Made by a program: the position numbers and the translations under genes
Assembly (NCBI RefSeq): GCF_004364775.1
Contig: NZ_SOAL01000003.1
Coordinates: 1 to 64,000 of the forward strand
Length of the DNA stretch: 64,000 nucleotides
Direction: 5' to 3'
From: Comamonas sp. JUb58
GTDB taxonomy: Bacteria > Pseudomonadota > Gammaproteobacteria > Burkholderiales > Burkholderiaceae_C
The notes under the pieces: model-generated
What the model saw: only the letters and a program-made list of their open reading frames with translations
Database searches by the model: none
Told to the model about the DNA's origin: nothing
Shown here: positions 1 through 64,000 of the stretch, piece after piece
Layout of the letters: each line of letters begins with the position of its first letter
Position numbering within the stretch: the first letter of the stretch is position 1

Positions 1-536
1 ACGAATAGCGTGCGGTAGATGGCTTCATGAGACACCTGCAACTCCTTTTGCCCCGGATAGGTTCGCTTGAGCCATCCCGCTATTTGTTCGGGTGACCACA
101 GACCTTGCAATTTAACTGCCACGATCTGAGCCAGTGCAGGGTTACGTGCCAATTTGCATGCCTTGGGGCGAAGAGCACGCTCCCAGGCTACAGCATCGGC
201 CTTAGCCGCTCGATAGCAAGTCCTGCCGTCATTGCGTAGCAGCTCGCGACTGATGGTGGAGGCAGCTCGCCGCAAGCGCCTGGCGATGCAGCGAATCGAT
301 TCGCCAGCAGCCAATGCTCGGGAGATCTCTTCTCTCTCAGACATCGTTAACGCTAAACGAGATCGATGCCTGGACGGCGGGCGAATGCCGCCCGTTGCAC
401 TTAGGATGGTGTGGATCGATGTGTGCGGCCGGTCAAAGAGCTTGCCGATCTCGTGCAAGGTATCGCCTGCTTTCCAGCGATCCCACATCAGCGCTTTCTG
501 AGCTTCGGTGTAGTAAATCCGCGGTCTTTGCTTCAT
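1..536 (-). pseudogene. IS30-family transposase, N-terminal part (runs off the left edge)
   Basis: Reading the minus strand from ATG at 534-536 gives about 178 uninterrupted residues leaving the window at base 1. The N-terminus has a helix-turn-helix stretch (HEIGKLFDRPHTSIHTIL), followed by SEREEISRALAAGESIRCIA and RAASTISRELLRN, the double-HTH pattern of IS30-type transposases. The final residues (WSPEQIAGWLKRTYP, SHEAIYRTLF) match the region just before the DDE catalytic core, which lies outside the window. The visible part shows no frameshift, so the element may be intact beyond the edge. It is expected to move the IS by a DDE mechanism through a circular intermediate. Family assignment is from motif recognition. 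Confidence 0.85.
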
Positions 537-564
537 ACAAACACTCCTTCAGCCTTAGGCAGAT

Positions 565-600
565 ATTGTGTTGCATTGACCAGTTGAATTCACAGCCGTA
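565..600. repeat. candidate terminal inverted repeat end of the IS30-type element
   Basis: Upstream of the transposase start lies a stretch ending GCATTGACCAGTTGAATTCA. Its position about 30-65 bases before the start codon is where an IS30-family end is expected. The partner end is outside the window, so the exact boundary cannot be fixed. Confidence 0.35.
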
Positions 601-858
601 TGCAGTCATGCTGAGACTGCCCTACGATGTCTTGGAGACAGAACTTTGATAGGATGAAGCTCTACTCCCGCCCCAAGAATTGGCTTTATAGGACCATCAT
701 ATGATTTTGGGGGCATAGTAGGGGGCACTGCAGTAGAAGATCAGTAACCTACATCAGTTAAATCAACATCCTACGATGCCATTTCTTGTTTAACGTCTGA
801 CCGTTTCGGCGACGACACTGCCTGCGCGCATTCGCTGCGTGCTGGCGAACCCCAGGAG

Positions 859-885
859 CCCGCTGCTTTGTCAGCGGGTTTTTTC
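859..885 (+). terminator. intrinsic terminator
   Basis: A 7-bp stem CCCGCTG/CAGCGGG with a 6-base loop is followed by a T run. No complete plus-strand gene precedes it in the window, so it may belong to a gene removed or cut by the IS-associated rearrangement. Confidence 0.7.
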
Positions 886-1011
886 ATGGGCATTGCGCTC
901 ATGCGCATGTGGCAGCGGGATGGCAGAGCAGCGTGGCAAGCCGTTATAAGATAGCCGCTGCTTGCCAGACAGCGGCCCCGTTGGCGGTCGCTGTAAGCGC
1001 AGTCCTGTCCA

Positions 1012-2031
1012 TTGATCCTTGAAAGCCCCCATTTGGTGACCCCACCTGCCGCCATCACAAAAACCACAGCTGCGGATGCGCCCTTTGCGCCGAGCGCCGC
1101 TGAGCGCGAGCAGCATTCGGTGCAGGCCGATCTGGTGGCGGTGCTGGTGGCGGTGACGGCTGGGCAGCCGCGCATCCTGACCACGCAAGCGGGCGAGACC
1201 CTGCCAGCGGGGCCTTTTACTGCTAACCACCGCTCGCTGCAGGCTAGCTTGCGGGCTTGGGTGGGGACGCAGACCCACCACCCGCTGGGCTTTGTCGAGC
1301 AGCTCTACACCTTTGCCGATGGCGACCGCTCGCAGGAGCTGGGCATGCGCGCCATCTCCATCAGCTACCTGGCCTTGACGCGCGAGCTGGACGATGCTGG
1401 CCAGGCCCAGCCGGGCTGGCAGGACTGGTACCGCTATTTCCCCTGGGAGGACTGGCGCAGTGGCGCGCCAGCGATCCTGGAACAGCGCATTGCGCCTGCC
1501 TTGCAGGCCTGGGCTGCGCAGGCCACGGGCAAGGCGGCGGCCGGCGCGCGCTGGGAACGGGCCTGTGTGACTTTCGGCCTGGAGGGCAGCGATTGGAACG
1601 AAGAGCTGGTGCTGCAGCGCTATGAGCTGCTGTTTGAAGCGGGCCTGGTCGCAGAAGCCTGGCGCGATGGCATGCGCGCACCCCAAGGCCAGACCTTGCT
1701 GGGTACGGCGATGCGCAATGACCACCGCCGCATTCTGGCCACCGGCATGGCGCGGCTGCGGGCCAAGATCAAGTACCGCCCTGTTGTGTTTGAGCTGATG
1801 GCCGACAGTTTCTCGCTGCTGCAACTGCAGCAGACCGTGGAAGCGCTGGCCGGGCGCAGCCTGCACAAGCAGAACTTTCGCCGCCTGATCGAGCAACAGG
1901 CGCTGGTGGAAGAGACCGGCGAGATCAGCAGCCAGGGCGCAGGCCGCCCCGCCAAGTTGTTTCGCTTTCGCCGCAATGTGCTGGTGGAACGCGCCATTGC
2001 GGGCAACAAGCTGCCCTTGGCGCGCGGCTGA
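1012..2031 (+). CDS. NadQ/NrtR-like Nudix-related transcriptional regulator of NAD synthesis (COG4111 type)
   Basis: A 339-residue protein with a Nudix-like N-terminal fold (VQADLVAVLVAV, then FVEQLYTFADGDR and ISISYLALTRE). The canonical Nudix catalytic box is not visible, so a ligand-sensing rather than hydrolytic role is likely. The C-terminus (about 260-330) resembles a winged helix: LLQLQQTVEALAGRSLHKQNFRRL, then GAGRPAKLFRF. It is longer than the usual 220-240 residues of NrtR. It lies just upstream of nadC, and two similar palindromes occupy the gap, which fits repression of NAD synthesis genes. The start is uncertain: TTG at 1012, or GTG at 1036; neither has a clear ribosome binding site. 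The family name is from memory of COG4111/NadQ; the operator link is inference. Confidence 0.75.
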   Translation: MILESPHLVTPPAAITKTTAADAPFAPSAAEREQHSVQADLVAVLVAVTAGQPRILTTQAGETLPAGPFTANHRSLQASLRAWVGTQTHHPLGFVEQLYTFADGDRSQELGMRAISISYLALTRELDDAGQAQPGWQDWYRYFPWEDWRSGAPAILEQRIAPALQAWAAQATGKAAAGARWERACVTFGLEGSDWNEELVLQRYELLFEAGLVAEAWRDGMRAPQGQTLLGTAMRNDHRRILATGMARLRAKIKYRPVVFELMADSFSLLQLQQTVEALAGRSLHKQNFRRLIEQQALVEETGEISSQGAGRPAKLFRFRRNVLVERAIAGNKLPLARG

Positions 2032-2095
2032 TCGTCCTGATCCGTTTTTGAAGTGGCAACGGAGGCGACATGCCTTCAGCGCCAGGCCTTGACAA

Positions 2096-2122
2096 TATTT
2101 ATACTCATATTTAGCATAAATA
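2096..2122. promoter_or_regulatory. candidate NAD-regulator operator 1 (nadC promoter region)
   Basis: A 27-bp imperfect palindrome with perfect 7-bp outer arms TATTTAT/ATAAATA; 10 of 13 symmetric pairs match. Its core (2101-2117, ATACTCATATTTAGCAT) matches the core of the second site at 2170-2186 at 14 of 17 positions. It lies in the AT-rich nadC promoter region, so bound regulator would block transcription. Confidence 0.6.
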
Positions 2123-2168
2123 CGTGTGCGACTGCTACAAGGCTGGCGCGCCTCTTTTTTACCCTTTA

Positions 2169-2187
2169 AATACTCAAAATGAGCATT
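2169..2187. promoter_or_regulatory. candidate NAD-regulator operator 2, overlapping the nadC start codon
   Basis: A 19-bp palindrome AATACTCAAAATGAGCATT with arms CTCA/TGAG and outer AAT/ATT; the ATG of nadC (2179) sits inside it. It repeats the core of operator 1, which argues for one regulator binding twice, probably the COG4111-type protein encoded just upstream. Confidence 0.6.
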
Positions 2188-3048
2188 ACTCAAACTGCTG
2201 CGCTGCCGGTTCCTCCTCTGCCCGATGTGATGCTGGAGCCGCTGGTGCGCATGGCCCTGCTGGAAGACCTGGGCCGCGCCGGTGACCTGACGACCGACAC
2301 CATCGTGCCGGCTGACGCCAGGGACAGCCTGCGCCTGGTGGCGCGGCAAGCGGGCGTGCTGGCGGGGCTGGATCTGGCGCGGCTGGCCTTTCATCTGCTG
2401 GACAGCGGCCTGGTGTTTGAGCCGCTCTGCGGCGATGGCACGGTGCTGGCGCCGGGCATGGAGATCGCCCGCATCCACGGCAAGAGCCGGGCGATCTTGA
2501 CGGCGGAGCGCACGGCGCTGAACTACCTCTGCCACCTGAGCGGCGTGGCCAGCGCCACCTACTCGATCGCCCAGGCCATCCAGCCCTATGGCACGCGGGT
2601 GACCTGCACACGCAAGACCATGCCGGGCCTGCGCGCGCTGCAAAAGTATGCCGTGCGTGTGGGCGGCGGCAGCAACCACCGCTTTGGGTTGGACGATGCC
2701 GTGCTGATCAAGGACAACCATATTGCACTGGCCGGCGATGTGGCCACCGCCGTGGGCCGTGCCCGGGCTGGCGTGGGCCATATGGTCAAGATCGAGCTCG
2801 AGGTGGACACGCTCGCGCAGCTTGATGCGGCATTGCAGCTGGGGGTGGATGTGGTGCTGCTGGACAACATGGACCTGGAGACCCTGCGCACGGCAGTGGC
2901 CATGTGCCGGGGCAAGGCGGTGACCGAGGCATCGGGCCGCATCACGCCCGAGACCGCGCCGCAAGTGGCCGCCACCGGGGTGGACCAGATTGCAGTGGGC
3001 TGGCTCACGCACAGCGCCAAGGTGCTGGACATTGGCCTGGATGCCTGA
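2179..3048 (+). CDS. nadC: nicotinate-nucleotide pyrophosphorylase (carboxylating), quinolinate phosphoribosyltransferase
   Basis: Converts quinolinate and PRPP to nicotinate mononucleotide, the last step in making the pyridine ring of NAD de novo; cytoplasmic. The 289-residue length is typical. Recognisable family motifs are EDLGRAGDLTTDTIVP at the N-terminus, TERTALNYLCHLSGVAS, the substrate-binding stretch CTRKTMPGLR followed by KYAVRVGGGSNHRFGLDDAVLIKDNH, and the barrel strands KIELEVDTLAQ and VVLLDNMD. The ATG lies within a palindrome that is probably bound by the upstream regulator. nadA and nadB are not in the window. Confidence 0.97.
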   Translation: MSITQTAALPVPPLPDVMLEPLVRMALLEDLGRAGDLTTDTIVPADARDSLRLVARQAGVLAGLDLARLAFHLLDSGLVFEPLCGDGTVLAPGMEIARIHGKSRAILTAERTALNYLCHLSGVASATYSIAQAIQPYGTRVTCTRKTMPGLRALQKYAVRVGGGSNHRFGLDDAVLIKDNHIALAGDVATAVGRARAGVGHMVKIELEVDTLAQLDAALQLGVDVVLLDNMDLETLRTAVAMCRGKAVTEASGRITPETAPQVAATGVDQIAVGWLTHSAKVLDIGLDA

Positions 3049-3099
3049 GCCGGCCCCTTACCCACTGAGCAATCTGCATAACTTGGAAGGAGGCCTGTG

Positions 3100-4092
3100 A
3101 TGCCCCATGTTCTCCCACGTTTTTCCTGGTGGTGGTTGGCGGCCGCCACGGCGGCCTGCATGGCTGCCGGCCTGTGGCTGGGTAGCAGCAGCATGGCGGC
3201 AGCCCGCTTTGACAAGCCCATCACCATCGTGGTGACCTTTCCGCCCGGCGGTGGTACCGATTTGCTGGCGCGCAAACTGGGCGCCGCCTTGCAGCAGCGC
3301 ACGGGCCAGACCGTGGTGGTGGAAAACCGCCCCGGTGCCAGCGGCAATATTGGCGCGCGCCATGTGGCAGAGGCCGCCGGCGACGGCAGCAGCTGGTTGA
3401 TGGTGAACAGCTCCTTCGCGATCAACCCCGCCGTCTATCGCCAGCTGGATTTTGATCCACGCCAGGACTTTAAGGCCGTGTTCAATGTGGGCACCATCGC
3501 CTCGGTGCTGGTGGTGCCGCAGGCCAGCGAGTTGCATAGCCTGGCCGATGTGCGCGCCTCTGCGCAGCGGCTGCAGCAACCCTTTGCCTCTTGCGGCAAT
3601 GGCACGCCCCAGCATATGGCCGGCGAGATGCTGGCCCAGGCCGCGCAGCTGCATTTGCAGCATGTGCCCTACAAGGGCTGCGGGCCAGCCATCACCGCCG
3701 TGGCCGCCGGCCAGGTTGCCATGGGCATGGTCACCGCCAGTAGCGCGGCGCCGCTGATCGAGGCCGGCCGCGTGCGCGCCATTGCCATCACCGCGCCCCA
3801 GCGCCTGGCGCAGTGGCCGCAGGTTGCCACCGTGGCCGAGCAGGGTGCAGCCGGTTTCAGCGTGGAGCAGTGGCATGGGCTGCTGGCACCTGCCGCCACC
3901 AGCGATGCGGTGGTGCAGCGCATGCATGGCGTGTTCGCGCAGATCCTGGCCGAGCCCGCGATGCAGCAGTGGTTGCACGACCAGGGCTACACGCCGGTGC
4001 AGCAAAGTGCGGCCGAGTTTGGGCGGGTGATCAACAGCGACATCGACCGCTATGCCGCCGTGGCGCAGCAGCTGGGCTTGCGGGTGGATTAG
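3100..4092 (+). CDS. Bug/TctC-family periplasmic solute-binding protein
   Basis: A 330-residue extracytoplasmic binding protein of the tripartite tricarboxylate transporter (Bug) family, greatly expanded in Burkholderiales. An N-terminal hydrophobic segment (WWWLAAATAACMAAGLWLG) acts as signal peptide or anchor. Family hallmarks follow: KPITIVVTFPPGGGTDLLAR, VVENRPGASGNIGARHVAEA, and NGTPQHMAGEMLAQAA followed by HVPYKGCGPAITAVAAGQV. AAGGAGG at 3087-3093 is six bases before ATG 3100, favouring that start over GTG 3097. No TctAB membrane partners are adjacent, so it is an orphan binding protein; its ligand cannot be told from sequence. Confidence 0.9.
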   Translation: MPHVLPRFSWWWLAAATAACMAAGLWLGSSSMAAARFDKPITIVVTFPPGGGTDLLARKLGAALQQRTGQTVVVENRPGASGNIGARHVAEAAGDGSSWLMVNSSFAINPAVYRQLDFDPRQDFKAVFNVGTIASVLVVPQASELHSLADVRASAQRLQQPFASCGNGTPQHMAGEMLAQAAQLHLQHVPYKGCGPAITAVAAGQVAMGMVTASSAAPLIEAGRVRAIAITAPQRLAQWPQVATVAEQGAAGFSVEQWHGLLAPAATSDAVVQRMHGVFAQILAEPAMQQWLHDQGYTPVQQSAAEFGRVINSDIDRYAAVAQQLGLRVD

Positions 4093-4113
4093 GCCGTGTT
4101 GAGAACCGCGTCT

Positions 4114-4647
4114 TTAAGACGGCCAGAAATGCAAAATCGTGGCCGTCATCACCAGGTAGCGCAAAAACTTGCCCACGGCCATATAAAACACGCAAGGCCA
4201 GAACGGCAGGCGCAGCCAGCCTGCCACGGCGCAGAGCGGATCGCCAACGATGGGCAGCCAGCTGAGCAGGCAGGCCTTGGCGCCAAACTTGCGCAGCCAG
4301 ATGCGGGCCATGCGCTGGTGGCGGCTTTGCTTGTTGGGTGGTGCAGGGGGCTGGCTGGGGTCGGCGGGGTCCAGGCCCACATGGCGCAGGCTGCGAGCCT
4401 TGTACCAGGCGGTGCGGGCCAGCGCGCCGGTCCACCAGCTGATGGCGCCGCCCAGGGTATTGCCGGCGGTAGCCACCAAGATGGCCTGCCAGAACAGATC
4501 GGGGTTGAGGTGTAGCAAGCCGGCCACAGCGGGCTCGGAGCCCAGCGGCAGCAAGGTGGCCGAGATCAGGGCCACGATAAAGACCGTACTGAGCCCGAAC
4601 TGCGGCAGGGCCAGCCATGTCAGCAACTGTTGAATCCAAGCTTCCAT
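4114..4647 (-). CDS. YqaA-family (DedA/SNARE-associated type) inner-membrane protein
   Basis: 177 residues from ATG 4645-4647; the reading frame is open further upstream but that extension is low-complexity and lacks homology features. The protein has the hydrophobic start LPQFGLSTVFIVALISATLLP, then GSEPAVAGLL, AGNTLGGAISWWTG and a C-terminal membrane segment ending in the PIVGDPLCAVAGWLRLPFW type motif, as in COG1238 YqaA proteins. A cytoplasmic basic loop (about 100-130) separates the halves. Function in the family is unproven; DedA relatives act in lipid flipping. It converges with the Bug gene, 21 bases apart. Confidence 0.85.
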   Translation of the reverse strand: MEAWIQQLLTWLALPQFGLSTVFIVALISATLLPLGSEPAVAGLLHLNPDLFWQAILVATAGNTLGGAISWWTGALARTAWYKARSLRHVGLDPADPSQPPAPPNKQSRHQRMARIWLRKFGAKACLLSWLPIVGDPLCAVAGWLRLPFWPCVFYMAVGKFLRYLVMTATILHFWPS

Positions 4648-4917
4648 GGCTGCCAGTGTAGCGGCTGGGGCCTGCCCGCCAGCGGCGCTGCGGGCCGCTG
4701 CCGTGTCAGCCAAGAGGCCGAAAAATGCCATGCTGACAGGCCCTTGCGGTGGCCTGGCCTGAGCGCCCACTGCGGCCGCCCAGCGCGTTGTTGGGGCCTG
4801 ACCAGCGGGCGCACCATCGCCCATTTTTTGGGCATTCCCAGATGTCAAGCGGGTAGATTGGATGTTTGCTACTTTTTTAAGCAGTACAATCTGCCCCTTC
4901 CCCTCACCACAACAACC

Positions 4918-4950
4918 AGCACTTCGGTGGCGAAGTGCTCGCTTTTTGCA
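4918..4950 (+). promoter_or_regulatory. leader hairpin with U-tract before dusB (terminator or attenuator)
   Basis: A perfect 9-bp stem AGCACTTCG/CGAAGTGCT with GTGG loop (4918-4939) is followed by CGCTTTTT, 15 bases before the dusB ATG. A TACAAT at 4885-4890 could be the -10 box of the promoter. The hairpin then falls inside the leader of the dusB-fis-purH transcript and could limit read-through. Confidence 0.6.
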
Positions 4951-4954
4951 TTCC

Positions 4955-6028
4955 ATGTCCGTCCACATCGGTCCCTATACTCTGGCCAACAACGTGTTTG
5001 TGGCGCCCATGGCGGGCGTGACGGACAGGCCTTTTCGCCAGCTGTGCAAGGCGCTGGGGGCGGGGTATGCGGTCAGCGAGATGGTGACCAGCCGCAAGGA
5101 CCTGTGGGACAGCCTCAAGACCAGCCGCCGCGCCAACCATGCGGGCGAGCCCGGCCCGATCTCCGTGCAGATCGCCGGCACCGAAGCGCCGATGATGGCT
5201 GAGGCAGCGGTCTACAACATTGAGCGCGGCGCGCAGATCATCGACATCAACATGGGTTGCCCGGCCAAGAAGGTCTGCAACAAATGGGCCGGCTCGGCGC
5301 TGATGCAGAACGAGCCGCTGGCCGTCGAGATTGCCGCTGCCGTGGTGGAGGCAGCCGCCCCCCATGGCGTGCCGGTGACCCTCAAGATGCGCACCGGCTG
5401 GAGCGATGACCACAAGAATGCCGTGCAGCTGGCGCGCCAGTTCGAGCAGGCGGGCATCCAGATGCTCACCGTGCATGGCCGCACGCGCGAGCAGGGCTAC
5501 CGGGGCCTGGCCGAGTACGACACGATCCGTGCCGTCAAGCAGGCGGTGTCGGTGCCGGTGGTCGCCAATGGCGACATCACCAGCCCGGCCAAGGCACGCG
5601 ATGTGCTGGCCTTTACCGGTGCGGACGCGGTGATGGTGGGACGGGCGGCCCAGGGCCGCCCCTGGATTTTTCGCGAGATCGTGCATTTTCTGCAGACCGG
5701 CGAGCTGCTGGCGCCACCCTTGGTGGCCGAGTTGCGCCGCCATTTGCTGGAGCACCTGCAAGACCACTATGCGCTGTACGGCGAGAGCACGGGTGTGCGC
5801 TCGGCGCGCAAGCACATTGCCTGGTATGTGCGCGATCTGCCGGGGGGCGATGCGTTCAGGCGCGAGATGAATGTGATTGAAAACAGTGCGGCGCAATGGC
5901 AGGCCGTAGCCGATTACCTGTTGGCCCTCGGGCAACAGATGGACCGGCTGCCTGGCATGGCACCAGCACCAGAGGCCAGCGGGAGTGCGATGGCCCAAGC
6001 AACAACAATGAGTGATGACTTTGTATGA
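4955..6028 (+). CDS. dusB: tRNA-dihydrouridine synthase B
   Basis: FMN- and NADPH-dependent enzyme reducing specific uridines in the tRNA D-loop. 357 residues from ATG 4955 (MSVHIGPYTLANNVFVAPMAG); the frame is open upstream but family members begin here. Seen in order: FMN-binding VAPMAGVTDRPFRQL, the active-site loop INMGCPAKKVCNKWAGSALM carrying the catalytic cysteine, MRTGWSDDHKNA, TVHGRTREQGYRG, and PVVANGDI with ADAVMVGRAAQGRPW. It overlaps fis by four bases (ATGA), the conserved dusB-fis arrangement of proteobacteria. Confidence 0.95.
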   Translation: MSVHIGPYTLANNVFVAPMAGVTDRPFRQLCKALGAGYAVSEMVTSRKDLWDSLKTSRRANHAGEPGPISVQIAGTEAPMMAEAAVYNIERGAQIIDINMGCPAKKVCNKWAGSALMQNEPLAVEIAAAVVEAAAPHGVPVTLKMRTGWSDDHKNAVQLARQFEQAGIQMLTVHGRTREQGYRGLAEYDTIRAVKQAVSVPVVANGDITSPAKARDVLAFTGADAVMVGRAAQGRPWIFREIVHFLQTGELLAPPLVAELRRHLLEHLQDHYALYGESTGVRSARKHIAWYVRDLPGGDAFRREMNVIENSAAQWQAVADYLLALGQQMDRLPGMAPAPEASGSAMAQATTMSDDFV

Positions 6029-6258
6029 GTAAGACGACGATTGAGCAGTCCGTGCGGGACAGCCTGCAGACCTATTTTCAGGATCTGGAAGGCGAGGTGC
6101 CGGACCGCGTGTACGAGATGGTGGTGCGCATGGTGGAGCGCCCCATGCTGGAGGTGGTGATGAACCACGCCGACAACAACCAGTCACGGGCCGCCGAGTG
6201 GCTGGGCCTGAACCGCAACACACTGCGCAAGAAGCTGGTCGAGCACAAGATGCTCTGA
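6025..6258 (+). CDS. fis: Fis-family nucleoid-associated DNA-binding protein
   Basis: 77 residues, nearly all of which is the Fis domain. The C-terminal helix-turn-helix reads MNHADNNQSRAAEWLGLNRNTLRKKLVEHKML, the typical Fis DNA-contacting segment. In enterics Fis bends DNA and stimulates rRNA promoters and site-specific inversion; the betaproteobacterial protein is shorter but shares the HTH. Its ATG overlaps the dusB stop, so translation is probably coupled, and dusB transcription should govern it. Confidence 0.93.
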   Translation: MSKTTIEQSVRDSLQTYFQDLEGEVPDRVYEMVVRMVERPMLEVVMNHADNNQSRAAEWLGLNRNTLRKKLVEHKML

Positions 6259-6336
6259 CCCGCGCCCTGATTTCAGTGCTGCTTGCGCCCGCTGCGCATG
6301 CGGCACAAGCCTGTTTCCATTCTTGAAGTGATTGAC

Positions 6337-7935
6337 ATGAAAGCCCTGATTTCCGTTTCCGACAAAACCGGTATTGTCGAGTTCGCCCAAGCCCTGCATG
6401 CGCTGGGCGTGCAGTTGCTGTCCACCGGCGGCACCGCCAAGCTGCTGGCCGATAAGGGCCTGCCCGTGACCGAGGTGGCCGAGGTCACCCGCTTCCCCGA
6501 GATGCTCGACGGCCGCGTCAAAACCCTGCACCCCATGGTGCATGGCGGCCTGCTGGCCCGTCGCGATCTGCCCGAGCACATGGCTGCACTGAAGGAACAC
6601 GGCATTGAGACCATCGACCTGCTGGTGGTGAACCTCTACCCCTTTGAAGCGACCGTGGCCAAGGCCGGTTGCACCCTGGCCGATGCCATCGAGAACATCG
6701 ACATTGGCGGCCCGGCGATGGTGCGCTCCGCTGCCAAGAACTGGAAGGATGTGGGCGTGATCACCGCCGCCGACCAGTACGACGCCGTGCTCGCCGAGCT
6801 GAAGGCCGGCGGCAAGCTGTCCCACAAGCTGCGCTTTGCCCTGTCGGTGGCCGCATTCAACCGCATCAGCCAGTACGACGGCGCGATCAGCAACTACCTG
6901 TCTTCGGTCACGTTCGAAGACGAAAAACTGTCCGAAGAATACGTGCCCGAGCGCGCTGCCTTCCCCGGCCAGAGCAACAGCCAGTTCATCAAGATCCAGG
7001 ACCTGCGCTATGGCGAAAACAGCCACCAGCAAGCCGCCTGGTACCGCGATCTGTACCCCGCACCCGGCTCTCTGGCCACGGGCGTGCAGCTGCAAGGTAA
7101 GGAATTGAGCTACAACAATATCGCCGATGCCGATGCCGCCTGGGAATGCGTCAAGAGCTTCGAGGTGCCGGCCTGCGTGATCGTCAAGCATGCCAACCCT
7201 TGCGGCGTGGCCGTGGGTGCCGATGCGTTTGAAGCCTACTCCAAGGCCTTCCAGACCGATCCGACCAGCGCTTTTGGCGGCATCATCGCCTTCAACCGCG
7301 CGGTGGACAAGGCAGCGGCCGAGGCTGTGTCCAAGCAGTTCGTCGAAGTGCTGATGGCCCCTGAGTTCAGCGCTGAAGCGCTGGAGATCTTCAAGTCCAA
7401 GGTCAATGTGCGCCTGATGAAGATTGCACTGCCCGCTGGCGGCAACAGCGACTGGGAGCAGGGCCGCAACGCCATTGAATCCAAGCGCGTGGGCTCGGGC
7501 ATCCTGCTGCAATCGGCCGACAACCATGAGCTGCAGCTGGCAGATCTGAAGATCGTGACCGTCAAGCAGCCCACCCAGGAAGAACTGCAAGACCTGCTGT
7601 TTGCCTGGAAGGTGGCCAAGTTCGTCAAGTCCAATGCCATCGTGTTCTGCAAGAACGGCATGACCATGGGCGTGGGCGCTGGCCAGATGTCGCGTCTGGA
7701 TTCGGCCCGTATCGCGTCGATCAAGGCAGAGGCGGCCAAGCTGTCGCTGCAGAACACCGTTGTGGCGTCGGATGCCTTCTTCCCCTTCCGTGACGGCCTG
7801 GATGTGGTGGTCGATGCCGGTGCCACCTGCGTGGCCCAGCCCGGTGGCTCGATGCGCGACCAGGAAGTGATCGATGCCGCCAACGAGCGCGGCGTGGCCA
7901 TGGTGTTCACCGGCGTGCGCCACTTCCGCCATTGA
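6337..7935 (+). CDS. purH: bifunctional AICAR transformylase / IMP cyclohydrolase
   Basis: Catalyses the last two steps of purine synthesis: formylation of AICAR by 10-formyl-THF and ring closure to IMP. 532 residues from ATG 6337; the longer in-frame ATG at 6283 adds 18 residues absent from the family. The N-terminal cyclohydrolase domain starts [19 protein letters not shown] and contains [18 protein letters not shown] and [11 protein letters not shown]. The transformylase domain contains [14 protein letters not shown], the catalytic [11 protein letters not shown] and [15 protein letters not shown], ending with [11 protein letters not shown]. It follows fis by 78 bases and probably shares its transcript. 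Confidence 0.97.
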
Positions 7936-8040
7936 TGGCAGAGGCGGCGCCTGCCAGGGCGCTGCCGCTTTTCACCCAGGGCCGCGAACCTGCGCGTTCG
8001 CCGGCCCGTTTTCAGCGTTGGCCCCCGGGCCGATTCCAGC

Positions 8041-8529
8041 ATGAGCGATTCGCAGCACCCAGACCCGCAACCCAGCACCGATCCCGACAATGACACCCCG
8101 CGCCGCTCGCGCTGGCTCGGTGTGTTGATCGTGGCCTTTGCCCTGGTGGTGGGCCTGGGCATGTTCAATATCGGGCGGCTCATCATCCGGCCCAAGCCCG
8201 AGGTGACGGCGGCCGACCGCCTGATCGAAGCCAGCCCGCAGCTGCAAAAGGGCCGTGACCTGGTCACCCGCAGCAGCGACTGCATGCGCTGCCACACCAT
8301 GGAGCTCGACGTAGTCGGCCCAGGCTTTCGCAACATCGCCAAGCGCTATGCCGGCCGTGACGATGCCGTGCCCTATCTGGCCGGCAAGATCCGCGAAGGC
8401 AGCGTGGGCGAATGGGGCCGCATCGTGATGCCGCGCCACCCACAGATCACGCAGGAGCAGGCCGAGCTGATGGCCGGCTGGCTGATGGCGCTCAGCCCCG
8501 CCAAGACCCCGGCCGCCAGCCCGCCCTGA
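8041..8529 (+). CDS. membrane-anchored mono-haem c-type cytochrome
   Basis: 162 residues. A Pro/Asp-rich cytoplasmic tail (1-22) is followed by one membrane segment (GVLIVAFALVVGLGMFNIG) and then a periplasmic cytochrome c domain with the haem site CMRCH near residue 81. A later methionine in GRIVMPRHPQIT is a candidate sixth ligand. VGPGFRNIAKRYAGR resembles the class I cytochrome c pattern V-GP-F--IA-RY. It ends with an Ala/Pro-rich tail. It probably shuttles electrons at the inner membrane; partner unknown. It lies about 100 bases after purH, with a terminator right behind it. Confidence 0.88.
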   Translation: MSDSQHPDPQPSTDPDNDTPRRSRWLGVLIVAFALVVGLGMFNIGRLIIRPKPEVTAADRLIEASPQLQKGRDLVTRSSDCMRCHTMELDVVGPGFRNIAKRYAGRDDAVPYLAGKIREGSVGEWGRIVMPRHPQITQEQAELMAGWLMALSPAKTPAASPP

Positions 8530-8553
8530 TGGCCTGCTGTACCGATGCTCTGG

Positions 8554-8579
8554 AGCCCGCATCTACTGCGGGCTTTTTT
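8554..8579 (+). terminator. intrinsic terminator after the cytochrome c gene
   Basis: Stem AGCCCGC/GCGGGCT with a 7-base loop and a T6 run. It ends the dusB-fis-purH-cytochrome unit. Confidence 0.88.
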
Positions 8580-8676
8580 GTGTCCGGCGGCAATGCCCGT
8601 AGACAGGGTCTGGAAAGGCCATGCTTTGTAAAGCAAATCTGCGATACTGCTCCGACATAGACCTGAAGGAGGATGC

Positions 8677-9387
8677 ATGAACTTTCCCGAATACGCCGGC
8701 CACGGCGGTGGCCTGACCGAGGCCAACAGCCGTGGTCAATTCATCAAGGCGGCCTACAGCCATCTGGCCGTAGCCATCTTGGCTTTTGCCGTGCTGTCGT
8801 TTGGCCTCTATGCCAGCGGCGCATCGTTTGCGATGCTCAAGATGCTGGGCGTCAGCAAGTGGGGCTGGCTCGCGGTGATGGGCGCCTTCATGGTGGTGGG
8901 CTGGCTCGCTACCAACGCGGCTGACAATTCGGAAAGCACCGGCGTGCAGTACCTGGCGCTGGGCGGTTTTGTGTTCGCCGAATCACTGATCTTCGCCCCG
9001 ATGCTGGCCATGGCCAGCATCATTGCCCCAGGCTCCATCCAGGCGGCATCGGTTGCCACCCTGGCATTGGTGGCCGGCCTGACGTTCACGGCCTTCACCA
9101 GCAAGAAGGACTTCTCCTTCCTGGGCGGCTTCTTGAAGATCGGTGGCCTCGTGGCCATCGGTATCATCCTGGCCGGCGTCGTGTTCGGCTTCAAGCTGGG
9201 CATCTGGTTCTCCGGCGCGATGGTGCTGTTTGCCGGCGCTTGCGTGTTGTATGACACCTCGCAGATCATGCGCCACTACCCCGCAGACCGCCCCGCTGGC
9301 GCGGCCCTGCACCTGTTCGCATCGGTGGCGCTGCTGTTCTGGTATGTGCTGCGTCTGATCATGCAACTGGGTGGCAGCGACGACTGA
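8677..9387 (+). CDS. Bax inhibitor-1/YccA-family inner-membrane protein
   Basis: 236 residues with about seven hydrophobic segments, starting after a soluble N-terminus (MNFPEYAGHGGGLTEANSRGQFIKAAYSHLA). The family signature regions are visible: GVQYLALGGFVFAESLIFAPML, TFTAFTSKKDFSFLGGFL, and near the end VLYDTSQIMRHYPADRPAGAALHLFASVALLFWYVL, where paired Asp residues form the proposed pH-sensing site of BI-1 proteins. Relatives such as BsYetJ leak calcium, and E. coli YccA modulates FtsH. A strong GAAGGAGG lies just ahead of ATG 8677. It is a single-gene unit between two terminators. Confidence 0.93.
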   Translation: MNFPEYAGHGGGLTEANSRGQFIKAAYSHLAVAILAFAVLSFGLYASGASFAMLKMLGVSKWGWLAVMGAFMVVGWLATNAADNSESTGVQYLALGGFVFAESLIFAPMLAMASIIAPGSIQAASVATLALVAGLTFTAFTSKKDFSFLGGFLKIGGLVAIGIILAGVVFGFKLGIWFSGAMVLFAGACVLYDTSQIMRHYPADRPAGAALHLFASVALLFWYVLRLIMQLGGSDD

Positions 9388-9404
9388 TCGCCTGCGACAG
9401 ACCA

Positions 9405-9436
9405 CAAAAAAACCTCGGCATGCCGAGGTTTTTTTA
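9405..9436. terminator. bidirectional terminator between the BI-1 gene and hemL
   Basis: A perfect 20-bp palindrome AACCTCGGCATGCCGAGGTT at 9411-9430 is flanked by an A run on the left and a T run on the right, so it can stop both convergent transcripts. Confidence 0.92.
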
Positions 9437-9473
9437 TGCCCGCCAGAAGGGCAGGCAGAGGCGGGAGAGTGGC

Positions 9474-10772
9474 TTACAAGGTCTTGAAGACTTCGCGGGC
9501 CGCTTCGATGGTGGACTGGATGTCGGCATCGCTGTGCGCGCTGCTGACAAAGCCGGCCTCGTACAGTGCAGGCGCAAAGTAGTGGCCGCGCGCGAGCATG
9601 CCGTGGAAGAACTTGTTGAACAGCGGCTTGTCGCTCTGCATCACCGCCTCGTAGTGGCTGGGCAGCTCGGGCAGCAGGAAGAAGCCGAACAGGCCGCCCT
9701 GGTGGTCCACGCTGAATGGCACGCCAGCGGCATCGGCCTCGGCCTTGAGGCCGGCCATCAGCTGGCCGGTCTTGGCATGCAGCGCATCATGGAAGCCGGG
9801 CTGGCTGATCAGGGCCAGGGTCTGCAGACCGCAGGCCGTCGCAATCGGGTTGCCCGACAGGGTGCCGGCCTGGTAGACCGGGCCCAGTGGCGAAAGCTTT
9901 TCCATGATCTCGCGGCGCGCGCCAAAGGCGGCCATCGGCATGCCGCCGCCGATCACCTTGCCCAGCACGGTGATGTCGGGCTTGAAGCCGGGGATCTGCT
10001 GCGCATACAGGCTTTGCGCGCTGCCCAGGGCGACGCGGAAACCGGTCATCACCTCGTCGTAGATCAGCAGGGCGCCATGTTCCTTGGTCAGTTCGCTGAT
10101 GCGGCGGGTAAAGGCGGTGCTGGCGCGCACAAAGTTCATGTTGCCGGCAATCGGCTCCATGATCACGCAGGCGATCTGGCCGTCGTACTTGGAAAAGGCC
10201 TCTTCAAGCTGGCCGATGTCGTTGTATTCCAGAACGATGGTGTCCTGCACCACATGGTCGGGCACACCGGCCGAGGACGAGGCGCCAAAGGTCGCCAGGC
10301 CCGAGCCGGCCTTGACCAGCAGTGCATCGGCATGGCCGTGGTAGCAGCCGTTGAACTTGATGATCTTGTTGCGGCCGGTAAAACCGCGCGCCAGGCGAAT
10401 GGCGCTCATGCCCGCTTCGGTGCCGGAGCTGACCAGGCGCACCATGTCCATCGAGGGCATGAGCTTCAGGATGGCTTCGGACAGCGCGATCTCGCGCTCG
10501 GTCGGGGCACCGAAGGAGAAACCTTCGAGCAGCGCAGCCTGCACGGCGCTCAGCACCTGTGGGTGACCATGGCCTAGAATCATCGGGCCCCAGGAGCCGA
10601 TGTAGTCCACATACTGTTTGTCATTGGCATCAAACAGGTGCGCGCCCTGGGCGCGGGCGATGAAGGCCGGCGTGCCGCCTACCGCATTGAAGGCCCGCAC
10701 GGGCGAGTTCACGCCACCGGGGATCACCTGGCGGGCGCGTTCAAACAACTGGGCGTTTTTATCAATCGTCAT
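9474..10772 (-). CDS. hemL: glutamate-1-semialdehyde 2,1-aminomutase
   Basis: PLP enzyme making 5-aminolevulinate in the C5 tetrapyrrole pathway; cytoplasmic. 432 residues, standard length. Motifs: [15 protein letters not shown] at the N-terminus, [71 protein letters not shown], and [17 protein letters not shown]-like sequence (here GARRE) with the PLP-binding lysine in LGKVIGGG. It follows thiD in the same direction, but the MITE-like copy A and about 115 bases separate them, so the MITE lies in its promoter side. Confidence 0.97.
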
Positions 10773-10889
10773 AAGGGCTCACATCTACACTGGCCTTGGA
10801 TTGTCGGCCAAGCGGCGGCTTGGGGCTGTCAATCCGGTATTCACTGCACTGGAATGTGCAGGCTTTGAAGCGGTTCTAAGCGGATCTTA

Positions 10890-11154
10890 GAACCTGTTCA
10901 AAGTCTCTACGCAGCCGCGTTGGAGTGCAATCGGGATGAGTTCGAAGGGCTGGTCCGCAGCTTGCACCGGGGTGCAAGCAAGGGCCAGCGCGCAGAAATC
11001 GCCCGATTTCACTCCAACCCGTAGGGACAGTGGCTTTGCGAGCGGTCTGCGTCGTTGCAGCGCTTGCCAATAGCTGGCTATTGGCTGCGCACTGCGCCTC
11101 GCATCCCATCTCGCAAAGACACTGTCGCGGCGCGAGGAGACTTTGAACAGGTTC
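10890..11154. mobile_element. MITE-like element, copy A (265 bp)
   Basis: A non-coding element bounded by inverted ends GAACCTGTTCAAAGTCTC and GAGACTTTGAACAGGTTC, flanked on both sides by TTA (10887-10889 and 11155-11157), which looks like a 3-bp target duplication. It is nearly identical to the inverted copy at 57623-57887, differing at scattered positions only. No transposase is encoded, so movement would need one in trans; ends starting with G and TNA duplications recall the IS5/IS1031 group, which is inference. The right TTA is also the reverse complement of the thiD stop codon. Confidence 0.8.
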
Positions 11155-12087
11155 TTAGAGCGGGCGGGTGTGGAGCGCGTCGCTCTCATCCTCATCGTCG
11201 CTGCCGTCTTCATCGGCGTCTTCGTCATCGGCATGCACCCAGAAAAGCCGGTCGGGGATGGTCTTGCCCATGCCGGGGCGCAGGCCGCCTTCCAGGCATT
11301 TGTCCAGGTAGGTCATCGCTTCGGCGGTCGCGTCGCTCAGGGGCACCTCGGTGGCCAGCAAGGCGGTGAGCGCAGCGCTCAAGGTGTCGCCCGCGCCGAT
11401 GTACTCGGTCTCGAACAGCTCGAACTCGCCGCTGCCATAGATGGTGTCGGCCGAGGCCAGCACGTTTTCCACATGCTGGTCGTGGGTGGGGATGCCGGTC
11501 ACCAGCACAAAGGGCACGCCATGATCGGCCGCAGCCTTGGCCAGGTCGCGCGGGCTGGGGCGGTGTTCGGAGGTGCGGTCAGGCAGCAGCCAGCGCCACA
11601 GCAGGCCATAGGCGCCGACCAGCACGGTCACCTGGGGCAGCAGCAGCTCCTGGTAGGCATCCAGGTAGTCGTCGATCAGTTCGCTGTCCCACCAGGCCAT
11701 GCCGGCCACATAGGCCACCACCGGTACTTCCGGGTAGTCGTTGGTTACTTCTGCACACACTCGTACATTTTCGATCGAGCCGAGAAAGCCCAATTTGATC
11801 GCGCGGATAGGAATATCCTGCAATACGGTCTGCGCCTGTTGTTGAACTGCATCATCTGACAGCGCATAAAAGTCGATGGTGTCGAGCGTGTCGCGGATCA
11901 GGGCGCCGGTGACCACGGTGCAAGGGTGGCCGCCCATGGAGGCCACCGCCAGCGCATCGGCATTGGTGCCGCCTGCGCCACTGGGGTCATTGGCGTTGAT
12001 GCACAGGATACTGGCGGTATCGATGGTGGCGGCCAACGTGCTCTCACTCGGGCTGGATTCTGGCTGGTTTGTCAAGGAGGATGTCAT
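11155..12087 (-). CDS. thiD: hydroxymethylpyrimidine/phosphomethylpyrimidine kinase
   Basis: Thiamin pyrimidine kinase of the ribokinase family, phosphorylating HMP to HMP-PP. 310 residues. Near the start of the fold is NDPSGAGGTNADALAVASMGGHPCTVVTGA, the ThiD substrate and glycine-rich region; GAGDTLSAALTALLA near residue 238 is the anion-hole and catalytic Asp motif of the family. The N-terminal 25 residues are Ser/Thr-rich, and the C-terminal 25 form an unusual acidic tail (DDEDADEDGSDDEDE). The stop codon coincides with the TTA flanking the MITE-like element, so the insertion landed exactly at the gene's end. No other thi genes are nearby. Confidence 0.85.
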   Translation of the reverse strand: MTSSLTNQPESSPSESTLAATIDTASILCINANDPSGAGGTNADALAVASMGGHPCTVVTGALIRDTLDTIDFYALSDDAVQQQAQTVLQDIPIRAIKLGFLGSIENVRVCAEVTNDYPEVPVVAYVAGMAWWDSELIDDYLDAYQELLLPQVTVLVGAYGLLWRWLLPDRTSEHRPSPRDLAKAAADHGVPFVLVTGIPTHDQHVENVLASADTIYGSGEFELFETEYIGAGDTLSAALTALLATEVPLSDATAEAMTYLDKCLEGGLRPGMGKTIPDRLFWVHADDEDADEDGSDDEDESDALHTRPL

Positions 12088-12137
12088 AGGTCAACGAGAT
12101 AGGGCACATTGATGCGGGAATCACCGTTAAATCTGTG

Positions 12138-12189
12138 TTGAAAAGCTACAATCGTTGCATTCTATGTAAAGCCTCTGTAAGCTTTTCAA
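12138..12189. promoter_or_regulatory. inverted repeat with -10-like box upstream of the pil-chp cluster
   Basis: Perfect 10-bp arms TTGAAAAGCT (12138-12147) and AGCTTTTCAA (12180-12189) separated by 32 bases. TACAAT at 12147-12152 overlaps the left arm and could be a -10 element. The region lies between divergent thiD and the pil genes, so it could be an operator or a leader hairpin. Confidence 0.4.
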
Positions 12190-12210
12190 AATTAGGAGCA
12201 GGGACGACGG

Positions 12211-12384
12211 ATGCAGTGTACGCGCTGTGGTGCAAAATGCACCTCCAGCACATGCGGATTCGTCGAAAGAAAAATTGCCATAAGGCGCATGTGTTCAATG
12301 CAAACGGGTGGGAGGGGCTATGTCAGCCTTGGCTGCCGCGTGCATTCACATTTCATGACATGCAATGAGGAGGGTGGCCGGTGA
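12211..12384 (+). CDS. small Cys-rich ORF overlapping the pilG start
   Basis: 57 codons from ATG 12211 with an AGGAGC-type ribosome binding site around 12195. Seven cysteines at residues 3, 6, 10, 15, 28, 42 and 51; the first two form CTRC, a possible metal-binding knuckle. The stop TGA overlaps the GTG start of pilG (GTGA at 12381-12384), the arrangement expected for translational coupling. In relatives a rubredoxin gene often sits before pilG; this ORF does not match rubredoxin. Codon use is not strongly GC3-biased, so it may be a leader ORF or not expressed. I do not recognise a family. Confidence 0.4.
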   Translation: MQCTRCGAKCTSSTCGFVERKIAIRRMCSMQTGGRGYVSLGCRVHSHFMTCNEEGGR

Positions 12385-12767
12385 CAGTTTCCGCAGACAA
12401 CTTCAAGGTATTGGTGGTTGACGATAGCAATACCATTCGCAGAAGTGCTGAGATTTTTCTGAAGCAGGGCGGCTACGAAGTGCTGCTTGCCGAAGACGGC
12501 TTCGACGCCCTCTCCAAAATCAACGATTTCAAGCCGGACATGGTGTTTTGCGACATCCTGATGCCAAAACTGGACGGCTACCAAACCTGCGCCATCGTCA
12601 AGCGCAATGATGCTTTTGCATCCACACCCGTGGTCATGTTGTCGTCCAAGGACGGCGTTTTTGACAAGGCCCGGGGACGAATGGTGGGGTGTGAAGACTA
12701 CCTCACCAAGCCATTTACCAAAGATCAATTACTGGAAACCGTCGGACGTTTTGTCGCCGAGCGTTAA
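12381..12767 (+). CDS. pilG: twitching-motility response regulator PilG
   Basis: 128 residues, a single receiver (REC) domain starting at GTG 12381. Acidic pocket DD at LVVDDSNTIR, phosphoacceptor Asp in VFCDILMPKLDGYQ, switch Ser in VVMLSSKDG, and Lys in YLTKPF. In Pseudomonas, PilG is phosphorylated by ChpA and promotes pilus extension and cAMP signalling. It is the first gene of pilGHIJ-chpA. The start overlaps a small upstream ORF by four bases. Confidence 0.92.
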   Translation: MTVSADNFKVLVVDDSNTIRRSAEIFLKQGGYEVLLAEDGFDALSKINDFKPDMVFCDILMPKLDGYQTCAIVKRNDAFASTPVVMLSSKDGVFDKARGRMVGCEDYLTKPFTKDQLLETVGRFVAER

Positions 12768-12776
12768 GGAGGGGTC

Positions 12777-13142
12777 GTGCCCATTCAAAAAGTTCTCATC
12801 GTTGATGACTCAAAAACTGAATTGATGTTTTTGAGTGATCTGCTTGTTCGCCAAGGTATGGTGGTGCGCACTGCGCAAAATGCGGATGAAGCGCTGTCGC
12901 GTCTGTCCGAAGACCGCCCTGACCTGATTCTGATGGACGTGGTGATGCCCGGACAAAACGGCTTTCAGCTGACCCGTCTGATCACCCGCAGCCCGGAATA
13001 TGCGGATATCCCGATCATCATGTGCACCAGCAAGAACCAGGAAACCGACCGGGTCTGGGGCATGCGCCAAGGTGCCAAGGGTTATGTGACCAAACCGGTG
13101 GATCCGGCCGAACTCAAGGCCAAGATCGAGGCACTGGGATAA
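12777..13142 (+). CDS. pilH: twitching-motility response regulator PilH
   Basis: 121 residues from GTG 12777, preceded by AAGGAGGGG. A stand-alone REC domain with LIVDDSKTE, phosphoacceptor Asp in LILMDVVMPGQNGFQ, IIMCTSKNQETD and the conserved Lys in YVTKPVD. The GQNGFQ and RVWGMRQGAKGY stretches are typical of PilH. In type IV pilus chemosensing it opposes PilG, acting as retraction-side regulator or phosphate sink. Nine bases after pilG and three before pilI, so co-transcribed. Confidence 0.92.
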   Translation: MPIQKVLIVDDSKTELMFLSDLLVRQGMVVRTAQNADEALSRLSEDRPDLILMDVVMPGQNGFQLTRLITRSPEYADIPIIMCTSKNQETDRVWGMRQGAKGYVTKPVDPAELKAKIEALG

Positions 13143-13145
13143 GGC

Positions 13146-13673
13146 ATGGCACAGCGCGAAGACTTGCGAGAGCTGCAAACCCGTCTGGCCGACCGTCTGA
13201 GCCAGGCACGCAACCAGACAGCGGTTGGTGCCTCGTGGTTGGCGGTCAAGATCAGTGGCAAGAACTTTCTGCTGCCTTTGAGCCAGTCCGGCGAAGTGCT
13301 GGGCTGGAGCGGGGTGGAGCCTGTACCCTACACCAAACCCTGGATGCTTGGCGTGACCAGCATCCGGGGTATTTTGTTGACGGTGGTGGACTTGGCCCGC
13401 ATGTTGGGCCTGCCCGTCTCGCGCAGTGAGCAGGTGTTTGCCGGGGCCTCGGTCGTCGCGCTCAATCCCATGATGGGCGTCAATGCCGCAGTGTTTGTCG
13501 AGCAGCTCGAAGGCTTGCGCGGCAGCAATGATTTCTCGCAATCCAAGGACAAGCCGGCCGATGCGCCGGAATTTTTTGGTGCGCTCTACACATCCGCCAG
13601 TGGCGAGCAGTGGCAGGAACTCAACCTGCAACTGCTGGCCAATGCGCCCGATTTTCTCGATATCACGGTTTAG
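13146..13673 (+). CDS. pilI: CheW-like coupling protein PilI
   Basis: 175 residues forming one CheW domain: [42 protein letters not shown], where the RG and VVDLA residues are the conserved core linking receptor to kinase. It should dock PilJ to ChpA at the inner membrane. It sits between pilH and pilJ with short gaps, matching pilGHIJ order elsewhere. Confidence 0.9.
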
Positions 13674-13711
13674 TGCGGGGCTTCCGCGGCTTCATCCCTT
13701 TCGGTATTTGT

Positions 13712-15979
13712 ATGTTCAACAAACTATTCAAACGCAAAGAAGACGTGGCAGACCCAGGTGTCAGCATCTTCCCAGATGGTGACCAGGTGATGCTCTCCGA
13801 AGGCTCGACCGGCGACGGCGTGTCTTCCTCCAAGAGCGCGGCAAGCGCCTCCGGCGTGGCTGCGTCGGACGATTACATGGCCCAGTTGGTCGAAGGCGAT
13901 ACCGCCAGCGAAGACCTGGTGACCCTGCCCGTACTGGGCGCCGCCACTGCTGCCAAGCACCAGAAGACATTGCTGTCCATCGTGGTCGTGGGTCTGGTGG
14001 TGTTCTTTGGCCTGGCGGTGTGGGCGATTCTGCAGTCGCGCACCACGGGCGGCCAGCTGGCCGCGACTGGTCAGGCACTGACCCAGTCCCAACGTCTGGC
14101 CAAATCGGTGGGCCAGGCCGTCAACGGTAATGAACAGGCCTTTGCTGAAGTGGCAGAAGCCTCGTCGATCCTGAAGAAGAACATCGACGGTCTGAACGCG
14201 GGCTCGGACGACCCCGCCATCAGGTCGCTGGGCAGCTCCTACGCCGAAGTGCTGGCACCGCTGGTGGAAGCCTCGGACCGCACTGCAAGCAAGAGCGATG
14301 CCGTGGTGAAGCAAAAAGCCTCGCTGGTCGCGATGAACAAGGACTTGCAGGCTATTCACCGCAACACCCAGACCCTGCTCGAGCTGAGCGAGGCGGTGGT
14401 GAGCCTGAAGCTGCAACAAGCCGCACCGACTGCCGAAATTGCCGCCGCCAGCCAGCTGGCCATGCTGACCCAGCGTATCGGTAAGTCTGCCAACGACTTC
14501 CAAAGCGCCTCGGGTGCGAACGCCGAAGCGGTGTTCCTGCTGGGCAAGGACTTGAACACCTTCAAGGAAATCGTCGCCGGTCTGCTCAACGGCAGCGCCG
14601 AGCTGCGCCTGAGCCCCGCCCGTGACGGCGCCGTGCGTGACAAGCTGCTGGAGCTGTCCGCCCAGTACGACATCACCTTGAAGGACGGCTCCTCGGTGCT
14701 GAGCAACCTGAAGGGCATCTCGGAAGCCCGTGAGGCTGAAGTCTCGATCCAGTCCGCCAGCGATCCGCTGCGCAAAGGCCTGGAAGTGCTGCAGGCTGAC
14801 CTGAACAGCTGGTCGGACCGCGTCTGGCTGTACCTGGTGGGCATTGTGCTGGCCGCCTTGCTGGTGGGCCTGGGTGTCTGGGGTCTGGTGCGTCTGCAGC
14901 TGGCAGACAGCTTGAACCGCCGCCGCTCTGCTGAATCGCTGCAACAAGAGGCAAGCCGCCAGGAGCAGGAGGCCAAGCGCCTCAACGATGCCAACCAGGC
15001 CGCTATTTTGCGTTTGATGAACGAACTGCAGTCCGTCGCTGAAGGTGACCTGACGCAGGAAGCGACCGTGACCGAAGACATCACCGGCGCCATTGCCGAC
15101 TCGGTGAACTACACGGTGGAAGAGCTGCGCATGCTGGTGGGCAGCGTGCAGAACACGGCGACCCGCGTGGCGCAGACCACGTCGACGGTGGACTCCACCT
15201 CGACCGAACTGCTGGCCGCCTCGACCGAGCAACTGCGCGAGATTCGCGAAACCGGCAAGTCCATTCTGGACATGGCGACCCGTATTAACCTCGTGTCCTC
15301 GCAGGCGCAGGAATCGGCTTCGGTGGCGCGTAAATCGCTGATGGCTGCCGAGACCGGTCTGCACGCGGTGGAAAACGCGATCGGTGGTATGAACTCCATC
15401 CGTGACCAGATCCAGGACACCTCCAAGCGTATCAAGCGCCTGGGTGAGTCCTCGCAGGAGATTGGTGAAATTACCGACCTGATCTCGGACATTACCGAAC
15501 AGACCAACGTGCTGGCATTGAACGCGGCCATTCAGGCTGCATCGGCTGGTGAAGCCGGTCGCGGCTTCTCGGTGGTGGCGGAAGAAGTGCAGCGCCTGGC
15601 GGAACGTTCCGCCGACGCAACACGCCAGATCTCGGTGCTGGTGAAAGCGATTCAGACCGACACCCAGGATGCGGTGGCCGCTATGGAACGTTCGACCCAG
15701 GGTGTGGTGGAAGGGGCCCGTCTGTCAGACAGCGCCGGTACTGCACTGAACGAAATTGACCGCGTTTCGCGTGAGCTGGCGGATCTGATTCAACAGATTT
15801 CCCGTTCTGCTTCCGACGAAGCGGTTCAGGCCAACGATGTGGCGGAGAATATCCAGCATATTTTTGCGGTGACGGAGCAGACCAGTGATGGTACCCGTAC
15901 CACGGCGCAGCAGGTGCGTGAGCTGTCGCAAATGGCCGAGGAGCTGCGCCAGTCGGTGTCTCGGTTCAAGATTGCCTGA
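13712..15979 (+). CDS. pilJ: type IV pilus methyl-accepting chemoreceptor PilJ
   Basis: 755 residues from ATG 13712 ([11 protein letters not shown]); an in-frame upstream start at 13610 would overlap pilI and is unlikely. An N-terminal cytoplasmic stretch of about 85 residues precedes the first membrane segment ([21 protein letters not shown]). A periplasmic helical region with two PilJ-type modules runs to about residue 370, and the second membrane segment is [26 protein letters not shown]-like linker and the signalling hairpin follow, with tip sequence [21 protein letters not shown]. It probably senses surface contact or pilin state and controls ChpA. Confidence 0.93.
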
Positions 15980-16024
15980 CCCATGCCTGCTGTTTAATTT
16001 TGACCCGCAATCGGGGACTGTTGC

Positions 16025-19000
16025 ATGTCTATAGCTATCGAAAATAAAGCGGAAAACGCGCAGCCAACAGAAGAGAGGGATCTCGGGCCATTGGCGTGGA
16101 TCAATGACGAGGTGCGCCGGTCACTGGAATCCACGGTCAAGGCATTGCTTCGGTACAGCCGGGATGTGGAAGCGGCCAAGGCATCGGATCTGGAGGCGAT
16201 CGATACCACCGGTATCCGGGTGGCCAAGCAGTACCTGCACCAGGTCAAGGGTGCCTTGCAGATGGTGGGTGTGGATCAGGCCGCTGAGCTGGTTGGTTTG
16301 ATGGAAGAGGCTGCGCAGCGCTTTGCGGCCAAGCCCCATCTGTGCACTGAGAAATCGGTCGCACTGATGGAGAAGACCTCGTTTGCGCTGCTGGAGTACC
16401 TGAGCCATGTGCTCAAGGGCCGCAACGTCTCCTTTGTGGCGCTGTTTCCACAGTACAAGGAAATGCAGGCTTTCACCGGGGTGGAGCGCGTCCACCCTGC
16501 CGACCTGTGGCATGGCGACCAGGCGCAGCAGGAGCCGCTGACCCCGGCCGTCGCTGCACTGCCGCTGGACCGCAGCGCCCGTGAGCGCCTGGACTCGGAC
16601 ATGCTGCAGATCATCAAATCTGCCGACAGCCGTGCCGCGCAGGATTTGACCGCAGTCTGCCTGGGCCTCGCCCAGGGCCAGACGCAAAAACCTCTGAAAC
16701 TGTTCTGGAAGGTGGCCGCAGGCTTCTTTGACGCGCTGGCGTACAAGTTGCTCGACCCCGACCTCTATGTGAAGCGCTCGGCGTCGCGGGTCATCATGCA
16801 GTTCGCAGCGCATGCCAAGGGTGGCAGCGATGTGGACCAGGGCCTGCAGCATGAGCTGAATTTCTTCTGTGCCGTTGCCCAGGGCCCGGATGAGGCCAAG
16901 GCGGCGGTGCTGCAAGCGGTGCGCGTCAGCCTGCAGACGGAGGCGCTGCAAGGCGTCAACTACGGCCAGGAACGCTTTGGCCAGTATGACCCGGCCGTGC
17001 TCGCACAAGCGCGCAAGCGCCTGGAGTCAGCTGCCGAGCTGTGGTCCTCGCTGGCCGATGGCGACCGCTACAAGATCAAGCCGGTGGCCGACCAGTTCCA
17101 CCTGATCCGCGAATCCCTGCACAAGCTGCACATTGGTGCCGATGAGCTGGGCGCGGCGCTGGGCCGTGTGACCGAGCGCCTGGTGACCACCGGCAACCCG
17201 CCCTCGACCCCGATGGCCATGGAAGTGGCCACCGCCGTGCTGTACCTGCAGGCCAATCTGGAATCGCTGGACGTCAAGCCCGCGCTGATGCGCGAGCGTG
17301 CCGACCGCCTGGCGCAGCGCCTGGACCATGTGCTGGCCGACCAGCCGCCCGAGCCGCTGGAGACCTGGGTGGAAGAGCTGTACCGCCGCGTCAGCGACCA
17401 CCAGACCATGGGCAGTGTGGTGGATGAACTCCACTCCACGCTGGCCGAGGCAGAAAAGCACCTGGACCAGTATTTCCGCAACCCGGAAGATGTGTCGATG
17501 CTGGGCTCGGTCACCGGTTCGCTGTCGCAGATGCGCGGCGTGCTGTCGGTGCTGGGCCTGGACCAGGCTGTGGCTGCCACGCAGCACCTGCGCACCGTGG
17601 TGGACCAACTGGCTGCCGGCCAGGTGAGCGACGAAGACAAGCCTGTCGTTTTTGAAAAGCTGGGCAACAGCCTGGGCGCCCTGGGCTTCCTGCTCGACAT
17701 GCTGGGCTACCAGCGCACCCTGGCGCGCAAGCTCTTTGTGTTTGATGCGACCAGCGGCGAGCTGCGCATTGTGATGGGCACGCAAAAGGCGGGCGATGTG
17801 GCACCTGCGCCGGTCGCAGCAGCGCCGGTGGCGGCGCCTGCCGAGCCCGAAGAGCCGGAAGACGATTCCGTCTACTTTGCGCCGACCATCCCGGCACCGC
17901 TGTTCGATGCCAGCCCTGCCCCGGCGCCCAAGGCGCCTGCGGTGCTCGCACCCGATCTGCAGTTCTTTGCGCCCGCTCCAGCGCCGGTTCAGGCTTCTGC
18001 CCCAGCGCCCGCAGCCGTGGCGGCAGCCCCGGCACAGCCCGAGGCCTCCGAGGAATCGCTGGACCAGGAACTGCTGGAAATCTTTTTGGAAGAAGCCCAG
18101 TCGGTCGTGCAGACCGGCGGCCAGGCGCTGCAATCGCTGCGCCGCAATGCGGACGACGCCGAGGCGCTGACGACCTTGCGCCGCGCCTTCCACACGCTCA
18201 AGGGCAGCTCCCGCATGGTTGGGCTGGTGCAATACGGCGACGCGGCCTGGTCGATGGAGCAGGTGCTCAACAGCTGGTTGGCCGAACACAAGCCGGCCAA
18301 TGCACCGCTGCTGGCACTGAGCGCGGAAGCGCTGACCGGCTTTGGCCGCTGGGCTGAGGACATTGGCGCGCAGCGCCAGTCCACCTGGAACCCGGAGATC
18401 TTCCGTATCTCGGCCGATGCCATGCGCATCGATGGTGTGCATTTGCCGCTGGTGGTGCCTGCCGAGCCCGGCCAAGCGCCCGTGGCCGAGGAATGGCCAC
18501 AGGACACGCAGCAGATGGCGCTGGACGCCGAAGCCCCCGACGCGGTGGAAGCCGCCGAGGCGCTGGCGGAGCTGGAACTGCCGGTGGAAGAAGAAGCCCC
18601 CGCGCCCGTGGCCCCCGCCGAGGAAGCGCCCGCGCTGGTCTGGCCGCTCGACGGTATCGATCTGGAGCTGGACCCGCCTGCTGCGCTGGAGCCCGAGCCT
18701 GCGCTCACCACGCCTTCGGGCCTGGTGCCGCTGTCCATGGCGCCCGAAAGCGCCGAGGAAGTGGACTTCTCCGAGTTTGCTCAGGCCATGGCCAGTGCCG
18801 AGGCCAAGAGCGCCGAAGCACAGACCCCCGAGGCCCTGCAGCCGCATGACAGCGCACTGGAATTTGTGTCGATGGATGCCGGCCTGGAGTTTGTCGGCGA
18901 GGAAGAGGCTGCCAAGCTGGAGCCCGTTCCAACCCGCTTGCCGCTGGAGCTGCCATCGCTGGACCTGACGGACGCGCCTGCCGCAGCCGTGCCACCCGCC

Positions 19001-22000
19001 ACCACCGCTTTCGACACGATCGAGTTTGCAGACACCATGCTGCCCGAGCTCGAAGCGCTGCCGCAAGAGCCGGTGGCCGAGCCCCAAAGCTTGCTGCTGG
19101 TGCCCGATGACCTGGTGCTGCCCGAGGCGACGACCGAGGCCGTCGAGATCCTGGAGATTGCAGACCTTGCAGTGCCTGAAATTCCACAGGACCAAGTCTC
19201 GGCAGAAAGCCTGAACGAGCTGCTGGCCCCTGCCGTAGAGCAGGCGCCTGAGCCTGCCGTGGAAGCTGCTGCCGCCGTGGAACTGGAAGCGCCGGCCGAG
19301 GTAGCTGCCGCGCAAGAAGTGCCGGTACCGCCAGAAGCCCCGGTGGAAGAACTGGCCGAGGATATCGCAGCCGTGGCCCCGGCACCCGCTGTGGCCGAAG
19401 CAGAGGCAGCGGCAGAAGAGCCTGCCGATGTAGCCAATGTGCTGGGCGTGAGCACGGCGCTGTTCAATGTCTACCTGACCGAAGCTGAGAACTGGTCGCA
19501 CAACCTGGAGAAGGTGTTGTATGCCTGGGCCCAGGCGCCCAACCGCAACTTCCCCGAAGATGCGATTGCCTACGCCCATTCGCTGGCCGGCAGCTCGTCC
19601 ACCGTGGGTTTCAACTCGCTGTCCGAGCTGGCGCGCTCGCTGGAGCATGCGCTCTCGCACATCCACAACTTCTCCAACCCGGAAGTCGCCTGGCTCAATA
19701 CCTGCCAGGCCGCGGGCTCGGAGATCCGCAAGCTGCTGCACCAACTGGCGGCCGGCTTTGTCAAGCCTGCCAGCGAGATCGTCGTGCAGGACCTGGTCGA
19801 CATTGCCAACCAGGAAATCAACTCGCAGCTGCACCCGCCCTATGGCTATGCCGAGTTCGATGCCGAGCCTTCGGGCCTGGCCGCGCTGCATGAAGAAGAG
19901 CATCCGCAGGCATCTGCCGCCATCGAGCCCGTTCGCACCTTTGCGCCTGCGGCCGTGGTGTCGGCGGCAGCCCTGCCTGATGTGCTGGAGCTGCGCAACG
20001 ACGATGCGATCGAAGTGGTCGACGTCATTGACCCCGACCTGTTCCTGATCTTCGAAGAAGAAGCGCAGGAGCTGCTGCCCAAGCTGGGTGGGGCTTTGCG
20101 CGAGTGGTCGGCCGACCCGCAGTACCTGCCGCCGCGCGGCGAAGTGCTGCGCCATCTGCACACCCTCAAGGGCAGTGCACGGCTGGCGGGCGCAATGCGC
20201 CTGGGCGAAATGTCGCACCGCATGGAATCCGAGGTCGAGGACATCGGCACGGAAAACCTGACCGGCCAGGACATCGACATCCTGCTGGCGCGCTACGACG
20301 GCCTGCAGCACGAGTTTGTCGGTCTGCAAGAGCGCGGCAACCAGGTGCTGGCACAAGGTGCCTTGCCCCAGCAAGTGCCTGCCGCCACCGAAATGGGCGA
20401 AGTGGTGGCCGAAGTGGCCGCCAGCACGCCAGCCGCGCAGGAAAGCGCCGGTGCCGACCAGGCTGCGCAAGCGGCTGATGCGGCCGACGCAGGCGCCGGC
20501 GTACAGCACAAGCCGCTGATGCTGCGCATGGCGCCGGTGCGTGCCGCTGCCGGCCAGTCGGTGCGTGTGCGCTCGCAGCTGCTCGACCGCCTGGTCAACG
20601 AGGCGGGCGAGGTGCTGATTGCCCGCTCGCGTCTGGACATGCGCCTGAGCAACATCCGCTCGTCCATCAAGGACATGTCGAGCAACCTGGAGCGCTTGCG
20701 CACCTTGCTGCGCGATGTGGAAATGCAGGCCGAGTCGCAGATGCAGTCGCGCATGGCGCTGGCCAAGGATTCGGAATCGGGATTTGATCCGCTGGAGTTC
20801 GACCGCTTCACCCGCGTGCAGGAACTCACCCGCATGATGGCCGAATCGGTCAACGACGTGGGTACGGTGCAGCGCAATCTGCAGCGTACCGCCGAAGGTG
20901 CGGAAGATGACTTGATTGCCCAGGGCCGCCAGGCCCGTGAGTTGCAGCGCGACCTGCTGCGCACGCGCATGGTGGAGTTCGACTCCATCTCCGAGCGTCT
21001 CTATGCCATCGTGCGCCAGATCTCCAAGGAGCTGGGCAAGCAGGTCAAGCTGGACATCACCGGCGCCTCGATCGAGATCGACCGTGGCGTGCTGGACCGG
21101 GTGACCCCGGCGTTCGAACACTTGCTGCGCAACAGTGTGGCCCACGGTATCGAAACGCCCGACGAGCGCAAGGCCCAGGGCAAGCAGCCGGTAGGCATCA
21201 TCGCCATCGATGTGCGCCAGGAAGGCAACGATATCGCCGTGTCCATCCACGACGATGGCGCGGGCCTGCAACTCGACGCGATTCGCCGCAAGGCGATGCA
21301 GTCGGGCCTGATCACGGCCGACGAGTCGCTGGATGTGGACAAGGCTGCACAGCTGATTTTTGCGCCCGGCTTCTCCACCGCTTCCGAAGTGTCTGAGCTG
21401 TCGGGCCGGGGTATCGGCATGGACGTGGTGCGGACCGAGATCCAGTCGCTGGGTGGCCACATCGTGACCACGTCGGAGACCGGCAAGGGCACGCGCTTCC
21501 AGATGGTGATGCCGCTGACCACCGCCGTCACCCAGGTGGTGATGATGCGTGCTGGTGATATCAAGTTTGGCGTGCCGGCCAACCTGGTGGAGTATGTGCG
21601 ACGCGTGCCCAAGGCACTGATCGAGCAGGCCCACACCAACAACATCTACACCGACAACGAGCAAGAGCTGCCGTTCTACTTTGCCGGCGCGCTGCTGCAG
21701 GGCAACCTGCGCAGCAATGAGGAGCCGGAGAAGACCAGTGCGGTCGTGATTCTGCGCTCTGCCACCAAGCGCGTGGCGGTCCACGTCGATGAAGTGCTGG
21801 GCAACCAGGAAGTGGTGGTCAAGAACCTGGGCCCGCAGCTGGCGCGTTTGCCAGGCCTGGCAGGCATGTCGGTACTGGCATCCGGTGCGATTGTGCTGAT
21901 CTACAACCCAGTGGCTTTGTACACCGTGTATGGCGATCAGATCGCCGAGCGCATTGCCCAGGCGGCCGTGCGCCCCGAGGTGGCCAAGGCGCCGGTGCGC

Positions 22001-22426
22001 GAACTGGCCGAGCAAGTGGTGCAGACGCCATTGGTGTTGGTGGTCGACGACTCCATCACCGTGCGCCGCGTGACCCAGCGTTTGCTGCAGCGCGAAGGCT
22101 ACCGTGTGGCACTGGCCGCCGATGGCCTGCAGGCGCTGGACCGTTTGCGCGAAGAGCGCCCGGTCATGGTGCTCTCGGACATCGAGATGCCACGCATGGA
22201 CGGCTTCGAGCTGGTGCGCGAGATCCGTGCCGATGCGGCGATGAAGGACCTGCCGGTGGTGATGATCACCTCGCGCATTGCCGACAAGCACCGCGAGCAC
22301 GCGGCCAGCCTGGGTGTGGACCACTACCTGGGCAAGCCCTATGCCGACGAAGTGCTGCTCTCGCTGGTACGCCAGTGCGTGCTGGACGACGAGATCAAGG
22401 CGGCCGACGCCGGCCCGCTGCACTGA
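16025..22426 (+). CDS. chpA: ChpA/PilL-type hybrid chemosensory histidine kinase
   Basis: 2133 residues. Hpt-like segments carry histidines near 72 (LHQVKG, weak), 723 (FHTLKGSSRMVG), 1185 (AHSLAGSS) and 1379 (LHTLKGSARLAG). Long Ala/Pro/Glu-rich linkers separate them (about 590-690 and 830-1130). The CheA core follows: dimerisation helix LLDRLVNEAGEVLIARSRLDM, N-box HLLRNSVAHGIETPDER, IHDDGAGL and LSGRGIGMDVVR ATP-lid motifs, a CheW-like domain, then a C-terminal REC with LVVDDSITVRRV and phosphoacceptor Asp near 2052 (LSDIEMPRMDGF). It should phosphorylate PilG and PilH and its own REC. Last gene of the cluster; a strong terminator follows. Confidence 0.93.
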   Translation: MSIAIENKAENAQPTEERDLGPLAWINDEVRRSLESTVKALLRYSRDVEAAKASDLEAIDTTGIRVAKQYLHQVKGALQMVGVDQAAELVGLMEEAAQRFAAKPHLCTEKSVALMEKTSFALLEYLSHVLKGRNVSFVALFPQYKEMQAFTGVERVHPADLWHGDQAQQEPLTPAVAALPLDRSARERLDSDMLQIIKSADSRAAQDLTAVCLGLAQGQTQKPLKLFWKVAAGFFDALAYKLLDPDLYVKRSASRVIMQFAAHAKGGSDVDQGLQHELNFFCAVAQGPDEAKAAVLQAVRVSLQTEALQGVNYGQERFGQYDPAVLAQARKRLESAAELWSSLADGDRYKIKPVADQFHLIRESLHKLHIGADELGAALGRVTERLVTTGNPPSTPMAMEVATAVLYLQANLESLDVKPALMRERADRLAQRLDHVLADQPPEPLETWVEELYRRVSDHQTMGSVVDELHSTLAEAEKHLDQYFRNPEDVSMLGSVTGSLSQMRGVLSVLGLDQAVAATQHLRTVVDQLAAGQVSDEDKPVVFEKLGNSLGALGFLLDMLGYQRTLARKLFVFDATSGELRIVMGTQKAGDVAPAPVAAAPVAAPAEPEEPEDDSVYFAPTIPAPLFDASPAPAPKAPAVLAPDLQFFAPAPAPVQASAPAPAAVAAAPAQPEASEESLDQELLEIFLEEAQSVVQTGGQALQSLRRNADDAEALTTLRRAFHTLKGSSRMVGLVQYGDAAWSMEQVLNSWLAEHKPANAPLLALSAEALTGFGRWAEDIGAQRQSTWNPEIFRISADAMRIDGVHLPLVVPAEPGQAPVAEEWPQDTQQMALDAEAPDAVEAAEALAELELPVEEEAPAPVAPAEEAPALVWPLDGIDLELDPPAALEPEPALTTPSGLVPLSMAPESAEEVDFSEFAQAMASAEAKSAEAQTPEALQPHDSALEFVSMDAGLEFVGEEEAAKLEPVPTRLPLELPSLDLTDAPAAAVPPATTAFDTIEFADTMLPELEALPQEPVAEPQSLLLVPDDLVLPEATTEAVEILEIADLAVPEIPQDQVSAESLNELLAPAVEQAPEPAVEAAAAVELEAPAEVAAAQEVPVPPEAPVEELAEDIAAVAPAPAVAEAEAAAEEPADVANVLGVSTALFNVYLTEAENWSHNLEKVLYAWAQAPNRNFPEDAIAYAHSLAGSSSTVGFNSLSELARSLEHALSHIHNFSNPEVAWLNTCQAAGSEIRKLLHQLAAGFVKPASEIVVQDLVDIANQEINSQLHPPYGYAEFDAEPSGLAALHEEEHPQASAAIEPVRTFAPAAVVSAAALPDVLELRNDDAIEVVDVIDPDLFLIFEEEAQELLPKLGGALREWSADPQYLPPRGEVLRHLHTLKGSARLAGAMRLGEMSHRMESEVEDIGTENLTGQDIDILLARYDGLQHEFVGLQERGNQVLAQGALPQQVPAATEMGEVVAEVAASTPAAQESAGADQAAQAADAADAGAGVQHKPLMLRMAPVRAAAGQSVRVRSQLLDRLVNEAGEVLIARSRLDMRLSNIRSSIKDMSSNLERLRTLLRDVEMQAESQMQSRMALAKDSESGFDPLEFDRFTRVQELTRMMAESVNDVGTVQRNLQRTAEGAEDDLIAQGRQARELQRDLLRTRMVEFDSISERLYAIVRQISKELGKQVKLDITGASIEIDRGVLDRVTPAFEHLLRNSVAHGIETPDERKAQGKQPVGIIAIDVRQEGNDIAVSIHDDGAGLQLDAIRRKAMQSGLITADESLDVDKAAQLIFAPGFSTASEVSELSGRGIGMDVVRTEIQSLGGHIVTTSETGKGTRFQMVMPLTTAVTQVVMMRAGDIKFGVPANLVEYVRRVPKALIEQAHTNNIYTDNEQELPFYFAGALLQGNLRSNEEPEKTSAVVILRSATKRVAVHVDEVLGNQEVVVKNLGPQLARLPGLAGMSVLASGAIVLIYNPVALYTVYGDQIAERIAQAAVRPEVAKAPVRELAEQVVQTPLVLVVDDSITVRRVTQRLLQREGYRVALAADGLQALDRLREERPVMVLSDIEMPRMDGFELVREIRADAAMKDLPVVMITSRIADKHREHAASLGVDHYLGKPYADEVLLSLVRQCVLDDEIKAADAGPLH

Positions 22427-22446
22427 TCGGGTGGATGACTCCCGCC

Positions 22447-22477
22447 AAAAGGGCTGCCTGCGGGCAGCCCTTTTTTT
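22447..22477 (+). terminator. intrinsic terminator after chpA
   Basis: Stem GGGCTGCC/GGCAGCCC with TGCG loop and a T7 run, 20 bases beyond the chpA stop. Confidence 0.92.
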
Positions 22478-22536
22478 ATGCACACCGCCAGGGCCTTACA
22501 GAGGGCCGTGCAGACAAAAGGGCGGCGGGCTGCCCG

Positions 22537-22542
22537 TACAAT
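22537..22542 (+). promoter_or_regulatory. candidate -10 box of algH
   Basis: TACAAT lies about 38 bases before ATG 22580; a clear -35 hexamer is not evident. If it is used, transcription would start near 22549, favouring the algH start at 22580. Confidence 0.35.
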
Positions 22543-22579
22543 GGTTCCCATGAGCGCTGAGACTGACACTTCCGGGACC

Positions 22580-23158
22580 ATGAACCTCACCCACCACTTT
22601 CTGATTGCGATGCCTGGCATGCAAGACGAAATGTTTGGCCGCAGCGTGGTCTATGTGTGTGAGCACAGCGAAAAAGGCGCGCTGGGCATCATCATCAACA
22701 AGCCCTCGGACATCACGATGGGCAAGCTGTTTGACAAGGTCGATCTGCCGCTGCGCCGCGAAGACCTGGAGCTCGAACCCGTGTTCCAGGGCGGCCCAGT
22801 GCACACCGAGCGCGGCTTTGTGTTGCACGACCGGATCGTGATTGAGTCGGGGGCTGCTGATGAATCGGCGTACTCAGCCACCTTAACCATTCCCGGCGGG
22901 CTGGAGATGACCACCTCGCGCGATGTGCTCGAAGCGCTGTCCACCGGCGCCGGCCCGCACCGGGTGCTGGTGTCGCTGGGCTATTCGACCTGGGGCGAAG
23001 GCCAACTGGAATCCGAGATCACCGAAAACGCCTGGCTGACGGTGCATGCCGATGCCGGCGTGATTTTTGACACGCCCGTGGCCGACCGCTACAACACCGC
23101 GCTGGCCCTGCTGGGCGTACAACCCTGGGCGCTGTCGGCCGCCGCAGGCCGCGCATGA
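22580..23158 (+). CDS. YqgE/AlgH-family protein (DUF179)
   Basis: 192 residues from ATG 22580 (MNLTHHFLIAMPGMQDEMFGRSVVYVCEHSEKGALGIIINKP), matching the conserved start of the family; ATG 22550 is an alternative. Also seen: VFQGGPVHTERGFVLH, TTSRDVLEAL, LGYSTWGEGQLESEITENAWLT and TPVADRYNTALALLGV. AlgH was named from alginate regulation in Pseudomonas, but its biochemical role is not settled. The stop overlaps the ruvX start (ATGA). Confidence 0.92.
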   Translation: MNLTHHFLIAMPGMQDEMFGRSVVYVCEHSEKGALGIIINKPSDITMGKLFDKVDLPLRREDLELEPVFQGGPVHTERGFVLHDRIVIESGAADESAYSATLTIPGGLEMTTSRDVLEALSTGAGPHRVLVSLGYSTWGEGQLESEITENAWLTVHADAGVIFDTPVADRYNTALALLGVQPWALSAAAGRA

Positions 23159-23604
23159 CGGACGCGGCCACCAAGCCCTTGCTGGCAGAAGCGGCGCGCA
23201 TGCAAAGCTTTATCGCCTTTGACTTTGGCATGAAGCGCACCGGTGCTGCCTTTGGCACCCGCATGCTGGGCACGGCCCGGCCGCTGCCGACGATCAACGC
23301 CGAAGGCAAGGCCCGCTTTACCCCGATGGAGAGCCTGATCGGCCAGTGGCAGCCTGATGCTCTGGTGGTTGGCATTCCCTACCACCCCGATGGTGCCGCC
23401 CACGAGAACACCACACTGGCGCTGCGTTTTGCGCGCCAGCTGCGCGGCCGCTTTGGCCTGCTGGTGTTTGAGGTGGACGAGCGCTACAGCACCACCGAAG
23501 CGCTGGCTAACGGCGCGCGCGATGCCGATGCGGCCTCGGCCTGCATCATTCTTGAACAGTTCATGCGCAGTCTGGATGTGCCCGACCTGGGCGCCACGAC
23601 CTGA
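23155..23604 (+). CDS. ruvX: Holliday junction resolvase-like / pre-16S rRNA nuclease YqgF
   Basis: 149 residues. RNase H-like fold with acidic residues in FDFGMKRTGAAFG, EVDERYSTTEA and ARDADAASACIILEQF, the three conserved active-site positions of the YqgF/RuvX family. E. coli YqgF trims the 5' end of 16S rRNA precursor and has also been called a resolvase. An N-terminal extension of about 17 residues precedes the fold. It overlaps algH by four bases, the usual pairing. Confidence 0.93.
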   Translation: MTDAATKPLLAEAARMQSFIAFDFGMKRTGAAFGTRMLGTARPLPTINAEGKARFTPMESLIGQWQPDALVVGIPYHPDGAAHENTTLALRFARQLRGRFGLLVFEVDERYSTTEALANGARDADAASACIILEQFMRSLDVPDLGATT

Positions 23605-23636
23605 AAGCAGCCAAGACAGCTTCCGACACCCCACCC

Positions 23637-24392
23637 ATGCAAGCACTGACCCGTTCTTTTATTGGCCTGGTACGCCTTGCGCGGCTGGGCCTGCATATCG
23701 TTGTCGGTGTCATCACCATCTGGCGCACCTTTGGCCGTTTGAGCCATGCGGAGCGCAACCGGGCGGTGGAGCGCTGGGCCGGCCAGCTGCTGCAAGTCAG
23801 CGGCATCGAGCTGCGCGTGCTGGGCACCGTGCCCCAGCAGGGCCCCTTGCTGATCGTTGCCAACCACCTCTCTTGGCTCGATATCCCGGCCATTCACGCG
23901 GCCAAGCACTGCCGCTTTGTCTCCAAGTCCGACGTCAAGGCCTGGCCGGTGATTGGCGGCCTGGCCAGCGCAGCAGGCACCTTGTTTATCGAGCGCAACT
24001 CGCGCCGCGATGCGATGCGCACCGTCAGCCGCATGGAAGAGGCGATGCGCAACGGCGATATGGTGGCTGTGTTTCCCGAAGGCACCACCGGTGATGGCCA
24101 GCAGCTGCTGCCCTTCCATGCCAACCTGCTGCAATCAGCGATTGCGGCCGAAGCGCCGGTGCTGCCCTTGGGCCTGTGCTTTTACGACAAGCAAAGCGGC
24201 CGCATGAGCAGTGCCCCCAGCTATGTGGGCGATGAGAGCCTGCTAGGCTCCATCTGGCGCACTGTGACGGCCCCGCCCTTGGTGGCCCAGCTGAACTATG
24301 GCGAGCCGCAGAGCAGCGCAGGCCGCAACCGGCGCGACTGGTCGGCAGAGTTGCAGGCAGCGGTGGGCCAGTTGCGCCAAGTGCAGCGCTGA
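23637..24392 (+). CDS. plsC: 1-acyl-sn-glycerol-3-phosphate acyltransferase
   Basis: 251 residues. Transfers an acyl chain to lysophosphatidic acid to form phosphatidic acid at the inner membrane. An N-terminal amphipathic or membrane segment (LARLGLHIVVGVITIW) is followed by the catalytic HX4D motif NHLSWLD near residue 80, KSDVKAWPVIGGLASAAGTLFIER, and the substrate-binding FPEGTTGDG near residue 143. It starts 32 bases after ruvX. In many Burkholderiales pyrR, pyrB and pyrC lie between ruvX and this gene; they are absent here. Confidence 0.92.
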   Translation: MQALTRSFIGLVRLARLGLHIVVGVITIWRTFGRLSHAERNRAVERWAGQLLQVSGIELRVLGTVPQQGPLLIVANHLSWLDIPAIHAAKHCRFVSKSDVKAWPVIGGLASAAGTLFIERNSRRDAMRTVSRMEEAMRNGDMVAVFPEGTTGDGQQLLPFHANLLQSAIAAEAPVLPLGLCFYDKQSGRMSSAPSYVGDESLLGSIWRTVTAPPLVAQLNYGEPQSSAGRNRRDWSAELQAAVGQLRQVQR

Positions 24393-24420
24393 TCAGGATT
24401 CAGCGCCTCGGGCTTGGGCC

Positions 24421-25464
24421 TCAGTGCTCGGGCGCGAAGCAGACCAGGTGCTCGGGCTTGGCACGCAGGCCAATGCTGTCGCCCAGCGCATGCTGCAGCT
24501 GGCTGGAGACCTGGGCATAGACCAGCTGCTGGCTGGGCAGCTGCATCGTGTACAGGTACTGTGATCCCCGGAAGGACTTGCGCAGCAAGGTCGCGCGGTA
24601 GGGCGAGTCCGCATCAAACACCACCTCGCTGGCGCGCAGCAGCACATCGCAGGCCTCTGGGACCTCAGGTGTCGCAATGGCACCGAGGGGCGTATCAAGC
24701 TGCCAGCCTTGCGCAGACGAGATCGGGCTGGCCGGCAGCAGGCTGCCATGGCCGATAAAGTTGGCCACAAAGCGGCTCGCCGGCTTTTGGAACAGGGTGG
24801 TGGCATCAGCCCATTGGTGCAGATGGCCGCTTTCCATCACGCCGATCTGGTCGCCAATGGCAAAGGCTTCCAGCTGGTCATGGGTGACGAAGAGGGCGGT
24901 TGCCTGCGCAGCTTTGAGGATGTCGCGCAGTTCATGGGCCAGGCGCTCGCGCAGGTCCACATCCAGGTTGGAGAAGGGCTCGTCAAGCAGCATCAGCTGC
25001 GGCTCGGGTGCCAGCGCCCGGGCCAGCGCCACGCGCTGCTGCTGGCCGCCAGAGAGCTCATGCGGGTAGCGTGACGCGCTGTTCTCCAGCCCCACCAGGC
25101 GCAGTACCTCTTGCACGCGCGCTTGCTGCTCGGCCTTGGGCCGTTGGTGGATACCAAAGGCCACGTTCTTGCCGACCGTCAGATGCGGGAAGAGGGCGTA
25201 GTCTTGGAACACCATGCCGATGCGGCGCTTTTCTGGTGGCAGATTGGCGCTGCTGCTGCTGACCATCTGGCCTTGCAGGCGGATCTCGCCGCTGCTGATG
25301 GGTTCGAGCCCGGCGACCGCACGCAGCAAGGTCGTCTTGCCGCAGCCCGAGGGGCCAATCAGCACGCCTATATCGCCCGCCTGCAGCTGCAAAGACACCT
25401 GCGCCACGGCAGGCTGGGGGCGCCCGGCGTAGCGCACATTCAGTTGGGAGACCTCTAGAAACAT
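24421..25464 (-). CDS. fbpC: FbpC-type ferric iron ABC transporter ATPase
   Basis: 347 residues from ATG 25462-25464. Complete ABC ATPase: Walker A GPSGCGKTTLLR, Q-loop region GMVFQDYALFPHLTV, signature LSGGQQQRVALARAL, Walker B LMLLDEPFSNLDVDLR, H-loop FVTHDQ. The residues after about 240 form the OB-like regulatory domain of the iron/spermidine/sulfate group. Together with the divergent FbpB-like permease it should import ferric iron. The iron-binding FbpA is not adjacent. Substrate is inferred from family resemblance; related anion or thiamine importers are possible. Confidence 0.85.
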   Translation of the reverse strand: MFLEVSQLNVRYAGRPQPAVAQVSLQLQAGDIGVLIGPSGCGKTTLLRAVAGLEPISSGEIRLQGQMVSSSSANLPPEKRRIGMVFQDYALFPHLTVGKNVAFGIHQRPKAEQQARVQEVLRLVGLENSASRYPHELSGGQQQRVALARALAPEPQLMLLDEPFSNLDVDLRERLAHELRDILKAAQATALFVTHDQLEAFAIGDQIGVMESGHLHQWADATTLFQKPASRFVANFIGHGSLLPASPISSAQGWQLDTPLGAIATPEVPEACDVLLRASEVVFDADSPYRATLLRKSFRGSQYLYTMQLPSQQLVYAQVSSQLQHALGDSIGLRAKPEHLVCFAPEH

Positions 25465-25552
25465 GGCTGCATTGTAGAGGGCTCTCCCGTGGAAAGGGCT
25501 TAGCAAACGGGCAGGTAGAATCGCCAGCTTTTGGCCTGTCAGTGATTCGCAT

Positions 25553-27187
25553 TTGCAAAATCTCGCCCGCTTCCGTCGTCAGCTGCTGTTGGTAGCCATT
25601 GCTTTGGTGTTGGTGTTGCCGGTGCTCACGGTTTTCAGCGCCTGGCTGCCCGGGGCGGGCAATGACGCCGATGCCTTTGCCGTGGTGCGCGAGATGTTTG
25701 CCACGGTGCTGCCCGGCTATATCCAAACCACGGTGGCGCTGGGCGTGATGGTGGCGCTGGGCTCGGCGGTGCTGGGCAGCTTGTGCGCGGCGGTGGTGAC
25801 CTTGTTCGACTTTCGCGGCCGCAAGACCTTGGAGTGGTTGCTGCTGCTGCCGCTGGCCATGCCGGCCTATGTGACGGCCTATGCCTATACCGATTTTCTG
25901 CAGTTCAGCGGGCCGCTGCAGGTATGGATGCGCGCCAGCTTTGGGCTGCAAGGGCGCTTGCTGCCCGAGGTGCGTTCGCTCGGCGGCGCCGTGCTGGTGT
26001 TTGTGGTGTCGCTCTACCCGTATGTTTACCTGCTGGCCCGGACCGCTTTGAGCGAGCGCGCCGCGCACCTGATGGAAGCCGCGCGTCTGCTGGGTGCGTC
26101 GATGCCGCGCCGCATCTGGACGGTGGCCTTGCCGATGGCCCGGCCGGCGGTGGTGGCTGGTGTGGCGCTGGTGATGATGGAGACCCTGGCCGATTTCGGC
26201 GTGGTGAGCTACTTTGGCATCCAGACCTTCACCACCGGCATCTACAAGGCCTGGCTGTCCATGGAAAACCGCAGTGCTGCGGCCCAGCTGGCGACGATGC
26301 TGCTGGTCTTGGTGCTGATTGTGCTGCAGCTGGAGCTGCGCGCGCAGCGGCGCATGCGCTTTGTCACCAGCGGGGTGGGGCGCGCCTCATCGGCCGAGGC
26401 CCAGCCTTACCGCCTGCAAGGCGCGCGCTGCCTGGCGGCCTGGCTGGTCTGTGCCCTGCCGGTGCTGCTGGGTTTTGTGCTGCCGGTCATGTTCATGCTG
26501 CGGCCCCTGGCGGCCGATTGGTCGGTGATTCCGCTGGACCGCTTTGTGCAGTGGGCTGGCAACAGCATCCGCTTTGGTGCCATCACCGCCGTGCTGGCCG
26601 TGGCCATTGCGATGCTGGCCGCCTATGCGGCACGCCGCAGCCAGGACTGGGTCACGCGCAGCACCGTGGGTCTTATCAGCCTGGGCTATGCGGTGCCCGG
26701 CGCGGTGATTGTGGTGGGCTTGTTGCTGCCGGTGGGCTGGGTGCAGCAGGCGTTTCCGCAATGGGGCTTTCCGGCGCTGATCACCGCCACCTCGACCGGC
26801 ATCATCTGGGCCTACCTCGTGCGCTTTACCGCCATTGCGTTGCAGTCCCTGCAAAGCGGCTACACCCGCATTCCCAAGAGCCTGGATGAATCGGCGCGCA
26901 TGCTGGGCGTTGGCAGCGCCGGCCTGCTGGCCCGCGTGCATGGCCCGCTGCTGCGCCGCTCAGCCTTGACCGCCGCCTTGCTGGTCTTTGTCGATGTGAT
27001 GAAGGAGCTGCCCGCCACGATGGTGCTGCGTCCTTTCAACAGCGACACCCTGGCCGTCGTGGCCTACCAGCTGGCGCGCGATGAGCGCCTGGGTGAGGCG
27101 GCCTTGCCGTCCCTCGCGCTGGTGCTGGTGGGACTGGTGCCGGTCATCTTGCTGATCCGCACCATGCGCAGCTCGGCAGCGCGCTGA
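25553..27187 (+). CDS. fbpB: FbpB-type ferric iron ABC transporter permease (fused double permease)
   Basis: 544 residues with two tandem sets of about six membrane segments, the duplicated layout of FbpB/SfuB. Both cytoplasmic coupling (EAA) loops are visible: LMEAARLLGASMPRRIWTVALPMARPA in the first half and KSLDESARMLGVGSAGLLARVHGPLLRR in the second. ADFGVVSYFGIQTFTTGIYKAW is a hallmark of the iron permease group. The start is TTG 25553. It is divergent from fbpC; the 88-base gap holds TAGAAT (25517-25522) as a possible -10 for this gene. No clear Fur box was found by eye. Confidence 0.85.
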   Translation: MQNLARFRRQLLLVAIALVLVLPVLTVFSAWLPGAGNDADAFAVVREMFATVLPGYIQTTVALGVMVALGSAVLGSLCAAVVTLFDFRGRKTLEWLLLLPLAMPAYVTAYAYTDFLQFSGPLQVWMRASFGLQGRLLPEVRSLGGAVLVFVVSLYPYVYLLARTALSERAAHLMEAARLLGASMPRRIWTVALPMARPAVVAGVALVMMETLADFGVVSYFGIQTFTTGIYKAWLSMENRSAAAQLATMLLVLVLIVLQLELRAQRRMRFVTSGVGRASSAEAQPYRLQGARCLAAWLVCALPVLLGFVLPVMFMLRPLAADWSVIPLDRFVQWAGNSIRFGAITAVLAVAIAMLAAYAARRSQDWVTRSTVGLISLGYAVPGAVIVVGLLLPVGWVQQAFPQWGFPALITATSTGIIWAYLVRFTAIALQSLQSGYTRIPKSLDESARMLGVGSAGLLARVHGPLLRRSALTAALLVFVDVMKELPATMVLRPFNSDTLAVVAYQLARDERLGEAALPSLALVLVGLVPVILLIRTMRSSAAR

Positions 27188-27331
27188 TACCTCTCTTGTT
27201 CTTTGACTTGCTGGTGGGTCGAGTCAGCAGGCTGGCCTAGCTGCGCGCATCATGGGCGCATTCGGCGTGCTGCATTTCGGCAGCGCCACTCTCACAATAA
27301 TTTGGATTTCTGTGGTGTTATCGCCCGATCA

Positions 27332-27344
27332 ATAGGTGACCTAT
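27332..27344. promoter_or_regulatory. perfect 13-bp palindrome upstream of the FNR-type box
   Basis: ATAGGTGACCTAT has symmetric arms ATAGGT/ACCTAT around one central base and lies seven bases upstream of the FNR-type box. It may be an operator for a second regulator; I do not recognise it as a known consensus. Confidence 0.4.
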
Positions 27345-27351
27345 ATCGCGT

Positions 27352-27393
27352 TTGATCTGGATCAAACAAACGCTTCGGGTTTCCCCCTAAACT
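27352..27393 (+). promoter_or_regulatory. FNR/ANR-type box and promoter of the ABC-phosphatase operon
   Basis: TTGAT-CTGG-ATCAA at 27352-27365 matches the FNR/ANR consensus TTGAT-N4-ATCAA at all ten fixed bases. TAAACT at 27388-27393 is a plausible -10. A start near 27400 places the box centre at about -41.5, the class II activator position. The following genes would therefore be induced at low oxygen. Confidence 0.75.
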
Positions 27394-27520
27394 GGATTTT
27401 TGAAACATTAATTGACTATTGGTGTTTCGTTTTTTGAATCACCAAGATGGTCTACATCTGCGTGATCGGATGGCTGGCGCGCCGAGGTCGTGCCCGGCTT
27501 GGCTTTCTGTCCACCTCCCA

Positions 27521-28930
27521 ATGCCGCCAAGCGGCTCCCATCGCGTGCAAACACCAACACCCGTTCTGGAAACAGACAACTGGGGCGTGGCCTATGGCGA
27601 CAAGGTCATTCTCTCCAGCCTGCAATTGCAGATTGCCCCTTGCGCCATCACGGCCTTGATGGGGCCGGTGGGCGGCGGCAAGTCCACGGTGTTGCGCAGC
27701 CTGGCGGGCCTCAATGACGAGAACCCGCGCTTTGTGCAATGGGGGCAGCTGCGCTATGCCGGCCAGCCGCTGGCGAGCGATCACCGACCGCACTTGGTGC
27801 GCCAGCATGTGCGTCTGATGCAGTCGAGTGTGCAGGATTCAATCAGCGAGTTGCTGCCACAAGCCCACTTGCTCTCCGGCCTGGACCGCCGGGCCTGGTG
27901 CGAGGCCTATCTGGACCGCATGGGTTTTGCCGATATCAAGCCGATGTTGGCGCAGACGACAGTGGAGCTGTCGGCCATGCACCAGCGAGCGGTTGCTATT
28001 CTGCGCGAGGCCGCTGCCCAGCCCCTTTTGTTGATGTGCGATGAGCCCAGCGCTGATTTGCAGGACTACGACAGCTACCTGCTGCTGGAGCTGCTCAAGC
28101 GCATTGCCCAGGAGCGCGCCGTGCTGCTGGTGACCCACAACCAGCGCCATGCCCAGCGGGTGGCCGACCATGTGCTGCTGCTGGCCGGTGGCGCGGTGCA
28201 GGAGACCAGCCGCGCCGAGCACTTTTTCTCCGCACCCTATTCACCGGCAGGCCAGCAGTTTGTGCGCAGCGGCAGCTGTGCGGTGGTGGTGCCGCAGCAG
28301 TCGGTGCAAGAGGCCATGGAGGCCGAATCTGTGCCCGCAGCAGCCCAGGCGCCCGCCCCCACCGCTGCGCAGGCCGCACGCCAAAGCCAGCGCGCGGTAT
28401 TGCCCGATCTGGCCCTGGCCAACCCGGTGCTGGCGGCCGAACACTTTGTGCCCAGCGCACGCGGTCCGCGCGGCTTTGCCTGGCTGGTGCCCGGCAAGCT
28501 GGCAGGCACGCCGTTGCCGGGTGTGGTCAACGACGCCGATGTGGACTTGCAGGCTTTGAAGCGCTGCGGTGTCACCGTGCTGGTGTCCTTGACCGAGAAA
28601 GATATTGACCAGGCAGCGCTGGCGCGCAATGGCCTGCGCAATGTGCATCTGCCGGTGCATGACCGTGAGCCGCCTTCGGTGTCTCAGCTGCAGATGCTGA
28701 TGCTCAAGATGAAGCGCCTGCTGCTGGCGGGCGAGGTGCTGGCGGTGCACTGCCTGGCAGGCCTGGGCCGCACGGGCACCGTGCTGGCAGCCTGGCTGGT
28801 TTTTGAAGGCGTCACCGCTGAAGAAGCGCTGCGCCGTGTGCGCGAGATCGAGCCGCAGTACGTGCAGTCCGAGCAGCAAGAACGCTCGCTGTTGGCGTAT
28901 GAAGAAATGCTGCTCGAAAAAATGGGCTGA
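27521..28930 (+). CDS. ABC-type ATPase fused to a dual-specificity protein phosphatase
   Basis: 469 residues from ATG 27521 (numbering used here); TTG 27419, GTG 27422 and ATG 27470 are in-frame alternatives without good ribosome binding sites. Residues about 15-260 form a PstB-like ABC domain: Walker A GPVGGGKST (Lys54), Walker B LLLMCDEPSADL (Asp174, Glu175) and H-loop VTHNQ. The signature is degenerate: LSAMHQ (150-155) instead of LSGGQ. An Ala/Pro/Gln linker (about 270-300) leads to a phosphatase domain with general-acid candidate Asp381 (HDREPPS) and the P-loop HCLAGLGRTG (Cys411, Arg417). No membrane segments and no adjacent permease, so transport is unlikely; a cytoplasmic signalling role is inferred. 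Confidence 0.85.
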   Translation: MPPSGSHRVQTPTPVLETDNWGVAYGDKVILSSLQLQIAPCAITALMGPVGGGKSTVLRSLAGLNDENPRFVQWGQLRYAGQPLASDHRPHLVRQHVRLMQSSVQDSISELLPQAHLLSGLDRRAWCEAYLDRMGFADIKPMLAQTTVELSAMHQRAVAILREAAAQPLLLMCDEPSADLQDYDSYLLLELLKRIAQERAVLLVTHNQRHAQRVADHVLLLAGGAVQETSRAEHFFSAPYSPAGQQFVRSGSCAVVVPQQSVQEAMEAESVPAAAQAPAPTAAQAARQSQRAVLPDLALANPVLAAEHFVPSARGPRGFAWLVPGKLAGTPLPGVVNDADVDLQALKRCGVTVLVSLTEKDIDQAALARNGLRNVHLPVHDREPPSVSQLQMLMLKMKRLLLAGEVLAVHCLAGLGRTGTVLAAWLVFEGVTAEEALRRVREIEPQYVQSEQQERSLLAYEEMLLEKMG

Positions 28931-28981
28931 TCGCACCCGAGGTGCCAGCCCTTTATCAACCCACTTTGAAGGAATACATCA

Positions 28982-29386
28982 ATGTCCATGGATACCGTTT
29001 TGCAGAAAGTCGCTACCTTTGTGCCCGAATGTCTGGCCGCCGGCTATGTCGACGTGGCCACGGGCATGCTGCTGGCGATTCGCACGGTGGATTCGCACCC
29101 GCGCGAGGTCATCGACCTGGTGGCTGCTGCAACGGCTGACCTTTTCAACGGCCCCAATGTCTCGATGATCGAGCGCATGTTCAAGAAGTCGCGTGGCCTG
29201 CAGGACGATGGCCACCACTACTTTCAAGAGATCATCGTCAACAGCGACAACCTGATCCACATCTTCATGCGCGGCAAGGCCAACCCCGAGTATGTGGCCG
29301 TGCTGGTCTGCCGCCGCACCGCCAACCTGGGCATGGCGCTGACCAAGGCGCGCATCATCATGCCGGAGCTGGAAGCCTCTCTGTAA
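28982..29386 (+). CDS. roadblock/LC7-like small protein
   Basis: 134 residues, 51 bases after the ABC-phosphatase with GAAGGA before its ATG. The layout resembles the roadblock/LC7 alpha-beta fold: CLAAGYVDVATGMLLAIRTV (first strand pair), helix EVIDLVAAATADLFN, HHYFQEIIVNSDNLIHIFMRG (central strands), then VAVLVCRRTANLGMALTKARIIMPELEA. Bacterial roadblock proteins often regulate small GTPases or act as scaffolds; no GTPase is nearby. The assignment is by pattern only. It most likely works with the fused ATPase-phosphatase. Confidence 0.65.
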   Translation: MSMDTVLQKVATFVPECLAAGYVDVATGMLLAIRTVDSHPREVIDLVAAATADLFNGPNVSMIERMFKKSRGLQDDGHHYFQEIIVNSDNLIHIFMRGKANPEYVAVLVCRRTANLGMALTKARIIMPELEASL

Positions 29387-29399
29387 TAAGATGGCGGGC

Positions 29400-29756
29400 A
29401 TGGCCCAAGACACCATCACCATCTACCACAACCCGCGCTGCAGCAACTCGCGCGGCGCGCTGGCGCTGATTGAGGCGCAGGGCATCCAGCCCCAGGTAAT
29501 CGACTACCTGCACGCACAGCTGAGCCCTGCGCATTTGACGGCGCTGATCGCCCAACTGGGCGTGCCAGTGCGTGAGGTGATGCGCAGCAAAGAGGCCATT
29601 TACCACGAGCTGGACCTGGGCCGAGAAGGCCTGAGCGATGCCGAGCTGATCGCGCAGATCGCCGCCCACCCCGTGCTGCTGAACCGGCCGATTGTGGTGA
29701 GCGCCAAAGGGGCCCGTTTGTGCCGCCCGCCTGAGCGGGTGCTCGACCTGCTCTGA
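29400..29756 (+). CDS. arsC: ArsC/YffB-family thioredoxin-fold reductase
   Basis: 118 residues from ATG 29400 (ATG 29391 is alternative), 13 bases after the roadblock-like gene. Thioredoxin-like fold with the ArsC active site NPRCSNSR; the cysteine is about residue 13. REVMRSKEAIYHELDL and PVLLNRPIVVSAKGARLCRPPERVLDLL match glutaredoxin-dependent arsenate reductases. The conserved NRPIV motif is intact. No arsR or arsB is close, so a redox or phosphatase-linked role in this operon is possible. Arsenate reduction is family knowledge, not shown here. Confidence 0.85.
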   Translation: MAQDTITIYHNPRCSNSRGALALIEAQGIQPQVIDYLHAQLSPAHLTALIAQLGVPVREVMRSKEAIYHELDLGREGLSDAELIAQIAAHPVLLNRPIVVSAKGARLCRPPERVLDLL

Positions 29757-29815
29757 TGGGCCCGGCCGCCTGCCAGCCAAGCCGCAGTCCCGTATCGGCA
29801 GACGGGGCCTAGCAG

Positions 29816-31219
29816 ATGCTGCGCGTGACGGTACTCTCCGGCCTGGGCCACACCATTGCGGTGATGGTAGCGCTCCTGGTCTACACCCTGGTCACACGCG
29901 CTGGCCACCAGCGCCGCCATCCGGCATCGGCCATTGGCTGGGTGTTGGGCATGGTCACCTTTCCCTATCTCTTTTTGCCGCTGTTCCTGGTATTTGGCCC
30001 GCGCAAGGCGGTGCGGCCACCGGCCCATGCCGTCATCCCTAACAGCGGGCAGCGCCGCAGCAGCGTGCCCAAGCAGGTGCCGGCCTGGGCCGGCCAACTG
30101 CTCGCCAGCATGGAGCTGGATGCCGCCCAGCCCAATGCCGAGGTGCTGTTCCACCAGGATGGCTTGCAGGCCTTGCAGCAGTTGCTGCGGCTGATTGAGC
30201 AAGCCCAGCGCAGCCTGGATGTGGGCACCTATGTGTTTGCCGATGATGTAGTGGGGCGCCAGATTGGCACGGCGCTGCAGCAGGCGGCGGCGCGCGGGGT
30301 GAAGGTGCGCTTGCTGCTCGATGGTGTGGGCTGCTGGCGCCTGCTGCCCACGCGCTTGCGCCAGCTGCGGCGCTCGGGCGTCCTGGTGCGCCGCTTCATG
30401 GTGCCGATGCTGCAGCCGATTCGTGGCGGCAGCAATCTGCGCAACCACCGCAAGCTGGCGGTGGCCGATGGCGTGCATGTCTGGAGCGGCGGGCGCAATC
30501 TGGCCGATGAGTACTTTCTGCCCAGCAGCGCCGGGCACCCGGCCTGGGTGGATTTGAGCTTTAACGTGCAAGGCGCCTTGGCCGGTGTGGTGGCCGCGCA
30601 GTTTGAGGCCGACTGGCGTGCAGCGCGGGGGCGGCGACGCACCATGTGGCTGTCGCCCGCGATGGCGCTGGGAGGCGGCGACCAGGCCTGGGCCCAGTGG
30701 CTGCCCAGCGGCCCCGACCATGCCGATGACACCTTGCATGCGCTGCTGCTGGCCAGCGCCTTCCATGCGCAGACCTCAATCACCTTGGTGAGCCCGTATT
30801 TCGTGCCTGACGATGCATTGTTGGAGGCATGGTGCCTGGCTTGCCGCAGGGGCGTGCGCGTGCGCGTGGTGGTGCCACAGCAGTCCAACCACCGCCTGGC
30901 CGACTGGGCCCGCGAACGTGCCCTGCGTGCCTTGGTGCTGGCGGGGGCCGAGGTGTTTTGCTCGCCGCACATGGTGCATGCCAAGGTGGTGGTGGTGGAC
31001 GACAGCATGGGCCTGTGCGGATCGGCCAACCTCGACGGGCGCAGCCTGTTCCTGAACTACGAGGCGATGACCGCCTTCTATAGCGCGCAGGACATTGCCT
31101 GGCTGCAGCACTGGTGCGAGCAGCAGATGGCAGAGAGTGCAACCTATGCCTACCGCCCGCCGGGCTGGTGGCGCGATGTGGGTGAGGGGCTGGTGCGCGC
31201 GGTGGCCTTCCAGCTCTAA
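29816..31219 (+). CDS. cls: cardiolipin synthase (phospholipase D superfamily)
   Basis: 467 residues. Two N-terminal membrane segments (VTVLSGLGHTIAVMVALLVYTLV and IGWVLGMVTFPYLFLPLFLVFG) are followed by two HKD motifs: NHRKLAVADG with VWSGGRNLADEYF, and HAKVVVVDDSMGLCGSANLDGRSLFLNYE. This is the bacterial Cls layout; it condenses phosphatidylglycerol molecules to cardiolipin at the inner membrane. It starts 59 bases after arsC and could be read from the same promoter. ClsC-like or other PLD lipid synthases are alternatives. Confidence 0.88.
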   Translation: MLRVTVLSGLGHTIAVMVALLVYTLVTRAGHQRRHPASAIGWVLGMVTFPYLFLPLFLVFGPRKAVRPPAHAVIPNSGQRRSSVPKQVPAWAGQLLASMELDAAQPNAEVLFHQDGLQALQQLLRLIEQAQRSLDVGTYVFADDVVGRQIGTALQQAAARGVKVRLLLDGVGCWRLLPTRLRQLRRSGVLVRRFMVPMLQPIRGGSNLRNHRKLAVADGVHVWSGGRNLADEYFLPSSAGHPAWVDLSFNVQGALAGVVAAQFEADWRAARGRRRTMWLSPAMALGGGDQAWAQWLPSGPDHADDTLHALLLASAFHAQTSITLVSPYFVPDDALLEAWCLACRRGVRVRVVVPQQSNHRLADWARERALRALVLAGAEVFCSPHMVHAKVVVVDDSMGLCGSANLDGRSLFLNYEAMTAFYSAQDIAWLQHWCEQQMAESATYAYRPPGWWRDVGEGLVRAVAFQL

Positions 31220-31240
31220 GGCGGTTCAATCGGTGTGGAA

Positions 31241-31281
31241 TTGACAAGTAAACCTGACATTTGATAAAGTCAGGTTTACTT
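31241..31281 (+). promoter_or_regulatory. promoter with large palindromic operator before the membrane/XRE pair
   Basis: Perfect 13-bp arms AAGTAAACCTGAC (31246-31258) and GTCAGGTTTACTT (31269-31281) with a 10-base spacer. A consensus -35 TTGACA (31241-31246) and -10-like GATAAA (31263-31268) have 16-bp spacing, so the operator covers the promoter. The XRE regulator at 31715 is the natural candidate ligand. Confidence 0.75.
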
Positions 31282-31343
31282 TACATCGTCATCCCCATTG
31301 CACCATGCACCACCGCTTACCATCGCACCCACCATCGTCTTCC

Positions 31344-31715
31344 ATGCGTGCCTACCTCATCCGTACCGCACTATGGATGGGTGTCTACTGCGCCATCCAC
31401 CTGCTGGTCATCCTGGGCTGGTTCGATGCCATCATTGGCACCCCGACGGCCTGGCTGCTGGCTTTGGCGGTAGCGGTGCCCATTGCGGCGCAGCTGCGCG
31501 CGTCCTTGCTGTGGATCAAGGCTGCAGACGAGTACCAGCGTGCGCAGGCCATTCGCAGCGTCGTCATTGCCTGCGGCTTGCTGCTGATGCTCTGCAGCAT
31601 CTGGGGTTTTGGCGAGAGCTACGCCGCCGCGCCCCATGTGCCCGCCTGGTTGGTGGTGCCGCTGTTCTGGCTGATGTGGGCCCTGGTGGGCTGCGCCATG
31701 CGGCTGCGTGGCTGA
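31344..31715 (+). CDS. small integral membrane protein paired with an XRE regulator
   Basis: 123 residues from ATG 31344 (MRAYLIRTALWMG). Four hydrophobic segments: ALWMGVYCAIHLLVILGW, AWLLALAVAVPIAAQL, SVVIACGLLLMLCSIW and WLVVPLFWLMWALVGCAM. A short positively charged loop (DEYQRAQAIRS) separates the second and third. The stop TGA overlaps the ATG of the regulator, so the two are translated together. Similar small membrane/XRE pairs (YozG type) are widespread; function is unknown. Confidence 0.8.
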   Translation: MRAYLIRTALWMGVYCAIHLLVILGWFDAIIGTPTAWLLALAVAVPIAAQLRASLLWIKAADEYQRAQAIRSVVIACGLLLMLCSIWGFGESYAAAPHVPAWLVVPLFWLMWALVGCAMRLRG

Positions 31716-31924
31716 TGGACAACCATCTGCGCAGCCTGCGCGCCCAGGTCCAATGGACGCAGGCGGATCTGGCGCAACGCCTGGGGGTATCGCGCCAGGC
31801 CGTCAATGCGCTGGAGACGGGCAAGCATGATCCGTCGCTGGATCTGGCCTACCGCATCAGTGTGGTGTTTGGCTTGCCCGTGGAGGCGATCTTTGCCAAC
31901 CCTTATCGCAGTGACGACAGCTGA
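31715..31924 (+). CDS. XRE-family (YozG-like) transcriptional regulator
   Basis: 69 residues, one helix-turn-helix: LRSLRAQVQWTQADLAQRLGVSRQAVNALETGKHDPSLDLAYRIS. The Q-AVN-LE-GK-DPSL-LA pattern and the short end VFGLPVEAIFANPY are typical of the YozG/HTH_3 group. Start TGATG overlap with the membrane gene. It probably binds the 13-bp-arm palindrome at 31246-31281 and represses its own operon. Confidence 0.88.
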   Translation: MDNHLRSLRAQVQWTQADLAQRLGVSRQAVNALETGKHDPSLDLAYRISVVFGLPVEAIFANPYRSDDS

Positions 31925-32181
31925 GCTTTGCTGGCAGCGGCGCGTGGCGGTTACTGATGTGCATCAACGGTCTGCGCTTTGACTGCACATCATCAACATT
32001 GGCTGACAGGGATTTGTTTGCAATATTTCTGCTTTGGTATGAAGCTAGACAGCCTCTGAATCGCAGAGTCTGTTAGAGCGGATGGACCGCTGCCATCTGG
32101 CTGCCATCTCGGCGCCGGATACTTGCCGGTTAAGCCGCTTTCGCTTCGTTTGTCTTCAACGCATTGTTTGAAAGGTACACC

Positions 32182-32718
32182 ATGGCCAAATCTGACCGCA
32201 GCAGTAAAACGGATATCAAGGCACGCCGCAAGGCGCCGCTGGTAACGCCCAGTGATCTGAATGCCGACGCGACCAAGGACATCAGTGCCGCACTGAACGG
32301 CATCCTGGCCGATGTGTTTGCGCTCTACCTGAAGACCAAGAACTTCCACTGGCACATGAGCGGCCCGCATTTCCGTGACTACCACTTGCTGCTCGATGAA
32401 CAGGCCGACCAGCTGTACGCGATGACCGACGCCATTGCCGAGCGCATCCGCAAGGTGGGCGGCACGACCTTGCGCTCGATTGGCCATATCGCGCGCCTGC
32501 AGCGCATCAGCGACAACGATGCCGACTATGTCGATCCGCTGGACATGCTGGCCGAGTTGCGTGAGGACAACCAGCAGCTCGCGGCTCGCCTGCGCGAGGC
32601 GCACAACGTGACCGATGAGCACCGCGACATTGCCTCGTCCTCCCTGCTGGAAAACTGGATCGACGAGACCGAACGCCGTACCTGGTTCCTGTTTGAATCC
32701 AGCCGCAACGCAGGCTGA
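32182..32718 (+). CDS. dps: Dps-like ferritin (DNA starvation/stationary phase protein)
   Basis: 178 residues from ATG 32182, after a 5' frame open from 32164. N-terminal basic tail (MAKSDRSSKTDIKARRKAP) suits DNA binding. The ferroxidase-site stretch reads KTKNFHWHMSGPHFRDYHLLLDEQADQLYAMTDAIAERIRKVGG with the conserved His, Asp and Glu ligands shared between subunits. It should form a dodecamer that oxidises and stores iron using peroxide. The 257-base upstream gap has no clear OxyR site by eye. A bidirectional terminator follows. Confidence 0.93.
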   Translation: MAKSDRSSKTDIKARRKAPLVTPSDLNADATKDISAALNGILADVFALYLKTKNFHWHMSGPHFRDYHLLLDEQADQLYAMTDAIAERIRKVGGTTLRSIGHIARLQRISDNDADYVDPLDMLAELREDNQQLAARLREAHNVTDEHRDIASSSLLENWIDETERRTWFLFESSRNAG

Positions 32719-32774
32719 GTACCGCGTTGCTTTGGTCTGGCGCGGGGCAGCTCGCTGAAGCTGCTTGCCGGATC

Positions 32775-32812
32775 AAAAAAGCCCAGCTGCTGCACGGCAT
32801 GCTGGGCTTTTT
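32775..32812. terminator. bidirectional terminator after dps
   Basis: Stem GCCCAGC/GCTGGGC is preceded by A6 and followed by T5, serving dps and the convergent frameshifted gene. Confidence 0.85.
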
Positions 32813-32857
32813 GGATGGCCGGGATGGTGCCTGAGGGTGCCGCCCCGGCCTTTGTAC

Positions 32858-33485
32858 TTAGCGTTGGCGGCGCTTGTGCAGCCAGGCCAGCGGGGCCAGC
32901 AGCAGGGACAGCAGTGCCAGGCTCCAGGGGGCCAGGGTGGGCACGGCGGTTGCGGTGCTAGGGGCTACAAATGCACGGCCAACTACTTGGCCTGATGCAA
33001 TCATACGGCGCACTGGGTTGGCTACTAAGCAGCGAGCATCTTGGCAAAATGCGGAGAAGGCTTTGCTACGCAGAGCAACCGGAACCTCCGTGGGCACATC
33101 ACTTGGATTGATCGCAATGAGGCCTCCCTTATCGGTCATCGCGCTTTGCAGGTCTAACAGAATGATCTGTTTGCCCGTCAAATCGCTGGTATCGGCTGGC
33201 ACAAAAAATCATGACGTCTGCAGAAGCTTCAACAAAAGCGTCGCAGTTGGACCCATTGCAGGTGTTGCTGAAGCTGGCAGCAGGAATACCTTCCGTACCT
33301 GTTGCGGTCACGTTGATATGGCTGAACGTATTGTTTGAGTCATCAAACACATAGGAGCCGGTGGCGGTACCGCCATCGACAAACTTCACATCGGTCAGCG
33401 TCCATTGAACCAAGGCCGCATTGGCGGCCGAGGCTAAACCCATGGATGCCAAAGCCAACGCCGCTGCGCACAGCACTTTCTTCAT
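32858..33485 (-). pseudogene. IPTL-CTERM-type secreted protein, frameshifted at a homopolymer
   Basis: The first frame (from ATG 33485) gives a signal peptide (VLCAAALALASMGLASAANA) and a secreted domain (VQWTLTDVKFVDGGTATGSYVFDD). The second frame continues directly as VPADTSDLTGKQIILLDL and ends with VPTLAPWSLALLSLLLAPLAW then HKRRQR, an IPTL-CTERM-like sorting tail. The switch falls in a run of six T (minus strand; A6 at 33204-33209); five T would restore one 208-residue protein. So it is a frameshift mutation, a slippage-based ON/OFF switch or a sequencing error. Function of the body domain is unknown. Confidence 0.8.
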
Positions 33486-33602
33486 TACCTGTCCTGAAAT
33501 GTAGTTAATGAAAATAAATGTATCAGAAACTTGGCTTTCGCTCCAGCCTGTCGGCGGGGTTGATGGGACAGGTTCAGACGCTACCAGCCCAGCATGTCAG
33601 AC

Positions 33603-33650
33603 GGTATGCCGACTTGCGTTATAGCGTGATAGCCATGCTCTCGGCATACC
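33603..33650. repeat. 10-bp inverted repeat upstream of the PRC-barrel gene
   Basis: GGTATGCCGA (33603-33612) and TCGGCATACC (33641-33650) are exact inverted copies separated by 28 bases. It may be an operator or hairpin in the PRC-barrel leader region. Confidence 0.4.
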
Positions 33651-33699
33651 CAGATATTGATACAGTTTGGAATCACTTCTACACATTGATGGTGCGTAC

Positions 33700-34047
33700 A
33701 TGGACAACCAAGAGAAAGTAACGATTCACACCCCATTTTCCATTTCGCCACGAGGGGCGGAGGTGCTGGCCACAGGCTGGAGCGTGAAGAAGGAGTTCAT
33801 GGGTGAACCGGTGCACGACACCAATGGCCAGGAAATTGGCATCGTCGATGATGTGATCGTCGGCAAGGAAGACAACCTGATCTTCGCCATCGTCGGTATC
33901 GGCGGCTTCATGGGTCTAGGAACTTACGACGTGGCCATCGAGTTCTCGCGTTTCAAGCTGGGCAAGTATGGCTTGCTGCTGCCCGGAGCCAGCAAGGAGA
34001 CCCTGCAGGGATTGCCGCAGTTTGTGTATCCGAAGGCAACGGCCTGA
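33700..34047 (+). CDS. PRC-barrel domain protein
   Basis: 115 residues from ATG 33700 (MDNQEKVTIHTPF); earlier in-frame starts have no homology features. The PRC-barrel is visible as GWSVKKEFMGEPVHDTNGQEIGIVDDVIVGKEDNLIFAIVGIGGFMGLGTYDVAIEFSRF. Free-standing PRC-barrel proteins are common stress or envelope-associated proteins in proteobacteria; the fold is also in RimM. No signal peptide is seen. Partner and role are unknown. Confidence 0.85.
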   Translation: MDNQEKVTIHTPFSISPRGAEVLATGWSVKKEFMGEPVHDTNGQEIGIVDDVIVGKEDNLIFAIVGIGGFMGLGTYDVAIEFSRFKLGKYGLLLPGASKETLQGLPQFVYPKATA

Positions 34048-34130
34048 AACCGCTTGCTTGTGTGCGCCGTTTTCAGCGTTTGCTGGCGACGACGCCACGC
34101 ATCAGCGCGCGACAGCAAACCACAGCCATG

Positions 34131-34152
34131 AAAAAACCGCCCGAAGGCGGTT
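34131..34152 (-). terminator. intrinsic terminator for the 364-residue CTERM protein
   Basis: Stem AACCGCC/GGCGGTT with CGAA loop; an A6 run on the plus strand becomes a T run for the minus-strand gene ending at 34166. Confidence 0.88.
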
Positions 34153-34165
34153 GCTATGGCTGGCA

Positions 34166-35260
34166 TCAACCTTGGCGTTGGCGCCGTATCCCCAGCAGTG
34201 CCAGCAGCGATGCCAAGCCGATCAGCGCCCAGCTTCCCAAACCGGGTACTGGCGTGGGCGCTTGTTGCACCACACGGGTGGTCACAGGCCCCACAGGGCT
34301 GGTGCACACCTCCAGCCCCGGTGTTGCACCGGTCTGCGCAGCAGGTGTGACGCAGAAGAAAACGTTTTGGTTCAGGTCTCCGGGCTGCAGGGTATAGGTG
34401 GGCGTCTGGCCTGCGCCACCGGTCGTTCCACTGGCCACAACCGTGCCCTCGCTGGCGCTGCCAATGCTCGGATTGGGGCTGGTGACGAACTGGTAGGTGG
34501 TGCCGACAGGGTTTTCGATATCGCCGTTGTTGTCGGCGTAGGTGTAGCTGCCGGTCACCGTGGAGCCGACTTGTGGCGTGCCGGTGATGCTGGGCTCGGC
34601 AACGGGTACGGTGTTGGGCGGGGCGCGCTCGATCAGGGCCGCCATGTTCTGGTAGTCCGGATCCAGGTTGCGGAAGAGGTCGATGGTGTAGGTGGTGGAA
34701 CGGTACGAGCTGCGCAGGCCAGGCAGGCTCGCCTTCATCGCGTTGTACAAGCTGGTGTAGGCACTGACAAAGGCTGCCTGGTCCGTTCCTCCGTATTCGG
34801 TGACGTCTTCCGCGCTTGGCCGGGATGCGCCTGCAGCGACATCGATGCTGGCCGCTGTACCGTTGTAGTCGTTACCAATCTCCCACAGCGCGTATTGCAG
34901 GGCACGGCGCTGCTCAATGCTGCCGTTCTTGTAGTAGCTCACGTAGTACTGGTCCAGCACCCAGTTGATCGCCGCTTCGCCGGCAGCGCCCGCTGAACCC
35001 TTGATCGCACTGGCGCCCGCAGCCGTGTCAAATTGGGAAGTGATGTCAAACGGAGGACGGGCTCCGTGGTCGATGCAAAACATCAGAACTGGCAGGTCAC
35101 TGTAAGCCGCTCCGCCGGCGTCATAGGTCAGGTCGGTGGAGCGGAAGGAATAGACGCCATCACCGGAATAGTTGGTGGTGCCGGTGATCAAGGCAGCGTT
35201 GGACAAGCCGGGCAGCGCCATCGCAAGCGCTGCGGCAAGGGTCAGCATTTGTTTTCGCAT
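34166..35260 (-). CDS. secreted protein with VPGLGSWAL-type IPTL-CTERM sorting tail
   Basis: 364 residues. Signal peptide MRKQMLTLAAALAMALPGLSNA, then a thioester-domain-like stretch (FCIDHGARPPFD, QYALWEIGNDY) resembling TED-type or PEP-CTERM surface proteins with a Cys and Gln pair. A Pro-rich linker near 220 is followed by an Ig-like module (GTPQVGSTVTGSYTYADNNGDIENPVGTTYQ). It ends VPGLGSWALIGLASLLALLG plus IRRQRQG, a sorting signal of motif, membrane helix and Arg cluster. It is probably displayed at the outer surface. Domain names beyond the tail are tentative. Confidence 0.8.
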   Translation of the reverse strand: MRKQMLTLAAALAMALPGLSNAALITGTTNYSGDGVYSFRSTDLTYDAGGAAYSDLPVLMFCIDHGARPPFDITSQFDTAAGASAIKGSAGAAGEAAINWVLDQYYVSYYKNGSIEQRRALQYALWEIGNDYNGTAASIDVAAGASRPSAEDVTEYGGTDQAAFVSAYTSLYNAMKASLPGLRSSYRSTTYTIDLFRNLDPDYQNMAALIERAPPNTVPVAEPSITGTPQVGSTVTGSYTYADNNGDIENPVGTTYQFVTSPNPSIGSASEGTVVASGTTGGAGQTPTYTLQPGDLNQNVFFCVTPAAQTGATPGLEVCTSPVGPVTTRVVQQAPTPVPGLGSWALIGLASLLALLGIRRQRQG

Positions 35261-36022
35261 GATTGAATTCCATTCCCTGTATGCGGCGAAGATTCACCTG
35301 GATTGAGAAAATGCCCAACATTGATTATTTTCCGTGCTGGGTATTCGAACTGTCTATATATTGAGGCTGCGATAATCTTTGGGAGTTAATGCCTTATGGA
35401 CTGCCAGCTGATCTGGGTTTAAATATAAAAATATCTCCCTTTGACTGCTGGCGAACTATCAGACGATTGACTCTGAAGACCTGCGATGACGCAACAAAAA
35501 ATTACAGTTGAAAATGTACAATGCGATGCCCAGCATGTATCTTTGGTTTTTTGCAAAAGTATTTGATATTATTATTTTTGCAAAGGTAAATGCAAAAATA
35601 GAGAAGAAAATTCAGATTGTTCACAATCCGTTTATGTCGCTGCAGGGTACTCGAATAAACCAAAACAATTAATAATGGTTCTTCAATAATTGCTGCTGTC
35701 TCTAACGAGCCTCTGGAATGGTCAAATGCACTTTGAGACGATCCAGCCCAAGCCATCGGGCGCGTGTTTTGCAGAGCCTCGCTCGGCCGCATGCGCCCGA
35801 TCTGCGGGCCCGTCATTGGTGTGATCCAACACCGCCTCCCAGGCATGGCGAGAGCGCGCTGGTGTAGGCTCGGTAGCTGGATCGCCAGCGCAGAGATGGT
35901 GCTGCACTTGGCAACGGTTTGAGGCAGTTCGCTCAAGCGCGCCCTAGCACCGGCACCCAGGGTTGCGCGGTTCTCGTCGCCGCGCCCTGCATGGCAGCAA
36001 TGACAAAGGATGAGAAGCAAGA
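35261..36022. other. gene-poor, AT-rich stretch
   Basis: About 35290-35700 is strikingly AT-rich compared with the window and holds no credible gene; the rest (35700-36022) returns to high GC but the short ORFs crossing it lack domain signals or ribosome binding sites. It carries the promoter side of the minus-strand CTERM gene and possibly eroded coding remnants. It could be a horizontally acquired or H-NS-like silenced segment. Confidence 0.5.
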
Positions 36023-36382
36023 ATGGCCAAGAAGACCGCTGAGCAAAAAGCCGCTGAGGCAAAGCGCTATATCGCTGCCTCTGCTGCCGCAAATACCGCC
36101 GAGTTGGAGCCTTTTTTGAAGGACCCCAACCAGGCCATCCGGGCTGCTGCAGCGATGAACCCGGATGCCGATGCAGCCATCCTGGATCGCTTTGCGGACG
36201 ACCGCTTCTGGGGCGTGCGCATGGAGGTGGTGCGCCATGCCAATGTCAGCCCGTCCACGCTGTTGCGGCTGTTGGAGGGCGATGTGCGCAAGCGCGGTGT
36301 GGTGCACCATGCTGCGCGTGCCAAGCTGGAGGCGCGCGGCGTGGTGTTTGCGGCGGATGGCATGCCTTCCAATCCGGTGTAA
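36023..36382 (+). CDS. HEAT/LRV-like repeat protein
   Basis: 119 residues. A Lys/Ala-rich N-terminus (AKKTAEQKAAEAKRYIAAS) is followed by repeat units with the form LDPNQAIRAAAAMNPDADAAIL, FWGVRMEVVRHANVSPSTLLRLLEGD and VRKRGVVHHAARAKLEARG, close to the leucine-rich-variant repeat (VR--VA-NP--P---L--L--D). Such proteins usually bind other proteins. No signal peptide. Function unknown; it lies alone after an AT-rich region. Confidence 0.65.
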   Translation: MAKKTAEQKAAEAKRYIAASAAANTAELEPFLKDPNQAIRAAAAMNPDADAAILDRFADDRFWGVRMEVVRHANVSPSTLLRLLEGDVRKRGVVHHAARAKLEARGVVFAADGMPSNPV

Positions 36383-36540
36383 TGGAGGATTGCTGAAGTG
36401 GCTAGGGCCAAGAAATCGGGTGCGTCTATGCAGGCGCTCTGGTTAGCTTGCAGATGGACCTAGACATGTTTGGCAGCGCCCTGCCACCTTCATCGCTTTG
36501 GTGTCGAAAGCGCATCACCAGGGTGTGGTTCAAGGGGTGA

Positions 36541-37905
36541 TCAGGAGCCCGCGGCGGGCTTTTGCGCTGCCTCTTCCGCCTTTGGAGCCGGCATGCTTTG
36601 CACCTGGCTAAGCATGTAGTTGGCCAGGGTTTCGTACAGCGGCCTGGCAATCATGCGCGAGACCAGGCTAGCCAGCATCGCGGCCGCCATCAGGCTCAGC
36701 ACCATGGAGTGCCCGTCCACCATCTCCATCACGATGATGAAGGCCGTGAGCGGGGCCTGCGTGACAGCGGCCAGGAAGGCCGCCATGCCCATCGCAATCA
36801 AGGCAGGCGCGATATCGCTGCCCATCATCAGCGACACATTGTGGCCAACGCCTGCGCCGATGGACAGCGACGGCGCAAAGATTCCGCCAGGCACACCCAC
36901 CCAGGCAGACAGCCAGGTGGCGATGAATTTGAGCGTCACATACAGCGCGGGCAACTCGGCCTCGCCCGCCAGCATGTGCTTGACTTCTTCCGAGCCCGCA
37001 CCAAAGGTGGCACCACTCGTGGCCAGGCCGATGACGGCAATCACCAAGCCACCGGCAGCCGCAAAGCGGATGGGGTGTTTGGCGCGAAGGCGGTTGAGGC
37101 GCTCGGGCGCGCCGGTGAGGGATGCTGCCATGAGCTTGGCGAACAGGCCGCCCAACACGCCGCAGCTCAAGGCCACGCAGATGCCGGGCAGCAGTGCATG
37201 CCAGCTGAGACTGGGTACCTGGATGCGCCCGAAGTAGTTCAGGTTGCCAAAGGCAGATACCCCCATCAGACCGGCCAGCACAATCGCGGCAATGATCAGG
37301 CCGCTAGCGCGCGACTCCAGCTTGCGTGACAGTTCCTCAATGGCAAACACAATCCCCGCCAGCGGCGCATTGAAGGCCGCCGCAATGCCTGCTGCGCCGC
37401 CTGCCACCAAGAGCGCATGGCTGGTGATGCCCGAGCGCGGACCAAACCAGCGCTTGGCATGGTGCATGACGCCAGCAGCAACCTGCACCGAGGGCCCCTC
37501 GCGGCCAATGGACAGCCCGGCGAGAAAGCCGAAGCCGGCCAGGGTAATCTTGGAGGCGGACAACCACAGCGATACGAAGCGGCTGCGCTGCTGGTCGTTG
37601 AGTGCCGTCTCCTGCGCGGCCATGACCTGGGGAATGCCGGAGCCCGCAGCGCCCGGTGCCCAACGGCGTGTCGCCCAGACAATGGCTGCCGTCAGACAGG
37701 GCGTCCACAGCAGCACCGCCCAGCCACCTTGCCAGTGGTAGATGTGCATGAACCAGTCAAAGGCCTTCTCGGCCACCATCGTGAAGCCCACCACACACAG
37801 CCCTGCGGCTGCTGCGTAGGCCAGCACAATGCAACGCTCCACCCAGCGCCAACCGTCCCCGAACTCTTGCCTGAGGTTCTGTACAAAATCGGGTTCTTGC
37901 TGCAT
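36541..37905 (-). CDS. clcA: ClC-family chloride channel/transporter
   Basis: 454 residues with about twelve hydrophobic stretches. The three ClC filter motifs are present: GSGIPQVM, GREGPSVQ with the gating glutamate, and GGIFAPSLSIGAG. A C-terminal transporter segment AFLAAVTQAPLTAFIIVMEMV follows, and the cytoplasmic tail is short with no CBS domains. Bacterial members are usually Cl-/H+ exchangers that aid acid resistance. Whether this one is a channel or exchanger cannot be decided from motif reading alone. Confidence 0.92.
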   Translation of the reverse strand: MQQEPDFVQNLRQEFGDGWRWVERCIVLAYAAAAGLCVVGFTMVAEKAFDWFMHIYHWQGGWAVLLWTPCLTAAIVWATRRWAPGAAGSGIPQVMAAQETALNDQQRSRFVSLWLSASKITLAGFGFLAGLSIGREGPSVQVAAGVMHHAKRWFGPRSGITSHALLVAGGAAGIAAAFNAPLAGIVFAIEELSRKLESRASGLIIAAIVLAGLMGVSAFGNLNYFGRIQVPSLSWHALLPGICVALSCGVLGGLFAKLMAASLTGAPERLNRLRAKHPIRFAAAGGLVIAVIGLATSGATFGAGSEEVKHMLAGEAELPALYVTLKFIATWLSAWVGVPGGIFAPSLSIGAGVGHNVSLMMGSDIAPALIAMGMAAFLAAVTQAPLTAFIIVMEMVDGHSMVLSLMAAAMLASLVSRMIARPLYETLANYMLSQVQSMPAPKAEEAAQKPAAGS

Positions 37906-38094
37906 TGCGCCCTTAAGGAGTGAGGGGCCAGTCTAGTCAATTAGCGGTTTCAACGCCTGGCTCAGGGTCGAACCCGTGACCATCGCGCTCAGGTTTTTTG
38001 GGGGAGATGAGTCGGATGTTGCACCTGGGGCCGGGGCATAAAGCCGGACGCCAGCGCATAGCGGGCGCAGCGCTTGTTAGCGGCTTTTCGCGAT

Positions 38095-38454
38095 CTAGGC
38101 AGTCATGTACTTGTTCAAATCACGCAAATCCTTTATCTGCCATGCAAAGGCGGGCAGCTTGACGCCGTTCTCGCGCAAGGTTTTGGGAATCAAGTCGCCG
38201 TTGGGCCGCAGCACCACCGATGAGACGATGACACCTGGGTAATCGTGCAGGCGCTTCTTGAACGCTGCCGTGGTGAGGTCGGGTGTGGGCGGGTTGCTTT
38301 TATGGGCCAGCGGGCCCGTGCCCCTGATATCAGCGCCATGGCACATGGCGCAGCGCTGCACAAAGATGTTTTTGCCATTGCTGTTTTCTGCCTGTGACGA
38401 AGTAGCGTGTGCCAGCAGCAGAAGACCGAGCGAGACGACGACGGATTTCTTCAT
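38095..38454 (-). CDS. small periplasmic mono-haem c-type cytochrome
   Basis: 119 residues with signal peptide MKKSVVVSLGLLLLAHATSSQA. The haem-binding CAMCH follows VQR at about residue 36, then GADIRGTGPLAHKSNPPTPDLT. Met near the end (KYMTA) is a possible distal ligand, but none is certain. SxxVLRPNGD and TLRENGVKLPAFAWQIKDLRDL fit class I cytochromes of the alcohol/sugar-dehydrogenase type. No dehydrogenase adjoins it, so its redox partner is unknown. Confidence 0.85.
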   Translation of the reverse strand: MKKSVVVSLGLLLLAHATSSQAENSNGKNIFVQRCAMCHGADIRGTGPLAHKSNPPTPDLTTAAFKKRLHDYPGVIVSSVVLRPNGDLIPKTLRENGVKLPAFAWQIKDLRDLNKYMTA

Positions 38455-38513
38455 CGGTTGTTATGGAATTGTTCGTTCGCGGTATTTTGTCGCAGTGCGC
38501 AGGCTCTCCGCTG

Positions 38514-39317
38514 TCACTTGCAGATACTGGCTGGATTTTCTTTGTGCGATGACGCTGCCGGTAGAAAGCCACTGGGCACCTGGCCCAAGCGCTTGCGAAA
38601 CATCGTCGAAAAGGCGCTGGGGCTGTCATAGCCCAGGTCCAGCGCCACCTGCGTGACCGACTGCCCGCCGGCCAACCTGGGCAGCGCCGCGAGCAAGCAG
38701 GCCTGCTGGCGCCAGGCACCAAAGCTCATGCCGGTTTGCTGCCTGAAAAACCGGTTGAAGCTGCGCAGGCTTTTGTGCAGTTGCTCGGCCCACTCTTCCG
38801 GGGCGTCCTGAATTTGAGGTGCCTTCAAGAAGGCCTTGCACAGCCCAGCCAGCACCGTATCTTGTGGGAGGGGTGCGAACAAGGGCATGGTTTGGGCCAG
38901 GCGCACTTCATGCAGCAGCAGCTGTGCCAGCGCGCCGTCGCGGCCTTGTTCGTCGTAGAGCGCGGGCAGCGCAATCGATGCCAGCAGTAACTGGTGCAGC
39001 AGCGGGCTGACCACCAGCGCCTCGCAGTGCTCGCCCTCGCGCGGCGCGGCAGCGGGTTCGATATACAGGCTGCGCGTGCTGACGCCTTGCATGAGCACCT
39101 TGTGCTGTTTGCCTGCCGGAATCCAGACCCCGCTGAACGGCGGAATCACCCAGGCGCCGTCATCCGTCTCCACCTCCATCAAACCACTCATGCCGTACAG
39201 CACCTGCGCACGGCGGTGGGTGTGGGAGTCCAGCAAGGTGCCAGGGCTGTAGTCGGTGCTGATGGCCAGCAGAGGGCGGTGCACGGCGTCCACCGTATCG
39301 AGGGCAATATTGTGCAT
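38514..39317 (-). CDS. AraC-family transcriptional regulator with cupin N-terminus
   Basis: 267 residues. A cupin-like sensor domain (DSHTHRRAQVLYGMSGLMEVETDDGAWVIPPFSGVWIPAGKQHKV) is followed by an AraC double HTH: LHKSLRSFNRFFRQQTGMSFGAWRQQACLLAAL and VTQVALDLGYDSPSAFSTMFRKRLGQVPSGFL. This cupin-AraC layout is common for regulators of an adjacent exporter. It is divergent from the TauE-like exporter at 39363 with only 45 bases between starts, so it most likely controls that gene. Confidence 0.9.
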   Translation of the reverse strand: MHNIALDTVDAVHRPLLAISTDYSPGTLLDSHTHRRAQVLYGMSGLMEVETDDGAWVIPPFSGVWIPAGKQHKVLMQGVSTRSLYIEPAAAPREGEHCEALVVSPLLHQLLLASIALPALYDEQGRDGALAQLLLHEVRLAQTMPLFAPLPQDTVLAGLCKAFLKAPQIQDAPEEWAEQLHKSLRSFNRFFRQQTGMSFGAWRQQACLLAALPRLAGGQSVTQVALDLGYDSPSAFSTMFRKRLGQVPSGFLPAASSHKENPASICK

Positions 39318-39362
39318 GCCTGCATCTTGGCCTAAATGCGAGGATGTTTGGCTATTTGTTGA

Positions 39363-40229
39363 ATGTCAGCCGCCGCATTTTTTTCTATCGTGGCGCTTTG
39401 CCATTTTGGATATCTGCTTCTTATGTATTTGCTGCTGCTGTGTTTTGGTGTTCTTGCCGGTGTGACCACCGTGCTGTTTGGTTTTGGGGGCGGCTTTGTG
39501 GTCGTGCCGCTGCTGTACTCGGTGCTGGTCGAGGTCTATGGTGCCGGCAGTGAGATGGGGCGCGCCGCGATGCATATCGCAGTCGCTACTTCCACCTGCG
39601 TCATGATTTTTGGCGCGGGCATGGCCAGCTGGCGGCACCACAAGGCCGGAACCTTGCCCTGGCGCCAGGTGCGGCCACTGCTGGGCTATGTCGCGTTGGG
39701 GGCGATACCCGGTGCCATCGCGGCGCTGCTGCTGAGCGGCAGCTGGATCCGCTGGGCCTTTATCGTCTACCTGGGATTGACGATTCTGGACAGCCTGTTG
39801 CGCTCGGGCTTCACCCGCAGCCATCGCAGCGAGATGCACCCCATGGCCAAACCCGCTGCCGCTGCGGCCGGTCTGTCGATCGGTGCGATTGCCGCCTTTC
39901 TGGGCGTGGGCGGCAGTGTGATGACGGTGCCGCTGATGCGCCGGCGCGGCGCCAGCATGACGGCGGCCACGGCAGCAGCCAACCCGCTGTCGCTGCCCAT
40001 GGCCGTCGTAGGCACCACCACCCATGCAGTGATGGCTTGGAACACCGCCTCTTTGGGCGCCTGGCATATTGGCTTTATCGATCTGCGGGCCTGCGCGGTG
40101 TTGGTGCTGGGCTCCTGGATCGGAATCCGCACAACATCGCGATGGATTGGTAAGATCCCGGACGGCATCCATGCCAAGGTCTATATCGCGTTGCTGTGTG
40201 CCGTGTTGTTGGCGATGCTGCTTGGCTAA
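39363..40229 (+). CDS. TauE/SafE-family sulfite/organosulfonate exporter
   Basis: 288 residues, eight or nine membrane segments in two related halves: FGVLAGVTTVLFGFGGGFVVVPLLYSVL and SIGAIAAFLGVGGSVMTVPLMRR are the TauE repeat motifs with glycine-rich turns. HIAVATSTCVMIF and TAATAAANPLSLPMAVVGT follow in each half. It likely exports a sulfur-containing anion across the inner membrane. The substrate is not predictable. An alternative start is ATG 39423. Divergent from an AraC-type regulator. Confidence 0.88.
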   Translation: MSAAAFFSIVALCHFGYLLLMYLLLLCFGVLAGVTTVLFGFGGGFVVVPLLYSVLVEVYGAGSEMGRAAMHIAVATSTCVMIFGAGMASWRHHKAGTLPWRQVRPLLGYVALGAIPGAIAALLLSGSWIRWAFIVYLGLTILDSLLRSGFTRSHRSEMHPMAKPAAAAAGLSIGAIAAFLGVGGSVMTVPLMRRRGASMTAATAAANPLSLPMAVVGTTTHAVMAWNTASLGAWHIGFIDLRACAVLVLGSWIGIRTTSRWIGKIPDGIHAKVYIALLCAVLLAMLLG

Positions 40230-40301
40230 CGGGGTGGGGGGCCGTTCGCGTCCATGCGAGTGCCCGCGCACGTGGGTGTTTCAATCCTCAGGAGGTCGCA
40301 A

Positions 40302-40637
40302 GTGCTTAAAGAACTTTCAGCGGTGTTGGTGGCTACGCTTGTCTTGGCAGGATGTGGATCCGCTCCATCGCAAAGCCGGACCGAGATGGACCAGGGGCGT
40401 TGCGCAGGCTACGGTTACCAGCCCGGAACCGATGCTTTCGCCAAGTGCATGATGACCATCGATGTCGCGCGCGAAAAGCGCGATGCCCGGGACCATCCGA
40501 GCGATGCGCGCATGAAGGCACTGAGCATCGAGCGCAATGGCGACACGCGCTTTCCCGTTTGCTCTGCGGCCGATATGGACAACAACCTGGACACCGTCAA
40601 CAACGCCTGGTATGGGCCGAACTGCCGGCAGCGCTAG
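40302..40637 (+). CDS. small lipoprotein of unknown function
   Basis: 111 residues from GTG 40302, with AGGAGG at 40290. A lipobox LVLAGC marks a lipoprotein, so the cysteine becomes the acylated N-terminus and the mature protein is about 93 residues. Conserved-looking stretches include CAGYGYQPGTDAFAKCMMTIDVAREKR, with paired cysteines, and CSAADMDNNLDTVNNAWYGPNC. Similar short envelope lipoproteins are common in Comamonadaceae without an assigned role. I cannot name a function. Confidence 0.75.
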   Translation: MLKELSAVLVATLVLAGCGSAPSQSRTEMDQGRCAGYGYQPGTDAFAKCMMTIDVAREKRDARDHPSDARMKALSIERNGDTRFPVCSAADMDNNLDTVNNAWYGPNCRQR

Positions 40638-40751
40638 GACTTCGATGACCGCCAAGTCTGTGGGCTGGGTGGCCGGTTTGAACCATACTGAGATTTCGCC
40701 TGTGCATGGCGCTGCTGTGCACGGCGAGCCTCGGCCTGAACAGGATTCCTG

Positions 40752-41189
40752 ATGGAGTTTTCTGCACTGGTGCCCGAGTTGGTGGTGACGGACATCAAGG
40801 CCAGTCTTCAGTTTTGGTGCGGTGTGATTGGGTTTTCTGTGTGGTACGACCGCCCGGAAGAGCAGTTTGCTTACCTCACGCTGGGCAAGGCGCAAATCAT
40901 GCTGGAGCAGCATGGCCCCGGCGATCGCAGCTTTGTGAATGGAGAGCTGGTCCCGCCTTTTGGTCGCGGCATCAATTTCCAGTTGGAGGTACCGTCGGTG
41001 GACGAAATCGCGGACCGCTGTGCCCGGCAGGGCATTGCGCTTTTCTGGCCGATGGAGGAGCGCTGGTACCGGCAGGGGGGTCATGAGGTGGGGCAGCGAC
41101 AAATGATCGTGGCGGATCCTGATGGCTATCTGGTTCGCTGCATGCAGTCGCTGGGTACGCGTTCCACGGGCCAGCCGCTGCATTCATAG
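40752..41189 (+). CDS. VOC-family (glyoxalase/bleomycin-resistance-like) protein
   Basis: 145 residues. Single VOC module pair: LVPELVVTDIKASLQFWCGVIGFSVWYDRPEEQFAYLTLGKAQIMLEQ, then INFQLEVPSVDEIADRCARQGIALF, MIVADPDGYLVRCMQ. The glyoxalase-type metal ligands are not clearly all present, so a binding or antibiotic-sequestering function is as likely as catalysis. Members of this group often confer bleomycin resistance or act on small electrophiles. Start ATG 40752. Confidence 0.85.
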   Translation: MEFSALVPELVVTDIKASLQFWCGVIGFSVWYDRPEEQFAYLTLGKAQIMLEQHGPGDRSFVNGELVPPFGRGINFQLEVPSVDEIADRCARQGIALFWPMEERWYRQGGHEVGQRQMIVADPDGYLVRCMQSLGTRSTGQPLHS

Positions 41190-41229
41190 CCTTGCTGCGG
41201 AGATGCGGGCTCTTGGCCCCCAAGGGGGC

Positions 41230-41778
41230 TCAGCTGAACTGGTCGCTGTAGTAGCGCGTAGCGCAGCAATGGCAAGCAAACAGAGACACTTCTCGGAGTG
41301 ATTCGGGCGCCCCTTGGGTGGCAAAATTTCTCGGCGTTCTTCCCAGGCCCTTTTCCCAATATTGCTGCGAGTGCTGCGTGGCCAGCAGCTGCTGAAAATC
41401 GACGGGTGAGCCTGTGAATTCACACCAGCTGTCACAGCAAAACGGTCAGTCAAAGCAGCCTTGCAGAAAAAGCGGAATGCCGGGCAGCTGGTTGAACGCT
41501 TGCCAAGCGCGGGCGGGGTCTGTGGCCAGGCGTTGAACGGTCTGCTCCACATCGTGTCGGTTCGATCGAACCACATTGCCGCCCTGGATGCAGTCGGCGC
41601 ACAAATAGAAAACTTCGGGTTCCGCTTGCGCCAGTTCCACGTTTGCCGCGAGCTGCGGATCCACCACGGTTCCGCGATAGCCATAGACCGGCAGCTCGGG
41701 CCGCTCACAGTGCTGGCAGAGCTCATTCGCTACGCTGCACAGGGCAGTGTCTACAACATATTTGAATACGGTTCCCAT
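41230..41778 (-). pseudogene. Cys-rich protein interrupted by an in-frame UGA
   Basis: From ATG 41776-41778 the frame runs 110 residues to TGA at 41446-41448 (GCFD-stop). The same frame then continues another 71 residues with coding-like character (PFCCDSWCEFTG, QQYWEKGLGRTPRNF, FACHCCATRYYSD) to a TGA at 41230-41232. Cysteine pairs on both sides (CQHC, CADC, then CCDSWC and CHCC) form one motif set. This looks like a single Cys-rich protein of about 182 residues, loosely resembling UPF0167/CbrC proteins, broken by a nonsense mutation, probably Trp to stop. Read-through or selenocysteine are less likely alternatives. Confidence 0.65.
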
Positions 41779-41908
41779 GGCATGCCTTCCTCATTCGGCC
41801 CGTAGTATCTGCGATCTATGACGCGCGCCTCGGTGGGCTCAGTGCTAAGCCCAAAAATCCGAAAGGTGTTGCGTGCGTGCCGAATTATCGGAGCAAGTAC
41901 AAACTTCA

Positions 41909-41937
41909 TTGATTGTTAAAAATTGTCGCCATAGAAT
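41909..41937 (+). promoter_or_regulatory. sigma70-type promoter of the CTERM gene at 41968
   Basis: TTGATT (-35, 41909-41914) and TAGAAT (-10, 41932-41937) are separated by 17 bases, a good sigma70 match. Transcription would start near 41944, giving a 24-base leader to ATG 41968. Confidence 0.7.
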
Positions 41938-41967
41938 CGCGTGCAGCCGTTATCGAGAAAAACTTGT

Positions 41968-42474
41968 ATGCGCCAACCTCTGCTTGCCCTGGCCTCCTTT
42001 GCAGTGCTCGCTGCTTCTGCCTCCGCACAAACCTATGTGGGAAGCTACAGAGTCCAGGACGGGGCGGCTTGGGATACCAATCCCCAGGTCTATTCAGCAC
42101 AGGAGGCCGCGGCCTTACTCTTCGGCGGCGCTCCAACCGACTACGCGATCTCCATCAATCCCAGCATCAGCAATCCCTCAACGATCACGCACACCGGCTA
42201 CTACTCGCCCTGGGGACTGGAATGTGGCGTCTTTCCTGAAGGCGGCAAAGTGGACCAAGGTGCATCTGGCTATGACGACCCAGGCGGCATCAATACAGCC
42301 CGTTCAGCGTATGTGGATGACAACTGCTTCGAGGACCAGACCAACTATGTTTGGCGTGTCCAGGCGACGCCGCTGAAGGCCACCCCTGTGCCAGGGCTGG
42401 GTTTATTGGGGCTGCTGTCGTTGAGCGCCGTACTGGGGGGTGTTGGTTTTGGCCTTAAGCACCGGTCAGGGTGA
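41968..42474 (+). CDS. secreted protein with IPTL/VPxx-CTERM-type tail
   Basis: 168 residues from ATG 41968 with signal peptide (MRQPLLALASFAVLAASASA) cut before QTYVGSY. The mature part is acidic and Gly/Asn/Thr-rich, with two cysteines (LECGVF and DNCFED) that may pair. It ends ATPVPGLGLLGLLSLSAVLGG followed by HRSG, a VPGLG-type sorting tail of the IPTL-CTERM class. No recognisable enzymatic domain. It is probably a cell-surface protein; the third CTERM-type gene in ten kilobases. Confidence 0.75.
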   Translation: MRQPLLALASFAVLAASASAQTYVGSYRVQDGAAWDTNPQVYSAQEAAALLFGGAPTDYAISINPSISNPSTITHTGYYSPWGLECGVFPEGGKVDQGASGYDDPGGINTARSAYVDDNCFEDQTNYVWRVQATPLKATPVPGLGLLGLLSLSAVLGGVGFGLKHRSG

Positions 42475-42595
42475 TGACAGCCTAGCGCCGGAGGCGGGTT
42501 GCAAAGCAAACGGCGCATGCAAGACCCGCTATGACTCAGTCTTGTCCCACTTGTATCTTGGCGCAGCATAGATGCATGATTTCATTGCAAAACCA

Positions 42596-42670
42596 TGGTC
42601 CCCCCGACAGGAATCGAACCTGTATCTAGCGCTTAGGAGGCACTCGTTCTATCCATTGAACTACGGAGAG
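42596..42670 (-). tRNA. tRNA-Arg (anticodon CCT)
   Basis: A complete cloverleaf can be folded on the minus strand: seven-base acceptor stem with two G-U pairs, D-arm GTTC/GAAC, anticodon stem AGTGC/GCGCT with loop CTCCTAA (CCT), four-base variable region, T-arm with TTCGATT loop and encoded CCA. It decodes AGG. Genomic islands often use such 3' ends; nothing beside it shows an integration. Confidence 0.95.
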
Positions 42671-42840
42671 GGACAGCAGCCTATTGTAGAGGACTTGCCG
42701 AGCCTCGCAGCCAATCTGGCAGGGGTCTGCATCCGATGTGCTGGTCAGGAGGCGGGATGCCCCTCTGCGCAGCTGGCTGACTGGAATGTAAGAAGTTGCG
42801 ACACCAGGCAAACTCCTGCTGAGGCGCAAAATTTCTCAGC

Positions 42841-43575
42841 ATGTCTCCTGCCCATCCCACCTCACTCCCCACGTTCGCAGCACTGAACGACCGCTGGCAA
42901 CCCATCGGTTCCCTGCAGGCCCTTTACGTCAGAGCCGGCAAGGAGCCCGCGCCTCGATCGGTGGCAGAGGTGGAGGCCATCAGCGGCTGTGGCTTGGCAG
43001 GGGATTGCCATGCTGCTCCCCTATCTCCTCGTCAATTGCTGATCGCCGGCACCGATGCCTATCAACGCTGGGGATTGGCGGAAGGAGCACTCCGAGAGAA
43101 TCTGCGGGTGGATTTCTCGACCAGCGGGCTTAGCTCCGGTGATCTGCTGCGGATTGGCAGCGATGTAGTGCTTTGGATCACCTTTCTCTGTGAACCCTGC
43201 CGGTTGCTGGAGCGCAGGTCCCCGGGGATTGTTGCCAAGATCGGCCGAGACCGAGGCATGCTCGCCCGCGTGCTGCGAGGCGGCACCGTGCGCAGCGGTG
43301 ATGAAGTGGCGATATGCCCTGCGATGGCGCCGGCGTTCAGCGACCAGTGGCAGACACGGGTCCAACAGGTGGCCTGCGCGGTGCCGGAGGGTGCCTGGAT
43401 CAGCTTCCGGCAGTTGGCGGAAATGGCTGGGGTGCAAACGGCGTATTGCAGAGCATTCCCCAAGGTGCTGGCGCAGTTGCCAGCAAGTGTGGCCGCAAGG
43501 GTGCGGAGCCAGCGCAGTGCGGCGAGTGAGGCGCCGTGGTCTGGTGATGGCTTCTTTGGTGTAGGCATGGATTGA
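42841..43575 (+). CDS. MOSC-domain protein with C-terminal MGMT-like winged helix
   Basis: 244 residues. Residues about 15-150 form a MOSC domain (QALYVRAGKEPAPRSVAEVEAISGCGLAGDCHAAPLSPRQLLIAG, TFLCEPCRLLERRSPGI, LARVLRGGTVRSGDEVAI), which in other proteins binds molybdenum cofactor-linked sulfur. The C-terminus (about 175-235) reads VPEGAWISFRQLAEMAGVQTAYCRAFPKVLA, resembling the DNA-binding half of O6-alkylguanine methyltransferase (VP-G-V--Y--LA--AG). The fused role is not known. Stand-alone MOSC proteins otherwise occur with this cysteine pattern. A bidirectional terminator follows. Confidence 0.8.
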   Translation: MSPAHPTSLPTFAALNDRWQPIGSLQALYVRAGKEPAPRSVAEVEAISGCGLAGDCHAAPLSPRQLLIAGTDAYQRWGLAEGALRENLRVDFSTSGLSSGDLLRIGSDVVLWITFLCEPCRLLERRSPGIVAKIGRDRGMLARVLRGGTVRSGDEVAICPAMAPAFSDQWQTRVQQVACAVPEGAWISFRQLAEMAGVQTAYCRAFPKVLAQLPASVAARVRSQRSAASEAPWSGDGFFGVGMD

Positions 43576-43627
43576 TGCCTACTTGCCTGAGAAGCGGCGA
43601 CTTCATCGTTGGCAACCCCACTGACAA

Positions 43628-43661
43628 ACAAGCCCCACCGTTGTGTAACGGCGGGGCTTGT
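43628..43661. terminator. bidirectional terminator between MOSC gene and tamB
   Basis: Arms ACAAGCCCC/GGGGCTTGT and CCGTT/AACGG form a long hairpin with one mismatch and GTGT loop, flanked by short A and T runs. It serves convergent transcripts. Confidence 0.75.
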
Positions 43662-43692
43662 CTTTGTGCACTGCAAGCAGTCTGGGGCTCAA

Positions 43693-46600
43693 TCAGTCAT
43701 ACCGCAAGGTGTAGATCAGATCCAGCGCGCTGGTAGTACCGGCCGAGCCGCGCAGCTGCAGGTTGCGGGTGAAGTCGTAGAAGATGTAGAGGGCACCCAA
43801 GGTGCCGGCCAGACCGGCCTCATAGGTGACATACAGGTCTTGCGACAGGCGCTTGCCGACGGACAGGCTGGCGGAATCGCGGTCGGTGCCGCCAAAGCCG
43901 ATCTCGTCCAGGCCCAGGCTCTTGGCGATATTGCCGGTGATGCTCTCACCCGAGCCACCGCTGAGCAGGGCCAGCGCCGCTTGCTGCATCAGTGCGCTGC
44001 TGGCGCCGCCACTGGCAGGGTCGCGGCCCATCACTACCCAGGAGATCTTCTCCGCATCGGGCATCTCGGGATTCGAGTACAAGCTCACGCGTGGCGCTTG
44101 TGCCGAGCCGCTGACCTGCACACCGGCCTTCACCGAGATATTGGGGCGCAGCGCCAGAATATCGAGCGAAGGGTTGTTGTAGGGGCCGTTGAAGCGGATC
44201 AGGCCGGTCTCCACATTCAGCACCTGGCCCCAGGCGCGGTAGCGGCCTTCTTCGGTGCTGATGACGCCGGTGATGCGCGGCATGCCGATGCCGGCGCCGC
44301 CACTGCTTTGCACATTGAGCGTGCCAGTCAAACGGGTGGTGATGCCATAGCCTTGCAGCGCAAAGTCGTGGCCCATGTCGAGCTTGACGTTCAGGATCAG
44401 CGGCTTGGCCGTTGTCACCTGGCCCGCAGGGGCATCGAGCTTGGCCTGGGCAGCCTTGGCTGCCTCTTCCTTGGCCTTCTCGGCAGCAGCGGCGCGGCTG
44501 GCCTTGGTGCTGACCACCACATCGCTGCCCAGCTTAGGCGAGGACTCATCGGCCAGCATGATGCTGGCGCGGTCCACGGTCAGGTCGCCGGTGATGCTCA
44601 TCTGGCCTTGCTGCAGCTGGCTGCGCACCTGGCCGGAGATGCTCACCTGGCGGTCGGCACGCACCAGCACCTGCAGCGCCTTGGCCTGGGTGCGGATGTC
44701 CATGCGGATATCCGGTGCGGCGCCGTTTTGCGGCATGGTCCAGCTGATGGTGCCAGTGGCATCCAGGGTACCGCCACTGCTGGGCGCGGCCGTCAGGTTG
44801 CCGCTGTAGCCAGCAATGCGGGCGCGGCTGCCTTCGCCGCCATCAAAGTGCAGGCTTTGCAGCTCCAGCGTATTGCCGTTGAGCTGCGAGCGCAGGCTGC
44901 CGTTGCGCAGGTCCACGCCATCCAGCTGCGACTGGATATGCATCTTGTCTGCGGTGATGGAGCCGCTCCAGCGCGGGTCTTGCAGATTGCCTGCCAGCTG
45001 CACATTGGCCGCCAAGCTGCCGGCCACGCGCCAGCCCGGTGGCGCAAAGCTGGCCCAGATGCCCAGGTCGGGCATTTGTGCCTGCACGCTGCCGCTGAGT
45101 GGCGCATCGGGGGCCACGGTCGCGCCCAGGTAGTTCTTGCCTTCGTACTGCAGCGCGGTTTGCACATCAGCGGTAAGTTGGCCGGCGTTGACCGAATCCC
45201 ACTGCAGGCGGCTGCGCACCTGGCGGTCTTGCACGGTCAGCTCGACCTTGGCGGTGCGGATGCGTGCGATAACGGTCTGGCCTTCGGCCGAGAAGGCCTT
45301 GGAAACCGAGCCTTCCTTGCCGCTGGAGTGGAAGGTCACGTTCTTCGGCGCGCTGCCCTGGGTGTGCAGCTGCAGATCGCCACTGGCGCGCTCGATCTCT
45401 ACCTTGGCGTTGAGGCCGTTTTGCGTGTTGACATCCCAGCGACCCTGGACCACGAGGTCCGAATCGAGCGGGCTGTGCTTTTGTGCCTGGCTGGGGTCGG
45501 GCTTTTGGAAGGCGCGTATCCAGCGCACAGGCAGGCCTTGTAGGCTGCCGGTGCTTTGCAGCTGCACGGCCTTGTCCGCCCCCTGGCTGAACTGCAAGGG
45601 GTTCCATTGCAGGGTGACGGTGCCGGGCTGCGGGCCAGTCAGCTGCAACTGGCTGGCACCGGTGCTGGCGCGCAGCGGCTGGTTGCCGGCGGGCAGCTGC
45701 AGTTTGAAGTCCAGCGGCTGCTGCAGTTGCAGCTGCCAGGGCTCCTTATTGGGCGGCAGCGTGGCGCGGGCCTGCAGCTTGCTCAGCGCGCCACTCCACT
45801 GCTTGGCCGCAGTGCTGTTGGCGGCCAGGCTGATTTGGGCGGCCATTTGCTGCTCGCCATGCTGGGCTTGGGTGCGCAGATCCAGCTGCACTTTCTTGAG
45901 GTTGCCGACCAGGGCCAGCTCGGTATCGCGCAGCTGCCACAGGTCAGCGGCTTCGGCGCTGGGGCGTACGCTGAACTGTGGGGTGCTGATGTTGGCATCG
46001 AGTGCAAAGGGCTGGCCACCGGAGGGAAGGCCATCCGGCAACCGGGCCAGCAGGCCGGCCTGCTGCAGCTGGCGCAGCGCATCGCCATAGCCACCGCTAA
46101 AGCGCAGCTTGGCATCCAGGCTGCCCTGGGCCAGCATGCCTTCGGGCAGCGCCTGGGCCATGCCCGGCACCTTGCGCAGCCACTGCAGCAGTTGCTCGGC
46201 ACTGCTCAGGCGCAGGGCGATATTGCCCTGGCCTTGCTGGGGTGCGGCCTGGGCCTTGGCATCCAGATTGGCACCGGGCGCTTGCACGGACAGCTCGCCC
46301 GCGCCACTGCGCTGCTTGATATTGGCGGTCAGCTGCTTGGCGTTGATATGCGCACCCAGCGCATCAATTTGCGCACTTTGCAGCTGCAGCTCTGGCGCCT
46401 TCCACTGGCCCTTGGCGACCACGCGGTCGATCGGCAGGGTGGTGCTGGCTGCCGTAGCCTTGGCGGGCGTGCGGCGGTCGGAGGTGATGTTGGCATCAAA
46501 AACAATGGCCTCGTTCTGCGACTGGGCCGACAAGCTGCCGGACAGCGGTGCACTGTCGATGCGGGTATCGACCAGCGCCGGATTGATGGCGCGCAGTGCT

Positions 46601-48099
46601 GCCTGGATGCCGGCATGGTGGTCGGCCAGGCGGTAGTGGCCCTGGGCCGTCAGGCTGCCGCTGCCCAGTTGCACCTGGCTGCCGTCGAGCACATCCACAC
46701 GCTGGCCGTCAAACAGCGCATGGGTCTGCACGGCGCTTACCGGCAGGAGCTGGTGGTTGATGGGGCCGGGCAGGGCGTTGCTGATATCGACCTGGATATC
46801 CAGCGGTACCGGCAGCAGCGCTGGAGGCGTGGCGGGGGCGGCGTCCTGGGCATCGGCGGTGGTGGCTGCATCGGCCTTGTTGGCCGTGGGGTCCACCGGC
46901 ACATCCACCAGCGCTGGCGCGGGATGGGCGGTATGGGTGCTGCTGACCAGCTCGGGCGCAGCCTCGCTCACCGCCAATTGGCCATTGAGCAAGGTGGTCG
47001 GCAGGCTGGGCAAAAAGGCGCCCAGGTTGACGCTTTGCAACTGGGCCTGTGCGGGGCCGAGCGGCCAAGGGCGCCAGGGGTAGACGGTGGCATCCACATT
47101 GGCCTGCATGGGCGCGGCGCCGGCCAGCGCTTGGGCGGAGCGGGCCGCCTGGGCCTTGGCGGCTTTCTCTTGGGCCGAAGGCGCCTTGGCCGCAGTCTTT
47201 TTGTTGCCGGTGGATGGTGCGGGCGTGGTGTCCGCCGGCTTGGCGGCCGCTGCAGGCAGCTGGGGGTTGACCTGGGCCTGCACGCGCAAGGCGGCGTCCA
47301 GGCCCGACAGGGTGCCTGTGACCTGCACTCCGGCATCGGCCAGGATGGCGGGCAGGGTGTCGGTGGCGGGCTGGTCGAGCTGGGCTTTCAGATCGGCGTT
47401 GATCTGCATGGGGGCCAGCGCATCCACATCGGCCTTCAGCTGCAGGTTGCTGTTGAAGGCTTGGACCTTGTCGATCTGCAGCTGGTGCTTGTCAGCGGCA
47501 TAGAGGTAGTGGCCCTGAAACTGCGTGACGGTGATGGGTTGCGGCGCGGCCCAGATGATTTCGTCCACGGTAAAAGGCACCTCCAGCACGCGCAGGGGCA
47601 GCGGTAACTGCTCCAAAGGCTTGCTAGGTTCCTTGGGCTTGTCGATGCCCGATGGCGTGATGGTGAGCTTGGCGATATGGATGGGCGCCAGGCGCAACTC
47701 GCGGTCCAGAATCTTGTCCAGGCTCCAGCCGATGGTGGCCTGGTCGACTTGGACGCTGATCGACGGATTGCTCCACTGCAGCTGGCCAATGCTGCCGCCG
47801 CCGCGCAGGCTGCCCTGCACATCTTGGGCTTGCAGTTGCATGTCGGCCGGCAAAAAGCGCTGGGCCAGGGTGATCGTGCGGGCGAGCGAATCGTTCTGCC
47901 CGGTCCACCACCAGGCGCCGCCCAGCAGGGCGGCCAGCAGCACGACAAGGACGATCAGCAGCCACAGCAGATAGCGCGCGGCACGGCGCAGACCGCTGCG
48001 CTTTTTGGGAGAGGATGGGCCAGAGGAGGGGCCGCTGGGCGGCGCCGCCGTTGGCGCTGCGGCGCTGGCCGGGGGTGCAATAGCGTGTGTATCTGCCAT
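43693..48099 (-). CDS. tamB: translocation and assembly module protein TamB
   Basis: 1468 residues. One N-terminal membrane anchor (LLWLLIVLVVLLAALLGGAWWW) after a Ala/Pro/Ser-rich cytoplasmic start; the rest is a long beta-rich periplasmic body of AsmA-type repeats. The C-terminal DUF490 ends with the hallmarks GYGITTRLTGTLNV, YRAWGQVLNVETGLIRFNGPYNNPSLDILALRPN, VGKRLSQDLYVTYEAGLAGTLGALYIFYDFTRNLQLRGSAGT and a final Asp. TamB works with TamA in moving phospholipid and helping outer-membrane protein assembly. It starts 3 bases after tamA, so the pair is co-translated. Confidence 0.95.
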   Translation of the reverse strand: MADTHAIAPPASAAAPTAAPPSGPSSGPSSPKKRSGLRRAARYLLWLLIVLVVLLAALLGGAWWWTGQNDSLARTITLAQRFLPADMQLQAQDVQGSLRGGGSIGQLQWSNPSISVQVDQATIGWSLDKILDRELRLAPIHIAKLTITPSGIDKPKEPSKPLEQLPLPLRVLEVPFTVDEIIWAAPQPITVTQFQGHYLYAADKHQLQIDKVQAFNSNLQLKADVDALAPMQINADLKAQLDQPATDTLPAILADAGVQVTGTLSGLDAALRVQAQVNPQLPAAAAKPADTTPAPSTGNKKTAAKAPSAQEKAAKAQAARSAQALAGAAPMQANVDATVYPWRPWPLGPAQAQLQSVNLGAFLPSLPTTLLNGQLAVSEAAPELVSSTHTAHPAPALVDVPVDPTANKADAATTADAQDAAPATPPALLPVPLDIQVDISNALPGPINHQLLPVSAVQTHALFDGQRVDVLDGSQVQLGSGSLTAQGHYRLADHHAGIQAALRAINPALVDTRIDSAPLSGSLSAQSQNEAIVFDANITSDRRTPAKATAASTTLPIDRVVAKGQWKAPELQLQSAQIDALGAHINAKQLTANIKQRSGAGELSVQAPGANLDAKAQAAPQQGQGNIALRLSSAEQLLQWLRKVPGMAQALPEGMLAQGSLDAKLRFSGGYGDALRQLQQAGLLARLPDGLPSGGQPFALDANISTPQFSVRPSAEAADLWQLRDTELALVGNLKKVQLDLRTQAQHGEQQMAAQISLAANSTAAKQWSGALSKLQARATLPPNKEPWQLQLQQPLDFKLQLPAGNQPLRASTGASQLQLTGPQPGTVTLQWNPLQFSQGADKAVQLQSTGSLQGLPVRWIRAFQKPDPSQAQKHSPLDSDLVVQGRWDVNTQNGLNAKVEIERASGDLQLHTQGSAPKNVTFHSSGKEGSVSKAFSAEGQTVIARIRTAKVELTVQDRQVRSRLQWDSVNAGQLTADVQTALQYEGKNYLGATVAPDAPLSGSVQAQMPDLGIWASFAPPGWRVAGSLAANVQLAGNLQDPRWSGSITADKMHIQSQLDGVDLRNGSLRSQLNGNTLELQSLHFDGGEGSRARIAGYSGNLTAAPSSGGTLDATGTISWTMPQNGAAPDIRMDIRTQAKALQVLVRADRQVSISGQVRSQLQQGQMSITGDLTVDRASIMLADESSPKLGSDVVVSTKASRAAAAEKAKEEAAKAAQAKLDAPAGQVTTAKPLILNVKLDMGHDFALQGYGITTRLTGTLNVQSSGGAGIGMPRITGVISTEEGRYRAWGQVLNVETGLIRFNGPYNNPSLDILALRPNISVKAGVQVSGSAQAPRVSLYSNPEMPDAEKISWVVMGRDPASGGASSALMQQAALALLSGGSGESITGNIAKSLGLDEIGFGGTDRDSASLSVGKRLSQDLYVTYEAGLAGTLGALYIFYDFTRNLQLRGSAGTTSALDLIYTLRYD

Positions 48100-48102
48100 G
48101 TT

Positions 48103-49989
48103 TTAGAAGCTGTATCCCAGACGCAAGTGCAAGCGGAAACGTTCGTCTTTCAAGCCATAGGCCACATCGGCCTGCAGCGCGCCCACGGGGCTGCGCCAGC
48201 GCAGGCCCGTGCCAATGCCCCAGTAGGGCGTCATATCACCAACCTTGTCTGCGACCGAGCCCACATCGGCAAACACGGCCGATTCCCAGGCGCTGATCTC
48301 GCCATTGCGCACCAGGGGGCGCTGGTACTCGACACTGCCCACATACATGTAGCGGCCGCCGTAGACCTGGTCGTCGGCCACGCGGGTGCCGATCTTCTTG
48401 TAGCCATAGCCGCGCACCGTGGTGTCGCCGCCGGTGATGAACAACTGGGTGGCCGGGATCACGGCTGAATCCTTGGCCATGATGGCGCCGCCCTCGGCTC
48501 GCAGTGCGATGCGGGCGCTGCGCGAACTGCCATTGGGCGCCGTGACCTTGCCGGCCGGCACAAAGCCTTGCCAGCGCAACAGGCTGCGCACAAAGGGCTC
48601 ACGGTCCGGTGTGATGGTGTAGCCCGCGCCCAGCTCAGCGGCAATGCCGTAGCCTCGCGTGGGATCGGTGTTGTTGTTGAAGTAGCGGCCCGTCCAGCCG
48701 TAGTTGACGCTCAAGGCGCTACTCGAGGGAATCTTTTCCTGGCCTTGCACCGATGAGAAGTCGTACTGCAGAAAAGCGCTGCGATCGATATGGTCCGTGC
48801 TCTTTTTGTGGCCGCCGCGCAGCTGCATGGAGTTGACAGTGAAGTCGCCATTCAGTTCGCGCTTGACCTCACCGGCGCCAAAGTAGGCCCAGCCACTTTC
48901 CTTGGGCAGGTCGGTCCATTCGGTGGACAGCAGCTTCTTGTCGCGCTCGAACGAGAACTTGCTCACCGCCCGCCAGCCCAGCCAGGGCATCTTGTTGTGG
49001 GTGTGGTCCAGGCTCAGGCGCGGCCCGGTGTCGGTGGACATACCGATACCAAACACCACCTTTTGCAGCTTGGCCTCGCGCACCTGGGCGATCACCGGTG
49101 CTTCCTTGGGGTTGGCAGTGTCGGTGTCCAGGGTCAGGAAGACCGAGTCGTAGTAGCCGCTGCCGGCCAGTCGGGTCTGGGCGTCCAGCATGTCGGCTTC
49201 GCTGTAGTTCTGGCCGCTGGGCAGGCGCGCAATGCGGGCAATGCCCTCGGCGTCGTAGCGCTCGGTGCCTTCGATGCGCAAGGGACCAAACTTGTAGAGC
49301 GGGCCGCTGTCATAGCCCACCGAGAGCTTGGCCTGGTTGGTGTCGCCATCGATATTGGCCTGGCTGTTGCTGATCTTGGCGGTGGGGTAGCGGTTGCGCT
49401 GCAGGCTGCGCAGCCCTTCGGACTTGGCGCTGCTCCATTCCTTTTGGGTAAAGCCTTCGCCGGGCTGCAGATCCCAGTTGCGCTGGAAGCGGGCGCGGCG
49501 CGCGGCAAAGTTCTTTTCCTGCGTCACTTCGCCGCTGTAGTCCAGCTCCACCTCGGCCACCTTGGTCTGGGGGCCGGGTTCGACCTCAATCACAAACTGC
49601 GGCCGTGCCTGGCTGTTTTCTGTGGAGATGCCGCTGTCGGCCGGGGCGGTGCCGGTGTCATAGGCATCGATCTTGATCTCGGGGCTGAAGTAGCCCAAGG
49701 TGCCCATCAGCTCGCGCACGTCTTCATCGGCACTGCCCAGCAGGCGCGTCATCTCGCTCATCTGCAGACCGGGGAAGTTGCGGTAGCGCTTGAGCTCTAC
49801 GTACTGCTCCAGATACTCGCGCACCTTCTTGGGCGCCTTCACGGTGATATCAAATGCGGGCTCGCCAGTGGCATGCGCGGCGCTACCGTCCGCGTCTTCG
49901 GTCTTGGGGGTGCTGCTGCAGCCTGCCAGCAGGGCAGCAGTAAGAATAAAAAACGCCGGCAGGACCGGCGTCGTCAGACGGTGTCGCAT
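48103..49989 (-). CDS. tamA: TamA-like outer-membrane beta-barrel protein (Omp85 family) with lipobox
   Basis: 628 residues from ATG 49987-49989. The N-terminus has a signal sequence ending LLAGC, a lipobox, so the mature protein may be a lipoprotein as well as a barrel, which is unusual for TamA. POTRA domains lie at about 50-260 (EYLEQYVELKRYRNF, VIEVEPGPQTKVAEVELDYSGE, YDSGPLYKFGPLRIEGTERY). The Omp85 barrel follows, with the surface-gating VRGY motif in GDTTVRGYGYKKIG and a C-terminal YSF end. TamA and TamB together span the periplasm. It sits between vwa and tamB with almost no gap. Confidence 0.92.
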   Translation of the reverse strand: MRHRLTTPVLPAFFILTAALLAGCSSTPKTEDADGSAAHATGEPAFDITVKAPKKVREYLEQYVELKRYRNFPGLQMSEMTRLLGSADEDVRELMGTLGYFSPEIKIDAYDTGTAPADSGISTENSQARPQFVIEVEPGPQTKVAEVELDYSGEVTQEKNFAARRARFQRNWDLQPGEGFTQKEWSSAKSEGLRSLQRNRYPTAKISNSQANIDGDTNQAKLSVGYDSGPLYKFGPLRIEGTERYDAEGIARIARLPSGQNYSEADMLDAQTRLAGSGYYDSVFLTLDTDTANPKEAPVIAQVREAKLQKVVFGIGMSTDTGPRLSLDHTHNKMPWLGWRAVSKFSFERDKKLLSTEWTDLPKESGWAYFGAGEVKRELNGDFTVNSMQLRGGHKKSTDHIDRSAFLQYDFSSVQGQEKIPSSSALSVNYGWTGRYFNNNTDPTRGYGIAAELGAGYTITPDREPFVRSLLRWQGFVPAGKVTAPNGSSRSARIALRAEGGAIMAKDSAVIPATQLFITGGDTTVRGYGYKKIGTRVADDQVYGGRYMYVGSVEYQRPLVRNGEISAWESAVFADVGSVADKVGDMTPYWGIGTGLRWRSPVGALQADVAYGLKDERFRLHLRLGYSF

Positions 49990-49991
49990 GG

Positions 49992-51179
49992 TCACTTTGA
50001 CAGCAAGCGCATCGTGTCCTCCAGCCCTTTGAGTGACAGGGGAAACATGCGGTCGCCTACGAGTTGTTGTATCAGGCTGATGCTCTGGCGGTATTGCCAC
50101 ACGCCTTGCGGCTCCGGATTGATCCAGGCGTGCTTGGGAAATGCGTGGGTCAATCGTTTAAGCCATTCGGCCCCAGGTTCCTCATTGTTGTACTCAACGG
50201 AGCCTCCGGCTTGTAGGACTTCGTATGGACTCATCGTGGCATCGCCCACAAAAATGAGTTTGTAATCTTTGTTGTATTTTCGAATGATGTCCCAGGTAGG
50301 GAATTTCTCAGCGTAACGCCGTTTATTGTTCTTCCACATGTAGTCGTAGACGCAATTGTGAAAATAATAAAACTCGAGGTGCTTGAATTCGCTTTTGACG
50401 GCGCTGAATAACTCCTCGACGCGCTGAATATGGTCATCCATGGTGCCGCCCACATCCATCAGCAGCAGTACCTTCACATGGTTATGGCGCTCGGGCACCA
50501 TCTTGATATCGAGGTAGCCGGCATTCGCAGCGGTGGCGCGGATGGTGTCGGGCAGGTCCAGTTCAAGATCATTGCCTTCGCGGGCAAAGCGGCGCAGGCG
50601 GCGCAGTGCCACCTTGATATTGCGGGTGCCCAGCTCCTGGGTGTCGTCGTAATCGCGGTAGGCGCGCTGCTCCCAGACCTTGACGGCGCTTCGGCTCTTG
50701 CCCGGGCCGCCAATGCGCACGCCGGCCGGGTTGTAGCCGCCATGGCCAAAGGGGCTGGTGCCGTTGGTGCCAATCCATTTGCTGCCGCCTTCGTGCCGGC
50801 CCTTTTGCTCTTCCAGGCGTTTTTTGAGCGTCTCCATCAGCTCATCCCAGCCCATGGCCTCGATGGCGGCCTTTTCTTCGGCGCTTAGCTCTTTTTCCAG
50901 CACCTGCTTGAGCCAGTCCTCGGGCAGCTCCTTCTTCCAGTCGGTGAGCATCTCCATGCCCTTGAAGTAGGCGCCAAAGGCCTGGTCGAACTTGTCGAAC
51001 AGCTTCTCGTCCTTGACGAGGCACAGGCGTGCCAGAAAATAAAAATCGTCCAGGCTCCAGGCGTCCTCGGAGCGGGGGCCGGCCAGGCCCTTGTCCAGGG
51101 CTTCGAGCAGGGTCAGCAGCTCCTTGACCGACACCGGCAACTTGGCCGCGCGCAAGGTGTAGAAAAAGTCTATCAACAT
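49992..51179 (-). CDS. VWA-domain protein (CoxE-like)
   Basis: 395 residues. The N-terminal half (MLIDFFYTLRAAKLPVSVKELLTLLEAL) is the CoxE-like helical region. A Gly/Asn-rich linker reads GSKWIGTNGTSPFGHGGYNPAG. The C-terminal half is a von Willebrand A fold: VKVLLLMDVGGTMDDH carries a variant metal site with DxGxT instead of the usual DxSxS, later LIFVGDATMSPYEV. It normally pairs with a MoxR AAA ATPase, encoded here at 52684-53538 with other genes between. It ends two bases before the tamA start and may be co-transcribed with tamA-tamB. Confidence 0.88.
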   Translation of the reverse strand: MLIDFFYTLRAAKLPVSVKELLTLLEALDKGLAGPRSEDAWSLDDFYFLARLCLVKDEKLFDKFDQAFGAYFKGMEMLTDWKKELPEDWLKQVLEKELSAEEKAAIEAMGWDELMETLKKRLEEQKGRHEGGSKWIGTNGTSPFGHGGYNPAGVRIGGPGKSRSAVKVWEQRAYRDYDDTQELGTRNIKVALRRLRRFAREGNDLELDLPDTIRATAANAGYLDIKMVPERHNHVKVLLLMDVGGTMDDHIQRVEELFSAVKSEFKHLEFYYFHNCVYDYMWKNNKRRYAEKFPTWDIIRKYNKDYKLIFVGDATMSPYEVLQAGGSVEYNNEEPGAEWLKRLTHAFPKHAWINPEPQGVWQYRQSISLIQQLVGDRMFPLSLKGLEDTMRLLSK

Positions 51180-51251
51180 GGTTTGTAAACAATCTGAAAC
51201 AGTTTGGCGCTAGCCTCTCCAGTCTAAAGGGTACTCAAAAGGCAAGCTGTC

Positions 51252-51818
51252 ATGGTGATGATCAAAACGGACAAGGCACGCCAGGCGTTGCGTGACCGCG
51301 GCAGCCTGTCTGTACAGGAGCGCCAGATTCTGATCTTGTGCGATGGCAACCGCTCGCGTCAAGAGATTGCGCGTTGGGTCGGGGACAGCGCCGGCAGCGT
51401 GCTAGATGCCTTGATCAGTGGCGGCTATCTGGCCGTGCAGCAGCCTTCGGCGCCACCGCCTCCCCCACCACCGCCCCCGCCGCCTCCGGTGGCCGCCCCG
51501 GCGCCCGTGCAGGTGGCGCCCGCCGCGCCCGTGTATGTGGAGCAGACCCGCGCCAGCCAGGGCAGCAAACGCTCGCTGGCGGGCTGCAAGATGTATGCCG
51601 TGGGCATTTTGCAGATGCAGCGCAGCGCAGATGCGATGGCGCTGGCCGTGCGTGTGCAGCAGGCGGGCGACGAGACCGAGCTGCTCCTGGGCCTGGTCGA
51701 CATGGTGACCTTCCTGGAGCAGATGACCAATACCGGCTATGCCGACAACGTCAAAACCCATTTGCGCCAGATTCTGCCGGAGCAGTATCTGGGTGTGCTG
51801 AACCTGCAGACGGCTTAA
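51252..51818 (+). CDS. winged-helix-like protein with a 12-proline linker
   Basis: 188 residues. N-terminal 60 residues look like a winged helix (SLSVQERQILILCDGNRSRQEIARWVGDSAGSVLDALISGGYL). Twelve consecutive prolines follow (about residues 68-80), then an Ala/Pro linker. The C-terminal alpha-helical domain (RSLAGCKMYAVGILQMQRSADAMALAV, then LLLGLVDMVTFLEQMTNTGYADNVKTHLRQILPEQYL) has no family name I recognise. The gene is divergent from vwa with 72 bases between, within the MoxR-VWA neighbourhood. A Pro12 run should make its translation depend on EF-P. Confidence 0.7.
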   Translation: MVMIKTDKARQALRDRGSLSVQERQILILCDGNRSRQEIARWVGDSAGSVLDALISGGYLAVQQPSAPPPPPPPPPPPPVAAPAPVQVAPAAPVYVEQTRASQGSKRSLAGCKMYAVGILQMQRSADAMALAVRVQQAGDETELLLGLVDMVTFLEQMTNTGYADNVKTHLRQILPEQYLGVLNLQTA

Positions 51819-51837
51819 ATCAGCCGTTTCTTTAATC

Positions 51838-52431
51838 TCAGCGCGGCTGGTCCAGCAGGTACAGCAACTGGGCCTTGGCCTCCGGCCATTCACCAGCCAG
51901 CATGCTGTAGAGCACGCTGTCGCGCACGGTGCCATCGCGGCGCGGCGCATGGTGGCGGATGACGCCGTCCTTCTTGGCGCCCAGGCGCTCAATCGCGCGC
52001 TGGCTGGCAAAGTTGTAGTTGTCGGTGCGCCAGCCCACAACGGCCGCGCCCAGGGTCTCGAAAGCGTGGGTCAGCAGCAGCAGCTTGCAGGTGGTGTTGA
52101 CATGGCTGCGCTGCACGCTGCGGGCGTACCAGGTGTAGCCAATCTCCACGCGCTTCAAGGCGGGCACGATGTCGTGGTAACTGCTGGTGCCCAGCAACTG
52201 GCCGCTGGCCTCGTCCACCACCGCAAAGGGCATGCGGTTGCCAGCATCGCGCATGGCCAGGGCCTGCTCGATATAGGCGCGGGTGTTCTCAGGCTCGGGC
52301 ACCGAGGTGACGCGGATGTTCCACAGCTCGCCGTCTTGCGCGGCGGCGCGCAGGCCTGCCTCATGCGCCAGGGTCAGCGGGGTCAGCAGCACGCCACGGG
52401 CGCGCAGTTCAGTCGGTTCTACAAAGGCCAT
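51838..52431 (-). CDS. GNAT-family (RimJ/RimL-type) N-acetyltransferase
   Basis: 197 residues. Fold hallmarks: LRARGVLLTPLTLAHEAGLRAAAQDGELW (RimJ-like start), PFAVVDEASGQLLGTSSYHDIVPALKRVEIGYTWY, KLLLLTHAFETLGAAVVGWRTDNYNFASQRAIERLGAKKDGVIRHH with the typical N-S-AIERLGF motif. The acetyl-CoA loop (Q/RxxGxG/A) is degenerate. Members acetylate ribosomal or antibiotic amines; substrate unknown. It converges with the polyproline gene (19 bases) and lies in the moxR cluster. Confidence 0.85.
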   Translation of the reverse strand: MAFVEPTELRARGVLLTPLTLAHEAGLRAAAQDGELWNIRVTSVPEPENTRAYIEQALAMRDAGNRMPFAVVDEASGQLLGTSSYHDIVPALKRVEIGYTWYARSVQRSHVNTTCKLLLLTHAFETLGAAVVGWRTDNYNFASQRAIERLGAKKDGVIRHHAPRRDGTVRDSVLYSMLAGEWPEAKAQLLYLLDQPR

Positions 52432-52445
52432 ATGCCTCTTTCTAT

Positions 52446-52676
52446 TCAGCGTTCAGTATTGTTGCTGCGGCGGTTGCGCCAGCGCCGGGCCTGTTGCAGC
52501 CCCAGGCCGCCGCCCAGCCCCACCAGGGCAATAGCGGCGATGCTGCCGGCGTCATAGCCTTCGGAAAACAGCTGCCAGCCCAGCAGGCTGCCAATGCCCC
52601 AGCCCAGCAGCGCGCCCACCAGAAAACCGGCCGCGTCGCTCAGCCCTTCGACCAGCAGTTGCTGCGGGGTGGCCAT
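52446..52676 (-). CDS. small membrane protein of the moxR cluster
   Basis: 76 residues with two hydrophobic, glycine-zipper-like segments (AAGFLVGALLGWGIGSLLGW and AGSIAAIALVGLGGGLGL) and a basic tail (RRWRNRRSNNTER). It starts seven bases after moxR and 14 before the GNAT gene, so it is in the same transcript. No function can be given. Confidence 0.65.
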   Translation of the reverse strand: MATPQQLLVEGLSDAAGFLVGALLGWGIGSLLGWQLFSEGYDAGSIAAIALVGLGGGLGLQQARRWRNRRSNNTER

Positions 52677-52683
52677 GGCTGCT

Positions 52684-53538
52684 TTAGCGGTTGCGCTGGT
52701 TCATGAAGACCAGCTTTTCGAACAGGCTCACATCCTGCTCGTTCTTCAGCAGCGCACCCACCAGTGGCGGGATGGCGATCTTCTGGTCGGCGGTTTGCAG
52801 CACTTCCGGCGGAATGTCTTCGGCCACCAGCAGTTTGAGCCAGTCGATCAGCTCGCTGGTCGAGGGCTTTTTCTTCAGGCCCGGCAGGTTGCGGATGTCG
52901 AAGAACACCTTCATCGCCGCCGACAGCAGCTCTTGCTTGAGTTGGGGGAAGTGCACCGCCACGATCTGCTGCATGGTCTCGGCATCGGGGAAGCGGATGT
53001 AGTGGAAAAAGCAGCGGCGCAGGAAGGCATCGGGCAGCTCTTTTTCGTTGTTCGAGGTGATGACCACCAGCGGGCGGTGCTTGGCGCGGATCATCTGGCG
53101 CGTTTCGTAGCAGTAGAACTCCATGCGATCGATTTCGCGCAAGAGGTCATTGGGGAATTCGATATCTGCCTTGTCGATCTCGTCGATCAGCAGGGCCACC
53201 GGCTGGTCGGCCGTGAAGGCCTGCCACAGCACGCCCTTGATGATGTAGTTGTTGATGTCCTTGACGCGGCCCGCGCTCTCGGGGTCGGCGAGCTGGCTGT
53301 CACGCAAACGACTGACCGCATCGTATTCATACAAACCCTGCTGTGCCTTGGTGGTGGACTTGATATGCCACTGCAGCAGCGGCATGCCTAACGCCTGTGC
53401 AACCTCCTCCGCCAGCATGGTTTTCCCTGTCCCTGGTTCCCCCTTGACGAGAAGCGGTCTTTGAAGGGTAATTGCCGCATTGACCGCCAGCATGAGGTCA
53501 TTGGTCGCGACGTAGTTCTGTGTGCCTTGGAATTTCAT
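52684..53538 (-). CDS. MoxR-family AAA+ ATPase
   Basis: 284 residues. Walker A LVKGEPGTGKTMLAEEVAQALG, Walker B VALLIDEIDKADIEF, sensor 1 VVITSNNEKELPDAFLRRCFFHYIRFP with arginine finger in LRRCF. MoxR ATPases chaperone metal-cofactor enzymes or act with VWA proteins to remodel complexes; the CoxE-like VWA partner lies at 49992-51179. It is the first gene of a minus-strand group with a small membrane protein and GNAT. Its 110-base upstream gap also serves the cytochrome c4 gene. Confidence 0.92.
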   Translation of the reverse strand: MKFQGTQNYVATNDLMLAVNAAITLQRPLLVKGEPGTGKTMLAEEVAQALGMPLLQWHIKSTTKAQQGLYEYDAVSRLRDSQLADPESAGRVKDINNYIIKGVLWQAFTADQPVALLIDEIDKADIEFPNDLLREIDRMEFYCYETRQMIRAKHRPLVVITSNNEKELPDAFLRRCFFHYIRFPDAETMQQIVAVHFPQLKQELLSAAMKVFFDIRNLPGLKKKPSTSELIDWLKLLVAEDIPPEVLQTADQKIAIPPLVGALLKNEQDVSLFEKLVFMNQRNR

Positions 53539-53641
53539 GGAAGTGGATGCAGAATCGTGATGACGGGGCCAGTACAGCGTTGACTATAAACCCAGATCTC
53601 CGCAGCAAAGCGGCGGCCTGAACCACACGATTGTGCGCACA

Positions 53642-54322
53642 ATGAATAAAAGATGGACCACGATATTTGCCTTGCTTGTCGCGTCAGCGACCAGCGCAGT
53701 CTGCGCGCAGGAGATCAAGGGCAATGCCAAGGCGGCTGAGGGAAAGGTGGCGATGTGCATCGGCTGCCACGGCATTGTGGGCTACAAGGCCAGCTTCCCC
53801 GAGGTCTACCAGGTGCCCAAGATTTCGGGCCAGAGCGAGAAGTACATCGACGCCGCGCTGCATGCCTACAAGAAGGGCGACCGCAAGCACCCGACCATGC
53901 GCGCCATCGCCGATTCACTGAGCGACCAGGACATTGCCGATCTGGCCGCGTACTACGCGCAACACACGGTGGGTGAAACCAAGCTGGCAGACAAACCATC
54001 CAAGGTGCCCAGTGCCGAGGTGGCAGAACTGCTGAAAAAGGGCACCTGCGTCAGCTGCCATGGCGACAACTTCTCCAAGCCGCTTGATCCTTCATACGCC
54101 AAGCTGGGTGGCCAGCATCCTGACTACCTCTACGCGGCACTCAAGTCCTACACCGTCGAGAAAAACACCCGCATCGGCCGCAACCACCCGATCATGGTGG
54201 GCATGGCCAAGCAACTGACCCATGCCGAGATGAAGGCGCTGGCCAACTACATCGGCAGTCTGGACGGCCCGCTGCAAATCGTGCCCGAGTCGCGTTTTCG
54301 CAGCAAGCAAGCGGCTAACTAA
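53642..54322 (+). CDS. di-haem cytochrome c4-like protein
   Basis: 226 residues from ATG 53642 (GTG 53633 is alternative). Signal peptide NKRWTTIFALLVASATSAVCA, then two cytochrome c modules with haem sites CIGCH (about residue 39) and CVSCH (about 137). Distal Met candidates lie in KHPTMRAIADSLSDQDIADLAAYYA and NHPIMVGMAKQLTHAEMKALANYI, the c4 signature. It carries electrons in the periplasm, probably to a terminal oxidase such as the CoxBA enzyme here. Confidence 0.92.
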   Translation: MNKRWTTIFALLVASATSAVCAQEIKGNAKAAEGKVAMCIGCHGIVGYKASFPEVYQVPKISGQSEKYIDAALHAYKKGDRKHPTMRAIADSLSDQDIADLAAYYAQHTVGETKLADKPSKVPSAEVAELLKKGTCVSCHGDNFSKPLDPSYAKLGGQHPDYLYAALKSYTVEKNTRIGRNHPIMVGMAKQLTHAEMKALANYIGSLDGPLQIVPESRFRSKQAAN

Positions 54323-54343
54323 GGCACTGCAGTCGTCAGCCGC

Positions 54344-54778
54344 TCAGTCCTTGGTGGCCTGGCGCTGTACGGCGGCCACATAGGCATTGCCATCGGGCGG
54401 GCGGCCTGAGCGCTGGCTCTCCCACAGCATCGTTCCCAGGCATTCCATGGCCACATGGTGGGCGTCGTGCAAGGAGCCCAGGCGCTTGGCCAGCAGCTCC
54501 ACCGCCTGGCGAATGCCACGCGGCTGGTCAATGCTGCACTGCTCGCTGATCGACAGGTGCATCGACAGGTGCAGGAAGGGGTTGGTCTTTTCCGGCGTCA
54601 GGTCGTAGTTGCGGGCAATGGCCGCGTCGACGTCGCTCAGGTCTTCGCGGTATTCCGGGTGCTCATCGATCCACAGGCTGGCCAGGGTCTCGATGGCCTC
54701 CATCGGCTGGCCCGCCTGGTGCTTGGCATAGGCGGCGCAGAAAAAACGCCGGACATCGGCTTGGGAGGGGTTGAACAT
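54344..54778 (-). CDS. DUF1841-family protein
   Basis: 144 residues from ATG 54776-54778 (MFNPSQADVRRFFCAAYAKHQAGQPM); the longer start at 54787 adds three. The family signature is the N-terminal PS-ADVRRFF stretch, DEHPEYREDL, and NPFLHLSMHLSISEQCSIDQPRGIR with later LHDAHHVAMECLGTMLWESQR. Multiple histidines suggest metal or nucleotide binding, but the function is unknown. It converges on the cytochrome c4 gene. Confidence 0.9.
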   Translation of the reverse strand: MFNPSQADVRRFFCAAYAKHQAGQPMEAIETLASLWIDEHPEYREDLSDVDAAIARNYDLTPEKTNPFLHLSMHLSISEQCSIDQPRGIRQAVELLAKRLGSLHDAHHVAMECLGTMLWESQRSGRPPDGNAYVAAVQRQATKD

Positions 54779-54856
54779 AGGGCGCACAGCGTAGCACGCG
54801 TCTGGCAGCTACGCTGGGTTGTGGTTAAGCCGGTGGATGGGTGTTTGAACCGCTGC

Positions 54857-56731
54857 TTAGATTTGGCTGTGCGGGTCTTCGGGCGGCGGCGGGTAGGGGC
54901 TGCTGGGCGCGTCCTTGGCTTCCTGCACCTGCTCCTGGCGCTCCTGGCGCTCGCGGGCCATTTGCTCCACCAGTTGCTCGCGGCCTTGCTTGGCTACGGC
55001 CAGCATGGTTTCGCGATCGTGGTGGTGTTCGTACATCTTGTCCGAGAGCTCAATGTTGTGCGCGCGGAACACCGTCACCACATACTGCGCATCTTCTTCG
55101 CTGTAGCCCATCAACTCCAGTGCCTTCTCGGCCGTTTGCAGGCTGGAGTCAAACACCTCGCGGTCGACATGGTGCACGCCCATGTCGCGCAGCGCATACC
55201 AGTGCGCCACATCCTTGGCCCGGGCGACGATCTTGAGGTGCGGAAAATGCTGCTGCACCAGGCGCACGATCTGGTTGGTCTGCAGCTCATCATCCACCGC
55301 AATCACCATCACCTCGGCTTTTTCGGCGCCGGCAATGCGCAGCAGGTCCTGGCGTGTGGCATCGCCATAGAACACCCGGTAGCCAAAGTTCTGCGCCACT
55401 TCCAGCATCTCCACGCTGTGGTCCAGGATGACGGCCTTGATGCCCTGGCTCAGCAGCACGCGGGTGACGATCTGGCCATAGCGGCCGAAGCCGGCGATCA
55501 GCACGGTGGCTTCCTGCTGCTCGCTGAGCTCGGGCGGCACATCATCGCCCTTGGCCAGGTTGGCAAAGCGGGGCATCAGCCAGCGGTCCATCGCGGCCAC
55601 GATCAGCGGCGTGGCCACCATCGAGATGGCGACCGAGCCGATCAGCAGGGATGACTGCTGGGGCGTCAGAATGCGCTGCGCCTGGGCGGCGCTGAACACC
55701 ACAAAGGCGAACTCGCCGCCCTGGGCCAACAGCAGAGTGAAGAGGGGGCGCTCCTGCACCGGCATGCGCAGCAGCTTGGCCAGCCCATAGATGACCAGGG
55801 ACTTGATCAGCAGGAACATCAGCACCAGCACCAGCATGGTGAGCGGCGCCTGCAGGATCACGGAGAAGTCGATGCTCATGCCCACCGCGATAAAGAACAG
55901 GCCGAGCAGCAGCCCTTTGAAGGGCTCGATATCGGTTTCCAGCTCGGCGCGGAATTCGCTGTCAGCCAGCAGCACACCGGCGAGAAAGGCGCCCAGCGCC
56001 ATCGACAGGCCAATCTGCAGCATCAGGAACGCAATGCCCACCACCAGCAGCAAGGCGGTGGCGGTCGATATTTCGCGCGATTCGCTTTGCGCAATCCAGC
56101 GCAGCACCGGGCGCAGCAGGTAGCGGCCCACCAGGATGACGGCCACGATGATGGCCAGGGTCTTGCCGATCTCCATCAGCACATTGCCATCATTCTGGGC
56201 GGCCTGGTGGCCCACGGCCAGCAGCGGGATCAGCGCGAGGATGGGGATGGCGGCCACGTCCTGGAACAGCAGGATCGCAAAGCTGGTCTTGCCGCTGGTG
56301 GTGGACATCAGGTTGCGCTCGGCAATGCTTTGCAGCGCGATGGCGGTGGACGACAGCGCCAGGCCCAGCGCGGCAATCAGCGCCAGGTGCCAGTCATAGC
56401 CAAAGGCCAAGCCGGCGGCAAACAGCCCGGCGGTGCACAGCAGCACCTGGGCGGTGCCCACGCCAAAGATGGGCCGGCGCATGCTCCACAAGCGGCTGGG
56501 CTGCAGCTCCAACCCGATGAGGAACAGCATCAGCACCACGCCGAATTCGGAAAAATGCAAGATGTCCTGGACGTTGCTGACCAGTTGCAGGCCGCTGGGG
56601 CCGATGATCATGCCTGCCACCAGGTAGCCAATGATGGTGCCCAGCCCCAGTGCGCGGGAGATGGGCACGGCAATCACGGCGGCCGCCAGGTAGAGAAAGG
56701 TATAGGTAAGCCAGACGGGAGCGTGTTCCAT
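54857..56731 (-). CDS. KefC-like monovalent cation:proton antiporter (CPA2)
   Basis: 624 residues. About twelve membrane segments with the CPA2 core: GLGTIIGYLVAGMIIGPSGLQLV, FGVVLMLFLIGLELQPSRLW, LALSSTAIALQ, FAILLFQDVAAIPILALIPL (acidic ion-site Asp). A cytoplasmic RCK domain follows: VLIAGFGRYGQIVTRVLLSQGIKAVILDHS with the nucleotide-binding glycines. The tail is Gln/Glu-rich. In E. coli KefB/KefC potassium efflux is glutathione-gated; no KefF-type partner is adjacent, so gating may differ. Confidence 0.92.
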   Translation of the reverse strand: MEHAPVWLTYTFLYLAAAVIAVPISRALGLGTIIGYLVAGMIIGPSGLQLVSNVQDILHFSEFGVVLMLFLIGLELQPSRLWSMRRPIFGVGTAQVLLCTAGLFAAGLAFGYDWHLALIAALGLALSSTAIALQSIAERNLMSTTSGKTSFAILLFQDVAAIPILALIPLLAVGHQAAQNDGNVLMEIGKTLAIIVAVILVGRYLLRPVLRWIAQSESREISTATALLLVVGIAFLMLQIGLSMALGAFLAGVLLADSEFRAELETDIEPFKGLLLGLFFIAVGMSIDFSVILQAPLTMLVLVLMFLLIKSLVIYGLAKLLRMPVQERPLFTLLLAQGGEFAFVVFSAAQAQRILTPQQSSLLIGSVAISMVATPLIVAAMDRWLMPRFANLAKGDDVPPELSEQQEATVLIAGFGRYGQIVTRVLLSQGIKAVILDHSVEMLEVAQNFGYRVFYGDATRQDLLRIAGAEKAEVMVIAVDDELQTNQIVRLVQQHFPHLKIVARAKDVAHWYALRDMGVHHVDREVFDSSLQTAEKALELMGYSEEDAQYVVTVFRAHNIELSDKMYEHHHDRETMLAVAKQGREQLVEQMARERQERQEQVQEAKDAPSSPYPPPPEDPHSQI

Positions 56732-56977
56732 GCTTGCGTTTTGTTATCGGTGTTTTGTAGTTGCGGTGCACAGATTACTTTTATTTGCCGGGTCACGGTA
56801 ATTTATTGCAATGTTTTGCGGTTGGCGCTTGTGGGTATTGCCGCGCTAGCTATCAAAAAAATATATTTGCGGCAATGGCCGCAGCCCCACGCGCCCCGCC
56901 GGGCAGCGCGATAATCCTGGCTTTGCCCCGACGGGGCTGAGTTGGTGGCGGACTGCTCCGCTGCCCCAGGATGAACC
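56732..56977. other. intergenic region between the antiporter and LysE-family exporter
   Basis: A 246-base divergent gap with AT-rich parts (around 56790-56870) and a run of seven A at about 56856-56862. It holds no gene; it should contain both promoters. Confidence 0.4.
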
Positions 56978-57616
56978 ATGGATTTGCATACTTGGATGGC
57001 GTATCTCGTTGCGGCTTGCATCATTGCCGTGTCTCCCGGATCGGGCGCCGTGTTGTCAATGAGCCACGGGCTCTCCTACGGCGTGCGCAAGACCAGCGCC
57101 ACCATCCTGGGCCTGCAGCTAGGCCTGCTCTTGATCCTGCTGATTGCCGGCGCCGGTGTGGGCTCGCTGCTCATCGCCTCGGAGACTGCCTTTAACGTCG
57201 TCAAGATCGTCGGTGCCTGCTACCTGATCTACATCGGCTTTGCGCAGTGGCGCGCCAAGGGCGGCATCATGGACACCCAGGCCGAGCAGCCTGCCAGCGG
57301 CAGCTGGCAAAAGCGCGCGCTGAGCGGCTTTTTGACCAATGCCACCAACCCCAAGGGCATCATCTTCATGGTGGCGGTGCTGCCCCAGTTCATGACGCCA
57401 GACCGCCCACTGTGGCTGCAGCTGCTGATTCTGGCGGCCACCACCTTGGCGGTCGACACCGTGGTGATGCATGGCTACGCCGGTAGCGCCAGCGTGCTGC
57501 GCCGCCTGCTGCGCGACAGCCGCGCCATGCGTATCCAGAACAAGGTGTTTGGCGGCCTGCTGATGCTGGTGGGCATGGGCCTGTTCTTCGTCAAGCGCTC
57601 GCAAAGCGCGGCTTGA
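56978..57616 (+). CDS. LysE/RhtB-family amino-acid exporter
   Basis: 212 residues with six hydrophobic segments. Family signature near the N-terminus is VSPGSGAVLSMSHGLSYGVRKTSATILGLQLG (usually SPGP). Other typical sequence: KIVGACYLIYIGFAQWR and LSGFLTNATNPKGIIFMVAVLPQF. It likely exports an amino acid such as homoserine, threonine or lysine. The MITE copy B begins 7 bases after its stop. Upstream 245 bases hold no gene and a short AT-rich hairpin region. Confidence 0.9.
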   Translation: MDLHTWMAYLVAACIIAVSPGSGAVLSMSHGLSYGVRKTSATILGLQLGLLLILLIAGAGVGSLLIASETAFNVVKIVGACYLIYIGFAQWRAKGGIMDTQAEQPASGSWQKRALSGFLTNATNPKGIIFMVAVLPQFMTPDRPLWLQLLILAATTLAVDTVVMHGYAGSASVLRRLLRDSRAMRIQNKVFGGLLMLVGMGLFFVKRSQSAA

Positions 57617-57622
57617 GCCTAA

Positions 57623-57887
57623 GAACCTGTTTAAAGTCTCCTCGCGCCGCGACAGTGTCTTTGCGAGATGGGATGCGAGGCACAACGCGCAGCCAATCGC
57701 CAGCTATTGGCAAGCGCTGCAACGAAGCAGACCGCTCGCAAAGCCACTGTCCCTATGGGTTGGAGTGAAATCGGGCGATTTCTTCGCGCTGGCCCTTGCT
57801 TGCACCCCGGAGCAAGCTGCGGACCATCGCTTCGAACTCATCCCGATTGCACTCCAACGCGGCTGCGTAGAGACTTTGAACAGGTTC
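57623..57887. mobile_element. MITE-like element, copy B (265 bp, inverted relative to copy A)
   Basis: Same length and termini as copy A (GAACCTGTTTAAAGTCTC to GAGACTTTGAACAGGTTC), in opposite orientation; only scattered substitutions differ. Left flank TAA (57620-57622) and right flank TCA (57888-57890) differ at one base, against TTA/TTA at copy A. Both fit a TNA target with later mutation or exchange between copies. It lies in the convergent gap between the exporter gene and trmL. Confidence 0.8.
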
Positions 57888-57926
57888 TCAGACATGCCCC
57901 GCTGAGGTGGCGGGGCAGGTAAGTAG

Positions 57927-58412
57927 TTACTGCGCTGGTCTGCCGTCCGGCATCGCAAAGCCATTCTGGCGCCAGGCCTCGAACACCGTCACCGCCACGG
58001 CATTGGACAGGTTGAGGCTGCGCTGGCCGGCTACCATCGGCAGGCGCACCCGCTGGCTCGTGGGAAAGCTTTCGCGCACGGCAACCGGCAAGCCCCGGGT
58101 CTCACAACCGAACACCAGCCAGTCGCCGGGCTGAAAGCGCAGATCAAAGGCGGGGCTGCTGCCATGGGTGGTCATCGCAAACATGCGGTCAGCGGCGGGC
58201 TGCATGCGCTCCAGGAAGGCTTCCCAGTTGGCATGGCGCTGGGTGGCGGCGTACTCATGGTAATCCAGGCCGGCGCGGCGCATCAAGCGGTCTTCCATCG
58301 AAAAGCCCAGCGGCTCGATCAGGTGCAAGCGGCTGCCGGTATTGGCGCACAGGCGGATCACATTACCGGTGTTGGGAGGGATTTCGGGTTCGACCAGGAC
58401 GACGTTGAACAT
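57927..58412 (-). CDS. trmL: tRNA (cytidine(34)-2'-O)-methyltransferase
   Basis: 161 residues from ATG 58410-58412. SPOUT-fold methyltransferase acting on the wobble nucleotide of tRNA-Leu. Motifs: FNVVLVEPEIPPNTGNVIRLCANTGSRLHLIEPLGFSMEDRLMRRAGLDYHEY and the knot region WLVFGCETRGLPVAV, RLPMVAGQRSLNLSNAVAVTVFEAWRQ. The upstream in-frame extension to 58505 is GC-rich and not conserved. It uses S-adenosylmethionine; follows comF by 64 bases in the same direction. Confidence 0.94.
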   Translation of the reverse strand: MFNVVLVEPEIPPNTGNVIRLCANTGSRLHLIEPLGFSMEDRLMRRAGLDYHEYAATQRHANWEAFLERMQPAADRMFAMTTHGSSPAFDLRFQPGDWLVFGCETRGLPVAVRESFPTSQRVRLPMVAGQRSLNLSNAVAVTVFEAWRQNGFAMPDGRPAQ

Positions 58413-58476
58413 GGCAAATGCGCAAAAACAAGGGCGCCAGTGTAGCGGCCCGGCCAAATAGGGGTGGGCCGCTGCG

Positions 58477-59244
58477 CTATTGGCCCGGCGCGGGCGTTCT
58501 GGCAAACACCAGGGCCTGCACGGCCGGTGCGCCGCGCGCCTGCAGCAGCTGCGCCACCGCGCCCAGGGTGGCGCCGGTGGTCATCACATCATCAACCAGC
58601 AGGGGGCAGGCCCCCAGATCCTGCGCCTGCAGCCCCGGCCGCAGCGCAAAGGCATGGCGCAGGTTGCGCAGCCGGGCCGCGCGGTCCAGGCCGGCCTGGG
58701 CGGGCGTGTCCACCAGCCGCAGCAGGTAGTGGGGCTGCACCGCTGCCAGCCGCAATCCAGAGGGGGCTTGATGGCACAAGGCCTTGGCCAGCAGCAGCGC
58801 CTGGTTGTAGCCGCGCTCGCGCATGCGGCCGGCAGACAGCGGCACCGGCAGGATCACGCTGGCCTGCTGCAGGCTGGCCATTACCCCGGGGGTGCGCAGC
58901 AGCAGCTGGGCCATGCGGTTTGCCCATGCCAGCTGCTGGTGAAATTTGAGGCGCAGCACCATGCCATCCCAAGGCGGGCTATAGTCCACAGCGGCATGGC
59001 AGCGCTGCAACAGCGGTGTATCGTGCAGGCAGCCGGCGCAGACCTCGGTGCTGGTTGGCAAGGGCAGCGCGCAGCGGCTGCAGCGGCGCAGGTCCGGCTG
59101 CCAGCATACCTGGGCGCAGGACGAACAGATCCAGTCACTGGGCCAGCTGCGGCATACCAGGCATTGGCTGGGCAAGTGGCCCAGCACCTGGGCCGCACGC
59201 TGCCACAGGCTGGGCCGCTGCTTCTCGGGTGTCGCTGCTGTCAT
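58477..59244 (-). CDS. comF: ComF-family DNA-uptake/phosphoribosyltransferase-like protein
   Basis: 255 residues from ATG 59242-59244. An N-terminal zinc-ribbon-like part has CLVC, CSSC, CSRC and CAGC pairs. The phosphoribosyltransferase-like domain follows with GYNQALLLAKAL and the PRPP loop LLVDDVMTTGATL. ComF is needed for natural transformation and helps load single-stranded DNA during uptake. Divergent from the BioC-like gene (49 bases). Whether this organism is naturally competent is not shown. Confidence 0.92.
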   Translation of the reverse strand: MTAATPEKQRPSLWQRAAQVLGHLPSQCLVCRSWPSDWICSSCAQVCWQPDLRRCSRCALPLPTSTEVCAGCLHDTPLLQRCHAAVDYSPPWDGMVLRLKFHQQLAWANRMAQLLLRTPGVMASLQQASVILPVPLSAGRMRERGYNQALLLAKALCHQAPSGLRLAAVQPHYLLRLVDTPAQAGLDRAARLRNLRHAFALRPGLQAQDLGACPLLVDDVMTTGATLGAVAQLLQARGAPAVQALVFARTPAPGQ

Positions 59245-59293
59245 TGCTTTTATTCCAATCAATAATCTGCGCGCCAAAGCGCAGGTGTCCCCC

Positions 59294-60202
59294 ATGGCTG
59301 AATTTACCGCACCTCCATCGATCGACCCCAACGCCGCCCATGCCTGGCAGCGGCGCGCACCTGCGCACAGCCCCTGGCTGCACGAAGAGGTGGGCCGTCG
59401 CATGCAGGACCGCCTGCAATGGATCGTGCAAAAGCCCGATGCCTGGTGCAGCTGGGAGCCGGTCTATGGCGGCCTGGAGGCGCACCAGCAGGTGGCAGAG
59501 CGCTACCCGGCGGCCGATATCCATATCGTGGAAAGCCGCCCGGCCCATGCCGCGCTGCTGCGCAGCCAGTTGGACAAGCCCTGGTGGGCGCTGAGCCGCT
59601 GGCGCCAGGCCAAGCTGCACTGGGCCCTGCCTGCGCCCGGAAGTGTGCAGATGCTCTGGGCCAATATGGCGCTGCACCAGCATCCCAACCCCCAGCAGTT
59701 GTTGCAGACCTGGCACCAGAGCCTGGCGGTGAATGGTTTTGTGATGTTTTCCTGCTTCGGACCCGACACGCTCAAAGAGCTGCGCGCGGCCTATGCCAGC
59801 CAGGGCTGGCCCGCTGCCAGCCATGAGTTCACCGACATGCACGACTGGGGCGATATGCTGGTGCAGGCCGGCTTTGCCGAGCCGGTAATGGACATGGAGC
59901 GCATCACCTTGTCTTACTCTGGCGCCGCGCAATTGCGCGCCGAGCTGCGCGAGCTGGGCCGCAACCTGCACCCCGCCCGCTTTGGCGGCCTGCGCGGCCG
60001 CCAGTGGCGCGAGCAGCTCGATGCCCTGCTGACCGCCAAGCTGGCCGATGCCCAGGAGCAGGGGCGTCTGGTGCTCTCGTTCGAGATCATCTACGGCCAT
60101 GCTTTCAAGCCCACGCCACGCATGAAGGTGCAGGGCGAGAGCAGTATCAGCGTGCAGGACATGCAGCAGATGCTGCGCCAGGGGCGCCCCGGCGGCGCCT
60201 GA
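59294..60202 (+). CDS. bioC: BioC-like malonyl-ACP O-methyltransferase (class I SAM)
   Basis: 302 residues from ATG 59294. N-terminus (NAAHAWQRRAPAHSPWLHEEVGRRMQDRLQWI) matches the ACP-interacting helix of BioC; then the SAM region DIHIVESRPAHAALLR, MLWANMALHQHPNPQQLLQTWHQSLAVNGFVMFSCFGPDTLKELR and HEFTDMHDWGDMLVQAGFAEPVMDMERITLSY. The glycine-rich SAM loop is not as conserved as usual (WEPVYGGLEA). BioC starts the biotin pimelate pathway. No other bio genes are seen nearby. A general SAM methyltransferase role is a fallback. Confidence 0.78.
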   Translation: MAEFTAPPSIDPNAAHAWQRRAPAHSPWLHEEVGRRMQDRLQWIVQKPDAWCSWEPVYGGLEAHQQVAERYPAADIHIVESRPAHAALLRSQLDKPWWALSRWRQAKLHWALPAPGSVQMLWANMALHQHPNPQQLLQTWHQSLAVNGFVMFSCFGPDTLKELRAAYASQGWPAASHEFTDMHDWGDMLVQAGFAEPVMDMERITLSYSGAAQLRAELRELGRNLHPARFGGLRGRQWREQLDALLTAKLADAQEQGRLVLSFEIIYGHAFKPTPRMKVQGESSISVQDMQQMLRQGRPGGA

Positions 60203-60497
60203 TGGCTGGGGCCACCCTTTACGCCTTATTTGTAGGCGATTAGGTGGCTCAGCAAACGACCTAACATATTCAGCGACTGTCCAGTGTTGGACAGCCGCTG
60301 TTGTCAATCTCCTATGATCCCGGGATTGCATGGGTTGCAATCTTGCGCGGTTGCGGCCATGCTCGGCGTAATGACCAAGTGGCATGGGTGCAAGCGGAGA
60401 TGCACCCGGCGGTGTCTGCACCACGCGGTGGGATGGTTTCCCCAGCTATCCCCGCCTGCCCCTATAACGATGAGAAGATGAGAAGTAAGTGACAACT
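60203..60497. promoter_or_regulatory. cox promoter region
   Basis: This 295-base gap precedes coxB. It contains a hairpin CTGTCCAGTGTTGGACAG near 60275 and no gene. No clear FNR-type or RegA-type site was found by eye. It should carry the coxBA promoter. Confidence 0.4.
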
Positions 60498-62120
60498 ATG
60501 AAAAGTGATTCTCATAAGCTGGCTTCTTGGCTGCTGTTGGTGGCATCCGGCCTCACCTCCGCCGCACATGCGGTGCAAAGTCTTCCCGGCGGTCCGGCCG
60601 TAGGGCAGATGAATCTGGCTCCCCCCGTTACCCGTATTGCCCAGGAGCAGCACACCCTGCACTGGATGATGCTCTGGATCTGCACCATCATCTTTGTCGG
60701 TGTGTTTGCGGTGATGTTCTATTCCATCTGGAAGCACCGCAAATCCAAGGGGGCCGTGCCTGCCACCTTCCATGAATCGGTCACGGTCGAGGTCACCTGG
60801 ACCGTACTGCCCTTCATCATCGTGATCCTGATGGCCTTGCCGGCGACCAAGGTGCTGGTCGCGCAAAAGGACACCACCAATGCCGACCTGACCGTGAAAG
60901 TGACCGGGTACCAGTGGAAATGGGGCTATGACTACCTGACCGGCGAAGGCGAGGGTCTGAACTTTATCTCCACCCTGGACAGCGGCCAACGCGCGATGTC
61001 CAACAGCGGCGATGTCTCCAAGGCGCCCAATGACTACCTGCTGCGCGTCGACAAGCCTCTGGTCGTGCCAGTCGACAAGAAGGTGCGCATCATCACCACC
61101 GCTGCCGATGTGATCCACTCCTTCATGGTGCCGGCCTTTGGTATCAAGCAGGATGCGATTCCCGGCTTTGTGCGCGACACCTGGTTCCGTGCCGAGAAAA
61201 CCGGCGACTACTATGGCCAGTGCGCCGAGCTCTGCGGCAAGGAACATGCCTACATGCCCATCCATGTGAAGGTGCTGTCGGCCGCTGATTACAGCGCATG
61301 GGTGGCCGAGCAAAAGAAGTTGCTCGCCGCCCAGGCCGATGACCCGAACAAGGTCTGGGAACTGGCCGATCTGGTCGCCCGGGGCGAAAAGGTCTATGCC
61401 GCCAACTGCGCTGCCTGCCACCAGGCCAATGGCAAGGGCGCCGGCCCCATCAAGGCGCTGGATGGCAGCCCTGTGGTGCTGGGCCCCACGGCGGACATGA
61501 TGCACACGGTGCTGGAAGGCCGTGCCAATGGCGCCATGCCGTCCTGGAAGCAACTGAGCGATACCGACCTGGCAGCGGTTGTCACCTTCACCAAGAACCA
61601 CTGGGGCAACAAGACCGGCACCATGGTGCAGCCCGCCCAGTTTGTGGCGGCGCGTACCGGCACCTTCCCTGAAGGCGGAGGCACGGCAGGTGCCGCGTCG
61701 GCAGCAGCACCCGCAGCGCCACCTGCTGCCCCTGAGGCCGGCGCTGCTGCAGCCACCCCTGCAAGCCCTGCCGCCGCCGCACCTGCTGCAGCAGCAAGCG
61801 CAGAAGCACCCATCGGCCAGGTGCTGTTTGCCAGCGGCAAGAGTGACCTGGACAGCCAGGCCCAGGAGGCCGTGAAGAAGGCGGCCACGGCGCTGGCCGG
61901 CCAGAGCGGCAAGGTGGCGCTGTCCGGTTTTGTCGATGGCACCGGCAATGCCGACCAGAATGCCGAGCTGGCCAAGAAGCGCGCCCAGGCGGTGGCCGAG
62001 CTGCTGGTGGCCCAAGGCGTGGCCGAGGCGCGCATTGAGATGCGCAAGCCGCAGACCATTACCGCAGGTGAGGGCGCTGACAGCCAGGCGCGCCGTGTCG
62101 ATATTGTTGCTGCCCCCTAA
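60498..62120 (+). CDS. coxB: cytochrome c oxidase subunit II with cytochrome c and OmpA-like domains
   Basis: 540 residues from ATG 60498. Signal peptide (LASWLLLVASGLTSAAHA), two membrane segments (HWMMLWICTIIFVGVFAVMFYSIW and WTVLPFIIVILMALPATKVLVAQ), then the CuA domain with CAELCGKEHAYM. A cytochrome c domain follows (CAACHQANGKGAGP), an Ala/Pro-rich linker (about 400-435), and an OmpA-like domain (IGQVLFASGKSDLDSQAQEAVKKAA, LSGFVDGTGNADQNAELAKKRAQAV). It receives electrons from cytochrome c and passes them to subunit I, while the OmpA part may bind peptidoglycan. First gene of the cox group. Confidence 0.95.
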   Translation: MKSDSHKLASWLLLVASGLTSAAHAVQSLPGGPAVGQMNLAPPVTRIAQEQHTLHWMMLWICTIIFVGVFAVMFYSIWKHRKSKGAVPATFHESVTVEVTWTVLPFIIVILMALPATKVLVAQKDTTNADLTVKVTGYQWKWGYDYLTGEGEGLNFISTLDSGQRAMSNSGDVSKAPNDYLLRVDKPLVVPVDKKVRIITTAADVIHSFMVPAFGIKQDAIPGFVRDTWFRAEKTGDYYGQCAELCGKEHAYMPIHVKVLSAADYSAWVAEQKKLLAAQADDPNKVWELADLVARGEKVYAANCAACHQANGKGAGPIKALDGSPVVLGPTADMMHTVLEGRANGAMPSWKQLSDTDLAAVVTFTKNHWGNKTGTMVQPAQFVAARTGTFPEGGGTAGAASAAAPAAPPAAPEAGAAAATPASPAAAAPAAAASAEAPIGQVLFASGKSDLDSQAQEAVKKAATALAGQSGKVALSGFVDGTGNADQNAELAKKRAQAVAELLVAQGVAEARIEMRKPQTITAGEGADSQARRVDIVAAP

Positions 62121-62159
62121 GGCGTGCAAGCCCCAGAAGAGCCATCGGAGTCAAGATTT

Positions 62160-63806
62160 ATGAGCGCTGTTCTCCCCACAGACCCCAGCCATAGCGACCA
62201 CGGCCACGCCGACCATGCCCATGACGACCACCACCATGGTGCGCCCACGGGTTGGCGGCGCTGGGTGTTTGCCACCAACCACAAGGACATCGGCACGCTC
62301 TACCTGCTGTTCTCGTTCACCATGCTGATGGTGGGCGGGGTGCTCGCCTTGCTGATCCGTGCCGAGCTGTTCCAGCCCGGGCTGCAGCTGGTCAACCCCG
62401 AGCTGTTCAACCAACTGACAACGATGCACGGGCTGATCATGGTGTTCGGCGCCATCATGCCGGCCTTTGTCGGCTTTGCGAACTGGATGCTGCCGCTGCA
62501 GATTGGCGCCAGCGACATGGCCTTTGCCCGCATGAACAATTTCAGCTTCTGGCTGATGATCCCCGCCGGCCTGATGCTGGTGGGATCGTTCTTCATGCCC
62601 GGCGGTGCGCCCGCTGCCGGCTGGACCTTGTATGCGCCACTGACCCTGCAAATGGGTCCGTCGATGGACACCAGCATTTTTGCGATGCATGTGATGGGCG
62701 CCTCGTCCATCATGGGCTCGATCAACATCATCGTCACCATCCTGAACATGCGAGCACCGGGCATGACCCTGATGAAGATGCCGATGTTCGCCTGGACCTG
62801 GCTGATCACTGCCTACCTGCTGATCGCCGTGATGCCGGTGCTGGCTGGCGCGATCACGATGACCCTGACCGACCGCCACTTTGGCACCAGCTTCTTCAAC
62901 CCCGCTGGCGGTGGCGATCCGGTGATGTACCAGCATATCTTCTGGTTCTTCGGCCACCCCGAGGTCTACATCATGATCTTGCCGGCCTTTGGCATCATCA
63001 GCCAGATCGTGCCGGCCTTCAGCCGCAAGAAGCTGTTTGGCTATGCCTCGATGGTCTATGCGGTGGCGGCGATTGCGATCCTGTCCTTCATCGTCTGGGC
63101 GCACCATATGTTCACCACCGGCATGCCGGTGACCGGCCAGCTGTTCTTCATGTACGCGACCATGCTGATCTCGGTGCCGACGGCGGTGAAGATCTTCAAC
63201 TGGGTGGCGACGATGTGGCGCGGCTCGATGACCTTCGAGACGCCGATGCTGTTCTCGGTGGGCTTTATCTTTGTGTTCACGATGGGTGGCTTCACCGGCC
63301 TGATCCTGTCGATGGCGCCCATCGATATCCAGCTGCAGGACACCTATTACGTGGTGGCGCACTTCCACTATGTGCTGGTGGCGGGCTCGCTGTTCTCGAT
63401 GTTTGCCGGCTACTACTACTGGGCGCCCAAGTGGACGGGCGTGATGTACTCCGAGGCACGTGGCCGCATCCATTTCTGGGGCTCGCTGATCTTCTTCAAC
63501 ATCACCTTCTTCCCGATGCATTTCCTGGGTCTGGCCGGCATGCCACGCCGCTATGCCGACTACCCGATGCAGTTCGCCGACTTCAACATGATCGCCTCGA
63601 TCGGTGCCTTCGGCTTTGGTCTGATGCAGGTCTACTTCTTCGCCTTTGTGGTCTGGCCTGGCATGCGCCACCGTGGCGAGAAGGCCCCGCAAAAGCCCTG
63701 GGAAGGTGCCGAAGGTCTGGAGTGGGAAGTGCCATCGCCCGCGCCTTTCCACACCTTCGAGACCCCGCCCAAGCTGGACGCTACCGCAACTAAGGTGATT
63801 GGATGA
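62160..63806 (+). CDS. coxA: cytochrome c oxidase subunit I (haem-copper oxidase)
   Basis: 548 residues from ATG 62160; a His-rich N-terminus (HGHADHAHDDHHHG) precedes NHKDIGTLYLLF. Twelve membrane helices contain the haem a ligand region TMHGLIMVFG, GHPEVYIMILPAFGIISQIV with the CuB His and the cross-linked Tyr, WAHHMFTTGM (CuB ligands) and VVAHFHYVLVAGS (haem a3 and a ligands). It reduces oxygen to water and pumps protons. It starts 39 bases after coxB. The next small gene overlaps its stop by four bases. Confidence 0.97.
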   Translation: MSAVLPTDPSHSDHGHADHAHDDHHHGAPTGWRRWVFATNHKDIGTLYLLFSFTMLMVGGVLALLIRAELFQPGLQLVNPELFNQLTTMHGLIMVFGAIMPAFVGFANWMLPLQIGASDMAFARMNNFSFWLMIPAGLMLVGSFFMPGGAPAAGWTLYAPLTLQMGPSMDTSIFAMHVMGASSIMGSINIIVTILNMRAPGMTLMKMPMFAWTWLITAYLLIAVMPVLAGAITMTLTDRHFGTSFFNPAGGGDPVMYQHIFWFFGHPEVYIMILPAFGIISQIVPAFSRKKLFGYASMVYAVAAIAILSFIVWAHHMFTTGMPVTGQLFFMYATMLISVPTAVKIFNWVATMWRGSMTFETPMLFSVGFIFVFTMGGFTGLILSMAPIDIQLQDTYYVVAHFHYVLVAGSLFSMFAGYYYWAPKWTGVMYSEARGRIHFWGSLIFFNITFFPMHFLGLAGMPRRYADYPMQFADFNMIASIGAFGFGLMQVYFFAFVVWPGMRHRGEKAPQKPWEGAEGLEWEVPSPAPFHTFETPPKLDATATKVIG

Positions 63807-63910
63807 TCACACCCGCGCAGCGCAAGGCCAACCGGCGACTGGCATGGATTCTGGCATCAATCGCCGTGGCGTTCTTTATCGGATTTCTCGTAAAAATGAC
63901 GGTGCTCTAG
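63803..63910 (+). CDS. small cytochrome-oxidase-associated membrane protein
   Basis: 35 residues: a basic soluble start (TPAQRKANRRL) then one membrane segment (AWILASIAVAFFIGFLVKM). Its ATG overlaps the coxA stop (ATGA at 63803-63806), implying translational coupling. In related genomes a gene of this size between coxA and ctaG is called a cytochrome oxidase small assembly protein. It lacks catalytic motifs. Confidence 0.8.
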   Translation: MITPAQRKANRRLAWILASIAVAFFIGFLVKMTVL

Positions 63911-63928
63911 CAGCACAGGGAGCAGCAG

Positions 63929-64000
63929 GTGAGCAGACACGCAGACAACGCGAAGATGGTGGGCAAGCTGGCCGTGGTCGCCTTTGGCATGTTTGCCTTT
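63929..64000 (+). CDS. ctaG: cytochrome c oxidase assembly protein CtaG/Cox11, start only
   Basis: 24 codons from GTG 63929 run off the right edge: a short basic lead, then KMVGKLAVVAFGMFAF, the start of the single membrane helix of CtaG, which delivers copper to CuB of subunit I. It follows the small cox gene by 18 bases with a GGGAGCAGCAGG ribosome binding region. Assignment rests on position and this short segment. Confidence 0.75.
   Translation, partial: MSRHADNAKMVGKLAVVAFGMFAF

Follow-up and report, generated by a model that had tools for sequence, protein, structure and literature searches.

A conserved gene pair encoding an ABC ATPase-phosphatase fusion and a predicted roadblock-fold protein in Comamonas and related bacteria

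Analysis of a 64,000-nt stretch of Comamonas DNA (here, the window) identified two adjacent genes that probably encode a two-protein signalling module with a cytoplasmic location. The first joins an ABC ATPase and a dual-specificity phosphatase (DSP) in one reading frame (ABC-DSP), and the second specifies a 134-aa protein with a predicted roadblock fold. Our best explanation, advanced tentatively as a reading close to evenly balanced, is a module under roadblock control whose ABC ATPase, degenerate in its signature, gates the phosphatase fused to it. The genome around the window comprises 5.46 Mb; its closest named relatives here are Comamonas koreensis and Comamonas sp. B21-038, in which the roadblock protein is 100% identical.

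The locus and the ABC-DSP fusion protein

The module and its surroundings are laid out as follows.

24421-25464, minus strand: likely ATPase of the permease neighbour
25553 to 27187, plus strand: two-domain binding-protein-dependent permease, a neighbour outside the module
27352 to 27365, plus strand: FNR-type site TTGATCTGGATCAA, 0 mismatches, both half-sites perfect
27388 to 27393, plus strand: putative -10 element TAAACT, picked by eye
27521 to 28930, plus strand: ABC ATPase-DSP phosphatase fusion, 469 aa, from the ORF and domain matches
27662 to 27688, plus strand: Walker A GPVGGGKST, aa 48-56, from the family alignment
27962 to 27985, plus strand: degenerate ABC signature VELSAMHQ, aa 148-155, at the place of LSGGQ
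28028 to 28051, plus strand: Walker B LLMCDEPS, aa 170-177
28271 to 28462, plus strand: Ala/Pro/Gln-rich linker, aa 251-314
28463 to 28927, plus strand: DSP phosphatase domain, aa 315-469 (Pfam DSPc and PTP-SAK, also Tc-R-P; 25xa and DUSP23 by profile)
28649 to 28675, plus strand: LPVHDREPP, with the general-acid candidate Asp381
28748 to 28777, plus strand: phosphatase signature HCLAGLGRTG, aa 410-419, with the predicted catalytic Cys411
28982 to 29386, plus strand: roadblock/LC7-like protein, 134 aa, MglC/MglB fold in the model
29391 to 29756, plus strand: ArsC, glutaredoxin-type arsenate reductase (TIGR00014, 8.1e-41, above the cut-off)

The fusion frame is open from 27419 to 28930, and a longer version starting at the TTG at 27419 is also possible. 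We took the ATG at 27521 as the start because homologs begin nearby and because a 14-nt insertion in the related locus L038 falls between the two candidate starts. Numbering from this ATG makes the predicted catalytic residue Cys411, the position given in the initial annotation. The same annotation had called the ABC part PstB-like, and this description agrees with both sequence and fold: besides Pfam ABC_tran (6.9e-15), the top NCBIfam ABC match of the fusion is PstB (107.5 bits, below the cut-off of 343.2), and the top fold match of the ABC part is PstB 9k3s. All 38 family members preserve Walker A, the Walker B residues DEP and the His of the H-loop. ABC ATPases are expected to carry the LSGGQ signature, which none of the 38 has; the position mostly reads LSxxxQ or LPxxxQ. 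The fusion thus has the ABC fold and the Walker motifs in common with PstB-type ABC ATPases but departs from them in its degenerate signature, its C-terminal phosphatase and the usual lack of a permease gene nearby. A PADLOC search for anti-phage defence systems returned a single partial match, of mad3 to a portion of the ABC domain.

The statement that no transporter permease lies nearby had to be withdrawn, since a gap of 333 nt separates the ATG from the end of the two-domain permease gene (27187, same strand). That the ABC domain powers a transporter, such as this adjacent permease, with the phosphatase as a regulatory domain, is nevertheless very unlikely. The PstB likeness and the position of the permease gene, whose cluster recurs in 8 of the 36 neighbourhoods (4 to 15 kb each), would suit such a role, whereas the other 28 neighbourhoods lack the cluster, the separate ATPase gene at 24421 to 25464 is the obvious permease partner in the window, and LSGGQ is missing throughout the family. 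Considering the lost LSGGQ glycines and the usual absence of a permease neighbour, we infer that the ABC part would use ATP for switching, not for powering transport.

The CX5R dual-specificity phosphatase of the initial annotation is equally well supported by Pfam matches to DSPc (3e-12) and PTP-SAK (1.9e-19) and by an HCx5R loop in all 37 fused loci, while the Asp381 column is D in each of the 38 family members. With this loop and the general-acid Asp, the DSP half carries the residues of an active phosphatase, and activity is predicted. Profile comparison showed a resemblance to the bacterial DSP 25xa and to human DUSP23, which have the HCx5RTG loop and the general-acid Asp in common with the fusion; the latter differs in that its DSP follows an ABC ATPase via a flexible linker. 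In the predicted structure, pLDDT is low over aa 269-337, and the DSP is modelled with middling confidence (pLDDT blocks of 58-82 from aa 341, lower before). The DSP substrate could instead be a phosphorylated small molecule, which would make the module metabolic. Additional Pfam matches of the fusion to PTP-NADK (4e-8, above the cut-off) and PTPlike_phytase (0.0018, below it) are in line with such a substrate, but the roadblock partner points to signalling, and we consider a metabolic role improbable. The nearest solved phosphatases, 25xa and DUSP23, decide nothing on the substrate.

Conservation of the pair

We collected 41 loci (L036-L070 and L096-L101), each surrounding a roadblock gene that matched strongly. 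In 37 of them, which are not all independent because L040 and L041 are nearly identical and likewise L066 and L067, ABC and DSP are encoded in a single ORF that adjoins the roadblock gene on the same strand. A misjoined reading frame, named at the outset as one outcome that would undo the proposal, is ruled out by the presence of both domains in one frame in all 37 loci. The other outcome named in the initial annotation, gene neighbours conserved nowhere else, did not materialise either, since the fusion and the roadblock gene (51 nt behind it in the window) stay together. ABC-DSP comes first in 32 loci, at -11 to 270 nt from the roadblock gene, and the roadblock gene comes first in five (L058, L059, L060, L063 and L064). 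An additional roadblock gene lies upstream in the Delftia locus L043. The four loci without ABC-DSP are L053, L056, L065 and L070, L056 being a second, lone roadblock gene of genome G018. A suspected aerotaxis-receiver/roadblock fusion in L053 was rejected, because the locus has decayed and what precedes its roadblock gene in frame is the remnant of a DSP. The tree comparison omitted L041 for its near identity to L040 and ignored shared species history.

The ArsC-fold protein of the initial annotation, encoded 4 nt after the roadblock gene, is a genuine ArsC (arsC equivalog TIGR00014, 139.1 bits against a cut-off of 106.05). Its proposed place in the system was not upheld: as an ordinary arsenate reductase whose gene is present in only 13 of the 36 neighbourhoods, ArsC is ruled out as a core member.

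The two genes also co-occur across genomes. Among 299 family genomes, in raw counts that ignore kinship, the roadblock gene is found in 23 and a DSP match at the strong level (E 1.8e-51 or better) in 22; 21 have both, two the roadblock gene only (G121 and G295), one the DSP only (G066) and 275 neither. A strong DSP match is wholly absent from G121, and in the ABC-DSP copy of G066 some 60 aa are missing from the ABC/linker region, with no roadblock match within 13 kb around it. Likewise, strong roadblock matches (E 1.8e-56 or better) and strong DSP matches (E 9.1e-50 or better) coincide in the same eight of 369 class genomes, again with kinship ignored; 15 further class genomes have distant roadblock relatives only. 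Another 11 family and 27 class genomes gave weaker DSP matches (E 4e-24 or worse), which were scored as not ABC-DSP from match strength alone; a few of these matches fall in frames of 466-550 aa, so that further DSP fusions lacking this roadblock protein may exist. Of 398 phylum genomes, likewise in raw counts, 36 gave a roadblock match, which was strong in five (G000, G128, G219, G462 and G663), all from the class of the window. Carriage as plasmid cargo was rejected: no ABC-DSP match at 1e-40 was found in 72,556 plasmid records.

Conserved synteny of ordinary, functionally unlinked neighbours can scarcely account for these patterns. Close Comamonas relatives (L036-L038) do have most of the surrounding genes in common, as such an explanation would predict. 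However, the flanking genes change between genera while the pair stays, the pair exists in two gene orders, and co-occurrence is near one-to-one.

The roadblock protein and GTPase modules

Roadblock proteins are known partners of Ras-like GTPases and dynein. For the 134-aa protein, Pfam gave nothing up to E 1, Robl_LC7 (PF03259) included, and NCBIfam nothing up to 0.1; profile-profile comparison with the LC7 set A3 gave 88.5%, across 54 columns only. Searches of PDB sequences with the protein and with its profile returned weak unrelated rows only (E 0.08 or worse), and the identification comes from the fold search. The predicted model has the roadblock arrangement alpha-beta-beta-alpha-beta-beta-beta-alpha, which places the protein in the roadblock/LC7 superfamily by fold, as the initial annotation had suggested. 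The top Foldseek match of the model is MglC of Myxococcus xanthus (7ct3), although at only 20% identity in Foldseek and 24% in VIA, and we know of no ABC or phosphatase partner of MglC. PMC7949163 describes MglC as a paralog of the roadblock type with MglB as a binding partner. Roadblock relatives with 34-39% identity occur on five Ruegeria plasmids, and on a Ruegeria plasmid the relative sits among four annotated genes for dynamin, another kind of NTPase.

More distant relatives from the class search (E 2.8e-20 to 2.2e-12) define 16 regions (L102-L117). In 12 of these the roadblock gene has a GTPase gene as its neighbour, the exceptions being L102, L103, L109 and L112, the last of which is cut by a contig end near the roadblock gene. 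BLAST placed an LC7 gene in 10 of the 12 GTPase-bearing regions. A related protein of 217-356 aa, encoded in 9 of the 16, is a candidate receiver-like protein; its representative in L104 has no Pfam match. Just downstream of the roadblock gene, 10 of the 16 regions encode a family of ~505-aa proteins (opposite strand in eight, same strand in two), the sole scanned member of which has a calcineurin-like phosphoesterase domain, and in L102 two roadblock genes are preceded by one for PP2C. This recurring phosphatase theme would fit the mechanism set out below.

As outlined in the excerpted account of Wuichet and Sogaard-Andersen (2014, PMC4316618), a Group 3 MglA system comprises MglA, a single MglB or a pair of them, and a receiver-like/wHTH protein. 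The distant regions, mostly with a GTPase and LC7 and in nine cases with the 217-356-aa protein, resemble these systems in gene content, as do the eight ABC-DSP loci that adjoin a GTPase gene, and the roadblock protein itself answers to the "one or two MglB homologs" of Group 3. Taken together, the predicted fold and the distant relatives group this protein with those of MglB/MglC type in Group-3-MglA-like GTPase modules, a link absent from the initial annotation. The window differs in that its operon has no MglA-type GTPase, no LC7 and no receiver-like/wHTH gene, and in that the constant partner is ABC-DSP, which does not feature in the excerpted account of PMC4316618. The actinobacterial conservons CvnABCD, introduced in the same excerpt, are operons in which a roadblock protein is encoded together with a Ras-like GTPase and a signalling protein that uses ATP. 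The window likewise unites a roadblock protein and a putative ATP-using signalling protein in one operon, but with ABC-DSP in place of the histidine kinase-like CvnA and with no GTPase. PMC11112851 reports for Snodgrassella that both the morphology of the colony edge and colonisation of the host are affected when an orphan mglB of Group 3 is mutated, so such orphan roadblock genes can be of consequence.

Of the 37 ABC-DSP loci, eight (L066, L067, L069 and L097-L101) have a GTPase gene next to the pair or close by, and all of these except L097 also have an LC7 gene; above the Pfam cut-off, L069 matches both ATP_bind_1 and Robl_LC7, L066 the former and L067 the latter. Genes in the neighbourhoods were called with a simple caller, so that some starts are wrong and some genes were missed, the LC7 genes of L099 and L101 coming from a separate LC7 search only. 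Across 29 carrier genomes, GTPase matches were found in 20 and LC7 matches in 24. The genome of the window has two related GTPases (G000:C1 and G000:C5) and one LC7 elsewhere, the C5 run consisting of a 234-aa protein, the GTPase, LC7 and a further 119-aa roadblock-like protein recognised by eye. With these GTPases at hand and a GTPase in most carriers, a GTPase may remain the client of the roadblock protein. The latter could regulate an MglA-type small GTPase encoded elsewhere, with ABC-DSP as an effector or accessory of the GTPase pathway, an alternative that we regard as serious yet rather unlikely. The loci with an adjoining GTPase gene, the carrier counts and the run in which one GTPase of the window's genome is found with LC7 and another roadblock-like gene all agree with it. 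However, that C5 GTPase has roadblock neighbours of its own, and four near-complete genomes (G129, G135, G136 and G213) have the pair with no GTPase or LC7 match at E 0.001, which argues that a GTPase is not needed for keeping the pair.

Oxygen context, proposed mechanism and implications

The FNR-type promoter of the initial annotation was confirmed in part. Perfect FNR sites number only 10 in the 5.46 Mb of the genome, and one of them precedes the fusion; the regulon pattern TTGATNNNNATCAA was found upstream in the window and in 5 of the 37 other fused loci, where we searched 700 nt upstream of Walker A. Those five are L036-L039 and L042; the spacer differs in three of them (L038, L039 and L042). 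The remaining 32 loci have no perfect site within the 700 nt, L064 showing a one-mismatch site inside its roadblock gene, and FNR control as a general feature of the family is thereby ruled out. The half-sites are kept in L039, where the surroundings are no longer alignable, and the TAAACT hexamer is retained in L036-L038, not in L039. As a -10 element, TAAACT would set the FNR box at -41.5 of a start near 27400; a sigma-70 consensus scan listed no promoter here, TAAACT included. Elsewhere, a Fer2-globin protein is encoded downstream in L069 (Pfam), with BLAST relatives in L045, L097, L098 and L099, and L041 has genes for a protoglobin-GGDEF-EAL protein and a PAS-HAMP-MCP receptor upstream, with homologs in L040. 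These neighbours support an oxygen or redox theme, though no mechanism.

In the roadblock-regulated module that we favour, a roadblock dimer would dock on the ABC ATPase, an NTPase partner instead of or besides a Ras-like GTPase, and docking would set the ATP-bound dimer state of this ATPase. The ABC state would then position or gate the DSP through the flexible linker, and the DSP would remove phosphate from a partner molecule that is probably a protein. Under low oxygen, expression in Comamonas and one Xenophilus would be raised by FNR. It is also possible, and we put this forward with reserve, that the roadblock protein swapped its Ras-like GTPase for the ABC ATPase, such that the fused DSP is under the direct control of ABC dimerisation, which ATP drives and the roadblock protein sets, with oxygen control in some lineages.

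In keeping with the novelty claimed in the initial annotation, we found no described pathway joining an ABC-DSP fusion and a roadblock protein in the open-licence PMC literature. What is new is apparently the ABC-DSP partner, the roadblock fold and the kinship with roadblock-based signalling modules being already known. Stable pairing with a phosphatase-bearing ABC ATPase would extend both roadblock biology and the role of ABC ATPases as signalling switches. Koonin and Aravind reportedly proposed in 2000 that roadblock proteins are general NTPase regulators, and with two small, probably soluble proteins this proposal becomes directly testable. If the partner swap is true, roadblock proteins would be general docking regulators of several kinds of NTPase, often wired to a phosphatase.

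Neighbours of the ABC-DSP/roadblock pair

Downstream of the pair formed by ABC-DSP (the ABC ATPase fused to a DSP phosphatase) and its roadblock/LC7-like gene, five loci (L045, L069, L097, L098, and L099) carry a Fer2-globin protein or a BLAST relative of it; the assignment was made by Pfam in L069 and by BLAST relatedness in the others. At locus L040, three matches to the FNR pattern (an oxygen-type control site), each with one mismatch and each reading TTGACNNNNATCAA, lie within positions 206-314, and are followed 3′ by a run of genes encoding a protoglobin-GGDEF-EAL-like protein, an MCP, ABC-DSP, and the roadblock protein. Genome G003 harbors two pairs (L047 and L059), with the gene order reversed between them.

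Phosphatase and dynamin genes near roadblock relatives

Directly 3′ of the distant roadblock gene, 10 of the 16 class-level regions (L104-L107, L110-L112, and L115-L117) encode a protein family of ∼505 amino acids, the single scanned member of which contains a calcineurin-like phosphoesterase domain. Region L102 (3268-5061) features two tandem roadblock genes with a PP2C phosphatase gene ahead of both, and no GTPase gene was found around them in the 11.6 kb fetched. On a Ruegeria sp. B32 plasmid (L128, 2136-10677), four dynamin-family genes surround a roadblock relative, with a serine/threonine kinase gene close by:

L128 6001-6402, roadblock relative, Ruegeria sp. B32 plasmid

Other putative signalling genes in the Comamonas genome

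In a separate run at C5 of the window's genome, G000 (L119, 5332-7464), genes for LC7 and an MglA-like GTPase are accompanied by those for a protein of 234 aa and a roadblock-like protein of 119 aa. Within the window, ∼5 kb upstream of the pair, a run at 12858-22426 resembles, by eye, a Pil-Chp chemosensory cluster; it encodes chemotaxis-like proteins and response-regulator-like ones alongside very large products (2086 aa).
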